In this document: one piece after another, positions 1 to 64,000 of the stretch
Numbering within the stretch: the stretch's first letter is position 1
How the letters are laid out: each line of letters opens with the position of its first letter
Assembly: GCF_021390175.1 (NCBI RefSeq)
Contig: NZ_CP090004.1
Location: 2,294,001-2,358,000 of the forward strand
Direction: 5' to 3'
From: Flagellimonas sp. HMM57
GTDB lineage: Bacteria; Bacteroidota; Bacteroidia; Flavobacteriales; Flavobacteriaceae
DNA length: 64,000 nt
Translations under genes and position numbers: made by a program
The notes under the pieces: model-generated
What the model saw: only the letters and a program-made list of their open reading frames with translations
The model's database searches: none
What the model was told of the DNA's origin: nothing

Positions 1-486
1 TATCGTATTGTCCTTCATAGAAACGGCATCGGTAAAATAGAGCACCGCAAAGACCAGGACAAAAGTGCCCAGAATTTCAGTCAAAATATTTAAAAATACG
101 TTGGGAATGGCAGGGGAATTACAAAAAACACCTCTTTTGCTATTTCCATCTTCCGTAGCATCAAAATGGTCCTTATTCATAAGCCACACAAAGAAAGCAC
201 CTAGCATAGCCCCTATAAATTGAGCCAAAATATAATTGGGAACATCATAAATAGAGAACTCTCCTGCTATTGCTAGACCAATAGTAACGGCAGGATTGAG
301 ATGTGCGCCGCTGTACGGCCCGGCGACGACTACACCTGTGTAGACGGCAAAAGCCCATCCTGTTGTAATCACTATCCAACCTGAGTCACTTCCATAGGTT
401 TTTTTTAATGATACGTTTGCGTTTACACCGCATCCCAAAAGAATGAGGAGGAACGTTCCCATAATTTCAGCGATAAAAGGAGTCAT
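1..486 (-). CDS. glpF: Glycerol uptake facilitator / aquaporin (partial, C-terminus beyond window)
   Basis: Membrane channel of the MIP family that lets glycerol cross the inner membrane. The reading frame is open from an ATG at 486 down to base 1, giving the first 162 residues; the C-terminal half, with the second NPA box, lies outside the window. Visible are an N-terminal hydrophobic helix (FIAEIMGTFLLILLGCGV) and the first pore motif SGAHLNPAVT at about residues 59-68. It is followed 56 bases downstream of the glpK stop and in the same direction, so uptake and phosphorylation are probably co-transcribed. Glycerol rather than water specificity is inferred from the glpK neighbour. Confidence 0.88.
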   Translation of the reverse strand, partial: MTPFIAEIMGTFLLILLGCGVNANVSLKKTYGSDSGWIVITTGWAFAVYTGVVVAGPYSGAHLNPAVTIGLAIAGEFSIYDVPNYILAQFIGAMLGAFFVWLMNKDHFDATEDGNSKRGVFCNSPAIPNVFLNILTEILGTFVLVFAVLYFTDAVSMKDNTI

Positions 487-542
487 TGTAGGTTTGTTAA
501 AGTTTTATGGGTAAATAGTTTTGTTTGTCAACTGCCAATAGT

Positions 543-2039
543 TTACTGATTTTTTGTCCAGTGTTCCAAAGCTTCAATGGCCCTGTACCATCCTTTAATT
601 CCAGCATCTATATACGCTCTTTCATTGGATGGTTTAAAATGGACATCGGTTTGCCAAATATCCTGAATTTCTTCCTGGCTTTCCCAATACCCAACAGCAA
701 GTCCGGCCAAATAAGCCGCCCCCATCACTGTAGTCTCTACTATTTTTGGTCGAATAGTTACGGTGTTCAAAACATCTGCCTGGAATTGCATCAACAAATC
801 GTTTACAGTGGCACCGCCATCGACCCTAAGCTCTTTTATCGAAATTCCAGAATCTGCTTCCATGGCTTTCAAAATATCCATGGTCTGGTAGGCAATGGAT
901 TCTAAAGCGGCTCTGGCAATATGTGCATCGGTACTTCCACGGGTTAGTCCAAAAATGGTTCCTTGGGCATGTTGATTCCAATGCGGGGCACCCAATCCAG
1001 CAAAGGCTGGCACAAAATAAACACCTTCTGAGCTATCCACAGAACCTGCAAGTTGTTCAACATCAGAAGAATTCTTTATGATTTTTAAACTATCACGAAG
1101 CCATTGCACGACCGCTCCGGCAATAAAAATACTTCCTTCAAGTGCGTAATGCGTTTTTCCATTTATTTTCCATGCCACTGTAGTCAGAAGGTTGTTTTTA
1201 GAAACAATGGGCTTTTCACCAATATTCATAAGCATAAAACAACCTGTGCCATACGTATTTTTCACCATTCCCTGCTTGGTGCACATTTGCCCGAACAATG
1301 CTGCCTGTTGGTCACCGGCAATACCTGCTATTGGAATTTTAGCAGCGAAAAAATTTGGACTTGTATTTCCGTATACCTCGCTGGATTGTCTTACTTCGGG
1401 GAGCATACTTTTGGGGATGGTAAAAAGTTCCAAAAGTTCATTGTCCCATTCCATGGTATTTATGTTGAAGAGCAAGGACCTGGATGCATTGGTAACATCG
1501 GTAATGTGCATTTTCCCCTCCGTCATTTTCCAAATTAACCAAGTATCTATGGTGCCGAGTACCAAATCACCAGATTCCGCTTTTTCACGAGCACCTTCCA
1601 CATTGTCCAGAATCCATTTTACTTTGGTGCCCGAGAAATAAGAATCAATGACCAATCCTGTCTTTTCCCGAATCATTTCGGACTTACCCTGACTTTTAAG
1701 CTCATCACAATAATCCGCAGTTCTTTTGTCTTGCCAAACTATGGCATTGTATATGGGTTTGCCTGTATTTCTGTCCCATACCACAACAGTTTCACGTTGA
1801 TTGGTAATCCCTATCGCAGCAATTTGTTCTCCTTTTAATCCTTTTTTGCTTACAGCTTCGGCTGCCATCCCTGCTTGTGTGGCCCAAATTTCATCTGCAT
1901 CGTGTTCTACCCATCCTGGCTTGGGGAAAATTTGGGTGAACTCTTTTTGGGAAACGGATATTATAGTTCCTTTTTTATCGAAAACTACAGCTCGGGAACT
2001 TGTGGTACCTTGATCTAAGGCGAGAATATACTGATTCAT
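543..2039 (-). CDS. glpK: Glycerol kinase
   Basis: Phosphorylates glycerol to sn-glycerol-3-phosphate with ATP in the cytoplasm. At 498 residues it has full family length. The FGGY-kinase ATP motif [16 protein letters not shown] is at the N-terminus, the central [10 protein letters not shown] and YGTGCFML segments are present, and the C-terminal nucleotide site reads [14 protein letters not shown]. It starts at ATG 2039 and lies upstream of glpF in one transcription unit, so glycerol is trapped as it enters. The gene looks intact. Confidence 0.97.
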
Positions 2040-2110
2040 TGTGTTAATTTAATGCGTCTGAATTTACTAAAATAAATCGGAGTAATTTTATTCAAGAAAA
2101 ATTATAGCCT

Positions 2111-2647
2111 ATGAAAACCTATGTAGCACTTCTTAGGGGAATTAATGTAAGTGGTCAAAAGAAAATTAGAATGGCCGATTTAAAACAATCGCTAGAAAAT
2201 TACGGTCTTCATAAAGTAACAACGTATATACAGAGTGGAAATGTTGTTTTTGAAAGTGAAGTGTGCGATGCTAAACAACTTGAAAAGACTATTCACGAAA
2301 TTATTTTGAACGATTTTGGATTTAGTTTACCAACTTTGGTAGCCACCGGAGAAGTGTTAGCGCAAATTTTGGATGCCAATCCATTCAATGATCAATCAGA
2401 AGAGAATAGATTATACTTTGTCTTGCTTAAACACCCGCCCGAAAAAATTTTGAAAGAGAAATTCAAGGTCGAACAATTCGTGAATGAGGACTTTCATATT
2501 ACCGACACATGCGTTTATCTGTGTTGTAAAAAAGGGTATGGCAATGCAAAATTGAACAACAACCTAATCGAACGTAAACTCAAGGTTGAAGCTACGACCC
2601 GTAATTTGAAGACAATGCAAAAATTGATCGCAATGGTGGAAGAGTGA
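2111..2647 (+). CDS. DUF1697 family protein
   Basis: A 178-residue cytoplasmic protein of the DUF1697 family, whose function is not established. The family signature YVALLRGINVSGQKKIRM is at the N-terminus, followed by TYIQSGNVVFES. No signal peptide or membrane segment is visible. The gene is divergent from glpK (71 bases apart) and converges on tspO with only 11 bases between the stops. The family assignment is firm; no role can be read from the sequence. Confidence 0.9.
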   Translation: MKTYVALLRGINVSGQKKIRMADLKQSLENYGLHKVTTYIQSGNVVFESEVCDAKQLEKTIHEIILNDFGFSLPTLVATGEVLAQILDANPFNDQSEENRLYFVLLKHPPEKILKEKFKVEQFVNEDFHITDTCVYLCCKKGYGNAKLNNNLIERKLKVEATTRNLKTMQKLIAMVEE

Positions 2648-2658
2648 ATGGCATAAAG

Positions 2659-3132
2659 TCAATTCAACTCCCAGATTTTATAATTCAAGAGCGTTGCAAA
2701 ACTCACCCACAGCAGATAAGGGGCCAATAGAATTGCGGCTGTTTTACTTACCACGCTAAACCATTTCATCGTCAGGATAATCAATGTTAATAAAGTAAGA
2801 ATGACCAAGAGTGCCCAAAAGGGACTTTGAAGCCCAAAAAAAACAATGCTCCACAAGGCATTAAAGAGCAATTGAAACCCAAAATGATACAGGGCCGTTT
2901 TTACCCAAATATGATGAAACCCTTTGGACCAAACGATTCCCGCCGAAACCCCCATCATAATATAAAGTAAGGTCCAAACAGGAGCAAATAGCCAATTAGG
3001 CGGATTGAAACTGGGTTTGCTCAAGGTTAAGTACCAATCATTAACCGAACTTTGTGTAGCAAAACTGGATAAAAAACCAATAAGCAGACAAATGATAACC
3101 GAAATTGAAATGTAAACAGCTTTTTTCTTCAT
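2659..3132 (-). CDS. tspO: TspO/MBR family tryptophan-rich membrane protein
   Basis: A 157-residue integral membrane protein with five predicted transmembrane helices, the size and layout of bacterial TspO. The conserved stretch PSFNPPNWLFAPVWTLLY is at about residues 40-57, with further tryptophans in the later helices (NALWSIVFFGL, APYLLWVSFATLLN). Family members bind porphyrins or sterol-like ligands; the physiological ligand here is unknown. It is divergent from the mevalonate-pathway gene mvaD, 91 bases away, and shares that intergenic region with it. Confidence 0.92.
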   Translation of the reverse strand: MKKKAVYISISVIICLLIGFLSSFATQSSVNDWYLTLSKPSFNPPNWLFAPVWTLLYIMMGVSAGIVWSKGFHHIWVKTALYHFGFQLLFNALWSIVFFGLQSPFWALLVILTLLTLIILTMKWFSVVSKTAAILLAPYLLWVSFATLLNYKIWELN

Positions 3133-3199
3133 GGTAAGTGCAATTCCCTCTAAAATAAGAATTTATTTATACCTATTTCTCGTATCCTGACCAGCACCT

Positions 3200-3207
3200 T
3201 ATATTTG
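3200..3207 (+). promoter_or_regulatory. Candidate -7 promoter element for mvaD
   Basis: TATATTTG matches the Bacteroidota -7 consensus TAnnTTTG exactly and ends 16 bases before the mvaD start codon. No TTG at the usual -33 distance is visible, so only half of the promoter signature is present. Confidence 0.35.
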
Positions 3208-3223
3208 CCTTAAATATTTTTCA

Positions 3224-4309
3224 ATGACCGAAAAAGACTTTCTGTCCAAAAGTTATGCTGATTTACCTTCAGAGGGAAAAGTTACATGGAAAGCGCCCAG
3301 TAATATTGCTTTGGTCAAATATTGGGGAAAAAAGGCCAATCAGATTCCTGCTAATCCATCCATTAGCTTTACGCTCGATGCCTGTGCAACGACGACCTCG
3401 GTTTCATATACCAAAAAGGAAGGTGATAGTCCGCAATTTTCGTTTGATTTAATTTTTGAAGGAAAACCCAAAGAAGATTTTAAGCCGAAGATTCAGACTT
3501 TTTTTGAACGCATAGAAAAGTATCTTCCTTTCTTAAAATCGTATCACTTCATAATTGAAACATCAAATTCCTTTCCCCATAGTAGCGGAATAGCTTCCTC
3601 TGCAAGTGGAATGGCTGCCCTATCGCTTTGTCTTATGGATATTGAAAAAAAGCTGGATAGTAGCATGAGCGATGATTTCTTCAGGAAAAAAGCCTCCTTT
3701 TTGGCACGTTTAGGTTCGGGAAGTGCAGGTAGAAGTATCGAAGGGGATTTAATTCAATGGGGCAAATATGCCGCTATCGAGGAAAGTTCCGATTTGTACG
3801 GAGTACGGTATCCCTTTAAAATAGCCACTGTTTTTAAGAATTTTCATGATACCATTTTATTGGTGCACAAGGGCCAAAAACAGGTAAGTAGTTCTGTTGG
3901 ACATAATTTAATGCACGACCATCCATATGCTGAAAGACGTTTTGCCCAAGCCCATCAAAATTTGGATAAACTGAAAACTATTTTTGAAAATGGGGACTTG
4001 GACAATTTCATAAAAATTGTTGAAAGCGAAGCACTTACCCTACATGCAATGATGATGACAAGCATGCCTTATTTTATCCTTATGAAACCCGAAACTTTGG
4101 AAATTATCAATAAAATATGGAGTTATAGGGCATCAACAAAAGTGCCGTTATGCTTCACGTTGGATGCAGGCGCCAATGTACATCTGTTGTATCCTGAATC
4201 GGTGAAAGAAAAAGTTATTCAATTTATTCAGGATGAATTGGTTGTGCATTGCGAGAAGGGACATTATATTTGCGACCGAATTGGCGACGGTGCAAGAAAG
4301 TTACGTTAA
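3224..4309 (+). CDS. mvaD: Diphosphomevalonate decarboxylase
   Basis: Converts mevalonate 5-diphosphate to isopentenyl diphosphate in the cytoplasm, the last step of the mevalonate route to isoprenoids. The 361-residue protein carries the family N-terminal motif APSNIALVKYWGKK, the GHMP-kinase phosphate loop SSGIASSASGMAAL, and the GSGSAGRSIEGD segment characteristic of this enzyme. The C-terminus contains LCFTLDAGANVHLLYP, the second GHMP motif. It starts at an ATG shortly after a TATATTTG box. The next gene downstream is a mevalonate-kinase-like GHMP kinase and then a prenyltransferase, forming an isoprenoid cluster. Confidence 0.96.
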   Translation: MTEKDFLSKSYADLPSEGKVTWKAPSNIALVKYWGKKANQIPANPSISFTLDACATTTSVSYTKKEGDSPQFSFDLIFEGKPKEDFKPKIQTFFERIEKYLPFLKSYHFIIETSNSFPHSSGIASSASGMAALSLCLMDIEKKLDSSMSDDFFRKKASFLARLGSGSAGRSIEGDLIQWGKYAAIEESSDLYGVRYPFKIATVFKNFHDTILLVHKGQKQVSSSVGHNLMHDHPYAERRFAQAHQNLDKLKTIFENGDLDNFIKIVESEALTLHAMMMTSMPYFILMKPETLEIINKIWSYRASTKVPLCFTLDAGANVHLLYPESVKEKVIQFIQDELVVHCEKGHYICDRIGDGARKLR

Positions 4310-4453
4310 TTTAGTCGTCTAATACACTGAAAAGAAGGTATTGGCGTTCAAATAAACGTAATTAATCGAAAGTTTTGAATTTTGAACATCAATTTTGTTT
4401 ATCTTTATTTTGAAATTTGTTAAACAAAATGGAATTTCACCAATAAATCTAAC

Positions 4454-5392
4454 ATGAAAGGTCCGTTATTTTACTCTAAAATTTTACTCTTCGGAGAATA
4501 CGGAATTATTAAAGACTCCAAAGGACTCTCTATTCCCTATAATTTTTTTAAGGGAGCTTTAAAGACCGATGATAACACTTCTGCTTCTGCAAAAAAGTCA
4601 AATGAAAGTTTAAAAGAGTATGTTGGATATTTGAGAAAATTGGAACAAGAAGAGAAAGACTTGGTCTCTTTTGATTTGGAAACACTTCAGGCAGATGTTG
4701 ACCATGGAATGTATTTTGACAGTTCCATTCCCCAAGGTTACGGCATTGGCAGTAGTGGGGCGTTAGTTGCGGCTATTTACGATAAATATGCAACCGATAA
4801 AATAACCGTTCTCGAAAACCTGACCCGAGAAAAACTTTTGCGGCTTAAAGCGATTTTTGGGAAAATGGAATCCTTTTTCCACGGTAAGTCTTCTGGTCTA
4901 GACCCGCTGAACAGTTACTTGAGCTTACCCATTCTTATTAACTCTAAAGACAATATAGAATCTGCAAGTATTCCATCCCAAAACAAGGAGGGCAAAGGCG
5001 CAGTTTTCTTATTGGACAGTGGCATTACTGGTGAAACCGCGCCAATGGTTCAGATTTTCATGGAAAAAATGAAGCAGGAAGGGTTTCGTAGCATGCTTAA
5101 AAACCAATTCATAAAGCACACGGATGCTTGCGTAGAGGATTTTTTAAATGGAAATGTAAAATCCCTTTTTGGTAACTTGAAAGAGCTTTCCAACGTAGTT
5201 TTTGACAATTTCAAGCCTATGATTCCAGCTAAGTTCCACCAACTTTGGCAAAAAGGTATTGAGACCAATGATTATTATTTGAAGCTTTGCGGTTCAGGTG
5301 GTGGTGGTTACATTCTTGGCTTTACACAAGATTTGGAAAAAGCCAAAAAAACATTGCAAGGTCATAACCTAGAAGTGGTGTACAACTTCTAA
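4454..5392 (+). CDS. GHMP kinase, mevalonate-kinase-like
   Basis: Probably phosphorylates mevalonate with ATP, judged by similarity and by the neighbouring mvaD. The 312-residue protein has the N-terminal KILLFGEYGIIKDSKGLSIP segment typical of mevalonate kinases, the phosphate loop GYGIGSSGALVAAIYDKYA at about residues 96-114, and the C-terminal GHMP motif LCGSGGGGYILGF. Phosphomevalonate kinase is the main alternative and cannot be excluded by eye. It lies 144 bases after mvaD and 9 bases before the UbiA gene. The leader before it contains an imperfect TTTGTTAAACAAA palindrome near 4417-4429. Confidence 0.85.
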   Translation: MKGPLFYSKILLFGEYGIIKDSKGLSIPYNFFKGALKTDDNTSASAKKSNESLKEYVGYLRKLEQEEKDLVSFDLETLQADVDHGMYFDSSIPQGYGIGSSGALVAAIYDKYATDKITVLENLTREKLLRLKAIFGKMESFFHGKSSGLDPLNSYLSLPILINSKDNIESASIPSQNKEGKGAVFLLDSGITGETAPMVQIFMEKMKQEGFRSMLKNQFIKHTDACVEDFLNGNVKSLFGNLKELSNVVFDNFKPMIPAKFHQLWQKGIETNDYYLKLCGSGGGGYILGFTQDLEKAKKTLQGHNLEVVYNF

Positions 5393-5401
5393 TCGTATCA
5401 C

Positions 5402-6307
5402 ATGCTTACTAGAAAAAATAAACTCCTGCTGTTTAAGCTATTGAGTTTGTTTTCCGTGGTTCGGGGATATAACATTCTAATGATTACCCTGGCACAATAT
5501 TTAGCTTCCATCTATATTTTGTCCCCAGATTTGCCTCTTAGGCAGGTAGTGTTCGACATTAATCTTTTTTTGATCGTGACAGCATCGGCATTGGCAATAG
5601 CGGGCGGTTATATCATCAATAACTTCTACGATGCCGAGAAAGATTTGATCAATAAGCCAACAAAGAGTATGCTGGACAGGTTGGTAAGCCAACGATTTAA
5701 ATTGACAACCTATTTCATCCTCAATTTTTTGGCTGCTGTGGCTGCCAGTTATATATCATTTAGAGCGGTATTTTTCTTCTCGGCCTATATTTTTGGAATC
5801 TGGTTGTATTCGCATAAATTAAAGCGTATTCCATTTATTGGCAATTTGGTTTCGGCCTCATTGGCCATAGCTCCCTTTTTTGTCGTTTTCGTCTACTATG
5901 CAAATTTTCAGACCGTAATTTTTGTACATGCCCTTTTCCTCTTTCTATTGATTTTGGCTCGGGAAATGATCAAAGATTTGGAAAATATGGCTGGCGATAT
6001 GGCACAAAACTATAAAACCATTCCAATCATATATGGAGTGAGGATTTCTAAGCTAATGATTGGATCGTTGATTGTGATGACGCTTATTCCTTCGCTTTTA
6101 CTGATCAATACTTTTGATGTTGGTTATATGTACCTGTTCTTTTTTGCCTGTATTCTTCTTTTGGGTCTTTTTATCATTCTGTTATGGAAGGCCAATGGTA
6201 AAAAACACTATGTTTGGCTGCACAATATTTTAAAGTTTATTATTGTGGCCGGTGTTTTCAGTATTTTATTGATCGATGTTGATTTGGTCTTAAATCGAAT
6301 TCTATAA
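5402..6307 (+). CDS. UbiA-family prenyltransferase
   Basis: An integral membrane enzyme that transfers a polyprenyl group to an acceptor; bacterial annotations often call this type geranylgeranylglycerol-phosphate geranylgeranyltransferase, but the acceptor is not determined here. The 301-residue protein is hydrophobic throughout (about eight or nine helices). It has the first aspartate motif NNFYDAEKDLINKPTK at about residues 62-77 and the second REMIKDLENMAGDMAQNYKT at about 182-201. Its place after two mevalonate-pathway kinases fits use of isoprenoid diphosphates. Its stop overlaps the next start codon by one base (TAATG). Confidence 0.88.
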   Translation: MLTRKNKLLLFKLLSLFSVVRGYNILMITLAQYLASIYILSPDLPLRQVVFDINLFLIVTASALAIAGGYIINNFYDAEKDLINKPTKSMLDRLVSQRFKLTTYFILNFLAAVAASYISFRAVFFFSAYIFGIWLYSHKLKRIPFIGNLVSASLAIAPFFVVFVYYANFQTVIFVHALFLFLLILAREMIKDLENMAGDMAQNYKTIPIIYGVRISKLMIGSLIVMTLIPSLLLINTFDVGYMYLFFFACILLLGLFIILLWKANGKKHYVWLHNILKFIIVAGVFSILLIDVDLVLNRIL

Positions 6308-7260
6308 TGGAAAATCTTTTAAAAGTGGCAATGGCCCAGATTGCCCCAGTTTGGTTGGACAAACTGGCTACGCTTGAAAAAATAGAAATCTCAATTGAAG
6401 ATGCTGCAAAAAATGGAGCGGAACTGATAGTTTTTGGCGAAGCTTTTTTGCCCGGATATCCTTTCTGGTTGGCCCATACCGAAGGTGCCGCTTGGGACTT
6501 GAAAGTAAACAAGGAGTTACATGCGCATTACGTCAGAAATTCAATCCAGATTGAAGCTGGAGAGCTGGATACAATCTGTAAAATTGCCAATGAGAAAAAT
6601 ATTGCAGTGTATCTGGGAATGATGGAACGTGCCAAGGACAGGGGAGGGCATAGCCTTTACTGTTCGCTGGTCTACATCAATCAAAAAGGGGAAATAAAAT
6701 CGGTGCATCGCAAATTGCAACCTACCTATGACGAGCGTTTGACCTGGGCGCCAGGGGATGGTAACGGGCTCAAAGTACATCCTTTAAAACAGTTTACCGT
6801 TGGGGGATTGAACTGTTGGGAGAACTGGATGCCGCTTCCACGTGCAGCACTCTATGGCCAGGGCGAAAATTTACATGTTGCCGTTTGGCCCGGTGGATTG
6901 CACAATACGAAAGACATTACCCGATTTATAGCCCGAGAATCCAGAAGTTTTGTAATCTCGGTATCATCACTGATGACGATATCCGATTTTCCAAAAACAA
7001 CCCCGCATTTGGAGAAAATCTTGAAAAAAGCTCCCAAAGTTTTGGCAAACGGAGGTTCTGCAATTGCCGGCCCCGATGGGGAATGGCAGGTAGAGCCTGT
7101 TATAGATAAAGAAGGACTGATTTATGAAACTTTGGATTTTAATAGGGTCTATGAGGAACGACAGAATTTTGATCCTGTAGGTCATTACTCAAGACCCGAT
7201 GTTACCAAATTAATGGTGAACAGGGAACGGCAATCCACGGTGGAGTTTGAAGGTGAATAA
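6307..7260 (+). CDS. Carbon-nitrogen hydrolase, nitrilase type
   Basis: A 317-residue cytoplasmic enzyme of the nitrilase superfamily that hydrolyses a nitrile or amide C-N bond; the substrate is unknown. The catalytic triad is visible: Glu45 in VFGEAFLPGYPFW, Lys136 in HRKLQPTYDERLTW, and Cys170 in GGLNCWENWMPL. The GYPFW and CWENWMPL wording favours true nitrilases over amidases. It is translationally coupled to the UbiA gene (one-base overlap), placing it in the isoprenoid cluster. The accessory helicase region begins just after it. Confidence 0.9.
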   Translation: MENLLKVAMAQIAPVWLDKLATLEKIEISIEDAAKNGAELIVFGEAFLPGYPFWLAHTEGAAWDLKVNKELHAHYVRNSIQIEAGELDTICKIANEKNIAVYLGMMERAKDRGGHSLYCSLVYINQKGEIKSVHRKLQPTYDERLTWAPGDGNGLKVHPLKQFTVGGLNCWENWMPLPRAALYGQGENLHVAVWPGGLHNTKDITRFIARESRSFVISVSSLMTISDFPKTTPHLEKILKKAPKVLANGGSAIAGPDGEWQVEPVIDKEGLIYETLDFNRVYEERQNFDPVGHYSRPDVTKLMVNRERQSTVEFEGE

Positions 7261-7312
7261 CAGCTCCCTTATAGTATGGTTTGGAAGTTCTAAGATGTTG
7301 GACGTAGGTTTT

Positions 7313-10032
7313 TTACTTCCACTTATTTACATGTTCCACTTCTGTATCAAACTGTGCTGCCAATGATTTTACTCTTGACTTTAAAAGTATTTTTCTACCG
7401 TCAATTGTTCGTGTAAAAATCAGGTCGCAAGAACCAACAAGTCGTTCCCATTGGTTTTTGAAATATTCCGCTAAATTCTTATTTCGTCCAAGTATTTCAG
7501 GAACAGAATGATAGTCTTTTTGTTTTATGAACAATATAAACTTGTTCTTTCTGATGATTACATATCTTGGATTGTCAATAGGGACAATTACTTCTTGTAA
7601 TGCACTTATAAACGTTGATTTCTCGAAGGTTGTTCCACCTTCTAAGTGACAGAAAATAGCTCCCCAATTGTCCACCGAGGTTACTACCTTTAATTTTGAA
7701 TAATCTGTCTTTATGACTCCTACTTTAATTAAGGAATTTAAGAGTGCATCTCCAATTTGTTGAATGTCTTTTGAAATATCCCGGTATTTAAAATACAATC
7801 TTAATGTCTTAAATGTAAGTCTGCCAAAAATTGCCATTCCAACTGCTCCAAAAACGGCAAGGAATACATACAGATCTTGCATAGACTTTATGTTTCTTGC
7901 TACCTTGCCAAGCCCTTGTAAATTTTCTAAACCAAAAGCAACTAAACCCGAACCTAAAGTCGCAAGGAGGTTGCCAATTGTTTTATTCAAGTACATTGAC
8001 TTAACAGCTTTGTAATCTTCTTCCTCTGGAAATGGAATTCTAATCTCTTCAACAAGTGTAACGCCTGTTTCAAGTGCCTTTTTCCATTTTTGTTTTAAAC
8101 TTTCTCTGTCGCCTGCATAGGAGAACATTTCAACGTTCTTTTTCTCCGCTTCTTCTTTTTGATAAATGTTTACTGACAAGTTTAGGCGTCCAATTCCATT
8201 TTCTATTCCGGGCTCTTCTTTGAATGAAATGCCCACAAAACTTCTAAATCGCCTTTTTAATAAATCAAAATCGTCTCCGCCCGCTGGCGAGGTTGGATCA
8301 ATACAGACCAAATGCCAAATGTTTCCTGTTTTATTGTCATTCCCGTTTTGTGTTCTTATAGCTCTGCCACGCATTTGGTTGGAAAGCACAAATGAACCTA
8401 CAAAACTTGCCAAGATCAATGAGTTGATTGCAGGTGCGTCCCAACCTTCGCCCAATAGAGATTTCGTTCCAATTAATACTTCAATTTCTCCAAGCTGAAA
8501 TATTTGGGTTACTATATGAACAATGTTGTGTTTGAGTTGCTTTGTTTGGCTGATTAAAATGTAATTACTATCAAAAGGAACTGGACTTGAATTGATTTGG
8601 GTAATTCCGTATTTCGCTGCTTTTGTCTCAAATGTCGCATAAGCTCTAAGTGGAATAATAATGATAGAACCTGTGAGGACAGCAATTCTTATATTATCCT
8701 TGTTTTCCCGCCTTAATTTTTCAAAGATCGGAATGATACCAATTTTGTTCAGTTCAAGATTGTTTTCAGGCGCATTGATGAAAAATTCTTTGCGAATAAA
8801 GTCTGAAAGAATTACTAATCGTAGATCTTTTCTTAATTGTTTGTATTCAAAATCAACGATATTTTTGATGCCGTTTAGTTTACTGATACTAGAAGTCAAA
8901 AACCCTGTTATTCTATTATTGTGCGAAAAATTAATTTGCCGCCTTTCAATTGCTCCATATCTTCTTAATCGATTTTCCAGTGTTTTTTGATGTTCTTCGA
9001 AAACTTTGAAATACTCCTTTTCTTTATAGAGATAGAAATCTAAAAGCGTTTCGATCCATTTATAATCAAGTTTGGGAATTTTAAACTTCTTGTCGCCAAT
9101 GACTTCAAGATGTATTTCAGGAATTTCTTTTTCGTTGGCATTAAGAAATATTAAGCAAGCTGAATAATAGGAGAGATTATTATAGATCCAATCTAATTGC
9201 TCCGTTGGATTTTGCCAAATGGGATGTTGCTCAATTGCCTTGATGATGGTTTTATCTTTCTTTATTTCCTGAAAAAGCTTTTCAATGTTCTGTCTGAACT
9301 CAATAATTTTTTGATTTTCTTTCTCTGTTGGTAAGGTAAAATGAACATAATCTTGATGAGGGCATAAATCCCCTCGATCACTAATTCGGGAACTGAAATT
9401 TCAGTATCAACAGGTCCATTTAAATTAACGTAGCGTTGCCATTCTGTCACTGTTACATCATAGGGAGGAGTAGCTGTTAAGCCAACAATTACTGGGGCTA
9501 ATTTTTCTTTGACTTTTATAAGCGTTCGCCACCATTCACTTTTTAAATGGTGAGCTTCGTCTACAACAATAGTTTTGATGTTTTGAGATTTTAGTCCACG
9601 TACAATAGTATCAAGTTCTGAGTTGGTGGATTTGCCATTTCCATTTTCTTCTGTTTCTTCTTCTTCAATTTCTTCTTCTTCAATGCTCCAATTATTACAG
9701 GCTGCATGAAGCCCTTGATATGTTACAACTGTCATGAATTCTGGGTTGCGAATATCTCTCGAAATCCAATTAGGTGTCAAGTTGGTTTGAAGGAAAAGTT
9801 CACAAAACCTTTGTATCCATTGGTTTCGTATGGCTATTGTAGGAGCAAGAATTAAAGTTGGTCTATTAAGTCGAATTGCAACTTCAAGTCCCAATACTGT
9901 TTTACCTGAACCAGGTGGTGCAATTACATGAAGATGTTGGTCAGATAGATGATCTTGCAATTCGTCAAGCACTCGCTGTTGGTATTTTCTCCAACTGTAT
10001 TTGAATTTTATGTCTTTCGGATATTCTGTCAA
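7313..10032 (-). pseudogene. DEAD/DEAH-box SF2 helicase with C-terminal membrane segments, frameshifted
   Basis: One helicase gene read in two frames. The 5' part runs from a TTG start at 10032; the 3' part is open from a stop at 9401-9403 down to 7313. The frames join at the CCCC run at 9370-9373: adding one C restores VIEGDLCPHQDYVHF and gives about 906 residues. The restored protein has Walker A APPGSGKT (39-46), a Glu-rich insert (118-128), DEAH (158-161), TATPP (186-190), GEGWDAP (528-534) and QMRGRAIR (553-560). Two hydrophobic stretches follow (about 686-703 and 721-740). No ATG start exists: a stop lies eight codons upstream of the TTG. Translocation along nucleic acid is known for the family; the cellular role is unknown. 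It sits between otherwise conserved chromosomal genes. Confidence 0.85.
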
Positions 10033-10075
10033 TCTGCAATGTATTGTTTCAACTTACGCCCAATAAAAGGGACAT

Positions 10076-10116
10076 GAATTTGTTTTAATAAATCATATCC
10101 TACGATAAGTGAAGTT
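10076..10116 (+). repeat. Interspersed repeat, copy A
   Basis: This 41-base stretch matches 21294-21334 at 38 of 41 positions, beginning GAATTTGTTTTAATAA and ending CGATAAGTGAAGTT. It lies 44 bases upstream of the helicase TTG start. It belongs to the family described for copies B to E. Confidence 0.75.
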
Positions 10117-10198
10117 AGCTTTTTAGGATTACAAACCTGACCTCAAATTGATGAATCCGTCATATCAATTGACAAAATCATCAGTACTAAATAACAGC

Positions 10199-13100
10199 TT
10201 ATTTATCGTTGCCCTTACCCAACGAGATTTTATAGTCATCTATGTTTCCGTGTAACTTTAGGTTGAGGTATTTGACTTTCCTGTTTGGGTCGACCTCTAT
10301 GATTTTGTCGTTCGCGGCAATGGAATCTTTTTTCTTCTTATTTCCGAACAGCTTGTAGACGGCAGCTTGTTTAACGGTCTTCCAAGGTATTTTGATGTTA
10401 TAGGCTATATTGTTTTCCAAATCTTGAGTTCCCGATATTTCTAGGTGTCCCAAGGTCGATTCGATGGTCATGTTCGGTATGTTGATGCGCCCTTGGTTTA
10501 CGTCCAAATGGTTTTGAAGGGTATCAAAGCGAATGTTTTTAAGGTTTTTATCGCCCATATAATCCGATAACATGGACATGGGTTTGTAGTTCACTAAACG
10601 ACCACTGAGTACTTGAACATCCATCTGTATTTCCGATTGATCTAAATCTGGAACAAGATCAGGATACATCCTAATTTTTCCGTTGATTTGAGAAGAAACC
10701 TTACCATGCAAGTTCTCCGAGACCAAATGGTCCTGACCAAAATTTTCAAACTTGAATAGGATTTTGTCCAGATCAACATTGTTAAGGGTAAGATTGGGAT
10801 TCAGATAGATATGGTCTGGGTCACTACCATTAAAATACCCAGATAGGTTAAGACTTCCTCCCGCTGCATCCATGCTAAGCGTATTTACATAGACAAAATG
10901 ATTTTGTGTGGTGCGTATACTTGCATTTATATTCTTTAGATCAATACGATTGCGTATAAAATGATCAATATTGATATCAAACTGCATGTCTGTAAAAGGG
11001 AGTTCGTAAATATTGAAAGCTTCCGCATGCTTTTTGACATCTGCAGTTTTTGTATTGGTAGTTTTATGAGGAGCTGGAGGTTGTGTGTCAAAGTTGAAAA
11101 GTTGATCGTAATCAATGTAGTTTGCATTTAGGGCTAGATAGTTTTCTCGCTTTTTGGCGTTTTGTTCTTCCCCTAGATAATAGTTCAAGTTCACGTCAAA
11201 AATTGTTCTGCCAATTTCGCCATGGAACTTTTCGATTACGAGCTGCTCGTCCTCATAATGGATTCGACCTTTAAAGTCGTGGAATCGCATAGGATGTAGT
11301 TGCATTTTGGTATCTAGTTTATCAAGGTCCACATCAATGGAATGCAACATGGAATCTATGTAGTGCATACTGGAATTCACGTGCAATGTCAATTTTTCGA
11401 ATGTTTCGTGCCTATATTCTTTAGGCACGTAGTTTTCGCCTTTATAAGAAAAAACATCTTCCAGTCTAAGTAAGTCGGAAGTTAATGTAACATCCAATTT
11501 CACATCTCCGTTGAGTGCATCCTTTAGCCAAAATCCGTAATCATGTGCCATTCCGTTAAAATGGAAGTCGGAATCATCTACGTAACCCGTAAAATCCACA
11601 ACCTTAAGGTCTTTGTCATCTATAAGGAAATCCGCATGGAAGTCGTGCAATGTATGGGGATAGTATTTAAGTCGTGCGTTTAGACTGTCAATAAAGAATT
11701 CTCCTTTGGGCAAAAATTGGGATTCCGTAAAGTCTTGGGCCGAAGCTTTAAAAGAAAACCCTGCACTTAGGTCTTCTATTTTTTCATTGATGCCTTTTTT
11801 ATCTATCTCTGAAAATCCTGTCAATTCGGCAATATCAAGAACATCTGATTTAATATCAAGGTGTACTTCTACAGGGGTGTCTGAATGGTGGACGATAGCA
11901 GGTAGGTCCGATAGGTTTCCTGTCATGGACAAATCTGAATTCCCGACCTGCATATCAAATTGTTCAAGTACCGCATCTTTCCCGTTCATTATTAGGTGCA
12001 TATCAAGGTTTTTTAGGGGTGCAGGTAAATTTGCCGAAGAAATCTGAAGATTAGTCACCTTTAATTCGCTAAAGTAAGCCTGGTTGAGGTCGCTGATGGC
12101 TTTTTCCGGTTGATCTAGATCGATAATGTCGTGAAATCGCATTTTTAGAAACACATTTCCTGAGACATTTTCAATATCGGTAATGTTCAGAAACTTGGTC
12201 ATGAATGCTAAATTGAAATCGGCGTCCACCTGCATATCCACTTCTGGTTCTTCAAAGTTTTTCACAACCAAAGCACCAGAAAAATTACCGGACTCCAACT
12301 TGGCGTTCATGTCGGTAAGGGAAAATTCCATCGTCTTCATGCTACGATCTTCACCATTGGTGAAATAACCCTTAAATCCCATTTCGTTGATGCGCTTTCT
12401 TTCTTCCATGTTTTCCAAAAAAGCTTCACTTGCTCCGAATGTGGCTTCAATGAACGGCATCTTTCCATCATTAAGTGGCCCTTTAACTATACCGTTAAAA
12501 TAGATTTCCCCCTCATTTTCGTAGCGTTCCAAAACAGGTATAAGGTCTTCAGGGGCAAAAGCGATGAACATATCGAAATTGGGCTTGTCCCCTTTGACAG
12601 TAAGGTCAATCTGCATATCATTTTTCGTATCAAGGGTTCCTTGGAGGTCAAAGTTGCCGTGTTCCATGGTAATACCAGATGGCTTTATCTCAAGCATTCC
12701 TGTCTTTTCATTAAAAGTCACATCGGTATGTAGCTCAAAATGTTTGTGATGGATATAGGTCTTTTTGCTATCCTGGAATATGTTTAATTGGAATTCGGTA
12801 TCGATATGGCCGGCAATAAAATCTTTGCCTAGTTTAAATCCGCCATTGCCCGAGTAAATAACAGTTTCGATGTCCGTATTTGTAGCTTCATTCAACTTAC
12901 GGATGTTGAGATTTTTTAACTTGATATTTTTGAGGTGTAGATTTATTGGCTCGCCTTCTTCTGTTTCAGTGGTAGTTTTAAGTGCATTTTGAAGATTATT
13001 GGTTCCGTTTTCATGAAGAACAATATCAAGGTTTCCTTCCTTTAGAAACAGCGATTGTATTTCGTAGTTTCCCTTAACGATGTCCCACAGGTTAAGACCA

Positions 13101-13432
13101 ATATAAAGATTGTCAACATTGATGATTTTGGGCGCATTGTTCGCCTTGGTCTCATATATCCTTAAATCGTATAATTTTAGGGAAATATAGGGGAAGTTCC
13201 CGAAAAGCGATAACTTGGAATCGTCCATCGTAATTAGGCCCTTATGTTGTTGATTTAGCTCCGCTATTTTATCTTGGAGGATATCGTTTTGGGCATAGTG
13301 GATATAGAGCAACAAAATTCCCAGAAGTAGTGTAGGAAATAAAATGGCAGCAGCAACAAACCGCCACCAGAACTTTCGTTTTTTTAAAAATGGAAACTTC
13401 ATGCCGTACGTAAAGGTTCTTATGGTTCTCAT
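10199..13432 (-). CDS. AsmA-like protein
   Basis: A 1077-residue protein of the AsmA/TamB-like group, anchored in the inner membrane by one N-terminal helix (WWRFVAAAILFPTLLLGILLLYI, after a basic KKRK stretch) with a very long periplasmic part rich in beta strands. The family is linked to lipid transport between membranes and outer-membrane homeostasis. The frame opens with TTG at 13435, but ATG at 13432 is the likelier start and ATG at 13402 (MKFPFLKKRK) is also possible. The C-terminus has the AsmA_2-like DKNLKNIRFDTLQNHLDVNQ segment. It is followed upstream by an S9 peptidase in the same direction. Confidence 0.85.
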   Translation of the reverse strand: MRTIRTFTYGMKFPFLKKRKFWWRFVAAAILFPTLLLGILLLYIHYAQNDILQDKIAELNQQHKGLITMDDSKLSLFGNFPYISLKLYDLRIYETKANNAPKIINVDNLYIGLNLWDIVKGNYEIQSLFLKEGNLDIVLHENGTNNLQNALKTTTETEEGEPINLHLKNIKLKNLNIRKLNEATNTDIETVIYSGNGGFKLGKDFIAGHIDTEFQLNIFQDSKKTYIHHKHFELHTDVTFNEKTGMLEIKPSGITMEHGNFDLQGTLDTKNDMQIDLTVKGDKPNFDMFIAFAPEDLIPVLERYENEGEIYFNGIVKGPLNDGKMPFIEATFGASEAFLENMEERKRINEMGFKGYFTNGEDRSMKTMEFSLTDMNAKLESGNFSGALVVKNFEEPEVDMQVDADFNLAFMTKFLNITDIENVSGNVFLKMRFHDIIDLDQPEKAISDLNQAYFSELKVTNLQISSANLPAPLKNLDMHLIMNGKDAVLEQFDMQVGNSDLSMTGNLSDLPAIVHHSDTPVEVHLDIKSDVLDIAELTGFSEIDKKGINEKIEDLSAGFSFKASAQDFTESQFLPKGEFFIDSLNARLKYYPHTLHDFHADFLIDDKDLKVVDFTGYVDDSDFHFNGMAHDYGFWLKDALNGDVKLDVTLTSDLLRLEDVFSYKGENYVPKEYRHETFEKLTLHVNSSMHYIDSMLHSIDVDLDKLDTKMQLHPMRFHDFKGRIHYEDEQLVIEKFHGEIGRTIFDVNLNYYLGEEQNAKKRENYLALNANYIDYDQLFNFDTQPPAPHKTTNTKTADVKKHAEAFNIYELPFTDMQFDINIDHFIRNRIDLKNINASIRTTQNHFVYVNTLSMDAAGGSLNLSGYFNGSDPDHIYLNPNLTLNNVDLDKILFKFENFGQDHLVSENLHGKVSSQINGKIRMYPDLVPDLDQSEIQMDVQVLSGRLVNYKPMSMLSDYMGDKNLKNIRFDTLQNHLDVNQGRINIPNMTIESTLGHLEISGTQDLENNIAYNIKIPWKTVKQAAVYKLFGNKKKKDSIAANDKIIEVDPNRKVKYLNLKLHGNIDDYKISLGKGNDK

Positions 13433-13698
13433 CAAACGAAAAAATCGTTTTATGATTGTTCACTATTTAACAAATAAATTTCGAGAATTTATATGTAAAA
13501 ATTTGGTTTAAACTAATGATTGTACCATATCAATTGATGGATTGAAGTAAAAGCCTGAATTTAAGGGCCAACGTTTCATATTGAACACGGTCGAAAGGCC
13601 CGAACTGATAATAACAAAATTTTGATATCTATAGGATATTGCTCCAGATTCGATGTGGCAAAAAGTTTAAACAAAGAATGGTAGTCCACTGTTGAGCT

Positions 13699-16509
13699 TT
13701 AATCTTCACCAGTCCCATCCAAAAGCTCATATCCTTGCCTGAAGCCTTTCTCCATGGGAGGAACACCGCGCTGCATCCACGCTGGTTTGGGTTCGCCTTT
13801 TAAGAAATGGTCAAAAAACTGCGCCAACCGAATATTAAAATCTTTGCGATTTTGAAGCTTTAAGGGCCAGTGCGGCTCCCCGTTATAATTTAATAACCAT
13901 GATGGTTTGCCCAATCTGCGTAGACTTACAAAGAGTTCAATGCCCTGGTACCAAGGAACATGACCGTCGGCGTCATTGTGCATGACCAATAAAGGCGTGT
14001 TTATTTTATCAATATTGAAGATAGGGGAGTTTTCAATATATCGGGTGGGGTATTCCCATGGCGTACCCCCAATTCTACTTTGCGTATGCTCGTATTGAAA
14101 TTGACGGCTCAGACCTGTCCACCAACGTATTCCACCATAGGCACTGATCATATTGGGTACGGGTGCCCCAGCTTCCGCAGCTTTAAAAATATCTGTCTTT
14201 GTGACCAAATGGGCAATCTGATAACCTCCCCAGCTATGCCCTTGAACACCAATATTGTTAGGGTCTATAAAACCTTTTTCAATCAAGGAAGTAACACCGG
14301 GAATCACACAGTTATAAGCACTTTCCCCAGGATAACCAATACGGTAATGCACATCTGGGTTAAAGATGACGTAACCCCGACTGGCGTAAAAACTATAATT
14401 TAATGAAGACCGTTCGGCCCTGGGATGACGGTGTCTATGAAGCCGATCTGAATTCCTTTCATAAAAATTCACCAAAAGGGGGTATTTCTTGTTGGGGTCA
14501 AAATTTTCGGGCTTCACAAGCAAGCCTGTAAGTTTTTTACCATCCAATGAAATCCAGTTTACCAACGCTATAGTGCCCCAGTTGTACTCTTTCTGTTGTG
14601 GGTTGGCATTACTGAGCTTGATGTCTTTTTTGAAGTTCAAATCGGTAAGACGTAGATCGGGAAATTCTTTAAAGGACTGTCTGGTGAAAATCAGCTTATC
14701 GGTAAGAGGTGCTTTTGTTGGTGTTGCGTAACTGTACGGTCCGGAAACAAGTTGTTTTACAGTGTTTGACTTTGGATTGTATTTAGCATAACCCCCATCT
14801 TTGGACACCTCATTGAAGGTGCTCAATAAGAGTTTTTGGTCAAAATCGATAGCAGGCTCTTCCTCATCCAAATGCAGATAACGATATACCGTTTTGGTTT
14901 CCCTGCCCTTGGTCAATTTAGTCCGATTGCCAGTCTCTGGATTGATTTTCCAAATATCATAGCGGTCATAGATCAATAACGCCGTATCATTCTTGGTCCA
15001 ACCTGCAACGCCATAGGAATTGGGGTAATTGGGGTAATCGTTTTCTTCATTGTAGAACACAGCATCCTTGGTAAGGGGCCTATAGTTGCCCGATTGTAAA
15101 TTATAGGTGAACCATGTACTGTCTATCCTACTATATCCATAACCGTACTTTGCTTTGGGGCTAAGCCGCATACGGGGCATTTTTTTTACTTCCGATTGTG
15201 TTTCTCCTGTAATGGTATTGATAACCTTGTAATCGTAATAACGTCTCGCCGTCCATTGGCTTGGCAGTTCATAAGGTGTAGCGTTACGTGCCAAAGCATA
15301 AGGAGCATTGCCATTATCTCCTAGTTGGGCATCTATATAGGTTCTGTCCGCTAAGGTAATAAGCTGCTTGTCCTTTAGGAGTACTGCAGTCGTAAATGAT
15401 TGTATTGTATCATTCTTAAGTTGTAGTTCTTGAACGGTATATAATTTGGGTTCGTCGTACGTCCAAACTTCAACATTGACAATTTCTTCTTTTAATAAGG
15501 AAGTATCCTTTTCAATGGGGGGCTTGGCAAGGCCAAAAAACAACTTGGATTCGTCTCTGGAGAAATGTATTTTTCCGTGTTTGGAAACTACATAATTAGC
15601 AGGCGCGCTGGTATTGTCCACAATTTTTTCGGCAGTAGCCTTGCCTTCTTGCCAAAGAAAAAGTTCGTTTGGGCGCAACTGGATTTTTGTGGTATCCGTG
15701 TCTGCAATAAAACCGAGATTCTTGCCAGATTCGCTGAAGTTGAGCTGAAAATATTTTCCTTTTTTTGCTTCGTGGAGCATAGTGGTCTGCATTGTTTCCA
15801 CATTAATGACAAAGACCCCAGCATTCGCATCTTTTGTTTCGCCTGTTGTTGTGTAGGCAAACCATTTACCGGTTTTGGCAAAAGTATAATCGGTCACAAA
15901 CTTTATGGTATCCTGTGTATTGGTCGAAAGGTTCCTAAGCACCAAATGATACCCATTCTTTTTGTTCACCTTTTTGGGTTTATCCTTTTTCTTTTCGATA
16001 GGTGATACGGAATCTTTTTCCTCCTCTTTTTTCGTATCCTCTTTTTTGATGTCTTCCAGTAGGTAGGCCACAAAACCAGACCATTTTTCCGGCAGCTTGT
16101 ACGTTTTTATGTTTCCTATTTTTACAAGGTTTTTCGTCTTTAGGTTAAAAATTCCCAATGAATCCTTCGGAAGTTTTTCTTTTTTTACTTTTCGTTTTTT
16201 TAGGGCAACCACGCTGTCTTTCCATGGTTTTATTGTAAAGAGTGCATATTGTGAATCATAGGTAAAATGACCCTCTTTGCCACGGTCATATTCCAAAAGA
16301 AAATCGCCTTTGGAATCCTGTATCTTCAAAAAATTATCTTTTTCACCCTTTTCCAAATCGTATAGTACATAGGAGCCATCTGGTGAAATGGCCTCATCTT
16401 CCACGGTATTCCAAAGATTGATATCAGAATGGTCCAATACCTTTTTTTGGGCAAAAGATTCGACTAGCGAAAGGGTACTAAGCAACAGCAGAGGGATGAT
16501 TTTTTTCAT
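13699..16509 (-). CDS. S9-family prolyl oligopeptidase-like peptidase, secreted
   Basis: A 936-residue serine peptidase with an N-terminal signal peptide (KKIIPLLLLSTLSLVESFAQ), so it acts in the periplasm or outside. The long N-terminal region is a beta-propeller; the C-terminal alpha/beta-hydrolase domain holds Ser759 in GVQGHSWGGYQ, the acid in HNDADGHVPW (about 846-848), and His880 in NGEPHWPLK. A Lys/Glu-rich insert near residues 155-185 is low complexity. The annotation as a peptidase rests on the fold and triad; substrate preference is unknown. A TACCTTTG promoter element lies just upstream. Confidence 0.94.
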   Translation of the reverse strand: MKKIIPLLLLSTLSLVESFAQKKVLDHSDINLWNTVEDEAISPDGSYVLYDLEKGEKDNFLKIQDSKGDFLLEYDRGKEGHFTYDSQYALFTIKPWKDSVVALKKRKVKKEKLPKDSLGIFNLKTKNLVKIGNIKTYKLPEKWSGFVAYLLEDIKKEDTKKEEEKDSVSPIEKKKDKPKKVNKKNGYHLVLRNLSTNTQDTIKFVTDYTFAKTGKWFAYTTTGETKDANAGVFVINVETMQTTMLHEAKKGKYFQLNFSESGKNLGFIADTDTTKIQLRPNELFLWQEGKATAEKIVDNTSAPANYVVSKHGKIHFSRDESKLFFGLAKPPIEKDTSLLKEEIVNVEVWTYDEPKLYTVQELQLKNDTIQSFTTAVLLKDKQLITLADRTYIDAQLGDNGNAPYALARNATPYELPSQWTARRYYDYKVINTITGETQSEVKKMPRMRLSPKAKYGYGYSRIDSTWFTYNLQSGNYRPLTKDAVFYNEENDYPNYPNSYGVAGWTKNDTALLIYDRYDIWKINPETGNRTKLTKGRETKTVYRYLHLDEEEPAIDFDQKLLLSTFNEVSKDGGYAKYNPKSNTVKQLVSGPYSYATPTKAPLTDKLIFTRQSFKEFPDLRLTDLNFKKDIKLSNANPQQKEYNWGTIALVNWISLDGKKLTGLLVKPENFDPNKKYPLLVNFYERNSDRLHRHRHPRAERSSLNYSFYASRGYVIFNPDVHYRIGYPGESAYNCVIPGVTSLIEKGFIDPNNIGVQGHSWGGYQIAHLVTKTDIFKAAEAGAPVPNMISAYGGIRWWTGLSRQFQYEHTQSRIGGTPWEYPTRYIENSPIFNIDKINTPLLVMHNDADGHVPWYQGIELFVSLRRLGKPSWLLNYNGEPHWPLKLQNRKDFNIRLAQFFDHFLKGEPKPAWMQRGVPPMEKGFRQGYELLDGTGED

Positions 16510-16532
16510 TTTGATTAACTATAGGCGCATAT

Positions 16533-16540
16533 CAAAGGTA
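16533..16540 (-). promoter_or_regulatory. Candidate -7 element for the S9 peptidase gene
   Basis: On the minus strand the bases read TACCTTTG, an exact TAnnTTTG match, 23 bases before the start codon at 16509. No TTG at 19 bases further upstream is present. Confidence 0.3.
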
Positions 16541-16583
16541 ACGGTTACTTAAGAAATATGGTTACGGTATTTTAAGGAAAGCG

Positions 16584-16613
16584 TTGTCCGCTGATTTGCA
16601 ATATGTACCTTTG
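16584..16613 (+). promoter_or_regulatory. Bacteroidota-type promoter for rluB
   Basis: TTG at 16584-16586, exactly 19 bases of spacer, then TACCTTTG at 16606-16613. This is a full match to the Bacteroidota housekeeping pattern TTG-N19-TAnnTTTG, 17 bases before the rluB start. Confidence 0.65.
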
Positions 16614-16630
16614 CAAAAATTTAATGACTG

Positions 16631-17473
16631 ATGGCGAAATCAGACTACAACCGAAAAGGGAAACCTTCCAATAGAACTACTGGCGGAGATAGGCGAAAAC
16701 AATATTCCAAAAGTTATAATCCAGCTAAAAAGAAAGCTGCCCCACCAAAAAACACCAATCCCAACGAGATGCGTTTGAATAGGTATGTAGCCAATGCGGG
16801 TATTTGTTCCCGAAGGGAAGCGGATACCTATATCGCAGCGGGCAATGTATCCGTAAATGGAAAGGTGATTACGGAAATGGGCTATAAAGTTCAGCTAACG
16901 GACGATGTGCGCTTTGACGGTAGAAAATTGAACCCGGAAAAGAAAGAATACATACTACTGAACAAACCCAAAAACTTCATTACCACCACCAATGATGAAA
17001 AGGGCAGGCGTACGGTGATGGAACTTGTTTCCAGTGCTTCAAAATCCAGGCTTTTGCCCGTAGGGCGGTTGGACAGGAACACTACAGGACTTTTATTGTT
17101 CACCAACGACGGTGATCTTACCAAAAAACTAACGCACCCAACACATGGCGTTCGGAAAATCTACCATGTGCACTTGGACAAAAATCTTACTTTGGCCGAT
17201 TTGCGAAAAATAGAAGAGGGCTTAGAATTAGAGGATGGTAAGGTACAGGTCGATGATGTTAGTTATATACAGGGAGCGCCAAAAAAAGAAGTGGGCATTG
17301 AAATCCATAGCGGGCGTAACCGTATTGTTCGACGAATTTTTGAACATTTGGATTACCATGTTACCAAACTTGACCGGGTTATTTTTGCTGGGTTGACCAA
17401 AAAAGACCTGCCAAGAGGCCATTGGCGCAACTTAACGGAGCAGGAGGTCATTAATTTGAAGATGATTAAGTAA
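16631..17473 (+). CDS. rluB: Pseudouridine synthase, RsuA/RluB family
   Basis: Isomerises a uridine to pseudouridine in ribosomal RNA, probably 23S. After a basic, disordered N-terminal tail of about 45 residues comes an S4 RNA-binding domain (MRLNRYVANAGICSRREADT, about 47-66), then the catalytic domain with Asp148 in LLPVGRLDRNTTGLLLFTND and the GRNRIVRRIFEHL segment near residue 228. The length of 280 residues is normal for the flavobacterial form. RluB is the best label; RluF or RsuA cannot be excluded by eye. It has its own promoter at 16584-16613 and a hairpin terminator downstream. Confidence 0.88.
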   Translation: MAKSDYNRKGKPSNRTTGGDRRKQYSKSYNPAKKKAAPPKNTNPNEMRLNRYVANAGICSRREADTYIAAGNVSVNGKVITEMGYKVQLTDDVRFDGRKLNPEKKEYILLNKPKNFITTTNDEKGRRTVMELVSSASKSRLLPVGRLDRNTTGLLLFTNDGDLTKKLTHPTHGVRKIYHVHLDKNLTLADLRKIEEGLELEDGKVQVDDVSYIQGAPKKEVGIEIHSGRNRIVRRIFEHLDYHVTKLDRVIFAGLTKKDLPRGHWRNLTEQEVINLKMIK

Positions 17474-17508
17474 ATGTCATTATAGATTCCAGTTTATATA
17501 AAAAATAG

Positions 17509-17536
17509 AGCGGTTCAAGAACAGACTTGAACCGCT
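17509..17536. terminator. Bidirectional hairpin terminator between rluB and rsgA
   Basis: A perfect 11-base-pair stem (AGCGGTTCAAG / CTTGAACCGCT) with loop AACAGA. On the minus strand it is followed by TATTTTTTATATA, a strong terminator for rsgA; on the plus strand the T stretch GCTTTCTT is weaker and serves rluB. Confidence 0.75.
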
Positions 17537-17557
17537 GCTTTCTTCAAGATAATGTAC

Positions 17558-18613
17558 TCAGTACTTATTTCTTTTTTTGATGTTTTTAATCATTTTTCCA
17601 AATTTTTTATCTTTTTTTCGTTTTTCAGAAACGGTTAATTCAAAGTGCTCCTTCTCTTTTTCCATTTTTAAATAATTCTGATATAATGATGCATCGAGCT
17701 TCTTCGAACTAAGCGCCTCTAACACAGCGCATCCAATTTCATCGATATGTTTACAATTCGAAAACTTACACTGTTTGGCCAAGCTAAAAATTTCATTGTA
17801 GGAATCGGTTATTCCATCTGTGGAACTTGTAATACCTATTTCCCGCATACCGGGATTATCAATAAAAATCCCTTTTTTGGTAACGAGTAACTCTCTATGT
17901 GTGGTGGTATGTTTTCCTCTATGTATACGCTCATTTATTTCTCTGGTTGCCATTACATTGTTACCAATTAAATTATTGATCATAGAGGATTTGCCAACTC
18001 CTGATGAACCTAAAAAACAGTATGTCTTGCCTTTGAATAAATACGCCTCTAATTTTTTCAATCCTTTTTTGGAGGTATTGCTCAAACAAACCAGGGGGAT
18101 GTGTTTTATCCGTTTTTGAACGGTGGTAACTAGCTGTTGTAATTCAATATCAGATATCAAATCAATTTTGTTGAGAATGATAATAGGCTTGATTTCAGAT
18201 GAATTGCATATCGTCAAATATCGTTCAATGCGATTTATGCTGAAGTCCCTATCAATAGCTTGAACGATAAACGCGAAGTCAACATTGGCAGCAATGACTT
18301 GTATATCACCATGCTTACCAATAGCCTGTCTGGATATGACAGAAATCCTAGGTATTATATTATGGATTATTGAAATGTAAGCATCATAAATTACTAAAGC
18401 GACCCAATCCCCCACAGCAGGAAAATCTTCAGGACCGTTGGCCGAATATCTTAGGTTGCCAGTAATCTCTGCATCAAGGTCGCCCCGTTCTGTTTTAACA
18501 ATGTACTTTTCTTTATGTTGTACAACAATTCTCCCAACTTCAAAGTCTTTGAGGTTAGTATCAATTCTTAGTTTTTCGATTTTTTTGTTATATCCAAAAT
18601 CTTCTAATTTCAT
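17558..18613 (-). CDS. rsgA: Ribosome small subunit-dependent GTPase A
   Basis: A circularly permuted GTPase that helps 30S subunit maturation. The 351-residue protein has an N-terminal OB fold, then the G4 motif LNKID, the P-loop GSSGVGKSSMIN, and the G3 motif DNPGMREIG, in the permuted order expected for RsgA. The C-terminal zinc knuckle is visible as CKFSNCKHIDEIGC. The tail is highly basic (KKDKKFGKMIKNIKKRNKY). The gene converges on rluB across a shared hairpin terminator. It stands alone as a transcription unit. Confidence 0.95.
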   Translation of the reverse strand: MKLEDFGYNKKIEKLRIDTNLKDFEVGRIVVQHKEKYIVKTERGDLDAEITGNLRYSANGPEDFPAVGDWVALVIYDAYISIIHNIIPRISVISRQAIGKHGDIQVIAANVDFAFIVQAIDRDFSINRIERYLTICNSSEIKPIIILNKIDLISDIELQQLVTTVQKRIKHIPLVCLSNTSKKGLKKLEAYLFKGKTYCFLGSSGVGKSSMINNLIGNNVMATREINERIHRGKHTTTHRELLVTKKGIFIDNPGMREIGITSSTDGITDSYNEIFSLAKQCKFSNCKHIDEIGCAVLEALSSKKLDASLYQNYLKMEKEKEHFELTVSEKRKKDKKFGKMIKNIKKRNKY

Positions 18614-18956
18614 ATTCTGTATGTTTTAAAAGATTGTGTCTAATTCTCCTTTACATTGTGAGCAAAGGGTTTATCCGGAACATTTTGAAGTTCACTTCTT
18701 AGATGTTATCTAACCCAAATAATAGAGTAGGCACAATCAATGTGATGTTTTATTTGAAAATGTAAATAAGTAGTAATGCTTCGGATGCTTATCCGAAGTT
18801 AAGATGATAGCCAATGAAGAACATGACTATCTATTTTACAATATCCGAATATGAAATTACGGCTGTTATGGACATAAACTTTTAAAAAGTGTTTAAGCAG
18901 TTACAAAGTACTCAATAATTTTTGATTGCGGGCCATCTTTCTCAAAGTAATTTGTA
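18614..18956. other. Intergenic stretch with one hairpin, no gene seen
   Basis: 343 bases between rsgA and the oxidoreductase gene, rich in A and T. The only structure noted is a 7-base-pair hairpin at 18779-18798 (CTTCGGA / TCCGAAG, loop TGCTTA) with no T run on either side, so it is not a convincing terminator. No open frame of useful length with coding character was found. Confidence 0.5.
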
Positions 18957-19877
18957 TTACACTTTTATTTCAATAACAACATTCCCTTTTTTACGACCTC
19001 TGTCAACATAGGTATGGGCACTTACAATGTCCTCAAGTGGATAACTTTTGTCAATAAAGGGCTTTATTTTTCCTTCCTCTGCCAGCGCCTTTAATTTTAG
19101 GAGGTCCTCACTCTTTTCCTTTGTCAGCATTTTAACGGAAACAAAGACACCATTGCTATTTAAAACCTTCTTGGCTTTCGACTTGGTCGTCTTTCCAACA
19201 GCGTCAAAAACAATATCAAACGTTTCTTCAAGTAAAGCATAATCTTCTTGCGTATAATCAACCGTTTTGTCAGCTCCAAGGGATTTCACCATATCAATGT
19301 TTGAAGTACTGCACACTCCGGTAACGGAGGAGCTAAAGCTTTTTGCGATTTGAACGGCATAGCTGCCTACACTTCCAGAAGCACCATAGACCAATATGCT
19401 CTTACCTTTGGAGATTTTTGCTTTTTCCAATAAAAATAGCGCGGTCATGCCTCCAATGGGCAAAGTAGCTGCCTCTTTAAAACTGAGGTTTGTAGGTTTT
19501 ACATCGACAACACCATGTTTCCATTGCTCTGGCAAGCAAATATATTCAGCGTAAGAACCGGTATCGAGCATTGTAGTGGTGCCGAAGACTTCATCACCAA
19601 TGTTAAAACGGGTCACATCTTTTCCTTTTTCTTCAACTACTCCGGACAATTCATGGCCAAGAATCTTCTTTTTGGGTTTAAAGAGTCCAAAAATCAATCT
19701 CGCTGGTAGCCAAAACAAAGTAGGGAAATCTGAACTGCGAAGCCTTACATCCCCAGAAGTAACTGTGGCTGCGTGAATCTTGATAAGAATTTCATGGTCT
19801 TTTGGTATAGGTTTCTCAATCGCTGTTACTTTAAGAACACTGGGAGGACCATATTTTTGGTAGAGAACAGCTTTCAT
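18957..19877 (-). CDS. MDR-family NAD(P)-dependent oxidoreductase, quinone-oxidoreductase-like
   Basis: A 306-residue medium-chain dehydrogenase/reductase, probably a zinc-free NADPH-dependent quinone or enone reductase. The N-terminal GroES-like domain contains GHELSGVVEEKGKDVTRFN, and the Rossmann nucleotide loop is VYGASGSVGSYAVQIAK at about residues 159-175. The cysteine-rich structural zinc lobe of alcohol dehydrogenases is absent. It is flanked by non-coding gaps and looks like a single-gene unit. The exact substrate cannot be inferred. Confidence 0.88.
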   Translation of the reverse strand: MKAVLYQKYGPPSVLKVTAIEKPIPKDHEILIKIHAATVTSGDVRLRSSDFPTLFWLPARLIFGLFKPKKKILGHELSGVVEEKGKDVTRFNIGDEVFGTTTMLDTGSYAEYICLPEQWKHGVVDVKPTNLSFKEAATLPIGGMTALFLLEKAKISKGKSILVYGASGSVGSYAVQIAKSFSSSVTGVCSTSNIDMVKSLGADKTVDYTQEDYALLEETFDIVFDAVGKTTKSKAKKVLNSNGVFVSVKMLTKEKSEDLLKLKALAEEGKIKPFIDKSYPLEDIVSAHTYVDRGRKKGNVVIEIKV

Positions 19878-20045
19878 TTATGATGGTCGATTGGTTATTT
19901 GGTTTTCAATATCATAAGTCTCCCTTGATTTTCCAAATGGTTCTTGATTTTGTTGGGCTATTTCAATTATGACTAATTAATGATTCTTTTGTAACAGAAG
20001 GTGGATTTAAGGAGTTTTTTAATCCAAGTACAGAACGTATTTAAA

Positions 20046-20471
20046 TTAAAAACTTGATAAGTACCATTTGCCTTCTACTTTAACCATATTCATGGTTTCG
20101 TTGCTTCGACTTTCACCACTAGGGTGGTTAAACCAGAACGGGACTTTCGCCATTTCAGTTCCATCTGAGGATAAAAAGTATGTAACCTTTCCTGAAACTC
20201 GTGCATTTTTAAAATAACTTATAAATTCATTTATCGTCTGTTCCGAAGAAGAAGCAATATCACAGATATATTTTTGGGTGTCTCCATCATTTGTTTTATT
20301 CGGGGGACATAGCTTATTAAGATTTGAATAATCTTGTTCATTAGCACCTCTAAAAACTTCTCCAAGTACAAGTTTAGGATCGGATTGAAAATTTTCTGAT
20401 TTCGATTTCGATTGTGCTGCTACAATACTAAAGGCAAAACAGCATATTAATATGAATGATGTTTTTTTCAT
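20046..20471 (-). CDS. Small secreted protein, NTF2-like (DUF4878-type) candidate
   Basis: A 141-residue protein with a clear signal peptide (KKTSFILICCFAFSIVAAQS). A TTG at 20522 opens the frame earlier, but the ATG at 20471 places the signal peptide at the N-terminus and is preferred. The C-terminal half, ending VEGKWYLSSF, resembles the closing strand of NTF2-like DUF4878 domains; this is a weak, pattern-based impression. It follows 20519-21256 by 47 bases in the same direction, so the two secreted proteins are probably co-expressed. Function unknown. Confidence 0.65.
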   Translation of the reverse strand: MKKTSFILICCFAFSIVAAQSKSKSENFQSDPKLVLGEVFRGANEQDYSNLNKLCPPNKTNDGDTQKYICDIASSSEQTINEFISYFKNARVSGKVTYFLSSDGTEMAKVPFWFNHPSGESRSNETMNMVKVEGKWYLSSF

Positions 20472-20518
20472 GATGCGATTTATTTTATGTTCTAAAACAG
20501 TTGGTATAAACGACCGTT

Positions 20519-21256
20519 TCAATGCCGTTTATTTTTTGTTGTATTTCGTCTGTCTAAGATCATTTCATTAATTACATCCTGAATAACTTCATCTTCTCCA
20601 TAAGGTGATGATACGAACAAATAGTTATATCCTTTTCCGAAGATAATATAATGATTAAGTCTTGTTTTTCCATTTTTAACAAGAAATTTAAGTGCTTTTT
20701 TATTCCCTATTTCTACTTCTTCAATTCCTCCAACCAATTTGTATGGTGGATGTCTATTTATGTAAAGTTCTATCTCCTCCAACAATTTTCTTTTTGAGTC
20801 TTTTGGAAGAATGTATAATGAAGAGAGATGGAAATGATAAGAGAAAAAATTTGAAAGGGATGCATAGATCTTTACATTCGAGGAATCTTTACTTTTATTA
20901 ACCAAGGGTCTAGAATCATTTTCGATATCTAAAACTTCATCTCCTAACATTTGAATTGGTTCAAAATACCCACTATCTATCGGAGGCATATTTTCTGAAA
21001 TAAGATGTTGCGAATGGGATGCTATTATTCTTCGATTTTTATTAAAACGTATTATTTCATAAGCCTTATAAAAATAGCCTTTGGCTTCTTCAAAATCATT
21101 CTTGATAATTTCAATGGAACCTTTGAAATAAATATTTACCCCATATTCACTATAACTACTTTTTGGAATAGAATCACCCTTCATTTGTTTTTGTGCGTAT
21201 CCGTTATTAGTAATTACAGAGACAAGTGCTACAACATATAAAATATGATGCTTCAT
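20519..21256 (-). CDS. Hypothetical secreted protein
   Basis: A 245-residue protein I do not recognise. It begins with a signal peptide (MKHHILYVVALVSVITNNGYAQ) from ATG 21256; the frame also includes a TTG at 21259. The middle is polar, and the C-terminal 70 residues alternate hydrophobic and polar residues (LKFLVKNGKTRLNHYIIFGK), suggesting a small beta-rich domain. It is the first gene of a pair with 20046-20471. A repeat copy (B) lies upstream of it, so the pair may be an acquired unit. Confidence 0.6.
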   Translation of the reverse strand: MKHHILYVVALVSVITNNGYAQKQMKGDSIPKSSYSEYGVNIYFKGSIEIIKNDFEEAKGYFYKAYEIIRFNKNRRIIASHSQHLISENMPPIDSGYFEPIQMLGDEVLDIENDSRPLVNKSKDSSNVKIYASLSNFFSYHFHLSSLYILPKDSKRKLLEEIELYINRHPPYKLVGGIEEVEIGNKKALKFLVKNGKTRLNHYIIFGKGYNYLFVSSPYGEDEVIQDVINEMILDRRNTTKNKRH

Positions 21257-21627
21257 CAAATAATTGTTTATGAGATAAAACTTTTAAGGATAAGAATTTG
21301 TTTTAATAATTTATATCCAACGATAAGTGAAGTTCGGGAAATTTTTAATGTAAAACAGCACTGAATCGATAAATATACCTTTTTGGATTGATGAATGATT
21401 TTTAACCTGAATTAGGCAGACTTATTTCAGTGTTTCCAGAATTTTTTAATGGGAAAAAGGATTTATTTTAATGGCACTTATCGTTTGGTATATGAAAAGT
21501 AGGCAATTTCAAAGTACTAAACTTTCGGTTGAGCACAAAGTTTGATATAAGCCAAAAACCCTAATCTTACTACTATTAGCCCTATTTTTTATACATATTG
21601 TTGTATGGCGTTACTTGTTTTTTAAAG
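21257..21627. other. Intergenic stretch holding a repeat element, no gene
   Basis: 371 bases between an unknown secreted protein and a beta-barrel gene. Most of it is the repeat element annotated at 21294-21493. The remaining bases up to 21627 show no frame with coding character and no clear terminator. Confidence 0.6.
21294..21493 (+). repeat. Interspersed repeat, copy B, bounded by inverted ends
   Basis: The left half matches copy A (21294-21334) and copy C (21325-21393). The stretch is bounded by imperfect inverted ends: ATATCCAACGATAAGTG near 21313-21329 and CACTTATCGTTTGGTATAT near 21475-21493. Two direct near-repeats lie inside, GAAATTTTTAATG and GAATTTTTTAATG. No transposase is encoded, so a MITE-like or attC-like element is the best description. 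Confidence 0.7.
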
Positions 21628-22344
21628 TCAGAATAAAAAACGCCACGTGAAATGTGTTGGGTAAATCTCAGATGAGCCATCTTTAAATAAGGATATGGGT
21701 TGATACATAAATCCAAGGGTAGACGCATTGAGTAAATCAAATCGTTTAAAAAACTGACCTTTGAACCCTATCATTAGTTCCAACTGTACAGCAGTCTGAT
21801 TCGTGAAATCAGCCAGTGAAACTATTTCGTCCTCCCCGTTACTTCGATAATAATAAGTTGTTCCTAAACTTTCAGGGCCAATAAAATCCAAAGATTGAAT
21901 AAACCTAATTCCACTTTGAACGAACATGTTCTTCGAATCAGCGTAATTGTTATCTAGAAAGTAAAATCGTCCCTGTATTGGAATAGCAATATTACATTGT
22001 CTAATGCCCGTATATTTTTTGTCAAGACCTGCTTGAACGATATTTAAAGTAGATGATAATTCAAGGTCGCCATCAAAATTGTATGAAACCTGTTCAAGCT
22101 CCAATCCAACAACTAATGAAAATCGCTTGTGAAGTGCTCTTTCGTACATAGTTCCCAATTGTAAGTTCGTACTTCCCGAAAAGTAAATGTCAGAAGGAAA
22201 TTGACCTAGCATTGAAGAACCAGCTCCGAAGCTAATATACAAATTACTGTGTTTTTGAAATCCATCAGCATTCTCTTGCGCAATCATCTCTCTACCTATG
22301 GCTATGAGTATCAAAACCAATAATTTTTTTAAATGACATTTCAT
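21628..22344 (-). CDS. Outer-membrane beta-barrel-like protein, unknown function
   Basis: A 238-residue protein with an N-terminal signal sequence (KKLLVLILIAIGREMIAQ). The rest alternates polar and aromatic residues with GAGSSMLGQF, GTMYERALHKRFSLVVGLEL and a C-terminal phenylalanine (FTWRFLF), which fits an eight-strand-like barrel of the PorT/OmpA-like kind. No specific family is recognised. It lies 59 bases after the Crp/Fnr gene in the same direction, so the regulator and the barrel may form one operon. Confidence 0.6.
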   Translation of the reverse strand: MKCHLKKLLVLILIAIGREMIAQENADGFQKHSNLYISFGAGSSMLGQFPSDIYFSGSTNLQLGTMYERALHKRFSLVVGLELEQVSYNFDGDLELSSTLNIVQAGLDKKYTGIRQCNIAIPIQGRFYFLDNNYADSKNMFVQSGIRFIQSLDFIGPESLGTTYYYRSNGEDEIVSLADFTNQTAVQLELMIGFKGQFFKRFDLLNASTLGFMYQPISLFKDGSSEIYPTHFTWRFLF

Positions 22345-22403
22345 ACCCCCTCGTTTTATATCGCAAAGGTATTTGGCGGAGTTAATTGAAAAAATAACTT
22401 GGG

Positions 22404-23018
22404 TTAAGTTCGTTTCCTATTCGTATGGATTCTTCGTTTTATTCTGCTCAATGATTCTGGCTTTACTTGTAGATAGGTAGCAAGGTACTTTTGTGGAATA
22501 CGGTTTATATATTCAGGATATTGAGATAGTAGGTCAAGATAAAGTTCTTCTGGAGTGAGTGTTAGAAGCATGAGCTCACGCTGTTCCCTCCACATATAGT
22601 AGCCTTCGGTTGTTAACCTTCCAATACGTTCCCCGATGGCTGAGCCCTTGTAGAGTTCTTGTAAATTGTCATAATGTAGACTTACTAAACTAACGGCCTC
22701 AATAGCTTCTATGAAAATACGGGATGGTTGCCTCGAAAGAAAAGAAGCATAAGAATTGCTCAATTCGTTTTCAAACGCAAATTCAAAGCTTACTTCATCA
22801 TCTCCTTTCATTATAAAATGTCGGACACAACCTGAAGCGACAGCTGAAAGATAGTTTTCAACCTCGCCCTCCTTGATAATAAATTCACCTTTTTTAAAGT
22901 GTCTAAGGTTCAAGAACGGTTTTATATAAGTCCAACTTTCAGTATTTATTTGAGCACTTTCTTCAAGGGCTGACCTGAATGCCTGATATAGATTTTTCTC
23001 AGTTAAATAATGATTCAT
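22404..23018 (-). CDS. Crp/Fnr-family transcriptional regulator
   Basis: A 204-residue regulator with a cyclic-nucleotide-binding beta-roll in the N-terminal 115 residues (FKKGEFIIKEGEVENYLSAV) and a C-terminal helix-turn-helix (RIPQKYLATYLQVKPESLSR, about 174-193). This is the short Crp/Fnr type common in Bacteroidota, often without demonstrated cAMP binding. The gene precedes a beta-barrel protein and may control it. Repeat copy C lies about 100 bases upstream of its start. The effector is unknown. Confidence 0.88.
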   Translation of the reverse strand: MNHYLTEKNLYQAFRSALEESAQINTESWTYIKPFLNLRHFKKGEFIIKEGEVENYLSAVASGCVRHFIMKGDDEVSFEFAFENELSNSYASFLSRQPSRIFIEAIEAVSLVSLHYDNLQELYKGSAIGERIGRLTTEGYYMWREQRELMLLTLTPEELYLDLLSQYPEYINRIPQKYLATYLQVKPESLSRIKRRIHTNRKRT

Positions 23019-23118
23019 TGCAAATTAAAGATATAGTTCAGTTCTACTGAGAATGCGATATTACTTTAAGTATATAAATTCGTTCTACTAACTATATTGA
23101 AATAAGTTCAACATAGGC

Positions 23119-23187
23119 AAGTGAAGTTCGGGAAATTTTTTAATGTAAAACAGCGCTGAATTGATAAATATGCCTTTTGGATTGATG
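23119..23187 (+). repeat. Interspersed repeat, copy C
   Basis: About 69 bases nearly identical to 21325-21393 of copy B, beginning AAGTGAAGTTCGGGAAATTT and ending TTGGATTGATG, with only a handful of substitutions and a one-base length change in the T run. It lies between the divergent Crp/Fnr and DUF1343 genes. Confidence 0.8.
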
Positions 23188-23236
23188 CTTAGGATTATTG
23201 ACTAAATAACGTACCTTACCCTTTAAACACATTACA

Positions 23237-24424
23237 ATGGCAAAAGTAGCGGTCGGTCTTGAAGTTCTTGCAAAGGATATCAACCTGCAAAAACAGTTTA
23301 TGGGCAACGTGGCCTTGCTTTGCCATAATGCTTCCATAGACAGTTCGTGCCATCATGCTTCTTACGTTTTCAAATCTATTTTTGGACATCGGTTTAAAAA
23401 ACTTTTTGGTCCGCAGCACGGTTTTTCTACGGATGCTCAAGATAATATGATCGAGACGGACCATTCCATTCATCCGTATTTTAATATTCCCATTTACTCC
23501 CTCTACTCCGAAACCCGGGTGCCAACCGATGAAATGTTGGAGGGAATAGATCATTTTTTTGTAGATCTTCAAGATATTGGTTGTCGCATGTATACCTATG
23601 TCTACACCTTGACATTGTTGTTGGAAAAGTGTGCAACCAAGGATATCGAAGTCATTATTTTAGATCGTCCCAATCCCATTAATGGCAATACATTGGAAGG
23701 TAATATTTTGGATACTGAATTTGCCTCTTTCATAGGTAGACACCCTATGCCGGTAAGACATGGACTCACCATTGGGGAACTTGGATTGCTTCATCAGAAA
23801 TTATGGGCCAGAGCGGCGGCGAACGTTAGGGTGATACACATGAAAGCTTGGGAAAGAGAGATGTATTTTACGGATACCGGACTGCCATGGGCGTTGCCCT
23901 CACCAAATATCGCCCGCGCCGAAAGTTGTCTTGTTTTCCCATCAACGGTGATGTTCGAAGGTACCTATTTAAGCGAAGGACGAGGTACCACCCAACCGTT
24001 GGAGATTGTGGGGCATCCTAAAATTGAACCCTTTTTGCTCTTTTCAAATCATCTAGAAAAAACAATAAAAGGTTTTGGACTGAAAGGTTTTGCCATTAGA
24101 CCGATACTTTTTCTGCCGACCTTCCATAAATTTAAGGATAAGGTCTGTGGGGGTTTTCAAATCCATGTTACGGATAGGGAAACGTTTCAACCTTGGAGAA
24201 CGGGACAATTATTAATGCGGGAACTTTTTTATCATATGGAAGCTGATTTTAAATGGTTGGAACCTCCTTATGAATACATTCATCACTTGGAACCCATCGA
24301 TATACTTAATGGGACCGATACGCTTAAGCATTGGGTGGAAAAAAGAGGTACGCTCGAAGAACTTGAAGCCATGGAACATCTTGAGGCCTATAAAGAGCAA
24401 CAACGGTCAATCGCTCTATATTGA
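23237..24424 (+). CDS. DUF1343 / exo-beta-N-acetylmuramidase NamZ-like protein
   Basis: A 395-residue protein of the DUF1343 family, members of which (NamZ, glycoside hydrolase family GH171) release N-acetylmuramic acid from peptidoglycan fragments. Recognisable family segments are FGPQHGFSTDAQDNMIETD, PIYSLYSE, DHFFVDLQDIGCRMYTYVYT, DRPNPINGN, EGRGTTQPLEIVGHP and the C-terminal region. No signal peptide is seen from ATG 23237, so the protein may act in the cytoplasm on recycled wall fragments, unless the start lies elsewhere. The gene converges on the M1 peptidase. Function is inferred from the family. Confidence 0.87.
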   Translation: MAKVAVGLEVLAKDINLQKQFMGNVALLCHNASIDSSCHHASYVFKSIFGHRFKKLFGPQHGFSTDAQDNMIETDHSIHPYFNIPIYSLYSETRVPTDEMLEGIDHFFVDLQDIGCRMYTYVYTLTLLLEKCATKDIEVIILDRPNPINGNTLEGNILDTEFASFIGRHPMPVRHGLTIGELGLLHQKLWARAAANVRVIHMKAWEREMYFTDTGLPWALPSPNIARAESCLVFPSTVMFEGTYLSEGRGTTQPLEIVGHPKIEPFLLFSNHLEKTIKGFGLKGFAIRPILFLPTFHKFKDKVCGGFQIHVTDRETFQPWRTGQLLMRELFYHMEADFKWLEPPYEYIHHLEPIDILNGTDTLKHWVEKRGTLEELEAMEHLEAYKEQQRSIALY

Positions 24425-24499
24425 AAATTATCTCACAAAGTGCACCCCCTTTCACCACGATGACTCGACACAATACCTTCAATATAATTTCCTTAAGAG

Positions 24500-26098
24500 T
24501 TACTTTTCCTCAAATAAAAGTTTAAGATATGGGTCTAGATGAATTGCAGTGGGACGAGAATCAACAGCAATTTCAAAGGAAGACTTTTTATCGCTTACTT
24601 GAACTGTTGAAATGAAGGACTTCCTCTTTTCCATGATTTCGATTTCCAGCGGAAAGTCAAAAACATGATGGTTTTGGGTTTGCTCAAGATGCACTAAAAC
24701 TTTACCGTTTGTATAGGACCAATCCCATTCAATCGAAGGATAACCTTTAGTAAAAATCCATTGTTGGAAGAATTCTTCGAGCTTTACACCAGATGCATCT
24801 TCCATGGATTTTCTAAAATCGGAAGTCATGACATTGGAATTTCTATATGTTTTGTAATAGGCCCGTATGCCTTTCCAAAATACTTCGTCACCCAATTTAT
24901 AGCGAAGCATGTTGAGCACCCAACCTGCTTTTTGGTACGTATTGGTGCTTAATACCTTCATGGGGTCTTTAATACTGAGGTCTACGATAGGTGATGGATT
25001 CTCTTGATAGTAATCTATAATTTGCTTCCTGTCAAGAGCAAGTTCTTCCTTCCTTTTGGTATCCCCATACACACTTTCCTGATAAAGAATGGCAAAATAG
25101 GTGGCAAAGCCCTCGCTAAGCCATACATGGTTCCAATCATTTTCAGTGGCTGAATTCCCGAACCATTGATGCGCAATTTCATGGGCAATCAGTCCTTCAA
25201 CTTCGTTCTTTCCAGTGACCGAATTTTCAAAATAGGCAATGGTGCCCGCATTTTCCAATCCGCCCCACTGGGTCTTGGCTTGCATATTGGCCAACTTGGC
25301 GTAGGAATATGGGCCTATGTTGTTTATAAAATATTTTATGACATTTGTAGTTACACCATAATCTGAAAACCCGTCCAGACGATTTTCTGGGTATACCCAG
25401 GCAGATATGGGAATATCATCTACCTCGCCAAGTATTTTGCTTGCAAATTTGGTAACACCAATGGTCACTACCTTCATAGCAACTGGTGCAGGTTCTTTGT
25501 AGGTTGTTAATTTGTAGCCATTGCCCAAATTGCTTTCTTCTATTTTTTCTCCCGTGGCCACTACATCATAATGGTCGGGTGCCGTAATCCTGAACTCAAT
25601 GGATGCCTTATCGGATGGATGGTCAACACAAGGCAGCCAATGCCGGGCTAGATTTGGCCAGTTGTCACCAAAAAAGGAACGTTGTCCAAATTTTGTGGTG
25701 TCTATGACCAGACCCCGCTCTGGAATTCCCTGATACTTTACTTTGAACGTTCTTGTCTTGGATTCCGAAGGCGTAGGTGTAATCGTAATTTTATTGTTTT
25801 TGAACGTATACTTTGTGGGAACATCACCTTCGAGAACGCCCTTCAGCTCCATGCCATAGCGACTTGCTTTTTTAATAAGGTCTATGCTAAATTCGTTGAC
25901 TTCATTTTTAAAATCTACAGTAAACGCTGCTTCTCCAATAATGCTATCGTTCTCATCATTTAACGTAAGATTGAAAATATACCCTTGAACATCGGCGGAC
26001 GAATTTCTTTGGTACGTATCCTGTGCTATTGTGAAAAAAGGAAATGTAAAAATTAGAATATACAGCAGCTGAAATGGCATTAAAGACGTACTTCTCAT
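24500..26098 (-). CDS. M1-family zinc aminopeptidase, secreted
   Basis: A 532-residue metallopeptidase with an N-terminal signal peptide (LMPFQLLYILIFTFPFFTIAQ). The zinc site HEIAHQWFGN with the third ligand Glu in WLSEGFATYF is intact, and the substrate N-terminus motif reads WGGLENAGTIAYF (the GxMEN variant). It removes N-terminal residues from peptides in the periplasm or outside. It is shorter than four-domain M1 enzymes because the C-terminal helical domain is missing, as in many bacterial M1 proteins of this size. The gene converges on the DUF1343 gene. Confidence 0.93.
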   Translation of the reverse strand: MRSTSLMPFQLLYILIFTFPFFTIAQDTYQRNSSADVQGYIFNLTLNDENDSIIGEAAFTVDFKNEVNEFSIDLIKKASRYGMELKGVLEGDVPTKYTFKNNKITITPTPSESKTRTFKVKYQGIPERGLVIDTTKFGQRSFFGDNWPNLARHWLPCVDHPSDKASIEFRITAPDHYDVVATGEKIEESNLGNGYKLTTYKEPAPVAMKVVTIGVTKFASKILGEVDDIPISAWVYPENRLDGFSDYGVTTNVIKYFINNIGPYSYAKLANMQAKTQWGGLENAGTIAYFENSVTGKNEVEGLIAHEIAHQWFGNSATENDWNHVWLSEGFATYFAILYQESVYGDTKRKEELALDRKQIIDYYQENPSPIVDLSIKDPMKVLSTNTYQKAGWVLNMLRYKLGDEVFWKGIRAYYKTYRNSNVMTSDFRKSMEDASGVKLEEFFQQWIFTKGYPSIEWDWSYTNGKVLVHLEQTQNHHVFDFPLEIEIMEKRKSFISTVQVSDKKSSFEIAVDSRPTAIHLDPYLKLLFEEK

Positions 26099-26371
26099 TT
26101 TAAAATTTTATACAGACGCAAACCTGACCCGAAGATACTTTATTAAAAGCTATTCACATTCGGTTACTAAAAATTATGAGATAAGGAAAATGAAGAATAA
26201 GGATGTCTGTTTTGATTGGTTTCCTGAAAGTTGAAAAGTTTTGTTTTTTTGAATAGCTGTTTACCGTGAAGGAAAGAATCATTTTACACATTTCATCCGA
26301 GCATAAATTTCTTAAACCGCTGAAAGGTAGTCGAATCAGTCATAATTGCGGTTGTCCATTATTGCCACACG

Positions 26372-26905
26372 TTACTTTTCAATTTCATATAGTACGCATT
26401 TTTCCAATTCTTTAAATTCAGAAAGTAAGGGATGATTAAAATTTCTGGTTTTTTTCATTCCGATTTTTTTCATCACTTTTTCTGATTTATGATTTGTGTC
26501 TGGGCAGATTGACTTAATATTATTTAAACCAATTTCGTTAAAGGCGAATTCAATACATCTCTTCGCACCTTCTGTCGCAAAACCTTTTCCCCATTCAGTT
26601 TGGGCTAATCTCCATCCGATATCTACGCAGGGTGTAAAATCAGACTCAAAAGTCTGTTCGGCAATTCCTATAAAGCCAATGAATTCATTATTATCGAGTT
26701 TATCAACAGCAAAATAGCAGAATTTATTTTTAGAAAATTGAATTTTCATTCTGTCAATGAATTCATCTGTCTGTTTTTGTGATTGAATGGCTGGGAAATG
26801 TTCCATCACTTTGGCATTAGAGTTAATCATTCCCATTTTAGATTTGTCAATTTCAGTCCAATTTCTAAATCCTAGTCTTTCAGACTTGAAAACATAATTT
26901 TCCAT
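26372..26905 (-). CDS. GNAT acetyltransferase, RimJ/RimL type
   Basis: A 177-residue acyl-CoA N-acetyltransferase. The N-terminus (SERLGFRNWTEID) and the acetyl-CoA region (DIGWRLAQTEWGKGFATEGA) are typical of RimJ/RimL-like enzymes, and NIKSICPDTNHKSEKVMKKI is the usual motif B. Such proteins acetylate protein N-termini or small amines; the substrate here is unknown. It is isolated between non-coding gaps with repeat copy D upstream of its start, so it looks like an accessory gene. Confidence 0.88.
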   Translation of the reverse strand: MENYVFKSERLGFRNWTEIDKSKMGMINSNAKVMEHFPAIQSQKQTDEFIDRMKIQFSKNKFCYFAVDKLDNNEFIGFIGIAEQTFESDFTPCVDIGWRLAQTEWGKGFATEGAKRCIEFAFNEIGLNNIKSICPDTNHKSEKVMKKIGMKKTRNFNHPLLSEFKELEKCVLYEIEK

Positions 26906-26935
26906 TCAATTCTTTCTAATGTATGGTAACGAATA

Positions 26936-27015
26936 ATATAAAATATCGTTTCAATAAATTATATCGACTGATACTGAAACTACTTCGGCACGAGTAAGTG
27001 AAGTTCGGAAAACTT
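26936..27015 (+). repeat. Interspersed repeat, copy D (diverged)
   Basis: Contains TCAATAAATTATATCG, similar to the left part of copy B, and after an insertion GTAAGTGAAGTTCGGAAAA, similar to the core of copies B and C. It lies between the GNAT start at 26905 and the end of argH. It is the most diverged copy accepted. Confidence 0.5.
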
Positions 27016-27097
27016 CAAATACCAACCAAGCACAATATCATGGAGATGTTTTTTTAATCGATAACTTATAACTCAAACATTAAAAATGAAATAGGAT

Positions 27098-28384
27098 TTA
27101 TAGACTAAACACTTTTTCCATTTTGGCCTGAATCTCCTCTAAACACAAATTCCCTAAACTTCCCTCATGGGTATGGTGTATGTCTTTTTTGGGTTGAAAA
27201 GTTCCGGCCTCAATTTCAGCGCCCATTTTTTTATAGGCATCCCTAAAGGGCATTCCATTTTTGACCAACTCGTTCAAGGTATCCACGCTAAAGAGGTAAT
27301 TGTATTTTGGGTCATCGAGAATTTTGTCATTGACCTTGACTTCTTTTAGACTAAAGTGCATCAACTCCAAACATGCCTTAATATCTTGAATAGCGGGCAC
27401 TATAACCTCTTTGACCAATTGAAGGTCTCTGTGATAACCACTTGGCAGGTTATTCGTAATAAGAACAAGTTGATTGGGCACTGCCTGGATCTTATTGCAT
27501 TTGGCCCGGATCAGTTCAAAAACATCTGGATTCTTTTTGTGCGGCATAATACTGCTTCCCGTAGTCAGTTCATCCGGAAATGAAATGAAATCAAAATTTT
27601 GGCTCATATACAGACAGATGTCCATAGCCAGTTTGGAAAGTGTTGAAGCGATACTTGAAATACCGAATCCTGTCGCTTTTTCCACTTTTCCACGACCCAT
27701 TTGGGCAGCAACTACATTGTATTTCATGGTTGCAAACCTCATTTCTTTAGTGGTACTTGTTCTGTCCACAGGAAAAGAACTGCCATAGCCCGCAGCGCTC
27801 CCCAGCGGATTCTGGTCGGCTATTTTATAAGCAGCATCAACAAAAAATAAGTCATCAATTAGGCTTTCGGCATACGCTGAAAACCACAGCCCAAAAGAAG
27901 AGGGCATGGCAATTTGTAAGTGTGTATACCCTGGAAGTAAGATAGCTTTATGCTTATCAGCTAAACCTAACAAAAGCTCAAAAAGGTTTTTCACCCCTAA
28001 CTTTATTTCTGCTAACTCATTTTTTAGATAGAGTTGCATGGCTACCAAAACTTGGTCGTTTCGCGATCTGGCGGTATGGATTTTTTTACCGGTATCCCCA
28101 AGTTTTTCGATGAGCAGGAACTCAATTTTGGAATGCATATCCTCAAAAGTGTCCTCTATGGTAAAAGTGCCCTCCTCAATGGTTTTTGCGATACCATCCA
28201 ATTCCCTGACCAAATCTTCTGATTCGTCTTTGTTGATCAAAGCTACTTCACCTAACATTTTTGCGTGTGCCTTAGAGGCGATTACGTCATACTTTGCCAG
28301 TAGCAAATCCAATTCCCTATCATTGCCTACCGTAAAATGGTCTATTTTTTGGTCTGTACTGAATCCTTTGTCCCAGAGTTTCAT
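27098..28384 (-). CDS. argH: Argininosuccinate lyase
   Basis: Cleaves argininosuccinate to arginine and fumarate, the last step of arginine synthesis. The 428-residue protein carries the fumarase/aspartase-superfamily signature GSSIMPHKKNPD and the ArgH segments ARSRNDQV and LPGYTHLQIAMPSSFG, and begins MKLWDKGFSTDQKIDHFTVG. It is the last gene of the minus-strand arginine operon; its start overlaps the stop of the ACT-domain gene (ATGA). The gene is full length. Confidence 0.97.
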   Translation of the reverse strand: MKLWDKGFSTDQKIDHFTVGNDRELDLLLAKYDVIASKAHAKMLGEVALINKDESEDLVRELDGIAKTIEEGTFTIEDTFEDMHSKIEFLLIEKLGDTGKKIHTARSRNDQVLVAMQLYLKNELAEIKLGVKNLFELLLGLADKHKAILLPGYTHLQIAMPSSFGLWFSAYAESLIDDLFFVDAAYKIADQNPLGSAAGYGSSFPVDRTSTTKEMRFATMKYNVVAAQMGRGKVEKATGFGISSIASTLSKLAMDICLYMSQNFDFISFPDELTTGSSIMPHKKNPDVFELIRAKCNKIQAVPNQLVLITNNLPSGYHRDLQLVKEVIVPAIQDIKACLELMHFSLKEVKVNDKILDDPKYNYLFSVDTLNELVKNGMPFRDAYKKMGAEIEAGTFQPKKDIHHTHEGSLGNLCLEEIQAKMEKVFSL

Positions 28385-28791
28385 TTCTTCAGATTATAAG
28401 CGTTAGTTAATTTAAGCAGAACCTTTATGGCCTTTTCTGCATCTTTTTCTTCTACGAAGATATGGTCATGATAGTAAGCAGCAATTACATTACAACTAAT
28501 TTTATCATTTGCCAGTGCTGTTGAAATTGCTGAAGTAAGCCCAATGGCGTGAAGAGCGGAATGAACGGTTAGCGTGATGCAGGAAGCTACAAAATCATAA
28601 GTTAGATTTGAACGGTCAGCATGCTCTTTTTTTAAAACAAGGGTTACTCCTTCATCTTCCTTGAAAGTTCCATGAACAATAGAAAAATCTATCTCATAAG
28701 AATGGGGTACGGTTACGAACACATACCTATTCTTGTGAAGGACAGGTTCCATATTGGATAAAAGTTTGGACAGATTTGTTTCTCCCGACAT
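28381..28791 (-). CDS. ACT domain-containing protein
   Basis: A 136-residue cytoplasmic protein with tandem ACT-like folds; it resembles the small stand-alone ACT proteins grouped as COG3602 (N-terminus MSGETNLSKLLSNMEPVL). ACT domains bind amino acids and regulate enzymes. It is wedged between argE-like and argH with an ATGA overlap with argH, which suggests sensing of arginine or an intermediate, but this is inference only. No catalytic motif is present. Confidence 0.82.
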   Translation of the reverse strand: MSGETNLSKLLSNMEPVLHKNRYVFVTVPHSYEIDFSIVHGTFKEDEGVTLVLKKEHADRSNLTYDFVASCITLTVHSALHAIGLTSAISTALANDKISCNVIAAYYHDHIFVEEKDAEKAIKVLLKLTNAYNLKK

Positions 28792-28801
28792 TCCTAAACT
28801 T

Positions 28802-29875
28802 TTAATTGCTTAAAAACCCTTTCAAAATCTTGATATACACATCTATGCCTTTCTCGATTTCATCTAGATAAATAAACTCATCTGCGGAATGCGAACGTGT
28901 GCTATCACCAGGTCCCAGTTTAACAGATTGGCAACTTAAGGCCGCTTGATCTGAAAGTGTGGGTGAGCCATAGGTTTTTCTACCAAGTGCAAGTCCGCTT
29001 TGTACCAAATCATGGTCTGGGTCAATTGCCGAGGAATTCAATCGTAACGAACGCGGGGTAATTTTACAAGGCGCTTCATTTTGAAGCATCTCCGCTATTT
29101 CCTCGTTGGAATAACGGTCATTTACCCGAACATCGATTACCAAATCGACCTGTGCGGGTACCACATTGTGCTGACTTCCGGCATTGATTTGCGTCACGGT
29201 CATTTTTACTTCGCCCAAGGCATCGGAAGTTTTATCGAATGTATATTTTTTGAACCACTCAAGAACCTCGATAGTGTTGTAAATGGAATTGTTATCATTT
29301 GGATGCGCCGCATGTGATGGTGTTCCTTCCACAACAGCATCAAAAACGACCAATCCCTTTTCAGCTATGGCCAGATTCATTAGGGTAGGCTCTCCAACAA
29401 CGGCTACATCTATTTCTGGAAGCATGGGCAATAGGCCTCTTAAGCTTCGTTCCCCAGCATTTTCTTCTTCTGCAGTAGCTGCAATAATTATATTGTGACT
29501 TAGATCTTCATGATTATAAAAATGCGTAAAAGTGGCTAAAAGCGAGACCAAACAACCTCCTGCATCATTGCTTCCCAAGCCAAATAGTTTTCCATCTTCA
29601 ATGTGTGGGTCAAAGGGGTCCTTGGTATAGGCACTATTGGGTTTAACGGTGTCGTGATGGGAATTTAAAAGCAGTGTGGGTTTGTTTTCGTCAAAGTATT
29701 TGTTGAAGGCATACACGTTGTTGAACTGTCGCTCCGTTTTAATTCCGAAGTTGGCCAACCATTTTTGAATGACATCTGCTGTTTCATCCTCTTCTTCAGA
29801 AAATGAACGAATGGCAATCAGCTCTTTCAGAAGTTGGATTGCTTTTTGGGTTAGTTCCGTTTGATGTACTTTCAT
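28802..29875 (-). CDS. argE: M20-family N-acyl-ornithine deacylase (ArgE-like)
   Basis: A 357-residue zinc amidohydrolase that removes the acetyl or succinyl group from N2-acylated ornithine or citrulline. Metal ligands sit in LLNSHHDTVKP, GLGSNDAGG, and ATAEEENAGERS. It overlaps argB by ATGA and precedes the ACT gene. Because this operon encodes an argF'-like carbamoyltransferase, the substrate is probably N-acetyl- or N-succinyl-citrulline rather than ornithine. The acyl group cannot be settled by eye. Confidence 0.9.
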   Translation of the reverse strand: MKVHQTELTQKAIQLLKELIAIRSFSEEEDETADVIQKWLANFGIKTERQFNNVYAFNKYFDENKPTLLLNSHHDTVKPNSAYTKDPFDPHIEDGKLFGLGSNDAGGCLVSLLATFTHFYNHEDLSHNIIIAATAEEENAGERSLRGLLPMLPEIDVAVVGEPTLMNLAIAEKGLVVFDAVVEGTPSHAAHPNDNNSIYNTIEVLEWFKKYTFDKTSDALGEVKMTVTQINAGSQHNVVPAQVDLVIDVRVNDRYSNEEIAEMLQNEAPCKITPRSLRLNSSAIDPDHDLVQSGLALGRKTYGSPTLSDQAALSCQSVKLGPGDSTRSHSADEFIYLDEIEKGIDVYIKILKGFLSN

Positions 29876-30651
29876 AAGGTCAGCGTTGTAAAATTTGAAT
29901 TTTCTTCTTGAAGCATATCACTGTTTCCTATACAAACTTGTTTTACATTTTGTTGCAATGCGTGGAAACAGTTGTGCATTTTTGGAAGCATTCCTTCCGC
30001 AATGATTCCTTCTGCTAAAAGGGACTTATATTTCTTGGAATCGATATGTTGAATTACGGAATTTTCGTCATCAATGTTTTGCAGTACTCCTTTTTTCTCA
30101 AAACAATAATATAATGTGGTTTCAAATTCAGAAGACATGGCTATCGCCAGTTCCGCTGCAATAGTATCTGCATTAGTGTTTAGAAGTTGTCCTTTACCAT
30201 TATGGGTCAATGCGCAAAAAGTAGGGGTAAGGTCAGCCTTTAAAAGCATCGAAACAGTATCGGAATTTGCTTTTTCCACATCACCAACGAGCCCAAAATC
30301 AATAACGCCCACAGGTCTTTTCTTTGCAGTGATGGCATTTCCATCGGCACCGCTCATCCCAATAGCATTGCAATCCTGGGCTTGAAGTTCTGCTACAATT
30401 TTTTTGTTTAATAACCCGCCATAAACCATGATGGCAACGTCCAAACTCTCGGCATTGGTTATTCTTCTTCCGTTGACCATTTTAGCTACGACCCCAAGTT
30501 TTTCTCCAATCTCCGTGGCTTTTTTACCTCCTCCGTGAACCAAGATTTTGTTCCTATTAATTTTTGAGAATAGCTCCAAGAGATTAGATAACTCTTGGTC
30601 ATCATTAATGATGTTACCCCCTATTTTTACTATGGATAATTTGGCTTTCAT
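29872..30651 (-). CDS. argB: Acetylglutamate (or succinylglutamate) kinase
   Basis: Phosphorylates N-acylglutamate, the second committed step of the pathway. The 259-residue amino-acid kinase has SIVKIGGNII at the N-terminus, the glycine loop HGGGKKATEIGEKLG, and GMSGADGNAITAKK. It lacks the N-terminal helix that allows hexameric, arginine-sensitive forms, so it is probably not inhibited by arginine directly. It follows argF' by 12 bases and overlaps argE by four. Confidence 0.95.
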   Translation of the reverse strand: MKAKLSIVKIGGNIINDDQELSNLLELFSKINRNKILVHGGGKKATEIGEKLGVVAKMVNGRRITNAESLDVAIMVYGGLLNKKIVAELQAQDCNAIGMSGADGNAITAKKRPVGVIDFGLVGDVEKANSDTVSMLLKADLTPTFCALTHNGKGQLLNTNADTIAAELAIAMSSEFETTLYYCFEKKGVLQNIDDENSVIQHIDSKKYKSLLAEGIIAEGMLPKMHNCFHALQQNVKQVCIGNSDMLQEENSNFTTLTL

Positions 30652-30663
30652 AGATTATCTCCT

Positions 30664-31629
30664 TTATTCTCTCCCTTTGGGAGAGGGAACATTACTGTTT
30701 TCCAATATCTTTTTTAAGACGATTTGGGCCGCAAACGTTCTGTTATTAGATTGTTCCAAGACCAAAGACTGTTCTCCATCCAATACGGCATCTTCAACCA
30801 CTACATTTCTTCGCACGGGAAGACAATGCATGAATTTTGCATTTCCCAACTTAGCTTTGGTCATCATCCAACGGCTATCATGTGATAGTACCTTTCCATA
30901 ATCTGAATAACTGCTCCAATTTTTTACATAGACAAAATCAGCACCTTCCAAAGCTTTATTTTGGTCATATTCAATATCACAACCTTTCGTAATTGACGGA
31001 TTTAGTTCATATCCTTTTGGATGTGTAATGGTAAATTCAACGTTTTGCTTTTTTATCATCTCAGCAAACGAGTTTGCTACTGCATGCGGTAATGCTTTTG
31101 GGTGTGGAGCCCATGATAATACCACCTTGGGTTTTGGTTTGGTATTGTTTTCGGCAATGGTAATGGCATCAGCGAGCGCCTGCAATGGATGTGCTATGGA
31201 ACTTTCCATATTTACTACGGGAATGGATGCGTATTTGCTAAAACCATTGAGCACTTCTTCTGCTTCATCTTTTGTTCTGTCTTCGAGTTTTGCAAACGCC
31301 CTTATGGCGATAATATCACAGTATTGGGAAACCACTTTGGCCGCCTCTTTAATGTGTTCCGAATTTCCTTGGTCCATCACAGTTCCATCCTCATATTCCA
31401 AGGCCCAACCCTCACTTCCAAAATTCATTACCATCACTTCCATTCCCATATGCATGGCTGCTTTTTGAGTGCTTAGCCGAGTGCGTAGACTATTGTTAAA
31501 AAATAAAAGACAGATAGTTTTGTGCTTCCCCATTTCTTGAAACTGATAGGGGTCTTTTTTTAATGCAATCGCTTCGTCTACCCAATTGGGAAGGAAATCA
31601 ATGTCATTTATGGATAAATAGTTTTTCAT
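30664..31629 (-). CDS. argF': N-succinyl/acetyl-ornithine carbamoyltransferase
   Basis: Transfers a carbamoyl group to an N-acylated ornithine. The 321-residue protein has the carbamoyl-phosphate loop SLRTRLSTQKAAMHMG, which differs from the STRTR of ordinary ornithine transcarbamylase, and the conserved MHCLPVRRNVVVEDAVLDG near the C-terminus. In characterised Bacteroides this enzyme uses N-succinylornithine; a succinyl specificity is therefore likely here but not proven. It sits between argD and argB, with a REP-like palindrome in the 84-base gap before it. Confidence 0.93.
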   Translation of the reverse strand: MKNYLSINDIDFLPNWVDEAIALKKDPYQFQEMGKHKTICLLFFNNSLRTRLSTQKAAMHMGMEVMVMNFGSEGWALEYEDGTVMDQGNSEHIKEAAKVVSQYCDIIAIRAFAKLEDRTKDEAEEVLNGFSKYASIPVVNMESSIAHPLQALADAITIAENNTKPKPKVVLSWAPHPKALPHAVANSFAEMIKKQNVEFTITHPKGYELNPSITKGCDIEYDQNKALEGADFVYVKNWSSYSDYGKVLSHDSRWMMTKAKLGNAKFMHCLPVRRNVVVEDAVLDGEQSLVLEQSNNRTFAAQIVLKKILENSNVPSPKGRE

Positions 31630-31667
31630 TTTATTTTTTTGTCATTTTCAGCTTAGTTAAAGTCCAT

Positions 31668-31689
31668 ACCCTGAGCGTAGTCGAAGGGT
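31668..31689. repeat. REP-like palindrome, copy 1
   Basis: ACCCTGAGCGTAGTCGAAGGGT: arms ACCCT and AGGGT flank the core GAGCGTAGTCGA. It occupies the short gap between argD and argF'. The core CTGAGCGnAGTCGAAG is shared with copies at 32159-32180 and 36011-36030, while the arms differ but stay complementary. Confidence 0.75.
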
Positions 31690-31713
31690 GGAGTGTTGAG
31701 TTTGGCCGAAATA

Positions 31714-32862
31714 TCATCCCAACTCTTTTTGTAGTCCCTCAAAAAATAAATCGATATGGGTTTTGGTTATATTCAGAGCGGGTAAAAACCGTAGCAGTTT
31801 TTTGTTTTTGGCACTTCCCGTGAACATGTGTTGTTTATAAATGAGCCTTTTTCGTAAATCCACCACTTCAAACCCAAATTCTAAACCTAGCATCAACCCC
31901 CTGCCTTTTATTTTTTTTATTTCTGAAAATGCTTTGGCTTTTTCTTTAAAATAGCTGCCCAACTCGGTAGCATTTACCAGCAAACCTTCTTGTTCCAGAA
32001 CTTCTAAGACGGCCAAGGTTGCTGTACAGGCCAAGTGATTGCCGCCAAAAGTGGTTCCCAAGAGACCGTAAGAAGCTTTAAAGGATTCATGTACTAGAAT
32101 ACCACCGACGGGAAAACCGTTTCCCATGCCTTTGGCAATAGAAATAATATCGGGTTGTACACTTCGACTCCGCTCAGTGTCCAAATGATGTTGAAAGGCG
32201 AAAAACTTTCCACTTCGCCCAAATCCCGATTGTACTTCGTCCGCTATGAGGACAATCCCTTTCTTTTTACAATTTTCGGCAATGAATTGATAAAATTCAG
32301 TTGTGGGTTCATCCAAGCCGCCAACTCCTTGAATTGCTTCTAGGATAACGGCGCAGTACTCGTCCGAATTCACTGTTTTTTCAAAGGCTTCAAAATCGTT
32401 TAAAGGAAGAAAAGTAACCTCTTGCTGTTTGTTTATGGGTGCATTTATATTGGGATTGTCCGTAGCGGCAACTGCAGCTGAGGTTCTTCCATGAAAGCTG
32501 TTGTTAAAGGCGATTACCTTGGATTTTTGGGTATGAAAGGATGCCAGTTTTAGAGCATTTTCATTGGCTTCTGCGCCCGAATTGCACATAAAAAGGTTGT
32601 AAGCTTCACAGTTTGAGGCTTTTCCCAAAACGGAAGCAAGCTCTTTTTGAATTGGATTTTGGATGGAGTTGCTGTAGAATCCAATCTTGTCCAATTGCTC
32701 TTTTAACCTATTTACATAGTGGGGATGGGAATGTCCAATGGAAATCACGGCGTGGCCTCCATAGAAATCGAGATATTTTTTGCCCTTATCATCTGTTAGT
32801 TCAATACCCTTGGCAGATACTGGGGTGACGTCATATAAAGGATATACATCAAATAGTTTCAT
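31714..32862 (-). CDS. argD: Acetylornithine/succinylornithine aminotransferase with repeat-derived insertion
   Basis: A class III PLP-dependent transaminase (382 residues) making N-acyl-ornithine from the semialdehyde. The PLP-binding region is intact: NSGAEANENALKLA, ADEVQSGFGRSG, and the Schiff-base Lys244 in SIAKGMGNGFPVGG. Residues 227-235 (LDTERSRSV) are extra compared with the family and are encoded by a REP-like palindrome at 32159-32180 read in frame. The insertion is a loop about nine residues before the PLP lysine. The 119-base gap upstream is filled by CAAGTT-type repeats. Confidence 0.94.
   Translation of the reverse strand: MKLFDVYPLYDVTPVSAKGIELTDDKGKKYLDFYGGHAVISIGHSHPHYVNRLKEQLDKIGFYSNSIQNPIQKELASVLGKASNCEAYNLFMCNSGAEANENALKLASFHTQKSKVIAFNNSFHGRTSAAVAATDNPNINAPINKQQEVTFLPLNDFEAFEKTVNSDEYCAVILEAIQGVGGLDEPTTEFYQFIAENCKKKGIVLIADEVQSGFGRSGKFFAFQHHLDTERSRSVQPDIISIAKGMGNGFPVGGILVHESFKASYGLLGTTFGGNHLACTATLAVLEVLEQEGLLVNATELGSYFKEKAKAFSEIKKIKGRGLMLGLEFGFEVVDLRKRLIYKQHMFTGSAKNKKLLRFLPALNITKTHIDLFFEGLQKELG
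32159..32180. repeat. REP-like palindrome, copy 2, inside argD
   Basis: On the minus strand it reads ACACTGAGCGGAGTCGAAGTGT, with arms ACACT and AGTGT and the same core as the intergenic copies. Its coding frame gives the DTERSRSV residues inserted in ArgD. Confidence 0.8.
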
Positions 32863-32870
32863 CTAAAGTT

Positions 32871-32935
32871 CAAGTTTAAGTATCAAGTGCAAATTCAAGT
32901 TCAAGTGTCAAGTTCAAACTCAAATATCAAATACA
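32871..32935. repeat. Low-complexity CAAGTT/CAAATT repeats 5' of argD
   Basis: A run of short units such as TCAAGTT, TCAAATT and TCAAGTG, starting nine bases before the argD start codon. In the mRNA sense it reads as repeated ACTTGAA. A close relative lies at 46660-46705, also directly 5' of a start codon. Confidence 0.7.
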
Positions 32936-32981
32936 ATTCTGTAGCTATAGGGTTGAGTTTGATTCTTGTGTTTGAGTTTTT

Positions 32982-33776
32982 TCATCCTTTTCTGATTTGG
33001 CTTATTTTTTCAAAAGAAGTGACTATTCCCCGTATCAGTGAAGAACTTAGTCCTTGGTGCTCCATTTCGTTCAATCCGGAAATTGTACATCCTTTCGGTG
33101 TCGTAACCCGATCTATCTCTTCTTCGGGATGGCTTCCAGATTCTATTAAGAGACTTGCGGCACCGTTACAGGTATGCATTGCCAGTTCTTGGGCTTCCTT
33201 GGCATCAAAACCCAACTGAATTGCTCCCTGGGTAGTTGCTCGAATCAGGCGCATCCAAAAAGCGATACCACTTGCGCAGATTACCGTCGCAGCCTGCATC
33301 TGTTCTTCGGGAATTTCCAATGTATGTCCCATTCGATTAAAAATGGCTTTGGAAAGGTCAATTCGTTTTTTTCCAAATTCGTTGCTGCAAAGGCATGTCA
33401 TGGAACTCCCTACTGAAATAGCGGTATTGGGCATGCTACGGATGATGTACTTATCTGCACCAATAATCTCCTCTATTTTGGAAATATTGAAACCTGTTAT
33501 AGTACTGATTACCACATGTTTTTCTGTTAGTAAATCTTTTACTTGCTCAAGAATATCTGAAAAATGTCCAGGTTGTACTGCAAAAATCAAGATATCGGAT
33601 TTTTTTACGGCCTCACGGTTGTCCCAGGTAACAGTGACGTTGCCGTATTTTTCATAATCCATAATTTCTGTAGTGTTCCTTTTGGTCAAGTACATGGTCG
33701 TGGCGCCATTGCTGTGTAAAACTCCCTTTGCAATGGCCAAACCCAAATTTCCCGCTCCTATGATTGCTATTTTCAT
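32982..33776 (-). CDS. proC: Pyrroline-5-carboxylate reductase
   Basis: Reduces pyrroline-5-carboxylate to proline with NAD(P)H. The 264-residue protein starts with the Rossmann loop KIAIIGAGNLGLAIAKGVL and ends with the conserved segment (TTPKGCTISGLNEMEHQGL) that forms the active site. It lies inside the arginine operon, 10 bases after argC. In flavobacteria proC is often found there; it could share the pathway's glutamate-semialdehyde branch, or simply be co-regulated. Confidence 0.95.
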   Translation of the reverse strand: MKIAIIGAGNLGLAIAKGVLHSNGATTMYLTKRNTTEIMDYEKYGNVTVTWDNREAVKKSDILIFAVQPGHFSDILEQVKDLLTEKHVVISTITGFNISKIEEIIGADKYIIRSMPNTAISVGSSMTCLCSNEFGKKRIDLSKAIFNRMGHTLEIPEEQMQAATVICASGIAFWMRLIRATTQGAIQLGFDAKEAQELAMHTCNGAASLLIESGSHPEEEIDRVTTPKGCTISGLNEMEHQGLSSSLIRGIVTSFEKISQIRKG

Positions 33777-33786
33777 AATTTTCTTT

Positions 33787-34761
33787 TTAAAAAACTCCTG
33801 CTTTTAGTTGTAAACCCGTGTTTTCAAAAAACCCGAACATTAGATTCATGTTCTGAATCGCTTGTCCCGATGCACCTTTGATTAAATTGTCTATTGCTGA
33901 GGTTACCAATAAAATATCTTCGTGCTTGTGTAAGTGAACATGACATTGATTGGTATTCACCACTTGCTTTAAATGAATGGCCTCTCCTGAAAGTTGTGTG
34001 AAGATGGCATTTGAATAGAATTCGTTATAAAGTTCCTTTGCTTGATTCAATGAACCTTCAAAATTGGTGTAGGCCGTAGCCAAAATACCCCTTGTAAAAT
34101 TACCCCGATTGGGCAAGAAATGGAGCTTTGCGGTTTTGTTTCCAAAGGAATTCAGGCTTTCTCCAATTTCCCCTAAGTGTTGATGAGTGAAAGGTTTGTA
34201 CCAAGAAGCATTGTTGTTTCTCCAACTAAAATGGGAAGTTGATGATAGGCCAACACCTGCACCTGTACTCCCTGTTACCGCATTTATATGAATATCGTTC
34301 TGTAGCATATCCGCTTTGGCCAAGGGCAACAAGGCCAATTGTATAGCGGTTGCAAAACAACCGGGATTGGCAATGGCAGCCGCAGTTTTTATTTTCTCTT
34401 TGTTCAATTCGGGAAGGCCATAAACAAATGCCTTTCCATTGTATTCAGCATCTTTTTGTAACCGGAAATCGTTGCTTAAATCAATGATTTTAGTACGTGC
34501 TTCAAAACTGTTTTCTGCTAAAAACTTGGTGGAATTTCCATGGCCCAAGCAAAGAAAAACTACATCAACATCCGGTTTTACCTCACCGGAAAATTTTAAA
34601 TCCGTCAATCCCAATAAATCCTGATGGGTAGTGGTAATAGGTTGTCCTGCACGTGTTGTACTGTAAACAAAATCGATATCAGCTTGAGGATGATTCAATA
34701 AAAGCCGTACCAATTCACCGCCCGTGTACCCAGACCCACCAATAATTCCTGCTTTAATCAT
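33787..34761 (-). CDS. argC: N-acetyl-gamma-glutamyl-phosphate reductase
   Basis: Reduces N-acylglutamyl phosphate to the semialdehyde with NADPH. The 324-residue protein has IIGGSGYTGGELVRLLLNHP at the N-terminus and the catalytic cysteine in ANPGCFATAIQLALLPL. The HFSWRNNNASWYKPFTHQH segment carries the catalytic histidine. Its start overlaps the argG stop by eight bases, indicating coupled translation. Confidence 0.96.
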   Translation of the reverse strand: MIKAGIIGGSGYTGGELVRLLLNHPQADIDFVYSTTRAGQPITTTHQDLLGLTDLKFSGEVKPDVDVVFLCLGHGNSTKFLAENSFEARTKIIDLSNDFRLQKDAEYNGKAFVYGLPELNKEKIKTAAAIANPGCFATAIQLALLPLAKADMLQNDIHINAVTGSTGAGVGLSSTSHFSWRNNNASWYKPFTHQHLGEIGESLNSFGNKTAKLHFLPNRGNFTRGILATAYTNFEGSLNQAKELYNEFYSNAIFTQLSGEAIHLKQVVNTNQCHVHLHKHEDILLVTSAIDNLIKGASGQAIQNMNLMFGFFENTGLQLKAGVF

Positions 34762-35944
34762 CTTTTTGGTTTACATGGTTAGCTATTTTCCCTGAATTTG
34801 AAAGGATTTTGATAAACCCTTTGGCTTCGTCTGCTGTCCAACCTTTGTTCATTTCACCATAGCTGCCAAAAGAGGCATTCATTAAATCGTGTTTTGAAGA
34901 GATTCCATTGAGTTCAAATCGGTAAGGATGGAGTGTGATGTACACATCGCCCGATACTTTTTTCTGGGTGTCCGTTAGGAAAGCTTCAATATTCCGCATA
35001 ACGTCGTCCAAATAATTTCCTTCATGCAAAAGCATACCGTAAAAGTTGCCCAATTGTTCCTTTTGGTATTGTTGCCATTTGCTCAGGGTGTGCTTTTCCA
35101 GCAAATGGTGCGCTTTTATAATGATGAGCGATGCGGCAGCTTCAAAACCTACTCTCCCCTTTATGCCGATAATGGTATCACCTACATGAATATCTCTTCC
35201 AATGGCATACTTGGAAGCGACAGCTTCCAGTTTTTCAATATTCTCAACAGGTGAAGCAGATTCACCATCAATTGCTATTAGCTCTCCTTTTTCAAAAGTT
35301 AGTTTAACTTCTTTAGGGAGTTCTTTTTCCAATTGACTTGGGAATGCTGATTCTGGCAACGGTAGGTGTGAAGTCAGGGTTTCTTCACCACCAACAGAAG
35401 TGCCCCATAATCCTTTGTTTATGGAGTATTTTGCCTTTTCCCAAGAATAGTCAATCCCGTTATGTTGCAGATAGTCAATTTCGGCTTCCCTTGATAGTTT
35501 ATTGTCCCGAATCGGTGTTATTATTTGAATTTCTGGGGCCAATATTTGGAAGATCATATCGAATCTTACCTGATCGTTCCCTGCTCCAGTACTGCCATGG
35601 GCGATGGAGGTAGCTCCAATTTTTTTAGCATGATTTACAATCTCTATGGCCTGCACAATTCGTTCTGCACTTACGGATAGGGGATACGTATTATTTCGAA
35701 GTACATTTCCAAAGATGAGGTACTTGACTACTTTATCGTAAAAGTTGGAAACCGCATCAATCGAAGTATAGGTTTTTGCTCCTAATTCCAACGCTTTTTG
35801 TTGGATGTTCAGAATCTCTTGTTCTGAAAACCCCCCAGTATTTACACTTACGGCATGGACTTCATATCCTTCTTCTTTTGATAGGTATTTGGCACAGTAT
35901 GAAGTATCCAGGCCACCACTATAGGCTAAAACTAATTTTTTCAT
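34754..35944 (-). CDS. argG: Argininosuccinate synthase
   Basis: Joins citrulline and aspartate with ATP to argininosuccinate. The 396-residue protein has the pyrophosphatase loop LAYSGGLDTSYC and GSTGAGNDQVRFD. A GTG at 35968 extends the frame by eight residues, but the ATG at 35944 gives the standard MKKLVLAYSGG start and is preferred. It is the second gene of the operon after the GNAT gene, from which it is separated by 99 bases containing two palindromes. Confidence 0.96.
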   Translation of the reverse strand: MKKLVLAYSGGLDTSYCAKYLSKEEGYEVHAVSVNTGGFSEQEILNIQQKALELGAKTYTSIDAVSNFYDKVVKYLIFGNVLRNNTYPLSVSAERIVQAIEIVNHAKKIGATSIAHGSTGAGNDQVRFDMIFQILAPEIQIITPIRDNKLSREAEIDYLQHNGIDYSWEKAKYSINKGLWGTSVGGEETLTSHLPLPESAFPSQLEKELPKEVKLTFEKGELIAIDGESASPVENIEKLEAVASKYAIGRDIHVGDTIIGIKGRVGFEAAASLIIIKAHHLLEKHTLSKWQQYQKEQLGNFYGMLLHEGNYLDDVMRNIEAFLTDTQKKVSGDVYITLHPYRFELNGISSKHDLMNASFGSYGEMNKGWTADEAKGFIKILSNSGKIANHVNQKDD

Positions 35945-35960
35945 TTGGTTTTTTTGGTAT

Positions 35961-35976
35961 TCCTGCACATGCAGGA
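35961..35976. repeat. Short palindrome TCCTGCA-CA-TGCAGGA
   Basis: Seven-base arms with a two-base centre, in the gap upstream of argG. The flanking ATTCCTGCACATGCAGGAAT resembles palindromic repeats that many bacteria carry between genes. Only one copy was found here. Confidence 0.5.
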
Positions 35977-36010
35977 ATCTATTCTACATCTTAGATTCTA
36001 TGCCCCTTTA

Positions 36011-36030
36011 TGCTTCGACTTCGCTCAGCA
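36011..36030. repeat. REP-like palindrome, copy 3
   Basis: On the minus strand it reads TGCTGAGCGAAGTCGAAGCA, with arms TGCT and AGCA around the core shared with the copies at 31668 and 32159. It lies between the GNAT gene and argG. Confidence 0.75.
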
Positions 36031-36043
36031 TCCAGGGAAATCA

Positions 36044-36658
36044 TTATTTATTTTTCTTTTTAAGGAAAAGGTTCTGTTTCATTTCTTTTAACCGTTGAAA
36101 GGCTTTTCCGTTCAGTTTTCTTGATTTGTATTTGTTTGCATCAGGGTCATATAACATTCCTGTGCAAAGGCACATTTTACGCTCTGTTCTTGTAAGGATA
36201 TCGAAGTTTTTACAAGTCTGGCATCCTTTCCAGAACTCTGGGTCATCCGTCAATTCTGAAAACGTTACTGGTTTATAGCCCAATTCATAATTCATCTTCA
36301 TTACGGGTAGGCCAGTGGTTATTCCAAAGATTTTGGCATCTGGGAACTTCTCTTTGGATAGCTCGAACACCGCTTTTTTGATTTTCTTGGCGAGTCCTTG
36401 TTTTCTAAAGTCAGGATGTACTATTAATCCAGAATTCGCTACAAAGTTCTTGTTGCCCCATACTTCGATATAGCAAAACCCAGCGAATTTTTCACCTTCT
36501 AAAGCGATTACCGCATTGCCATTCTGTAGTCTTTTGATAATGTACTCGGGCGTACGTTGTGCAATACCGGTACCTCGAACTTTTGCAGATTCGGTAATGG
36601 TGTCACTTATGATTTGCGCGTATTTATAATGGGATTCGTTAGCAATTACAATTTTCAT
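36044..36658 (-). CDS. GNAT N-acetyltransferase, ArgA-like, with C-terminal Cys cluster
   Basis: A 204-residue acyltransferase heading the arginine operon and therefore the best candidate for the first step, acylation of glutamate. The acetyl-CoA motif is GLIVHPDFRKQGLAKKIKKA at about residues 78-97. Unusually for a GNAT, the C-terminal part has a four-cysteine pattern (CQTCKNF ... MCLCTGM), suggesting a bound metal. The tail is basic. Acetyl versus succinyl donor is undetermined. Upstream is a 200-base leader with a GC-rich block. Confidence 0.8.
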   Translation of the reverse strand: MKIVIANESHYKYAQIISDTITESAKVRGTGIAQRTPEYIIKRLQNGNAVIALEGEKFAGFCYIEVWGNKNFVANSGLIVHPDFRKQGLAKKIKKAVFELSKEKFPDAKIFGITTGLPVMKMNYELGYKPVTFSELTDDPEFWKGCQTCKNFDILTRTERKMCLCTGMLYDPDANKYKSRKLNGKAFQRLKEMKQNLFLKKKNK

Positions 36659-36862
36659 TGCATGGCTTTTTAAAACTGATAAATAATTAAGATTTGTGTG
36701 GTTGTTGCGGAAATGGACTCACCTAATTCCATAAGTTATGTGCACCCTTACGGGCGACGGCGTGGAGCGAATGGACGTACTGGAGCAATGTAGCTCTGTG
36801 TAGATAGTATGTGGTTTTGTCCTTTCATTATGTGATAAATGTACAAATAAATTCCAACTGAC

Positions 36863-38239
36863 CTAGAATGACCTTAACTTTTTGAAGAAATATAACTTTT
36901 TGTCTTTTTTAACGGCTATTTCATAAATCAAAAAGCCAAAGACTAAAATATATTCAATGGCCAACAGCCAAAGATTTTCTTGATACTCGGGATTGGAATA
37001 GGCATAATAGCTCAATATTACCACAAATGACCATAAGATAGGATACCTGTAGTTTGTAAGAACACAAAGGACCAGCAAGTACACAATATACCAGGGGTGC
37101 AAGGTGCTTGATAAAAAGTAGTACCCAGAAAGCAATGCCAGCATAGAAACAACCAATGTATCAAACTGTTGATTTTTTCTAAAGAATGTTAACAGGAGTG
37201 CTCCGATTATTGTGGAAAATGCAACTATTTTTCCATATACCTTAATCAATTCCCAAGGTTTGGCATCAAAATACGTAACTCCTATTTTTTTGACTAGGTT
37301 ATACATACCAGCGTTAAACTCAAAATTGGAAAACCAAAGTCCAACCGTTTCCGAATAATTATTGATAAAAGTATTGTTGTAAAAAGGGAGTAATAAAACA
37401 AGGCATGTTGCACCTGTCAAAATGTAAAATCCAATACTTTTCTTGAATCCAAAATATTTAAGAAACAGCGGCAAAAATAGAACGGGCACAAGTTTTACCA
37501 GTATAGCTATGGCATATATTGGAGCGCCCAAAAACCATTTACTTGTTTTGATTAGATATAGTGACCAAATAAAGAAAAACAACATTACACCTTCAAAATG
37601 AAGGTTGCCTGTCAACTCCAGAATGACCAATGGATTTAGAAAATACCAAAATATCATATGACTTGGCTGGTTCAACTTCTGAAGTAATTTTTTGCCAAAA
37701 TATAAGATACCTATGTCCGCGAGTATGATGAACAAGCGCATAGTGATGATGGTGCCTAGAATACTTCCATTGCCCACAAAGGCACTAAGCGTAAACAGGA
37801 ATTGATTTACAGGTGGATAATTGCTGAAATGTTTTGCACTCAATTCACCCATTCCAGCATATAACTCCTGAGCGTTTGCAATAGGCAGGGCAGGGTCTAA
37901 AATGAGCGTATTTGGTAAGTGAATGTATGGGTTTACTCCGTTTTTAATGAGTTCACCATCCCATATAAATCGGTAAAAATCTTGAGAAAGATTGGGTTCG
38001 GTGATTAAAAAGACCAGACGAAAAAGAATCCCAAAGGTCAATAGCAATTTAGAGTCCAACTTTTTAGATTGGAGAATCAGGTAGTAGCAAAAAAAGAGAG
38101 CACTGAAGAGTACGATAAGTTTTGGAAAATCCTCGCGTTGCAAGTTGTAAGCAAAAATGTAATAGAGAAGTAAACTCAGAATTACTAGTAGTACTGGTAT
38201 ACCATAAGGTTTCCAGAATATTGAAAATCGATTGGACAT
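36863..38239 (-). CDS. GT-C mannosyltransferase-like integral membrane protein
   Basis: A protein of about 458 residues with roughly ten to twelve transmembrane helices and a periplasmic acidic motif near the start (SQDFYRFIWDGELIKNGVNPY), as in polyprenyl-phosphate-dependent mannosyltransferases. It probably transfers a hexose from a lipid carrier to an envelope glycan; acceptor and sugar are unknown. The frame extends to an ATG at 38287, but MSNRFSIFWK at 38239 gives a more typical N-terminus. The gene is divergent from the AraC regulator. Confidence 0.8.
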   Translation of the reverse strand: MSNRFSIFWKPYGIPVLLVILSLLLYYIFAYNLQREDFPKLIVLFSALFFCYYLILQSKKLDSKLLLTFGILFRLVFLITEPNLSQDFYRFIWDGELIKNGVNPYIHLPNTLILDPALPIANAQELYAGMGELSAKHFSNYPPVNQFLFTLSAFVGNGSILGTIITMRLFIILADIGILYFGKKLLQKLNQPSHMIFWYFLNPLVILELTGNLHFEGVMLFFFIWSLYLIKTSKWFLGAPIYAIAILVKLVPVLFLPLFLKYFGFKKSIGFYILTGATCLVLLLPFYNNTFINNYSETVGLWFSNFEFNAGMYNLVKKIGVTYFDAKPWELIKVYGKIVAFSTIIGALLLTFFRKNQQFDTLVVSMLALLSGYYFLSSTLHPWYIVYLLVLCVLTNYRYPILWSFVVILSYYAYSNPEYQENLWLLAIEYILVFGFLIYEIAVKKDKKLYFFKKLRSF

Positions 38240-38432
38240 CTTTTGTTTAGCGTTGCAAAATACTAAAATAGGTCTTTTGAAGAGCATATATGTACTCTTA
38301 CAGGGCTAATTATTTTACAGTTACAACTACTGCATATTCGCTATTTGATAAAACCTCTTTTGCAATACCTATTGAAATACAAAAATTATCCCAAATAGGA
38401 TAATCTAATATTTTTATGATTAGCTTGCCCTC

Positions 38433-39236
38433 ATGGTTTATGAACCACAGCTACCAGAAGTAAAGAGACATATTGACCATTATTGGATTCTGAATAGTGC
38501 CGACCTATTAACATTGAATAGCACGCACATGTATGCCTATCCGGGAATAACCCCTGATATGATCATTGTGCTTGAGGGACATTATTCCCTTTCATACCAA
38601 GGCGAAAATTTCAGGTCGAACCGAAGTCTTCTCTTTAGTTTTATCCATGAAAAGGTACATATTGATTTTTCAGCTTTGAAACGTTGCATTGTAGTAAAGT
38701 TTAAGTCCAGGGCACTTTCATCATTAAAGCCATTTATTCGGGTTGGTGCTGATATCATTATGAAGAACTCGGTAGCGTTTACAGAAGATGTTTTCGGTAT
38801 TGGAATGCAAAAACTGAATGATTATCTGAAAACGTGTGTCCCGGAATTATTGGTTTGTACATTGGATAGCTGGTTTGCACAACGTTACCGAAAGGAAGGT
38901 GAAGGATTTATTGTCGAAATGTCGCAAGAGGTAAGTACAGATTGTGATTTGAGCACTATTATGCATACCACGGGCTACTCGTATTCAACCTTGGAACGTT
39001 ATTTTAAAAAAGAAACTGGACTGACCCCAAAAGCTTTTCAAACCTTGCAGCGTTTCAAAAAAGTCCTCCGCGAACTTTCAACAACAAAGAACCAAGATTG
39101 GCAGCATTATGTTTTACAATATGGATACTATGATCAGAGCCATTTTATCAAAGAAATGAAAAGGTTTACGGGGAATACTCCATCAGCTTTGGTTCAAATG
39201 CCCAGTTTCATAAAACTACGCCCTCATTATAGTTGA
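38433..39236 (+). CDS. AraC-family transcriptional regulator
   Basis: A 267-residue regulator. The N-terminal domain (PQLPEVKRHIDHYWILNSAD) is of the type often seen in flavobacterial AraC proteins, and the C-terminal double helix-turn-helix is visible in TTGYSYSTLERYFKKETGLT and GYYDQSHFIKEMKRFTGNTP. It lies 56 bases before the serine hydrolase gene in the same direction. Control of that gene is a reasonable inference, though the inducer is unknown. Confidence 0.9.
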   Translation: MVYEPQLPEVKRHIDHYWILNSADLLTLNSTHMYAYPGITPDMIIVLEGHYSLSYQGENFRSNRSLLFSFIHEKVHIDFSALKRCIVVKFKSRALSSLKPFIRVGADIIMKNSVAFTEDVFGIGMQKLNDYLKTCVPELLVCTLDSWFAQRYRKEGEGFIVEMSQEVSTDCDLSTIMHTTGYSYSTLERYFKKETGLTPKAFQTLQRFKKVLRELSTTKNQDWQHYVLQYGYYDQSHFIKEMKRFTGNTPSALVQMPSFIKLRPHYS

Positions 39237-39292
39237 CGAATTTTTACAATGTAGCTTTATCCCAAATACCAATCTTTGCGAAAAAAATATCA

Positions 39293-40438
39293 ATGAAACA
39301 CGGTTTACTAGTTTTGATTTTGGCAGCGTCAACCTTTGCGCCCTTAGATTGTGATGCCCAAGTCAAAGATCACAACATAGCTTTACAGAAGATTTTGGAC
39401 AAGGCCTGTAAGAAGAAAAGCAATACGATTATTGGAGTTTCTTCGAGTGTAAAGTCTCCCGAACTCCAAATTGATTTTACCGGGAGCAGTGGTTTTGACA
39501 GCAAGGAAAAAACAATGCCTTTACATGCGAAACAACCTTTCCGAATTGCAAGTGTGACCAAGGTGTTTGTGGCCGCAGCTATTATGCGTCTTCACGAACA
39601 GCAACGTATTTCAATTGAAGACCCCATTACTAAATATATCTCTAATGCTCATATCAAATTGTTGCAGGACGGGGGCTATGCACCCGCAAGCATTACGGTG
39701 CGCCATTGCCTGAATCATACGAGTGGACTTTATGATTATGCGGTAGGAGGGGAAGAGTATATCGCTGAGGCAAGAAAGGATCCAAAGAAACGATGGACAC
39801 GCACCGAGCAAATCAAGTTTGCCATGGATCATGGAAAGCCACATGCTCCCCCAGGTCAAGAAGAGCACTATAGTGATACGGGATACGTTCTTTTGGGTGA
39901 AATTTTGGAACGACAAACCAATTCTGGTCTTGCGGAAAGTTTGCGAACGCTCTTGAATTTTGATGTATTGGGGATGTCATCTACATATTTGGAAAGTCTT
40001 GAAGAACGTCCAGAAGGACTTTTGAACAATGTAAAACGATATATGGGCGAACTGGATGCTTCCAATTGGGATAACTCTGTTGATCTTTATGGCGGGGGTG
40101 GCTTGGTATCGACCACGGAAGATTTAACTCTTTTTCTTCAGGCCTTATTTAATGGTAGAATATTCGAAAAAGAGGATACACTGGACATTATGTTGTTAAA
40201 AAAGGATTACTCGGCCAACGGAGAAGCACTTCCGAATCAACGATTAGGATTTACCAGTGTTGTTGGTGAAAAAACCGGCTTAACAGCATACCTACATACG
40301 GGCTTCTGGGGTACTGTTTTTATGCATATTCCGGAATACAATTGCAGTATTGCAATAAACTATACGTATGACGGTGATAGTGATGCTATACAACAAACTG
40401 TGGATTATGTGCTGGGATTGGGTAAAAAGAAGGAGTAA
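39293..40438 (+). CDS. Serine hydrolase, class C beta-lactamase-like, secreted
   Basis: A 381-residue protein with a signal peptide (KHGLLVLILAASTFAPLDCDA). A TTG at 39233 opens the frame earlier, but ATG 39293 gives the proper signal peptide. The nucleophile motif is SVTK (Ser87-Lys90), the Tyr motif YSD begins at 193, and HTG occurs near residue 328. Family members act as D,D-peptidases, esterases or lactamases; resistance activity is not implied. It follows the AraC regulator, probably in one unit. Confidence 0.9.
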   Translation: MKHGLLVLILAASTFAPLDCDAQVKDHNIALQKILDKACKKKSNTIIGVSSSVKSPELQIDFTGSSGFDSKEKTMPLHAKQPFRIASVTKVFVAAAIMRLHEQQRISIEDPITKYISNAHIKLLQDGGYAPASITVRHCLNHTSGLYDYAVGGEEYIAEARKDPKKRWTRTEQIKFAMDHGKPHAPPGQEEHYSDTGYVLLGEILERQTNSGLAESLRTLLNFDVLGMSSTYLESLEERPEGLLNNVKRYMGELDASNWDNSVDLYGGGGLVSTTEDLTLFLQALFNGRIFEKEDTLDIMLLKKDYSANGEALPNQRLGFTSVVGEKTGLTAYLHTGFWGTVFMHIPEYNCSIAINYTYDGDSDAIQQTVDYVLGLGKKKE

Positions 40439-40752
40439 AACCTTATCCAAATACCAAAGTTTGCTTTCTTTCAAACGATATTTAGACTCGGCTTAGTCTC
40501 CACCAATGATACCAATGATTTTATCGATAAATTATCACTTCCCTTGATTTTCAAGGTGATTTTTGGATAAAGTGTATGGAGAACCATCTTTTTTGCTTTA
40601 ATCTAGTTGCTCGATACTCTTCCGGGCTTTGGTTTGTTCCGTCCCTGAGTTTATGTCCGACAGACGTACGGTCTGCCAGACTGAAAAACTCGAACTGATG
40701 CATTTTACGGGTTTTGTTTTTCATGACTGTTCGTTTTCTGATGAGATGAATA
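40439..40752. other. Gap with a palindrome and a doubtful small ORF
   Basis: 314 bases between two converging genes. It holds a short palindrome (CAGAC-GTACG-GTCTG, 40661-40675) and, on the minus strand, a 57-codon frame at 40551-40724 starting MKNKTRKMHQFEFFSL. Nothing supports the frame except length and its start 28 bases after the GyrI-like stop. No terminator was recognised. Confidence 0.4.
40551..40724 (-). CDS. Possible small protein, unsupported
   Basis: A 57-codon open frame 28 bases downstream of the GyrI-like gene and in the same direction. It is rich in Lys/Arg and has no signal peptide or membrane segment. It includes the palindrome at 40661-40675, which argues that part of it may be repeat DNA. 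No family is recognised. Confidence 0.2.
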   Translation of the reverse strand: MKNKTRKMHQFEFFSLADRTSVGHKLRDGTNQSPEEYRATRLKQKRWFSIHFIQKSP

Positions 40753-41211
40753 TTAGGTTGTGGCCACTAAGATTTCGGCTACACCATTGGTTGGGTCTAC
40801 TGCTCTGTCATCATAGACTTCAATATCAGTTGTAAAAGTTCGTTTCAAATCTGTATTCCATATTTCCATCCAGGTATTGATAACGGCACCTTTGGTCAGG
40901 TCTCCTTTAGCGGTGAACTGTGCGTAGTTCGATGCAGGAACCATTTTTACGGTAAAGTCTTCGGGAATATTATCCAAACTGTGAACATTACAACCTATGA
41001 CTATGGTATAGGGCTGGGTATGGTCTCCTTCGTAATCCGTGTATATGGCATAAATGGTGTTGTCCACTTTGTTTGGAATACGGTTTATCACGTTTTCTGC
41101 CATAAACCTTCCCCACAATTGCGGAATATCTTTGTCTCCTTTACCAGGTTTGTTTGAAGTTCTTACCGCTATGCCAACAATGGTCAATGCGTCTTTTTTA
41201 GTGTTTGTCAT
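40753..41211 (-). CDS. GyrI-like / effector-binding domain protein
   Basis: A 152-residue cytoplasmic protein with the SHS2-like effector-binding fold found in GyrI and at the C-terminus of many AraC/MerR regulators (GIAVRTSNKPGKGDKDIPQLW, and PASNYAQFTAKGDLTKGAV, INTWMEIWN, DIEVYDDRA). Stand-alone members bind small molecules or toxins. It is transcribed toward the serine hydrolase gene and precedes no obvious partner. The WYL regulator upstream lies beyond repeat copy E. Confidence 0.82.
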   Translation of the reverse strand: MTNTKKDALTIVGIAVRTSNKPGKGDKDIPQLWGRFMAENVINRIPNKVDNTIYAIYTDYEGDHTQPYTIVIGCNVHSLDNIPEDFTVKMVPASNYAQFTAKGDLTKGAVINTWMEIWNTDLKRTFTTDIEVYDDRAVDPTNGVAEILVATT

Positions 41212-41404
41212 GATGATTATTTTTAAGGTTTATACAAAATTAAAACCAGTTTATGACAAGGGTGTGTCAGGGGTGGTTGAAATTATTTAGCTCGTAACAC
41301 GCATGTATCAATATAGGAATTCCTTTATAGGCCAAAATTCCTGAACTTCATATATCAGTACTGAACTTGTACTCAATATCTGACGATATACCTCATTGAA
41401 ACGG

Positions 41405-41434
41405 AGCATATCCTAATCGATAAGTGCCATTAAA
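41405..41434 (+). repeat. Interspersed repeat, copy E
   Basis: GCATATCCTAATCGATAAGTGCCATTAAA resembles the CATATCCTACGATAAGTG of copy A. Its last 17 bases (CGATAAGTGCCATTAAA, 41418-41434) are identical to the reverse complement of 21467-21483, the right inverted end of copy B. Confidence 0.6.
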
Positions 41435-41436
41435 GT

Positions 41437-42159
41437 TTATTGATTCTTGTAGTCGGAATCATTTCCATTATATCTGTCATACGACTTATAATACTCTTCC
41501 AAACTCATATTGTGCGATTCAAATACTTCGTAAGTATTCGCGACTTTTTGGATATGGTCGATTCGAAATACCCTAAACGCCTTGCGAAGCCTGCAATACG
41601 CAATGAGCAACCATTTTTCCTGGGTACTGTATAAAGCAAAGGGTTCTATATCTCGATTGGTGGATTTATTGCCCAAGGAGAGGTACTCAATATTTAAGAC
41701 TTGGAAATTTGTCAATGCCGATTGAATCTGCATAAGATAACTACTTGTTGTTTGGCGTGAAAAATTATCGGTAAAATAGATTCGGTCTTTGAGAAGACTT
41801 GCCTTGTCTTTTTGCGAACCCTTTAGCAGCGCCTTTATTTTTAGAATGGCATCGGAATAATTCTGGACAAAAGAAGCGTCCTTGTTCTTAAGAATGAGCT
41901 GTTCCGCGGTAATCAACGCATTGGCTTCATCTTCTGTAAACATTACAGGTGGCAGTTGGTAGCCTTCCATCATACTATATCCCTTACCTTCTTCGGTAAT
42001 GATGGGCACCCCGGATTTCTCTAAAGTCCGTATGTCCCTATAAATTGTCCTAATGCTAACGTTATGCTTGTCCGCAAGTGTTTTGGCCGTTACAATTCTA
42101 GAGGACTGTAATTGTGTTAATATGGCTGTCAATCTTGCTAAACGTGGTTTCTCTTCCAT
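41437..42159 (-). CDS. WYL-domain transcriptional regulator (YafY type)
   Basis: A 240-residue regulator with an N-terminal helix-turn-helix (TAKTLADKHNVSIRTIYRDI) and a C-terminal WYL domain (EPFALYSTQEKWLLIAYCRL). A TTG at 42168 opens the frame three codons earlier; ATG 42159 is preferred. WYL domains sense nucleotides or other ligands and often regulate accessory functions. It is transcribed toward the GyrI-like gene, with repeat copy E between them. Confidence 0.9.
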   Translation of the reverse strand: MEEKPRLARLTAILTQLQSSRIVTAKTLADKHNVSIRTIYRDIRTLEKSGVPIITEEGKGYSMMEGYQLPPVMFTEDEANALITAEQLILKNKDASFVQNYSDAILKIKALLKGSQKDKASLLKDRIYFTDNFSRQTTSSYLMQIQSALTNFQVLNIEYLSLGNKSTNRDIEPFALYSTQEKWLLIAYCRLRKAFRVFRIDHIQKVANTYEVFESHNMSLEEYYKSYDRYNGNDSDYKNQ

Positions 42160-42402
42160 GTAGGTCAATTCGATGTTATACCATCAAACTATATAAGTTT
42201 TACGTGCCTAGAAAGGTACAAAGAAGAACGTGTTTAATCGCATTGGTGAAGCTAGCCATGTCCTTTTTGTTGGGATGGATGGACACAAATTACACGAATT
42301 TTTCAGAGAATCCTTACTTTGGAATTTGGTTCTTGGAGTTTAAATATCTCTTGGGGCTTGCCTAGCGTGTATATGCTGTCGATTCGTTATCAAATAAAAT
42401 AA

Positions 42403-43887
42403 CTACGCTTTTGCCGTCAACGATTTAAAGAAGACAAAACCAAAACCTAGGAACAACATCAAATGAAAAGGAAAGAGTCCATAATCATTTAACGGCACAG
42501 CACTGTACATGCCAAATAAGAAATAGATCATCAACGCAAATTCCAAAATCATGTTTGGTGATAACTTCTTGGCCAAGTATTTGTTGCCTTTCCAGCTATC
42601 TGTTAGGTTATTGATATTAAATTTTGGTGTTCGCACAAATTCACTACGTTTCCCCATGTGTCCTTCCAAAACAGCAACGGTATTGTGCAACGAAAAGCCC
42701 AATGCTACGGAGAAAAACGTAAAAAAGAGTTTGATGTAATCTATAAAGTTATCAAATCCACTGCCCTGTATACTTTTATAGGTAAACCAGTAACAAATGA
42801 AGAGGATAATGGTACTTACAATAAAGAAACTTGTTACCTCAAAAACCCACCCTAAGTGACCATAGCTATTTTTGATATAGAGCATAGGAATACTTAAAAG
42901 CGCAACGATGAAAACACACAGGAACATAGAGCTGTTCAATAAGTGCATTACGCCGTGAAACTTTGTTTTAAAAGGAATGTTTTTGGCGGTAATTACACTC
43001 CAAACCGTTTTTCTAAAGTTTTCAGCACCACCTTTGTTCCAACGGAATTGTTGCGATCGTGCAGCACTGATGACCACGGGAAGCTCTGCCGGGGTTTCAA
43101 CATCTTCCAAGTACTTGAACTTCCAATTTTTCAACTGGGCACGGTAGCTTAAATCTAAATCTTCCGTTAGTGTATCTCCTTCCCAGTTCCCTGCATCTAA
43201 AATGCAATCTTTTCTCCAGATTCCAGCAGTACCGTTAAAGTTGATAAAGTGCCCTTTGGAATTACGTCCTACTTGTTCAAGCGTAAAATGTGCATCAAGC
43301 GCAAATGCCTGTATTCTTGTAAGTGTTGAGTAATCTCTGTTAATGTGACCCCATCTTGTTTGGACAACACCTATTTCTTCATCTTTAAAATAAGGAACTG
43401 TTTTTTTCAACCAATCGCTTTCAGGAAGAAAATCAGCATCGAAAATGGCGACAAAATCACCTTTTGCAATCTCTAAACCTTCTTTTAGGGCACCTGCTTT
43501 AAAACCTTGTCGGTTCTCTCTGCGTATGTGTGTGATGTCTAGTCCTGTTTTTTGGAGCCCTTCGATTCTTTTGGCCGTATCAATAACCGTATCATCTGTA
43601 GAGTCATCCAAGACCTGGATTTCCAGTTTACTTTTTGGGTATTCTATTTTCGAGATATTCTCCAAAAGGCGCTCCATAACATACTCTTCATTGTAGATGG
43701 GAAGTTGAATGGTGACAAATGGAATTTCTTTTGGATCTAAGAGATTGAATTTTGGTGCCTCTTCGTTCTTTCTTTTGTTGCTGAGATAGTTAACCAAAAG
43801 ATTTAACTGGGCCAAGCTGTAGCAAAAAATTAAAACTAAGGCCGTACTGTAAATAGCGATGATAATAAAAGCGATGGTAAGTCCCAT
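42403..43887 (-). CDS. GT2 processive glycosyltransferase, cellulose-synthase-like
   Basis: A 494-residue membrane glycosyltransferase. An N-terminal helix is followed by the GT2 catalytic domain (LPIYNEEYVMERLLENI, QVLDDSTDDT, AIFDADF, TEDLDLSYR) and the QxxRW-type motif QQFRW, then several C-terminal helices. This is the layout of enzymes that polymerise and export a glycan or make glycolipids. It is the last gene of a five-gene unit (FAD oxidoreductase, polyferredoxin, MORN protein, GT2). The donor and product are unknown. Confidence 0.9.
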   Translation of the reverse strand: MGLTIAFIIIAIYSTALVLIFCYSLAQLNLLVNYLSNKRKNEEAPKFNLLDPKEIPFVTIQLPIYNEEYVMERLLENISKIEYPKSKLEIQVLDDSTDDTVIDTAKRIEGLQKTGLDITHIRRENRQGFKAGALKEGLEIAKGDFVAIFDADFLPESDWLKKTVPYFKDEEIGVVQTRWGHINRDYSTLTRIQAFALDAHFTLEQVGRNSKGHFINFNGTAGIWRKDCILDAGNWEGDTLTEDLDLSYRAQLKNWKFKYLEDVETPAELPVVISAARSQQFRWNKGGAENFRKTVWSVITAKNIPFKTKFHGVMHLLNSSMFLCVFIVALLSIPMLYIKNSYGHLGWVFEVTSFFIVSTIILFICYWFTYKSIQGSGFDNFIDYIKLFFTFFSVALGFSLHNTVAVLEGHMGKRSEFVRTPKFNINNLTDSWKGNKYLAKKLSPNMILEFALMIYFLFGMYSAVPLNDYGLFPFHLMLFLGFGFVFFKSLTAKA

Positions 43888-43888
43888 A

Positions 43889-44578
43889 TTATTTAATACT
43901 GTATTTAAAAATCCAACCTAGAATTTTTATGCCTGCAAATATAGCACCTTTTATGGTTCCTGAAACTTTTGAGACACCTATTCTCTTTTTATAACGTACT
44001 GGTACTTCTGTGTAGTTCAGTTTTTTACGTATGGCTTTCAGTTGCATTTCCACTGTCCAACCATATGTTTTATCCTGCATTTGCAGTGCTTTGAGCTTAT
44101 TGTATTTGATAGCTCTAAAGGGACCTAAATCGGTAAATTTTGCTCCAAAAAATAAGCGCATCAACGATGTGGCCAGTTCATTGCCAAATATTTGGGGGAA
44201 TGTCATTGAGCCTGGTTCCCGTAGTTCCTTTTTTCGTGCACCGATTACTAAATCCATATTGTCATTTAAGATTGGAGCAACTACTTTATCCAGCTCTTCG
44301 GGATAATCGGAATAGTCTCCGTCGATAAATACGATGATATCCGGTGATTTGGATTGTTTGGCTATGTAATCCATTCCCTTTAAACAGGCAAAGCCATATC
44401 CGCGTTGGTTTTCCGTTAATACGGTCGCTCCAGCTTTTTCTGCATTAATAACGGTGCTATCGGTAGATCCATTGTCCACGACTATAATTTCCGAGACGGA
44501 TTTTGGAAGTTCGGACACAACTTTTCCTATGGAATCCGCTTCATTTACTGCGGGAATGATGACTTTAATATCTGCCAT
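43889..44578 (-). CDS. GT2 glycosyltransferase, DPM1-like
   Basis: A 229-residue GT2 enzyme without membrane helices, except perhaps a short hydrophobic C-terminus. Motifs are KVIIPAVNEADSIGKV, IVVDNGSTDST and FIDGDYSDYPEEL, followed by GPFRAIKY. Family members transfer a sugar to polyprenyl phosphate or a small acceptor. It overlaps the MORN gene's stop by one base and ends one base before the larger GT2, so translation is likely coupled. Confidence 0.9.
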   Translation of the reverse strand: MADIKVIIPAVNEADSIGKVVSELPKSVSEIIVVDNGSTDSTVINAEKAGATVLTENQRGYGFACLKGMDYIAKQSKSPDIIVFIDGDYSDYPEELDKVVAPILNDNMDLVIGARKKELREPGSMTFPQIFGNELATSLMRLFFGAKFTDLGPFRAIKYNKLKALQMQDKTYGWTVEMQLKAIRKKLNYTEVPVRYKKRIGVSKVSGTIKGAIFAGIKILGWIFKYSIK

Positions 44579-45048
44579 TACTTTAAATCGGACAATTTAT
44601 TTTCTTTTTTGAAACCGCTAAAGCTAAACCATTCTTTTATTTTTTTTCCGTTTTTGTATTTCTCCGCAGATTTTAATTCTTCGTCAACGTACTTGAGACA
44701 ATATCCGTTTTTAACGCCATTTTGTAGCTGGCACTTATGATCCACTTTTTCATTTTCGTCGTAGAAAAGCCACCATTTTACTTTTTTTCCCTTTTTGAAA
44801 TGACCTTCCATTTCAAGTTTCCCATTTTCGTCGTGGAAATACCAGTAGCCTTCACGCAAATTCATTTTATAATGGCCTTGTTCCATGATTTTACCGTTGG
44901 AGAAGTAGTATTTCCAGAATTTTTCCTTGGAATCACCAACCTTCCAACCCTGAGCTTTAAGAATACCATTGTTGTGATATTCACGATGGTACTTTTTATT
45001 GGTGTTGACCAAGAATACCAAAAGAAACAGAAAACTAAAACGTAACAT
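44578..45048 (-). CDS. MORN/YwqK-like repeat protein
   Basis: A 156-residue protein beginning with a hydrophobic segment (MLRFSFLFLLVFLVNTN), followed by repeats of the type GKIMEQGHYKMNLREGYWYF, which is the MORN-variant pattern seen in YwqK-like antitoxin-family proteins. The N-terminal segment may be a signal or anchor. In this tight operon it probably accompanies the redox and glycosyltransferase proteins; a toxin-antitoxin role has no support from neighbours. Two bases separate it from the polyferredoxin gene. Confidence 0.75.
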   Translation of the reverse strand: MLRFSFLFLLVFLVNTNKKYHREYHNNGILKAQGWKVGDSKEKFWKYYFSNGKIMEQGHYKMNLREGYWYFHDENGKLEMEGHFKKGKKVKWWLFYDENEKVDHKCQLQNGVKNGYCLKYVDEELKSAEKYKNGKKIKEWFSFSGFKKENKLSDLK

Positions 45049-45049
45049 C

Positions 45050-46654
45050 TTATTTTTTGTTCACAAGTGTCATTAAATCAACATCATTGCCCAATAAAAC
45101 TTGGTTACTATCGATACGGCCTTGTAATGGTCCGTTTTCTAATTTTAGCACTCCTCTTGGACATACGGCAGAACAAATACCACAACCTACGCAGCTAGAC
45201 CTAACAATATTTTCTCCCTTTTGTGCATAGGCGCGCACATCGATACCCATTTCACAATACGTGGAGCAATTACCACAGGAAATGCATTGGCCTCCGTTCG
45301 TAGTAATTCGGAATTTTGAAAATAACCGCTGTTGAAAACCCATCATTGCTGCCATGGGACAACCAAATCTGCACCAGACCCTATTTCCCAAAATTGGATA
45401 GAAACCTGTACCGATTACGCCAGAAAAAATACTTCCTATTAAAAATGAATAGGATTTGCGAAGTGTTTCCGATTTGAATAAAAAGACATTGCCATCCCCA
45501 CTGAAAAAATGCATCCCAATAAGTGCCATTATAATTACAAAATACCCAATAGCGCCGTACTGTGCATCTTTTTGAAGTTCTTTGCGCTTAAATACCATTA
45601 CCAGTGTAAAAACAACGGTCAATAATACAGCTACACCAATTAAAAAGGTGCTTTTGGTAAGCCAGTACTTGCTGGTATCTGTACCCAAGTAAGAATAAAT
45701 TACTGCTGTCGTCATCAAGGTTACAAAAACAACCACACTATGGACTACCCAGCGTTCTATGTTCCATGCCTTTACGGTTTTATCGCTTAGCTGTCTAAAA
45801 GAATCCCCTGCAGTTTCTGCCAGACCGCCACAACCGCAGACCCATGAGCAATACCATCGTTTACCATATTTATAGGTGAGGATAGGCGTAATCACAAAAA
45901 CGGAAAGTATACCAAAAATCAATAAGGCGAATCCGATATCACCAGAGCTCAAAAAGCTCTTTATACGATACCCTTCAAAATTGTAATAGTTTAAGGGCCA
46001 AACGTTTTTTAAATCGTAGTATGGCAAGCTTCCCCCATTTAGAATTTTGTCACCATTTAAACGTGCCATCAACTCGGGGATAATGAATGCAAAGGCCGTT
46101 TGAAAGAACATCACGCTCATGGTACGTATTCGCTCATATCGGTTATGGCGATATTTCCACATGAACTTGATTCCAAAGGCTAGAATGGCAACGGTATATA
46201 GCGTTCCATAAACAAACCATTGGCTTGCTGGGTTTCCACTGAGCATTCTGCTTAACGGGTCAAAAAGAGCAATGACACCTTTGTTTTCACCATCTTTTAC
46301 CAAACCTAAATACTCTGGATAAAAATAAAGTACAATATAAAATGCAGTCAAGGCTATCCCAGCTATCCACCCCCAAAAGCCTTGGCTTGAAATGGATTTG
46401 AACCAAACACCATCGTTTTTTATCCCAGGAAGTTTTTTCGAATAGGCTTCCCAAGAGAACCAAATTGTTCCAGTAGTAATGGCAGCCATTGAAATACTAA
46501 GCCACAGTGCTTTGTTGGGAAAGCTAACATTGAAGGCTGCCAATAAAATGATCGCCAGGCCCGACAGACCAATAAGCGTGGCTATTTTTTGATTTCTACT
46601 GATTTCCTTAGGCGGTTGACCTGCTAAGGCCATGCTTCTATCGTAAGTGCTCAT
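45050..46654 (-). CDS. Membrane-bound 4Fe-4S polyferredoxin (NapH/CcoG-like)
   Basis: A 534-residue inner-membrane electron carrier with about eight helices. It has two CxxxCP-type membrane-adjacent cysteine sites (WYCSWVCGCGG and VWCRFGCPMAA) and a C-terminal pair of 4Fe-4S motifs, CISCGNCSTYC and CVGCGICSAVCP. TTG 46669 opens the frame, but ATG 46654 is preferred. It is coupled to the MORN gene and follows the FAD oxidoreductase by 62 bases of CAAGTT-type repeats. Likely role: passing electrons between the FAD enzyme and a membrane or periplasmic acceptor, inferred from context. Confidence 0.88.
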   Translation of the reverse strand: MSTYDRSMALAGQPPKEISRNQKIATLIGLSGLAIILLAAFNVSFPNKALWLSISMAAITTGTIWFSWEAYSKKLPGIKNDGVWFKSISSQGFWGWIAGIALTAFYIVLYFYPEYLGLVKDGENKGVIALFDPLSRMLSGNPASQWFVYGTLYTVAILAFGIKFMWKYRHNRYERIRTMSVMFFQTAFAFIIPELMARLNGDKILNGGSLPYYDLKNVWPLNYYNFEGYRIKSFLSSGDIGFALLIFGILSVFVITPILTYKYGKRWYCSWVCGCGGLAETAGDSFRQLSDKTVKAWNIERWVVHSVVVFVTLMTTAVIYSYLGTDTSKYWLTKSTFLIGVAVLLTVVFTLVMVFKRKELQKDAQYGAIGYFVIIMALIGMHFFSGDGNVFLFKSETLRKSYSFLIGSIFSGVIGTGFYPILGNRVWCRFGCPMAAMMGFQQRLFSKFRITTNGGQCISCGNCSTYCEMGIDVRAYAQKGENIVRSSCVGCGICSAVCPRGVLKLENGPLQGRIDSNQVLLGNDVDLMTLVNKK

Positions 46655-46659
46655 ATTTT

Positions 46660-46705
46660 TTAAGTTCAAGTTTCAAATTCAAGCTCAAATCTCAAATTCA
46701 AATCT
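46660..46705. repeat. Low-complexity CAAGTT/CAAATT repeats 5' of the polyferredoxin gene
   Basis: Units such as TTCAAGTTTC, AATTCAAGC and TCAAATC, starting five bases before the start codon. The pattern matches the repeats 5' of argD at 32871-32935. Confidence 0.7.
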
Positions 46706-46716
46706 GTTATTGTTGT

Positions 46717-48078
46717 TTAGTTGTGTTGAGGTTTTAAGTTGAAAATACGTCTAACGCTCTTCTTTTTTGGTTTGATGGATTTTCCAAAATCGCTATTGAA
46801 TTTAGATACGATTTCGTGCTCGTAGTTCTTATAGAATTCGGGGTCAAAATTGGCATCTCTCAAATGTTCGATGACATGATCAATGCTTCTTTCCTCGGTC
46901 AACCATCTATCAAAAATCTCGTGACGCATTCGTATGCCGAAGGTATTTATGCCCAGAAATTGATTACTGTTTTTATCAAAAGCTATTGTTGCGCATAATT
47001 TCTCCGTTGCATGTCTCCAGTGAAAATGTTCTTCATGGTCTTTCTTGCTCCTTTCGGAAAAAACCCATCCATAGGTCTGGTATTCTATATCTAAAAATTT
47101 GGCAGAATTGAACCAATGTCCTGGTTTGTATTCAATCCTGTTTCCACAAATAGTCTGTGCAACGGTCTCTCCCATCATCCTACCTGTGTACCAAACCGCT
47201 TCTATAGGTCTTCTATTGCCAATAGCTTCATGTTGTTCGGCACAATCCCCAATAGCATAAACATCCGCTACATTGGTTTCTAAAAATCGGTTCACTTTTA
47301 CGCCACGACCTAATTCAATGCCTGAATCTTTAAGAAAATCAATATTGGGAGTCACTCCAGCCGTAAGACCGACCATATCGCATGGTAGCTCTTCTCCCGT
47401 TTCTGTAATAATCACCGATTTGACCTTACCGTTCTCGTCCGCTACAATTTCTTTTAAGTTTGTCGCAAGTCGTAAGTCTATATGATGCTCTTCAATATGT
47501 TCATTGATCAGTTGTGATTCTCCTTTGGGTAGAACGCCGTTCCAAAAACTGTTTTCCCGTACCAAAAAAGTAACTGGAATATCTCGGCTTCGTAACATTT
47601 CTGCCAATTCAATTCCAATAAGGCCACCACCAACAATTACAGCTCTTTTGCACGTTTCTTTGTTGGGCGCGTTCACTTCCAATAAATCCAAGTCTTGTTT
47701 GGAGTATAGTCCTTGTACACCATGTAAATCTTGGCCTGGCCAACCAAACTTATTTGGTTTGGATCCTGTGGCGATTATCAATTTATCATATTGAATCGCT
47801 CTTGAGCCATCGATTAATAATTGTTTCTCTTTTGTTTGCACATGGGTAACATAACCTCTAACCAACTCTATCCTGTTCTTTTCCCAGAACCAATTCTCGT
47901 AAGGTTGAATGTGTTCAAATTTCATGTGCCCCATATATACGTACATGAGAGCAGTTCTTGAAAAGAAATAATCCGTTTCTGCAGAAATTATGATGATTCT
48001 TTTATCGGAAAGTTTTCGAATATGTCTTGCGGCCGAAACGCCTGCAATTCCATTTCCGATGATTACAATATTTTCCAT
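46717..48078 (-). CDS. FAD-dependent NAD(P)H oxidoreductase
   Basis: A 453-residue pyridine-nucleotide-disulfide-family flavoprotein. It has the N-terminal FAD loop IIGNGIAGVSAARHIRKL, an NAD(P) loop VIVGGGLIGIELAEML, and the FAD-contacting VYAIGDCAEQHE, but no CxxxxC redox disulfide. The C-terminus is basic (KSIKPKKKSVRRIFNL). It heads the operon with the membrane polyferredoxin and probably donates electrons to it, or takes them. It is divergent from the DUF547 gene at 48314. Confidence 0.9.
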   Translation of the reverse strand: MENIVIIGNGIAGVSAARHIRKLSDKRIIIISAETDYFFSRTALMYVYMGHMKFEHIQPYENWFWEKNRIELVRGYVTHVQTKEKQLLIDGSRAIQYDKLIIATGSKPNKFGWPGQDLHGVQGLYSKQDLDLLEVNAPNKETCKRAVIVGGGLIGIELAEMLRSRDIPVTFLVRENSFWNGVLPKGESQLINEHIEEHHIDLRLATNLKEIVADENGKVKSVIITETGEELPCDMVGLTAGVTPNIDFLKDSGIELGRGVKVNRFLETNVADVYAIGDCAEQHEAIGNRRPIEAVWYTGRMMGETVAQTICGNRIEYKPGHWFNSAKFLDIEYQTYGWVFSERSKKDHEEHFHWRHATEKLCATIAFDKNSNQFLGINTFGIRMRHEIFDRWLTEERSIDHVIEHLRDANFDPEFYKNYEHEIVSKFNSDFGKSIKPKKKSVRRIFNLKPQHN

Positions 48079-48313
48079 GGATGTATTGGTTGTTGTTTTG
48101 ATGGGTCGTTCATAAATATAAGAACTTAACGGGCAAACATAATTTAGAAGTAATTTAAATTAGTGACTGGGTGTAAGGTTGTTTTTAAAAAATCGAACGT
48201 TCAAATCGTTGATTTACAATTTCTTAAATATTTCATAAAATACACCTTGGTTTTGTATGTTGATGGGAGTGCCTTCGACATAAGCCCCAGTCTAACCATT
48301 TAAAAGTTAAAAG

Positions 48314-49036
48314 ATGAAATCACGAATAGCATTGCAAGCCTTCTTTATGATAACTATGGTTCATTTGGGCTTTGCACAAACTACCGACGCTTTTTTTGAG
48401 AAAACCAATATGTTTCTAAATACCTATGTCAAGGATGGCAAAGTTGCATATGCAGCTATAAAGTCAAATGCAGCCGATTTAAATGAACTCGTTGCAATGG
48501 CTGAAAGTATTTCTGTTTCAAAATCTGATGCCAAAACCTATCAAGCTTTTTGGATAAACGGATACAATTTATCCGTTATAAAAGGAATTGTGGATAACTA
48601 TCCCCTAAAATCGCCATTGGACAAAGTAGGTTTTTTTGATAAAATCAAACATAAAATTGGAGGTGAGAACATAACGCTGAACAATATAGAGAATAAACTA
48701 TTGCGAGCTAATTTTCCAGAGGAGGCCCGGTTTCATTTTGTATTGGTATGTGCTGGTTTGGGTTGTCCACCAATAATAAACAAAGCCTATTTACCCGATA
48801 CTTTAGATGCCCAATTACAAAAGCAAACGGAACTGTCTTTGAACAATCCAAACTTCATAAGATTGAAAGGTAAAAAAGTAGGTGTTTCCCAGATATTTGA
48901 ATGGTACAAAGGTGATTTTACCCAAGGCGGTAAAAGTTTAGTGGATTTTATAAACCGATATCGAAAAGAAAAAATAGAGGACAAAGCCAAAGTGACTTAT
49001 TACCCTTATGATTGGACTTTGAACGAAACCAAATAA
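48314..49036 (+). CDS. DUF547 protein, secreted
   Basis: A 240-residue protein with a signal peptide (LQAFFMITMVHLGFAQ). The DUF547 core is visible: YQAFWINGYNLSVIKGIVDN and RFHFVLVCAGLGCPPI, with paired cysteines, and the C-terminal YPYDWTLN. DUF547 has unknown function. A paralogue lies at 54891-55637. It opens a plus-strand run of five envelope genes, spaced by 27-60 bases. Confidence 0.88.
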   Translation: MKSRIALQAFFMITMVHLGFAQTTDAFFEKTNMFLNTYVKDGKVAYAAIKSNAADLNELVAMAESISVSKSDAKTYQAFWINGYNLSVIKGIVDNYPLKSPLDKVGFFDKIKHKIGGENITLNNIENKLLRANFPEEARFHFVLVCAGLGCPPIINKAYLPDTLDAQLQKQTELSLNNPNFIRLKGKKVGVSQIFEWYKGDFTQGGKSLVDFINRYRKEKIEDKAKVTYYPYDWTLNETK

Positions 49037-49063
49037 ATTTTTAAAATAATATACCTAGAAATC

Positions 49064-49942
49064 ATGAAAAATTTACAATACGTAACACTTGCAGTAGCAC
49101 TGTGCCTAACCATTTTTAATGTAACAGCTCAAGACGACGGTGATCAAGGGCGAAGCAATATCCAAGAATATACGCCTTCAAAACTTATAGGTAAAGGACA
49201 ATGGGATCTTAAATGGTTCAATAACCTGTATACAGAAACCGAAGATACATTTAGTGGCGATATCCCCAGAAATACCTTTTTTACATCCACGCTGGAAGCA
49301 TACACTGGAATCGGTGAGAACAAAAGATGGAATATTGGGGCAATTTTCGAATTCAGGTCCAATGTTGTTGGAGGTGGTGGAGCTCTAGATGTTTTTCAAT
49401 TTAGTGGTGAAGAAGGTTCTGCACGTTCAGGCTTTACATCTATAGCTCCATCGGTAAAATTTGTTCCTTTTGCTTCTGTCAGTAATTTTTCGATTCAGAG
49501 TTCGTTTTTCATTCCGTTGGTCGATAATGAAACCGAGAATGGGGTTTTTCTTGACCAAAACGGGTTCATATGGCAAAACCGATTTTTCTACGACCATGTT
49601 TTCCCGGGTGACAAATGGCAGATTTTTTCTGAAATCAATTCTGAACTTAACTTTGGGGATGAGCTCAAAAGTTTTGCAAACAACAGTTTGCGGTTAACAC
49701 CAGGGGTATTTTTAAGCTATTTTCCAAGCTCTAAGTTTACGGTTCTCGTTTTGGCACAGCACTCGCAACTTTTGGATTTGGGAGGCAATGAGTTTTCACA
49801 AGACTTTACCGCAGTGGGTGGAGGTCTTAAATATCAGTTAACGGATGCGTTGAACATTGAGGGACTATATACCAATTTCGTCCGGGGAAATGACACGGGA
49901 CTTGGCGAAACATTTAACATAGGTTTGAGGGCTATTTTTTAA
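49064..49942 (+). CDS. Outer-membrane beta-barrel protein, unknown function
   Basis: A 292-residue protein with a signal peptide (LAVALCLTIFNVTAQ) and strand-like alternation throughout, ending in a C-terminal phenylalanine (FNIGLRAIF), as expected of an outer-membrane barrel. It resembles porin-like or phenol-degradation-type transporter families only loosely. It is 27 bases after the DUF547 gene and 44 bases before the GH113-like lipoprotein. The context implies a surface or transport role. Confidence 0.7.
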   Translation: MKNLQYVTLAVALCLTIFNVTAQDDGDQGRSNIQEYTPSKLIGKGQWDLKWFNNLYTETEDTFSGDIPRNTFFTSTLEAYTGIGENKRWNIGAIFEFRSNVVGGGGALDVFQFSGEEGSARSGFTSIAPSVKFVPFASVSNFSIQSSFFIPLVDNETENGVFLDQNGFIWQNRFFYDHVFPGDKWQIFSEINSELNFGDELKSFANNSLRLTPGVFLSYFPSSKFTVLVLAQHSQLLDLGGNEFSQDFTAVGGGLKYQLTDALNIEGLYTNFVRGNDTGLGETFNIGLRAIF

Positions 49943-49986
49943 ACCTAAACCTTAAAAGGTTATTTTAGGAGTCTTAATTTTTAACT

Positions 49987-50988
49987 ATGAAAAGATTAGG
50001 GCTCCTTTTTTTGTGCCTCTTGCAACTATCCTGTAACAGTCAAAAAGCTGAAAAAATAAATGGTTTGAGTTTTGTTGGTTCAAGAGAGGAGGTCACACAA
50101 GATCAAGTGAATCCTTTACTCGGCGTACACGCCAACTACGCAGCGGTTATGCCCTTTGGTTTTGTTAGGAACCTACATTCTCCAAATGTAATTTTCAACA
50201 CGGATAGGCAATGGTTCGGTGAAACCAGAAAGGGTGCCAAACAATACATAGATCTCCTCCAAAAAAACAAAGTAAAAATTATGCTAAAACCCCAAATCTG
50301 GGTTTGGAAGGGTGAATTTACAGGAGACATGACCATGAAATCGGAAAAAGACTGGGAAACACTCGAAACGACTTATAGTGATTTTATTTTGACCTATGCA
50401 AAACTTGCCCAAGAAACCAAATGCGAAATCTATTGCATAGGTACAGAACTGGAGGAATTTGTAAAGAACCGACCAGAGTTTTGGAACGAGTTGATCGTTA
50501 AAGTTAGAAAGGTGTACGAGGGAAAACTCACCTATGCCGCCAATTGGGATGAATATGGTAGAACCCCATTTTGGAGCAAACTGGATTTTATTGGGGTCGA
50601 TGCCTATTTTCCTTTATCGGATGAAAAATTTCCGACCAAAGAAGAAATGGCCAGTGGATGGAAAAAGTGGAAAACTGATTTAACAACAAATGCCAATAAA
50701 TATGACCGTCCAGTTCTTTTTACCGAATTTGGATACCGTAGCATGGACTACACCGCCAAAAAACCATGGTTGGTCGATGAATATGATATGACCGTAAATC
50801 TTGAAGCACAAGCAGATGCCACACAGGTTATTTTTGATGAATTTTGGAGTGAAGACTGGTTTGCAGGAGGTTTTGTTTGGAAATGGTTTATCCATCATTC
50901 CGATTCCGGTGGTAAAAAGGATAACCGTTTTACCCCACAAAACAAACCGGCGGAAAAAATTATTCGTAATTTTTATGGTTCATTGTAG
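49987..50988 (+). CDS. GH113-like glycoside hydrolase lipoprotein
   Basis: A 333-residue lipoprotein (signal ending LLQLSCNSQK, Cys lipobox) with a TIM-barrel glycosidase domain. Probable catalytic acids are Glu in IGTELEEF (acid/base) and Glu in LFTEFGYRS (nucleophile), in the positions of family GH113, whose known members include beta-mannanases. Other conserved segments are KIMLKPQIWVW and GVDAYFPLSD. It would act at the outer membrane or in the periplasm. The substrate is uncertain and the family assignment is by pattern. Confidence 0.8.
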   Translation: MKRLGLLFLCLLQLSCNSQKAEKINGLSFVGSREEVTQDQVNPLLGVHANYAAVMPFGFVRNLHSPNVIFNTDRQWFGETRKGAKQYIDLLQKNKVKIMLKPQIWVWKGEFTGDMTMKSEKDWETLETTYSDFILTYAKLAQETKCEIYCIGTELEEFVKNRPEFWNELIVKVRKVYEGKLTYAANWDEYGRTPFWSKLDFIGVDAYFPLSDEKFPTKEEMASGWKKWKTDLTTNANKYDRPVLFTEFGYRSMDYTAKKPWLVDEYDMTVNLEAQADATQVIFDEFWSEDWFAGGFVWKWFIHHSDSGGKKDNRFTPQNKPAEKIIRNFYGSL

Positions 50989-51021
50989 ACAAAGCAATTA
51001 ACTAACCATTACAAAGAACCT

Positions 51022-52287
51022 GTGATTCAGAAACTTTGTCTTTTTTTGCTCATCACATTAGTTGGTTTATCCGTTGCGGCACAAACCAAAAGAGTAACAA
51101 AAATTGTTATTCAAGGGAATGAAAAGACCAAGTCTTCCTTTTTGGAAAAAGTGATTCAACTAAAGCTGGGCACGGAGCTGGATTCTTCTCAGATAGATGA
51201 GGATATATATAGGTTAAAGAGGCTGCCTTCCATTGCACATGCCTATTTTCAAGTTGTAGACGACGAAATTGAAGGTTGTACAGTGACGTATGGGGTGGAA
51301 GAAAACTTCACTCTCATTCCTTTTGCAAACGTATATACTTCCAACAATGAAGAGTTTGCTTACAGGATAGGTCTGCAGGAATTTAATGCGCTTGGACAAA
51401 ATATTACACTGGGAGGCTTCTATCAAAAAGATATTTTTGATTCGTACGGTGCCAATATTAGGGCGCCCTACATTTTGGGACGTAAGTTGGGTCTTGCGTT
51501 TAGCTATCAAAATCTAACAACACAAGAACCTGTTTTTCTTGATAATGGCACTGCGGATTATCGCTACAATAACGAGTCTGTTGAATTATTGGCGCTGTAT
51601 CAACTTAATTTTAAGAATAGATTTGAATTTGGCATCAATTTTTTTACTGAGGATTATCAATATCTTTTTGGGAGCACCGACCCTTCCGTTCCGCAGGAAT
51701 TAAATGTGGATAAACATCTGTTCAAGTTGATTTATAACTATGATGGGCTTCGCTATCATTACCAATATTTGGAAGGTTTTAGAAGTGTTTTAAATCTTCA
51801 ATATGTTGGAAGTACCAACACACAGTTGCCGCCATTTTGGATTGGATTCAATGATTTTTCCTATTTCAAACGAATAGGTTCCAAAGGAAACTGGGCTACA
51901 AGGCTCAGATTGGGAATTTCAAGTAACTTGGATACGCCATTCGCCCCATTTGCAGTGGACAATAATTTGAATATTAGGGGGGTGGGAAATCTTATAGACA
52001 GAGGTACCGCGGCAATTGTACTGAACACTGAATACCGACATACACTGTATGAAAAAGATTGGTTTGTTTTGCAGGGAAACGTTTTTATGGATGGCGGGAG
52101 CTGGAGGAATCCTGGAGGTGACTTTGGTGATTTTGGTGACAAACAGAATTTGAGAATTTATCCAGGTTTGGGAATTCGTTTTATCCACAAGAAAATATTC
52201 AACGCAATTTTTAGGATTGATTATGGGCACGGCGTAACCAAAGAAGCTGCTAAAGGAGTTGTTTTTGGAATTGGCCAGTATTTTTGA
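51022..52287 (+). CDS. Omp85/BamA-like outer-membrane protein
   Basis: A 421-residue protein from a GTG start with a signal peptide (IQKLCLFLLITLVGLSVAAQ). No ATG exists before the signal peptide. One POTRA-like domain (RVTKIVIQGNEKTKSSFLEK) is followed by a barrel with typical strands and a C-terminal FGIGQYF. This is the small Omp85 type, with fewer POTRA domains than BamA. It may transport or insert a protein at the outer membrane. It lies between the GH113-like lipoprotein and the amidase-like protein. Confidence 0.82.
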   Translation: MIQKLCLFLLITLVGLSVAAQTKRVTKIVIQGNEKTKSSFLEKVIQLKLGTELDSSQIDEDIYRLKRLPSIAHAYFQVVDDEIEGCTVTYGVEENFTLIPFANVYTSNNEEFAYRIGLQEFNALGQNITLGGFYQKDIFDSYGANIRAPYILGRKLGLAFSYQNLTTQEPVFLDNGTADYRYNNESVELLALYQLNFKNRFEFGINFFTEDYQYLFGSTDPSVPQELNVDKHLFKLIYNYDGLRYHYQYLEGFRSVLNLQYVGSTNTQLPPFWIGFNDFSYFKRIGSKGNWATRLRLGISSNLDTPFAPFAVDNNLNIRGVGNLIDRGTAAIVLNTEYRHTLYEKDWFVLQGNVFMDGGSWRNPGGDFGDFGDKQNLRIYPGLGIRFIHKKIFNAIFRIDYGHGVTKEAAKGVVFGIGQYF

Positions 52288-52352
52288 CTCCAACTTAGGT
52301 TTCTCATTGTTTTTTCCCATATTTGTGCTGCATCCCAGCAATAACACTGATT

Positions 52353-53279
52353 ATGAAATCAATAAAAGCAATTTTGTTGTGGGTTTGCGCATCTTCGATT
52401 CTCTTGGCGCAAGAGAATCAAACTGTGATAGCAGAACAGGGAGACGGTATTTTTTCAATCCTAAGAAAACAAGGGCTGAGTCCTGCCAAATACTACGAAG
52501 AATTCATTACGATCAATGCAAAGAACATCAAAGATGGGAGTATGTTGCATGTAGGGAGGGAGTATAGTATTCCTAATGCTTCGGATTCTTTTAAGAATAC
52601 AGGTGTAAAAATGGAGGCTGGCAAAACGACCGAAGCTCCTATTTTTGATACGGAGCTTGCCAATATGTCGTTAAAGAGCAGAGCGCTCAAAGATGCTGTT
52701 TACTATTTAATCGCGGAGAACCAAGATGAGGCAAAAAAAGGCTTTATAAGTGTTGTAGTGGAAAACTTGGCAAAAGAACTTATGGTACAGGGCGCTACAG
52801 TGTACATTATTGAACGTGACAAAACACTTTCTGAAGGCAAAGAATTGACAGGTGCAGCCCAAATGGGCGGATATATTGAAACCATAAATAAGCGCTATTT
52901 GCAAAATTCTGGAAAATACCAGCGATTGTTAATGATAAGGGCAAATGGTCTTATAGCAAATGGGAATATTGATGTAGCAGTCTATCATCACGAAAAAAGT
53001 AAAGAAGGTCATAGATTGGCCAATAATATTCAAAATGCTTTCAAGAAAAACAGTATTTCCAATCGCTCTTATAAAGATGCCGATATGATTTTTAAAGATG
53101 ATACCAGTCTTTTCTTGGCCAAAAATACATTGCCTGCACTAAGCCTCATGGTGATAACCAATGCTTCTAAAAAATCAATGGAAGGCACTATACCTGTGCG
53201 TTCAGACAAGAAGTCGTTTACTAATTGGATTGCCAGTGGTATTCTAAAGGATTATGCGGATTTAAAGATTGAGGATTGA
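52353..53279 (+). CDS. Amidase_3-like protein lacking zinc ligands
   Basis: A 308-residue secreted protein (MKSIKAILLWVCASSILLAQ). TTG 52323 opens the frame earlier; ATG 52353 is preferred. A LysM-like stretch (IAEQGDGIFSILRKQGLSPA) is followed by an N-acetylmuramoyl-L-alanine amidase fold. Where active enzymes have GHGG, SIHAN and a catalytic Glu, this one has AENQDEAKKG, IRANG and MVITNAS, so all three zinc ligands and the catalytic acid appear to be lost. It may be a non-catalytic wall-binding or regulatory protein. It converges on 53282 with two bases between stops. Confidence 0.75.
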   Translation: MKSIKAILLWVCASSILLAQENQTVIAEQGDGIFSILRKQGLSPAKYYEEFITINAKNIKDGSMLHVGREYSIPNASDSFKNTGVKMEAGKTTEAPIFDTELANMSLKSRALKDAVYYLIAENQDEAKKGFISVVVENLAKELMVQGATVYIIERDKTLSEGKELTGAAQMGGYIETINKRYLQNSGKYQRLLMIRANGLIANGNIDVAVYHHEKSKEGHRLANNIQNAFKKNSISNRSYKDADMIFKDDTSLFLAKNTLPALSLMVITNASKKSMEGTIPVRSDKKSFTNWIASGILKDYADLKIED

Positions 53280-53281
53280 TT

Positions 53282-54187
53282 TTACAATCCTTCGGTTACT
53301 TTGGCTTCGTTTGGAACATTAAAATAATCGGATTCCAAATTTGGCTTAAACTCAGTATTGCTCAAAGTTATGTTGGTGATATGCTCGCCAGCAGTTTCAT
53401 CTTCTTTCAACCAATGTGTCTTGTAAGTTTTTGGAAATGAAATGCCTTCAACGGTTTGTTCTCCATGTAAAGTCATGAATTTTTCCGGAAGATGTTTTCC
53501 CTTCTCAAAATAGCCCGGATACGAAACAATATATCGGATAACGGTCAATTTATGCGTTTGCGTATCAAAATAAAGAACATAGTAGTCATCTGGTGCATCT
53601 CCTGTACCTGCATCAAATGTAACTTTCACCACATCTTGAATACTATCTTTATACTTTTTTTGAGGCAATAACTCCAAATTAACGCCTTTCCCATCCAAAA
53701 CAAAAGGTTGTGCCATAAAAAAGTAAGGTGTTAATGACCAGAACCTGGTATTGTAGGCAAAAGAGGTACTGTCTTTGGCAATGACCCAAGAGTTCTTACC
53801 ATCCCAACCGTATTGCTGTGTAGAATCGCCTGCTTGGTAATGTCTGGCCCTACTTCTCCAAGTATCTATCGATTGATAGGTATCTCTTGGTGTACTCCCA
53901 TCCAAGGGTTGGTAGTTGAACCTGAAGGAAATCGGACCATTGGCATACCATTTTTCAAGCCCTCCATGTGCTTCCATTGCATTCCATACCACTTTTCCTG
54001 CCTCTGATGCAGTTAATCTTGTTTTCGTGTTTTCAACTCTTTTTTTTACCCAGTTCTCGGGAACTGTAGCCAGTGCTACTGTTTTGCTTATTTCTTCTGA
54101 AGCTGACACTGTTTTCTTCTCGTTTTCCTTGCAACCAAATAGTACAGTGATTGCGAATAGTCCGAACAAGATATTTTTTGTTTTCAT
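53282..54187 (-). CDS. LolA-like fold lipoprotein
   Basis: A 301-residue lipoprotein (signal ending TVLFGCKENEKK) with a region resembling outer-membrane lipoprotein-carrier beta folds of the DUF6503-like kind (NAMEAHGGLEKWYANGPISF). It is the last gene of the seven-gene unit, 9 bases after the TIGR04283 gene. The tie to the arsenosugar-type genes is positional; no catalytic residues were seen. Confidence 0.7.
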   Translation of the reverse strand: MKTKNILFGLFAITVLFGCKENEKKTVSASEEISKTVALATVPENWVKKRVENTKTRLTASEAGKVVWNAMEAHGGLEKWYANGPISFRFNYQPLDGSTPRDTYQSIDTWRSRARHYQAGDSTQQYGWDGKNSWVIAKDSTSFAYNTRFWSLTPYFFMAQPFVLDGKGVNLELLPQKKYKDSIQDVVKVTFDAGTGDAPDDYYVLYFDTQTHKLTVIRYIVSYPGYFEKGKHLPEKFMTLHGEQTVEGISFPKTYKTHWLKEDETAGEHITNITLSNTEFKPNLESDYFNVPNEAKVTEGL

Positions 54188-54196
54188 GATAAGGAA

Positions 54197-54904
54197 TTAA
54201 GTGAGTATGTTTTTGTGATAATAATTATAAAGTTCTTCTGGACCGGCACCCCTATAGTTTTTTAAATGAATCATTGCAAAATGGAACTGTACTTTCAGCC
54301 ATCCTTTTTCTCGGTATTTTCTTGCTGATGTGATAACACTTTTTTGCAAAACCTTAAATCGGGTTTGTTGGTAAAGTCTTTGTATAAATTCTGAGTCTTC
54401 GTATATTAAATAATCCTCGTTGAATCCTTCTGTCTTTTTAAACCGACTGTTCTTAATAAATAGGGATTGATCGCCACCTCGGCAAAGGGTATGGTTAATG
54501 CGGGATAGCCAGGCAAAAAATTGTAGCACCGGATTTTTTGTGTCGAATTTCATTCTGAAGCATCCTGATTCATGTCCTTGTACCACTGCCTGTAGAATTA
54601 TGGTGTCAAAATTAGCGGGAGGAAATGTATCGGCATGTAAAAAATAAAGAATTTCACCTTTCGCATTTTTTGCGCCTATATTCATTTGTTTGGCACGCCC
54701 TCTTTCAGAACTTATTATTTTTGCTCCATGCGCTAGGGCAACTTCCTTTGTACTGTCTTTACTATGACCATCAACACAAATAACTTCGACCACATTTGTT
54801 GGCCCACTGGCGGACGCGATGTGTTTCAATAACTTTCCAAGATATTTTTCTTCATTGAGTACGGGAATAATGATGCTGATTCCCATTTTGTTATTTTGCT
54901 TCAT
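54197..54904 (-). CDS. TIGR04283-family glycosyltransferase
   Basis: A 235-residue GT2 enzyme of the rSAM/selenodomain-associated transferase 2 group, annotated in arsenosugar biosynthesis. Hallmarks are SIIIPVLNEEKYLGKL, VDGHSKDSTKEVA, SERGRAKQMNIGAKNAKGE and FLHADTFPP. ATG 54904 overlaps the DUF547 gene by 14 bases; MGISIII at 54886 is an alternative without overlap. It probably adds a sugar-derived unit in the pathway. The substrate is not proven. Confidence 0.92.
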   Translation of the reverse strand: MKQNNKMGISIIIPVLNEEKYLGKLLKHIASASGPTNVVEVICVDGHSKDSTKEVALAHGAKIISSERGRAKQMNIGAKNAKGEILYFLHADTFPPANFDTIILQAVVQGHESGCFRMKFDTKNPVLQFFAWLSRINHTLCRGGDQSLFIKNSRFKKTEGFNEDYLIYEDSEFIQRLYQQTRFKVLQKSVITSARKYREKGWLKVQFHFAMIHLKNYRGAGPEELYNYYHKNILT

Positions 54905-55637
54905 TTAAACTCCAATCGTAGTCCAGATAATCAATTTTAGCCTTCTTATTGACCGGATTATCCAAATACGTGTTTATGTATTCCAAAAGTGACGTCTTTT
55001 CCGTAAAATCGCTCTTGTACCATTTAAATATTTTGGAAAGATACGCTTGTCCATTTTCAAAGCGATTACGTTTTTTATCGTTCACAAAATCTACGGACGC
55101 TTTATTAAGTAATCGTTCCATATTTTGTGATGTGAAGGCTGTATTAAGCAGTTTTGGACAGGAATAAGATGCACAGTTAATCGCAAAATGAATTCTCGGC
55201 TCATCCATTTTGCGAAGTATTTTATGCTCTATGTCGTTGAGCGATGTAGTTCCCTCACCTAAGGGAATCCATTCCTCTTTCCATCTATTTGGAATATCTT
55301 TAATACTCTGGACAGGGTAATTATCCAAAATCAATTTAACCGTGGCCGCATTATATAGATTGATGTAAAATGCCAATCTTTCATTTTTGCTCCATGAAGA
55401 CGAAGGCGGATTTTGCCCTAGTTGCTTTAAATAGCCATCTAAACCCGTACTATTGTTTTTTAATCCAACATAGTCTACGTTGCCATCATCGTCGACATAC
55501 TTTTTTAATAGAGCGTTCCACGAGTCATGACTGGGTGGTGCGGCTACTGTTTCATTGTTTATTGTATTGGATGTTGTTGCATATCCATTACATGATAAAA
55601 GAAGTAAAACAAAAAAAAGATTTAGGACTGCGTTCAT
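54891..55637 (-). CDS. DUF547 protein, secreted, second copy
   Basis: A 248-residue paralogue of 48314-49036. It has a signal peptide (NLFFVLLLLSCNGYA) and the core KNERLAFYINLYNAATVKLI and HFAINCASYSCPKLL, and ends DYDWSLNEAK. A cysteine in LLSCNG could be a lipobox. It sits between ArsM and TIGR04283, so this copy is embedded in the arsenosugar-type operon. Function unknown. Confidence 0.88.
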   Translation of the reverse strand: MNAVLNLFFVLLLLSCNGYATTSNTINNETVAAPPSHDSWNALLKKYVDDDGNVDYVGLKNNSTGLDGYLKQLGQNPPSSSWSKNERLAFYINLYNAATVKLILDNYPVQSIKDIPNRWKEEWIPLGEGTTSLNDIEHKILRKMDEPRIHFAINCASYSCPKLLNTAFTSQNMERLLNKASVDFVNDKKRNRFENGQAYLSKIFKWYKSDFTEKTSLLEYINTYLDNPVNKKAKIDYLDYDWSLNEAK

Positions 55638-55712
55638 GGTTTTATTGTCAATTTAAACTCTAAAACAATAGTCAGAAAAAAAGGGTTAACCTTTCAAGGA
55701 ATCCTAAAAAAA

Positions 55713-56678
55713 TCAGCAACAGCCTCCGCCATTGTAGTGCCAAGTACTTTCGCTCACATGAATTTGGTCGGATGCCTGTTTTAATGCAGCTGCTGTTTTG
55801 TCACAAACGGCCAATGGTTGATTTTGTAATAAAACATGTCCTTTTCCATCATCAAAAGATGCTTCATCACCGTAATAGATGGCTGTTTTTCCAGTAAACA
55901 TACACGGTCCATCTTCTGGCATTGGATCTTTTATGGCAGCAATCTCAATAGATTCTATATAAATGAGTTCGTCGGTTGGGTAATGGTTAGGGGAAAGCAC
56001 CCTGTACGATTTTCTTGCCCTAATTTCAATAGTGCCAAAACCTGCATCTGTCAACACTTTTACATAATCCTTAATGGGAATGCTTCCGCTAAGGCAAAGC
56101 GCTCTTAACCTGTCATCGTTCCTAAGCTCATCGTTCATATGTTGCTCACACGTAGGGTCACTCATCACCAAGCGCCCGTGAGGTTTTAGCACACGATACA
56201 TTTCCGAAACCGCTTTTTTCAAATCTTCCATTTTAAAGATATTGAACAAACAGTTCTGGGCGGCTACATCTATACTTTCGTCTTCTACAGGAAGGTTTAG
56301 GGCATCGCCTTTTACTAAATTGACAAACTCACTTTTAAACCAGTCATTTTCTTCCTCTGCAATTTTGAAGTTCTTTTGGGATGCCTCCAACATTTCGTCT
56401 ACGGAATCAACCCCGGTCACGCCTCCCTTTTGTCTAGAGAAATAGGAGAACTGTAGTAATTCCATTCCGCCGCCCACACCTACATAAAGTACTTTTGGGT
56501 CATTTATAAGATCTTGGGCCGAAACCGTACTTCCGCACCCATAGTTCATTTCTTGCATGATTTTGGGAATGGATAGCCCAGGGAACTGCCAAATAGGATT
56601 GGTTGTGCAACAAAGTCCGACATCTGGAGTTATTGCAGCTTCTTTATATAAGTCTTGGGTTGCATCTAGATAACTCAT
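55713..56678 (-). CDS. arsM: ArsM-like arsenite S-adenosylmethionine methyltransferase
   Basis: A 321-residue class I methyltransferase. The SAM loop is YVGVGGGMELL (about 65-75). The three cysteines expected for arsenic binding are present: Cys48 in YGCGS, Cys143 in QNCLFN and Cys195 in ALCLSG. Extra cysteines are at 23-24 (GLCCTTNP) and at the C-terminus (GGGCC). The sequence favours the arsenosugar type of ArsM. Its ATG overlaps the PNP gene stop (ATGA). Methylation of arsenic is inferred from the family, not shown. Confidence 0.88.
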   Translation of the reverse strand: MSYLDATQDLYKEAAITPDVGLCCTTNPIWQFPGLSIPKIMQEMNYGCGSTVSAQDLINDPKVLYVGVGGGMELLQFSYFSRQKGGVTGVDSVDEMLEASQKNFKIAEEENDWFKSEFVNLVKGDALNLPVEDESIDVAAQNCLFNIFKMEDLKKAVSEMYRVLKPHGRLVMSDPTCEQHMNDELRNDDRLRALCLSGSIPIKDYVKVLTDAGFGTIEIRARKSYRVLSPNHYPTDELIYIESIEIAAIKDPMPEDGPCMFTGKTAIYYGDEASFDDGKGHVLLQNQPLAVCDKTAAALKQASDQIHVSESTWHYNGGGCC

Positions 56679-57490
56679 AATTCTTTAATTAATTCTTTAA
56701 ATAATTGTATCATTTTAGGCTCTGTCTTTCCCGCGATTTCGATAATTTCTTGAATGTTTACCGGTTTTAGATCATCAGGGTCGCATTCATCCGTTAAAAC
56801 AGATACGGCTACAATGGGTAGTCGTAAATGATTGGCAACAATTACTTCTGGTACCGTACTCATTCCCACGGCGTCTGCTCCTAAAATTTTTAGCATTCGA
56901 TATTCCGCCTTTGTTTCCAACTGTGGCCCCACCACAGATGCATAAACTCCTTTCTTTAATGAAATACCTTCTTTTTGTGCGGTCGCTTCTATTTTATTTC
57001 GCATTTCCAAATCATAGGGTTCGCTCATATCTACAAATCTGTCGCCAAACTCGGCAACATTTTTGAAAGCGAGCGGCGAACCACCCTGTAGGTTTATGTG
57101 ATCTTCAATCAACATAATGTCACCTTTCTTAAAATTCAGGTTAATTGCTCCAGCAGCATTTGAAACGAATAACTTTTTAATTCCGAGCTGATGCATTACT
57201 CGAATGGGATATGTGATATCTAAAAAGTCATAACCTTCATACAAGTGGAAACGTCCTTGCATAACGACCACTTTTTTATTGGCTATTGTTCCATAAATCA
57301 ATTTTCCGGAATGAAATTCTACCGTTGCCAGTGGAAAATAGGGTATGTGATTATAATGTGCTTCGATAGGGCTTTCGATTTCGTCTACTAATTGTCCCAA
57401 TCCTGTACCCAATACAATGCCTATGTCCGGTGCATCGAACCCTTTTTTTTGTAAATATGCTACGGATTCGTCTAGTTGCTTCTTGGTCAT
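56675..57490 (-). CDS. Purine-nucleoside phosphorylase
   Basis: A 271-residue trimeric-type phosphorylase. Signatures are IGIVLGTGLGQL, GRFHLYEGYD, VSNAAGAINLNFKKGD and MSTVPEVIVANHL. It cleaves purine nucleosides with phosphate. Within this operon it could remove adenine from an adenosyl-arsenical or recycle adenosine products of radical SAM chemistry; this is inference. ATGA overlaps join it to ArsM and to the TIGR04282 gene. Confidence 0.94.
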   Translation of the reverse strand: MTKKQLDESVAYLQKKGFDAPDIGIVLGTGLGQLVDEIESPIEAHYNHIPYFPLATVEFHSGKLIYGTIANKKVVVMQGRFHLYEGYDFLDITYPIRVMHQLGIKKLFVSNAAGAINLNFKKGDIMLIEDHINLQGGSPLAFKNVAEFGDRFVDMSEPYDLEMRNKIEATAQKEGISLKKGVYASVVGPQLETKAEYRMLKILGADAVGMSTVPEVIVANHLRLPIVAVSVLTDECDPDDLKPVNIQEIIEIAGKTEPKMIQLFKELIKEL

Positions 57491-58110
57491 TCTTTAATGT
57501 GTTTTAAATAAGGACTAAATGCCTCAATGTCTTTTATGTCTTCGTAAAGGTCTATGTCGTTCTTTGTAGGGAGCATAAAAATATCTTCGCCCTCTAGATT
57601 GTTCATGGTTTCTGGCAAAACGGTTGCTGTGCCCCAATCTTTATTTTGAAAGAGTTCCACTTTTAAAGATGTCATTCCTAAAAGATAATACCCTCCATCT
57701 TTTGCTGGTCCAAGCACATAATCGTGTTTGTTAAGTTGTTCAAAGGCTTCTTCCAGATCACTTTGCGAAAGGTCGTACATGTCACTGCCAATTATAATGA
57801 TTTTTTCAAAACCGGCATCAAAGCCATTTTTGAAGGCATTCTCCATTCGTTCTCCCAAATCTTTACCATACTGAAGTTTTTTGTGATAAAGTTTATTGTC
57901 CCAGATGTCATCTTTCCAAATAGCTTCGGAATAATGAACTTGTTTTTCCACTTTTAAATCTTTGGTAATGGTAACGGTATGGTCGAGCAAGAATTTATAA
58001 CTATTCAGTGCCGCCTCATCACCTATTGTGGCTGCAAGTCGGGTTTTACACTTTCCAAGTTCGGGATTACGTGTAAAAATTAAAAGTAGATGGTTTTCGA
58101 TATGCTTCAA
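57487..58110 (-). CDS. TIGR04282-family transferase
   Basis: A 207-residue rSAM/selenodomain-associated transferase 1, annotated in arsenosugar biosynthesis. Motifs are LIFTRNPELGKCKTRLAATI, IIIGSDMYDLS and LGPAKDGGYYLLGM. The only usable start is TTG at 58110, which overlaps the previous stop as TTGA; a stop lies five codons upstream. The overlap supports this start through translational coupling. It probably activates or transfers a nucleotide-sugar-like group. Confidence 0.9.
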   Translation of the reverse strand: MKHIENHLLLIFTRNPELGKCKTRLAATIGDEAALNSYKFLLDHTVTITKDLKVEKQVHYSEAIWKDDIWDNKLYHKKLQYGKDLGERMENAFKNGFDAGFEKIIIIGSDMYDLSQSDLEEAFEQLNKHDYVLGPAKDGGYYLLGMTSLKVELFQNKDWGTATVLPETMNNLEGEDIFMLPTKNDIDLYEDIKDIEAFSPYLKHIKE

Positions 58111-58475
58111 TAGGTTCTGTTCTTATTTAGTTGACTATATTTTGTGGCATTCGTCAATAAATCGCCCCAAAACTTACTAAATGTGTATACTTCCTTCAGT
58201 TTTAAATCCATTAGTGTCATAAACGATATATCCCAGTACATTAGCTTTTTTGTAATATCTTCTGAATGTACACCTTTTGAACCATAAACCACTACGGGTT
58301 TTTCTTTGTTGGATGCCTTTTCGTGTATGTTATCTTCTTCGTCATCAACTTCTTCTGTTGAAATGTAGGCTACCGTATTACGATTGTTTTTTTTAGGTGT
58401 ATTAGGCTGTTGCTTTTGTGCGTAAGAACTAGCAGTAGGTAAAATGAAGAATAATAGAAACGGGGAGATTCGCAT
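58107..58475 (-). CDS. Hypothetical secreted protein
   Basis: A 122-residue protein with a signal peptide (SPFLLFFILPTASSYAQ), an acidic middle (EEVDDEEDN) and a helical C-terminal half. It is the first gene of the arsenosugar-type operon. I do not recognise the family. A palindrome (58533-58550) lies in the shared upstream region. Confidence 0.7.
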   Translation of the reverse strand: MRISPFLLFFILPTASSYAQKQQPNTPKKNNRNTVAYISTEEVDDEEDNIHEKASNKEKPVVVYGSKGVHSEDITKKLMYWDISFMTLMDLKLKEVYTFSKFWGDLLTNATKYSQLNKNRTY

Positions 58476-58856
58476 TGGTCAAAAATAAAAACAAAAGATA
58501 GTATTTTGCTAATTTGAAGTATTAATTCTGTTTGTTTAACAAGTTAAACAGTGATATATATAAATCGACTGCTGAGTATAACGGAAAAGCGAACTGCTCC
58601 AATAATCGTATTATTTTTTCTCCCAAAAGTTGATTTCAAATAAGATCAGAGGAATCGTTTTTCATATTATTTTGATACAATCTCGATAAAATTTAATAAT
58701 CACTGAACTGATGATATAGATCATCTTAAAAAACCTATAATCCATCTATCAAATTGTTTTTTTAAACCTTCTGTTGAAACTAAATGAAGATGACTGATTT
58801 TTATCAGTTTTTTTATATGAATTGATTTAGAACTTTAGGCTTCTAAATATCTCTGA
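58476..58856. other. Divergent intergenic region with a palindrome
   Basis: 381 bases between two divergent units, very AT-rich. It holds a perfect palindrome TGTTTAAC-AA-GTTAAACA at 58533-58550, a possible operator. No gene with coding character was seen. Confidence 0.5.
58533..58550. promoter_or_regulatory. Palindromic operator candidate
   Basis: Eight-base arms TGTTTAAC and GTTAAACA around AA, 58 bases upstream of the start of 58107-58475. A similar half-site, TTTGTTAAACAAA, occurs near 4417. The binding protein is unknown. Confidence 0.35.
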
Positions 58857-60677
58857 ATGAGCATGTCTTTTAAGGAAATGAACGAAATAAGCTTAAGGAT
58901 CGAATCTTTGATAGCTAAAATTGAAGAGCAAGACACAGCTAATAGGGAAATCCTTAAAAATAGTAACCCAGTTTATAAGAAAAGTGCTAGGAATCTATTG
59001 CATTATGGAACTTTTAGAAGTTTTGATGTTAGGAAGATTCAAGCACAACTAAAGTACTTGGGTTTGACGCGTTTGGCAAATTCAGAAGGCAATATTTTAG
59101 GAAGTCTGGTGAACGTCAAAACAGTTATAGACCGCTTGAACTTAAGTTCAGAAAGATCAAGCAATCATGATTGCTTGTCCATAGGTGAGGGGAGCAACCT
59201 GCTAAAAAAACATACGAACAACCTCTTTGGAGCTAGGTCAGAGGATAGAAGGGTGCGCATTATGGTAACCCAGCCCACAAAAGCTGCGCATGACTATAAT
59301 ATGGTTCTAGAAATGGTGAAGAGTGGGATGGATTGTGCACGAATTAACTGTGCCCATGACAATGCCGAGATTTGGAAGGACATTGTGCTGAACATAAAAA
59401 AAGCAGCTTTGGAGTGCGGGACTACGGTTAAAATTGCGATGGATTTGGCAGGACCCAAGATAAGAACAGGCAATCTTCTGGAGGGTTCCAAGGTGAAAAA
59501 ATTCAAACCAAAGCGAACAGCGGTCGGAATTGTTGAAAGCCCTGCACATATCGAACTTGTTCCAGATACAAAAGGTGATTTAGGTCCAAATGAAATTCCT
59601 GTTTCCAATTCTTGGATGACACAGTTACAAGAAAGGGACTTTGTTGCTTTAAAGGATACAAGAAGCAAGTTTCGTAAGCTGCAAGTTGTAAAGGTTAAAA
59701 AAGACCGGTTGCTACTCAGTAGTGAAAAAACGGTATATATAGGAACGGGAACCAAACTGTTTCCAATGCGTTCGGATTTGGATAAAGGCATTGTGGGCGA
59801 ACTTCCCGTGGTAGCTCGTTATATTACTTTGCGTAAGGATGATTTACTGATAGTCTCTGGAAAAGATGAGGAAGGAAGCCTTTCTAAATTTGATAAAGAG
59901 GGTCGTTTAATTCAACCCGGTAAGATATCCTGTATTCCCCATTCTGTGGTTAAAAGAGTAAAAAAGGGCGAGCCTATTTTGTTTGATGATGGAAAAATCA
60001 AGGGAATCATAGAAGATGTAAGCGATGATTTTTTTATGGTACGCATAAAGAAAGCAAAAGAAAATGGGTCTAAATTAAAAGCTGAAAAAGGAATCAATTT
60101 TCCAACTTTGGATATGGGCATAAATGGGCTAACAGCAAAAGATAAAAAAGATTTGGAATTTGTTGCCCAATATGCAGATATCGTAAACTATTCATACATC
60201 AACACTGAAGCGGATGTAGTCGAGCTATTGGACGAAATGGAACGATTGAATATAAAAGATAAGATAAGTATAATCCTCAAAATAGAAACACGCTTCGCTT
60301 TTAGGAACTTGGTGAAAATACTGCTTGCAGCAATGAAGACAAAGTATTTGGGAATAATGATAGCAAGGGGCGATTTGGCATTGGAAGTGGGGTGGAAAAA
60401 TATGAGCAAAGTACAGGAAGAGATTTTGTCCTTTTGCGGTGCTGCACATATTCCTGTTGTCTGGGCCACCCAGGTCTTGGAAAGTTTGGCAAAAAATGGA
60501 TTGCCATCGCGATCTGAGATTGCAGATACAGCATCTTCCGTTAGAGCAGAATGTGTAATGCTCAATAAAGGTCCTTATATTAATGAAGCCATTAAGTTAT
60601 TGGATGAGATCCTACATGATATGGAGCGTTTACACGAAAAAAAAGAAGGAATGTGGCCAAAAATAGAATGGCTTTGA
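58857..60677 (+). CDS. Atypical pyruvate-kinase-like protein
   Basis: A 606-residue protein whose core is pyruvate kinase: ARINCAHDN (161-169), MDLAGPKIRTG (195-205), ILFDDGKIKG, KGINFPTLDMG, ARGDLALEVG and WATQVLESLAKNGLPSRSEI. It differs from standard enzymes by an added N-terminal domain of about 130 residues, a beta-domain region of about 190 rather than 100 residues, and no C-terminal regulatory domain. The catalytic Lys and metal-binding Glu regions seem present. A PEP-linked activity is likely; a standard glycolytic role is uncertain. Confidence 0.83.
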   Translation: MSMSFKEMNEISLRIESLIAKIEEQDTANREILKNSNPVYKKSARNLLHYGTFRSFDVRKIQAQLKYLGLTRLANSEGNILGSLVNVKTVIDRLNLSSERSSNHDCLSIGEGSNLLKKHTNNLFGARSEDRRVRIMVTQPTKAAHDYNMVLEMVKSGMDCARINCAHDNAEIWKDIVLNIKKAALECGTTVKIAMDLAGPKIRTGNLLEGSKVKKFKPKRTAVGIVESPAHIELVPDTKGDLGPNEIPVSNSWMTQLQERDFVALKDTRSKFRKLQVVKVKKDRLLLSSEKTVYIGTGTKLFPMRSDLDKGIVGELPVVARYITLRKDDLLIVSGKDEEGSLSKFDKEGRLIQPGKISCIPHSVVKRVKKGEPILFDDGKIKGIIEDVSDDFFMVRIKKAKENGSKLKAEKGINFPTLDMGINGLTAKDKKDLEFVAQYADIVNYSYINTEADVVELLDEMERLNIKDKISIILKIETRFAFRNLVKILLAAMKTKYLGIMIARGDLALEVGWKNMSKVQEEILSFCGAAHIPVVWATQVLESLAKNGLPSRSEIADTASSVRAECVMLNKGPYINEAIKLLDEILHDMERLHEKKEGMWPKIEWL

Positions 60678-60769
60678 TGTTGCCAAGTTAGTGAACTGGA
60701 TGATACAGTCATTGGTGTTGCTGCAAGATGCAATAGGTTATAGGAAATTAAGGGATAGAAGAATCAATT

Positions 60770-60806
60770 AAAAAATGGGTGTCGGTTTGGCTGACACCCA
60801 TTTTTT
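60770..60806. terminator. Bidirectional intrinsic terminator
   Basis: A perfect 14-base-pair stem AAAAAATGGGTGTC / GACACCCATTTTTT with loop GGTTTGGCT. It ends plus-strand transcripts from the pyruvate-kinase-like gene. On the minus strand it sits directly after the stop codon of the 33-residue peptide. Confidence 0.85.
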
Positions 60807-60906
60807 AGTTTACATAATGATAGAGGCTGGTAATAAAAGCGCACATAGAGCATGCAATGACAAAAAACCAGAATAGATAGCCTACTTTTTCTTCTATAGT
60901 GTTCAT
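60805..60906 (-). CDS. 33-residue single-helix membrane peptide
   Basis: A short frame starting MNTIEEKVGYLFWFF and ending SLYHYVN. The acidic/basic N-terminus is followed by one hydrophobic helix with two cysteines (VIACSMCAFITSL). The stop codon abuts the terminator at 60770-60806, which gives the minus strand its own transcription end and supports a real small gene. The family is not recognised. Confidence 0.55.
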   Translation of the reverse strand: MNTIEEKVGYLFWFFVIACSMCAFITSLYHYVN

Positions 60907-61395
60907 GATAAATAAATTTTTTGGGGGTTGAAGTTTGATTTATATTCCGAAATTAAGGAATAGAACCCACTCAACGTTTCAGCTTTTTGTGAGTTGCAGC
61001 TAAAAAGATGTAATTGGTAAAAATTTCTTCGTGAATTGCAAAGTGCCATTCTATTAAGTAAAACCTATTCACAAAATAGATTAGAATGTGACGGGGAATG
61101 ATGGCCCAATCAGACTTTACTTTGGCTTGGCTCCCTGGGATTTACTATTTTACAAAGTATAACCAGTAAGTCTCTAAAGCAAGTAGGTCAGGAGACTACC
61201 AAATAAGGGTTGCAGCCATAGAATGGTTGAGGGTGATTTCTTGTGCTGTAGATTTCGAAACTATCAGCAGGTGAATCTCAAATATGGAAACGGCGTACGA
61301 TAGAAATGTATTGCTTATATCCACGATTTTGATTGTTGAAGGGACTTTCTACAAACCAAAACAATACCTGAAATTTCTTAAAAAATGAAGTTAGT
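60907..61395. other. Gap without recognised gene
   Basis: 489 bases between the small peptide and the 75-residue protein. Short frames only (the best is about 22 codons from 61101), no hairpin with T run, no tRNA. A decayed gene or small RNA cannot be excluded. Confidence 0.4.
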
Positions 61396-61623
61396 TTAGA
61401 CCAAGGGGGTTCCCTTTAAGCGCTTTTCTATTTTTTTCTTCTTTTCAGTGAGACGTTTCATGACATCCATTAAGTTTTCGTCTTTGGTCTCTTTATAAAT
61501 TTCGTTGATGGAAAGTATAAGTTGTTTTGCCTCTCTTGAAGCAGCAACCCTATCGCTTGTGGACATATGACTCAAAGTTCTGTTTTCAAACTCCTTTGCC
61601 TTTTCTAATAAATCTTCGGTCAT
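61396..61623 (-). CDS. Small helical protein, flavobacterial type
   Basis: A 75-residue charged protein predicted to be all-helical (DLLEKAKEFENRTLSHMSTS, ending KKKIEKRLKGTPLV). No signal peptide or catalytic motif is seen. Small proteins of this look are common next to tRNA genes in flavobacteria, but no function is known. Its start faces the tRNA-Phe gene across about 150 bases. Confidence 0.65.
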   Translation of the reverse strand: MTEDLLEKAKEFENRTLSHMSTSDRVAASREAKQLILSINEIYKETKDENLMDVMKRLTEKKKKIEKRLKGTPLV

Positions 61624-61744
61624 TTTTATTTAAAATTAATCTAGATGGGCTAAATATAAGGGTTAGTTTCATATTTTGTGCCTATAGGGGTATTCGATTT
61701 TTATATTTATGAATTTATTAAGAATTTGATTACAGGGTAAAAAT

Positions 61745-61775
61745 CAAAAAAACCGGCAATTTTGCCGGTTTTTTT
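61745..61775. terminator. Terminator after tRNA-Phe
   Basis: Hairpin AACCGGCAA / TTGCCGGTT at 61751-61770 flanked by A and T runs, so it can act in both directions. It lies directly after the minus-strand tRNA. Confidence 0.8.
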
Positions 61776-61776
61776 G

Positions 61777-61849
<73 letters not shown>

Positions 61850-61958
61850 TTGAATGCCTTTTGCTAAGGCGGGTGCAAATATAATTTCAAATTTAGGATA
61901 TCCAAACAAAAACTAGAAAAAAGCCATTGGTTTTTTTTCAATTTGTCATCTTTGTAGT

Positions 61959-62687
61959 ATGAACCTGGTTATTGATATAGGCAATACACGTATAAAGTAT
62001 GCGGTTTTTGAACATAGAACAATAAGGTTTTATGAGAGCTCAGAATCTGGATTATTTTTATCGCGGGTCAAAGAACTTTTTGAATTGTATCCAAAAATCA
62101 ATCGGGCGCTAATTGCATCAGTTGGGAACCTAGAAGGGAAAGAACTTGAGATTGTTTCGTTGTTCTGTAATGTACACCTACTTTCCAGTAGCTCCAAGGT
62201 GCCTTTCAAGAATAGTTATGCAACCCCTTCGACTTTAGGTATGGACCGTGTTGCGCTTGCTACAGCTGCTTTTTATCAAAACCCAAGGGGAAATACGCTG
62301 GTTATCGATGCGGGTACATGTATCACATACGATATGATAAACGATTCTGGAGAGTATGTGGGTGGGGCTATTTCACCAGGTGTACAAATGAGATATAGGG
62401 CTATGCATGATCAGACAAATGCCCTTCCTTTACTTCAGCCAGAAGAAATCTTGGATTTTATCGGGAATTCAACCAAAACAAGTATGCATAGTGGTGTAAT
62501 AAACGGCGTTTCTCAGGAAATTGATGGAGTGATTAACCAGTATAGATCTCGCTTTCAAGATTTAACAGTTATTTTAACAGGCGGTGACTCCCATTTTTTT
62601 GCTAACCGATTAAAAAATACCATATTTGCGAATTCTAAATTTCTCTTGGAGGGGCTCAATTACTTGCTGGATTACAACAAACACTAG
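61959..62687 (+). CDS. coaX: Type III pantothenate kinase
   Basis: Phosphorylates pantothenate, the first step of coenzyme A synthesis, in the cytoplasm. The 242-residue protein has NLVIDIGNTRIKYAVFE at the N-terminus, LGMDRVALATAAF in the middle, and TLVIDAGTCITYDMI, all hallmarks of the CoaX acetate-kinase-like fold. Its stop touches the start of the outer-membrane protein gene, so the two are co-transcribed, as in other flavobacteria. Confidence 0.96.
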   Translation: MNLVIDIGNTRIKYAVFEHRTIRFYESSESGLFLSRVKELFELYPKINRALIASVGNLEGKELEIVSLFCNVHLLSSSSKVPFKNSYATPSTLGMDRVALATAAFYQNPRGNTLVIDAGTCITYDMINDSGEYVGGAISPGVQMRYRAMHDQTNALPLLQPEEILDFIGNSTKTSMHSGVINGVSQEIDGVINQYRSRFQDLTVILTGGDSHFFANRLKNTIFANSKFLLEGLNYLLDYNKH

Positions 62688-63964
62688 ATGGTTAAGAAAT
62701 TTTTGATTGCTTTTTTTTGCATGATTGCACATAGCATTTCTGCGCAAAATGGTACCGTATCACCATATTCATATTTTGGAATAGGGGAGTTAAGGAATAA
62801 TGGAACGGTAGAGAACCAAATGATGGGGGAATAAGTATGTATGCGGACAGTATACATATAAATTTGCGCAACCCAGCTGCATATTCCAAGTTAAAGCTTA
62901 CTACCTATGCCTTCGGATTGTCCCATACAGAATTTCAACTTAAGGATTTTTCACAAGAACAGAGTACCTCGGTAACCAACTTGGACTATTTGTCCATTGG
63001 TTTTCCGTTGGCCAAAAACTTGGGCTTAGGATTTGGCGTAATGCCTTTCTCCTCTGTAGGGTATAATTTAACAGATGAGGTTACGATTGATGGACAACCT
63101 ACGATAACAAATGTTTTTGCAGGGGAAGGAGGGCTTAATCGTGTATACATGTCAATAGGCTATGAACCAATGAAGAACTTAAGTATTGGGGCTACTGCCA
63201 ATTTTAATTTTGGACGATTGGAGTATCAACGTATCCAAAGTGTGGAAGATGTTCAATTTGGAACCTTGGATAGGCGTGAATCCAGAATTAATGGCTATGA
63301 CTTTAATTTTTCGGCCAATTATACACCAACCATTAAGGACAAATATACTTTGTATACATCGCTAATGGTAAATACCCAAGGAAATCTGGTTTCAGAGAAC
63401 ACTGAGCGTTTAGGCTCTTTTTCTTTGGTCAACGGTCAAGAAATTGAAGTGATTGATGTTGATTTAGATGCTGCCAACTTAAGGAACACAGAAATTAAGA
63501 TTCCTTTCCGAACAACAGCTGGTTTAGGTTTTGGTGAAAATAAAAAATGGTTTGTGGGTGGAGAATACAGTTTTCAAAAGTTCAGTGACTTTCAAAATGA
63601 ATTTTTGGGATTGGAAAACGTAATCTATAATGATGCAAGCAGTTTTGCATTCGGGGGTTATTTTATACCTAATTATAGATCATTATCTAGCTATTTTAAA
63701 AGAATTATATACAGGGCCGGAATACGGTATGATGTAAGCGGTCTAGAGGTAAATAATAAGGATATAAATAATCTTGGCATAACTTTTGGACTTGGGTTAC
63801 CGTTGTCCGGTACGTCCTTTGATGCTTTTTCAAATTTGAACTTGGGAGTTGAACTGGGAAGAAGAGGAACAACAGATCAAAACTTAATTGAAGAAAATTA
63901 TATTAAAATAAATGTTGGTTTATCTTTAAACGCAAAATGGTTTGTGAAAAAAAGAATAAATTGA
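62688..63964 (+). pseudogene. Outer-membrane protein, split by a one-base deletion
   Basis: The gene starts at ATG 62688 right after coaX, with a signal peptide (KKFLIAFFCMIAHSISAQ), but frame one ends at a TAA at 62831-62833. The long frame opens at 62837 and runs to 63964 (375 residues). Adding one G to the GGGGG run at 62825-62829 joins MMG to GISMYADSIHINLRNPAAY and gives about 425 residues with normal barrel features. Function is unknown; the locus precedes envelope genes in relatives. Confidence 0.85.
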
Positions 63965-63977
63965 TGAAGTTTTTTAA

Positions 63978-64000
63978 ATGTCGATAAATAACCACCAATA
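63978..64000 (+). CDS. Possible start of the next gene (partial)
   Basis: An ATG at 63978 begins MSINNHQ and stays open to the window edge. In flavobacteria this position is usually followed by an LptC-type or TPR envelope gene, but seven codons are too few to identify it. Another ATG at 63964 stops after seven codons. Confidence 0.25.

Follow-up and report, generated by a model that had tools for sequence, protein, structure and literature searches.

A dispersed palindromic repeat read in frame within argD of a Flagellimonas/Allomuricauda genome and its relatives

The argD gene at this locus raises the question of how a palindrome with intergenic copies nearby came to be read as part of a conserved enzyme. 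The window is the whole 64,000-nucleotide stretch that was analyzed, positions 2294001-2358000 of the genome of a Flagellimonas/Allomuricauda relative. Its arginine genes lie on the minus strand. The original prediction was that a dispersed palindrome had been inserted in frame into argD. We put the probability at roughly 0.85 that such a palindrome inserted into a loop of ArgD and is kept where the frame and the protein allow, and that the same site was refilled repeatedly, in both orientations.

The insert in argD and its repeat family

The argD gene (31714..32862, minus strand) encodes an acetylornithine aminotransferase of 382 amino acids. Its best NCBIfam match is TIGR00707 (E 3.8e-106), with 355.1 bits, which is under the model's curated cut-off of 410.05. 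Foldseek confirmed the aminotransferase fold and nothing beyond it. The next ArgD match in the window genome, among the matches listed, is 35% identical. Directly upstream of argD, positions 32866-32938 contain three imperfect 29-nt direct repeats of the AAGTTCAAGTTTAAGTATC type.

The gene contains a 30-bp palindrome at 32155..32184, read on the minus strand as TTGGACACT-GAGCGGAGTCGA-AGTGTACAA and on the forward strand as TTGTACACT-TCGACTCCGCTC-AGTGTCCAA. The arms are 9 nt each, with one mismatch. A 20-base pattern, CACTTCGACTCCGCTCAGTG, lies within it at 32160-32179. Residues 227-235, LDTERSRSV, fall in the palindrome as predicted; their codons are at 32158..32184 (minus strand), one base to the left of the predicted 32159-32185. 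They are extra relative to the family, but not all nine of them. Relatives have two residues there, for example GI or NI, and the net gain is seven residues, or 21 bp, between FFAFQHH and DIISIAK of the ArgD loop. The three PDB homologues with alignments displayed (2eh6, 2e54, and 2ord) have a seven-residue gap at the insert. The frame stays open, and K244 and many further residues are retained. The codon of K244 is at 32131..32133 (minus strand), nine residues beyond V235, which agrees with the predicted distance of about nine residues to the PLP lysine. K244 is invariant in 28 aligned sequences, and from its position in the family we take it to be the PLP-binding lysine. The AlphaFold model has a mean pLDDT of 71.6, with residues 211-231 below 50. 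At this low local confidence, the insert appears to lie between a helix (223-227) and a strand (239-242).

Two intergenic copies match the palindrome core, as had been claimed. One is in the argF-argD gap (31668..31689, minus strand), where it reads ACCC-TTCGACTACGCTCA-GGGT and matches the 20-base pattern at 31669-31688. The other (36010..36031, plus strand) lies upstream of the minus-strand argG reading frame and reads ATGC-TTCGACTTCGCTCA-GCAT, with its core at 36014-36027. The 20-base pattern misses this copy because its arms differ. At up to three mismatches, 0.01 matches to the pattern are expected in the window, and none of 100 shuffles contained two. An Rfam scan of window positions 28000-37000 returned nothing at gathering thresholds.

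The core, TTCGACTNCGCTCA (reverse, TGAGCGNAGTCGAA), has 24 exact copies in the 4.16-Mb single-contig genome. It has 49 copies at up to one mismatch, and the reversed control has 1. In a family sample of one genome per genus, at least one exact core was present in 91 of 149 genomes, the richest containing 76, and there was none in the other 58.

The arms of the copies pair far above chance. No two of the 24 exact copies have the same pair of 5-nt arms, yet the arms pair in 88 of 120 cells. The mean over 20,000 permutations was 48.9 and the maximum was 67; slid controls gave 18-34. In 59 copies from other fetched loci, stem positions 1, 2, and 3 are paired in 59, 54, and 54. Five of the 59 come from the genome of the window (L158 twice, L213, L243, and L273), and many are interrelated. 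Some positions speak against a strict stem: in LeuS copy 1, position 4 is paired in 0 of 8, and a PrmC stem is mismatched in 3 of 8. The middle of the element is 12 nt, unpaired or weakly paired, with short stems.

A short conserved core with genic and intergenic copies, often in close pairs, could also be a DNA uptake sequence, built up by point mutation and transformation bias and not inserted. The counts do not favor this, since there are only 24 exact copies in the genome and none in 58 of the family genomes. The stem outside the core also pairs, and sites with and without the element differ in length. We regard an uptake sequence as scarcely credible.

The ArgD site across relatives

An alignment of ArgD from relatives had been proposed as the check. 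It was made with the best 80 of 294 named loci plus the window, 81 sequences in all. By ArgD, the closest of these named relatives is Flagellimonas sp. 389 (97%). Eight of the 80 have a filled loop and 72 an empty one (HH-GI/NI-QPD or similar), L072 and L103 being counted as empty. The loop is thus present in some and absent in most, and its residues were not found conserved in homologues lacking the palindrome. Nine sequences have an internal insertion; in all of them it follows residue 226 and is a palindrome of this kind. Relative to L059, two other length changes occur among the 81 sequences: a one-residue deletion, seen in four Maribacter, and one at the C terminus, seen in 18.

The palindromes at residue 226 are in both orientations. 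Those of F. amoyensis, F. aequoris, Muricauda sp. ARW1Y1, and A. chongwuensis have the window orientation and add seven residues. The insert of an uncultured Muricauda (L084) has the opposite orientation and adds five. Two Croceivirga-like genomes (L095 and L096) also have the opposite orientation, with another stem, and gain six. Three different peptides occur at the site: TERSRS, STALS, and PSTSPS.

In the argD of Flagellimonas sp. 389 (L048, about 3679-3729), an in-frame duplication of 21 bp has put two units of the element in tandem, for a gain of 14 residues. One unit is altered (TEQSQM).

When the insert columns are left out of the argD tree, carriers fall among species whose site is empty, as expected of insertion. 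Presence and absence require at least seven changes on this tree, which comes from a quick search with SH-aLRT support only, with several forks open and the placement of L084 unsure. Filled and empty genes pair with starred support in L049/L059, L051/L060, and L054/L063. The filled L050 clusters with the empty L065 and L067 (support 91).

The one clean ArgD pair is that of F. amoyensis (L049, filled) and A. taeanensis (L059, empty). The 60 columns on each side are 98% and 100% identical. L049 contains 25 nt of element where L059 has GGCA. The element replaces GGCA, and no target duplication was seen at this pair.

In the five same-orientation carriers, the 30-nt insert is identical at 27-30 of 30 positions, whereas the 120 flanking nucleotides are 74-85% identical. 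The inserts thus postdate the split of the genes. This speaks against an insert ancestral to the genus and precisely lost many times, although its patchy distribution, with the same position and orientation in five lineages, is what such losses could leave behind. The losses would also have had to recreate the two-residue loop of Maribacter, Zobellia, and Muriicola. An ancestral insert is very unlikely.

The same similarity can be read as sideways spread. A single insertion in argD may have been passed on by homologous recombination of argD segments, so that the five same-orientation lineages represent one event. These five carriers have nearly one stem, which independent landings need not give. 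The window, L050, L051, and L054 also share an off-palindrome GTAC. The gene contains signals of recombination. Identity between L049 and L059 drops to 82-85% past column 942, and that between L054 and L063 is 78-85% in columns 450-765. After its insert L054 reads CAA, whereas L063, its sister, and others in the group read GAA, a difference in favor of exchange. L050, however, retains the CAG of L065 and L067 directly after its insert, which speaks for a fresh landing. L049 has the bases of L059 on both sides. The nearest discriminating ones are 4-10 nt before and 6-9 nt after the insert, so any exchanged tracts would be about 50 bp or less. The inserts of L084 and of L095 and L096, in the opposite orientation and in L095 and L096 with another stem, would be separate events unless they were inverted in place. 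We hold spread from a single event to be a serious candidate at somewhat under even odds. Because argD recombines, some of the seven changes on the tree may be transfers, and part of the recurrence at the ArgD site may be lateral exchange of argD alleles.

Repeated filling of one ArgD loop might also suggest that the loop is useful, for regulation, for subunit contact, or as an RNA hairpin in the transcript, and was selected. An RNA hairpin of -12.2 kcal/mol is predicted for the perfect 30-mer. At stem position 2 of LeuS copy 1, the differences preserve pairing (G-C in 6 and A-T in 2 of the 8 copies passing the filter). The window's own argD hairpin is weaker (-5.3 kcal/mol), however, and the PrmC stem has an A-C mismatch in 3 of 8 copies. 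The three ArgD peptides differ, the same LeuS and Mfd loops contain different repeat types, and the 72 empty relatives do without the insert. A selected loop is improbable. The insert peptide would instead be near neutral for the enzyme.

Natural matched pairs, with and without the insert in near-identical enzymes, allow one to ask how the elements land and why one codon recurs. The ArgD pairs also allow one to ask what seven foreign residues near the active site cost.

Copies in other enzyme genes and a possible mechanism

Seventeen of the 49 copies are read in frame, with no stop, in eight conserved enzyme genes. They are in genes for DNA ligase (2) and beta-ketoacyl synthase (2) and in mfd (4), bioF (1), leuS (3), argD (1), purL (2), and prmC (2); in this count, the locus ends within the purL frame and the mfd start is unsettled. 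The 17 peptides are xERSR or xERSQ in nine, STxL or SATL in five, SGxE in two, and FDSAQ in one. One codon register is common to 14 of the 17, and five of the core's six reading frames have no stop. The remaining 32 copies are intergenic or in frames not confirmed as genes. The 17 exclude copies in short frames (64-101 amino acids) and a match at 3829555 with up to one mismatch in a 354-amino-acid frame, whose stem is unpaired and which appears to be a chance match. In three other many-copy genera, an open frame of at least 120 codons surrounds 7 of 30 loci examined (of 109 copies).

Sites that are filled in some loci and empty or differently filled in others also occur in LeuS, PrmC, beta-ketoacyl synthase, DNA ligase, and Mfd. 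A search for filled and empty pairs over the fetched loci gave 13 cases, few of them clean. The counts below, and those for BioF, include the window genome's locus and are among the matches listed.

LeuS of this genus contains repeats in several loops. One loop is of the ERSRS type in 12 of 30 loci (one as ERNRS) and of the VTSSAVE type in six, among the matches listed. Another has DAERSRS in four of the loci listed and LSGxE in nine. Mfd has a three-residue loop in 27 of 30 listed loci. In the window genome and in G197, a near relative, residues derived from the palindrome take its place, and in one further locus eleven unrelated residues do. PrmC has AERSRS in 10 of 30 loci among those listed and other sequences elsewhere. 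The beta-ketoacyl synthase insert is present in 2 of 26 listed loci, and TERSRS is present in 2 of 11 DNA ligase genes (12 rows) among the matches listed. BioF has IERSRN in 5 of the 24 listed loci covering the site, and its copy is therefore older. Such inserts account for some of the unusual variation in length among the LeuS, Mfd, and PrmC proteins of the genus, a variation that could pass for assembly error.

Two further features of LeuS were observed. In L175 and L186, a PAGRAG or PAGQAG repeat lies within the ERSRS element and keeps the frame, a nested insertion in a coding loop. At about residues 665-710 of the proteins' own numbering (L173-L187), 15 of 30 members have a large and very variable extra segment, and the other 15 have a few residues.

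The element may be described as a palindrome of 20-30 bp with a constant core, TTCGACTNCGCTCA, and a variable self-complementary stem. It would land widely. Landings within genes would last only if the net length leaves the frame intact, the core falls in an open frame, and the protein accepts the extra residues. One ArgD loop would satisfy these conditions, and the same position would for that reason be refilled in these bacteria in both orientations. The element probably moves as a hairpin, by machinery acting in trans.

It is also conceivable, although doubtful, that only the core of 12-14 nt travels and that each landing forms the stem anew, the neighboring target strand being copied back on itself. 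Codons such as ArgD 226 would then be preferred targets and not merely tolerant ones. In argD the outer left stem reads TTGGA and the native right flank TCCAA, its reverse complement, a match expected under stem rebuilding at one well-resolved site. The private stems of the copies also fit it.

The intergenic pairs of the arginine region are mostly replacements of whole spacers. In several Allomuricauda-type genomes, arginine operon spacers (for example L064:2090-2200, L065:2890-2980, and L052:2900-3000) are filled by a longer composite of nested palindromes. In it a GGTCGAGC...GCGAGACC unit comes first and an inverted CTCGACTGCGCTCGAG unit after it, and some close relatives lack the composite.

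Comparison with known palindromic elements

The element is of a known kind. It behaves like the Rickettsia palindromic elements (RPE) and the published intragenic REPs. It is a palindrome in the 20-40 bp range of REPs, dispersed and in many copies. It is also RPE-like, being inserted in frame in conserved protein genes and missing from their orthologues. REP-like, as it was first called, is correct for its form; searches for a GTAG/CGTC tag and for a link to a Y1 transposase found neither. Around the 24 exact copies, counting both sides out to 14 nt from the core, GTAG and CGTC occurred only 3 times each; far windows had 1 and 0. The window genome's only Y1_Tnp gene found (E <= 0.001) had no core at up to three mismatches in the 7 kb fetched. 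The 30 best-scoring Y1_Tnp loci of the family had no exact core; they are mostly IS200-like, so RAYT-like genes of other genera are hardly sampled among them. A Y1_Tnp match was only weakly commoner in copy-rich genomes, being present in 16 of the 28 genomes with at least 10 exact copies (both strands summed, hand-picked from the 149-genome table) and in 43 of the 121 others (Fisher p 0.052). It was absent from 12 of the 28.

RAYT-associated REPs and REPINs are short hairpin-forming repeats that are frequently found in close inverted pairs. The family described here resembles them in both respects. It differs in that the association with a Y1 transposase was not found, although this was tested weakly outside the window genome.

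Neither this repeat family nor such recurrence at one site in many lineages was found in the open-licence PMC literature. Protein-coding palindromes, described mainly from Rickettsia and REP-rich genomes, are now extended to Flagellimonas/Allomuricauda relatives. Judging from sequence, repeat DNA appears to be tolerated within seemingly working proteins, and at the same ArgD spot in several related lineages.

The RPE are described as 105-146 bp long (PMC2229807). As in that description, a palindromic repeat is fused in frame in conserved protein genes and the host protein is apparently tolerant. Unlike the RPE, compared here by description, each element gives ArgD a net gain of 15-21 bp, and the hosts are Flagellimonas/Allomuricauda relatives. 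The intragenic REPs are described as GTAG- and CGTC-tagged palindromes, some wholly within ORFs; the genes listed there for DNA ligase, tRNA synthetases, and repair are among these (Di Nocera et al. 2013, PMC3733652). CGTC repeats are reported there in Bacteroidetes, and the main text does not contain "flavobacteri." The recB genes of two Xanthomonas species have different REPs at about the same site, a precedent for site sharing (PMC3733652). The elements found here resemble those described in being short dispersed palindromes, single or as dimers, with alternative complementary stem residues and with copies in DNA ligase, tRNA synthetase, and repair genes (PMC3733652). They differ in their 12-nt middle; most of the REP loops described are short, with GTAG-15 loops of 9-15 (PMC3733652). 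Because it has no GTAG/CGTC tag, the family here is best placed as a variant of the protein-coding palindromes and not as a member of the tagged REPs.
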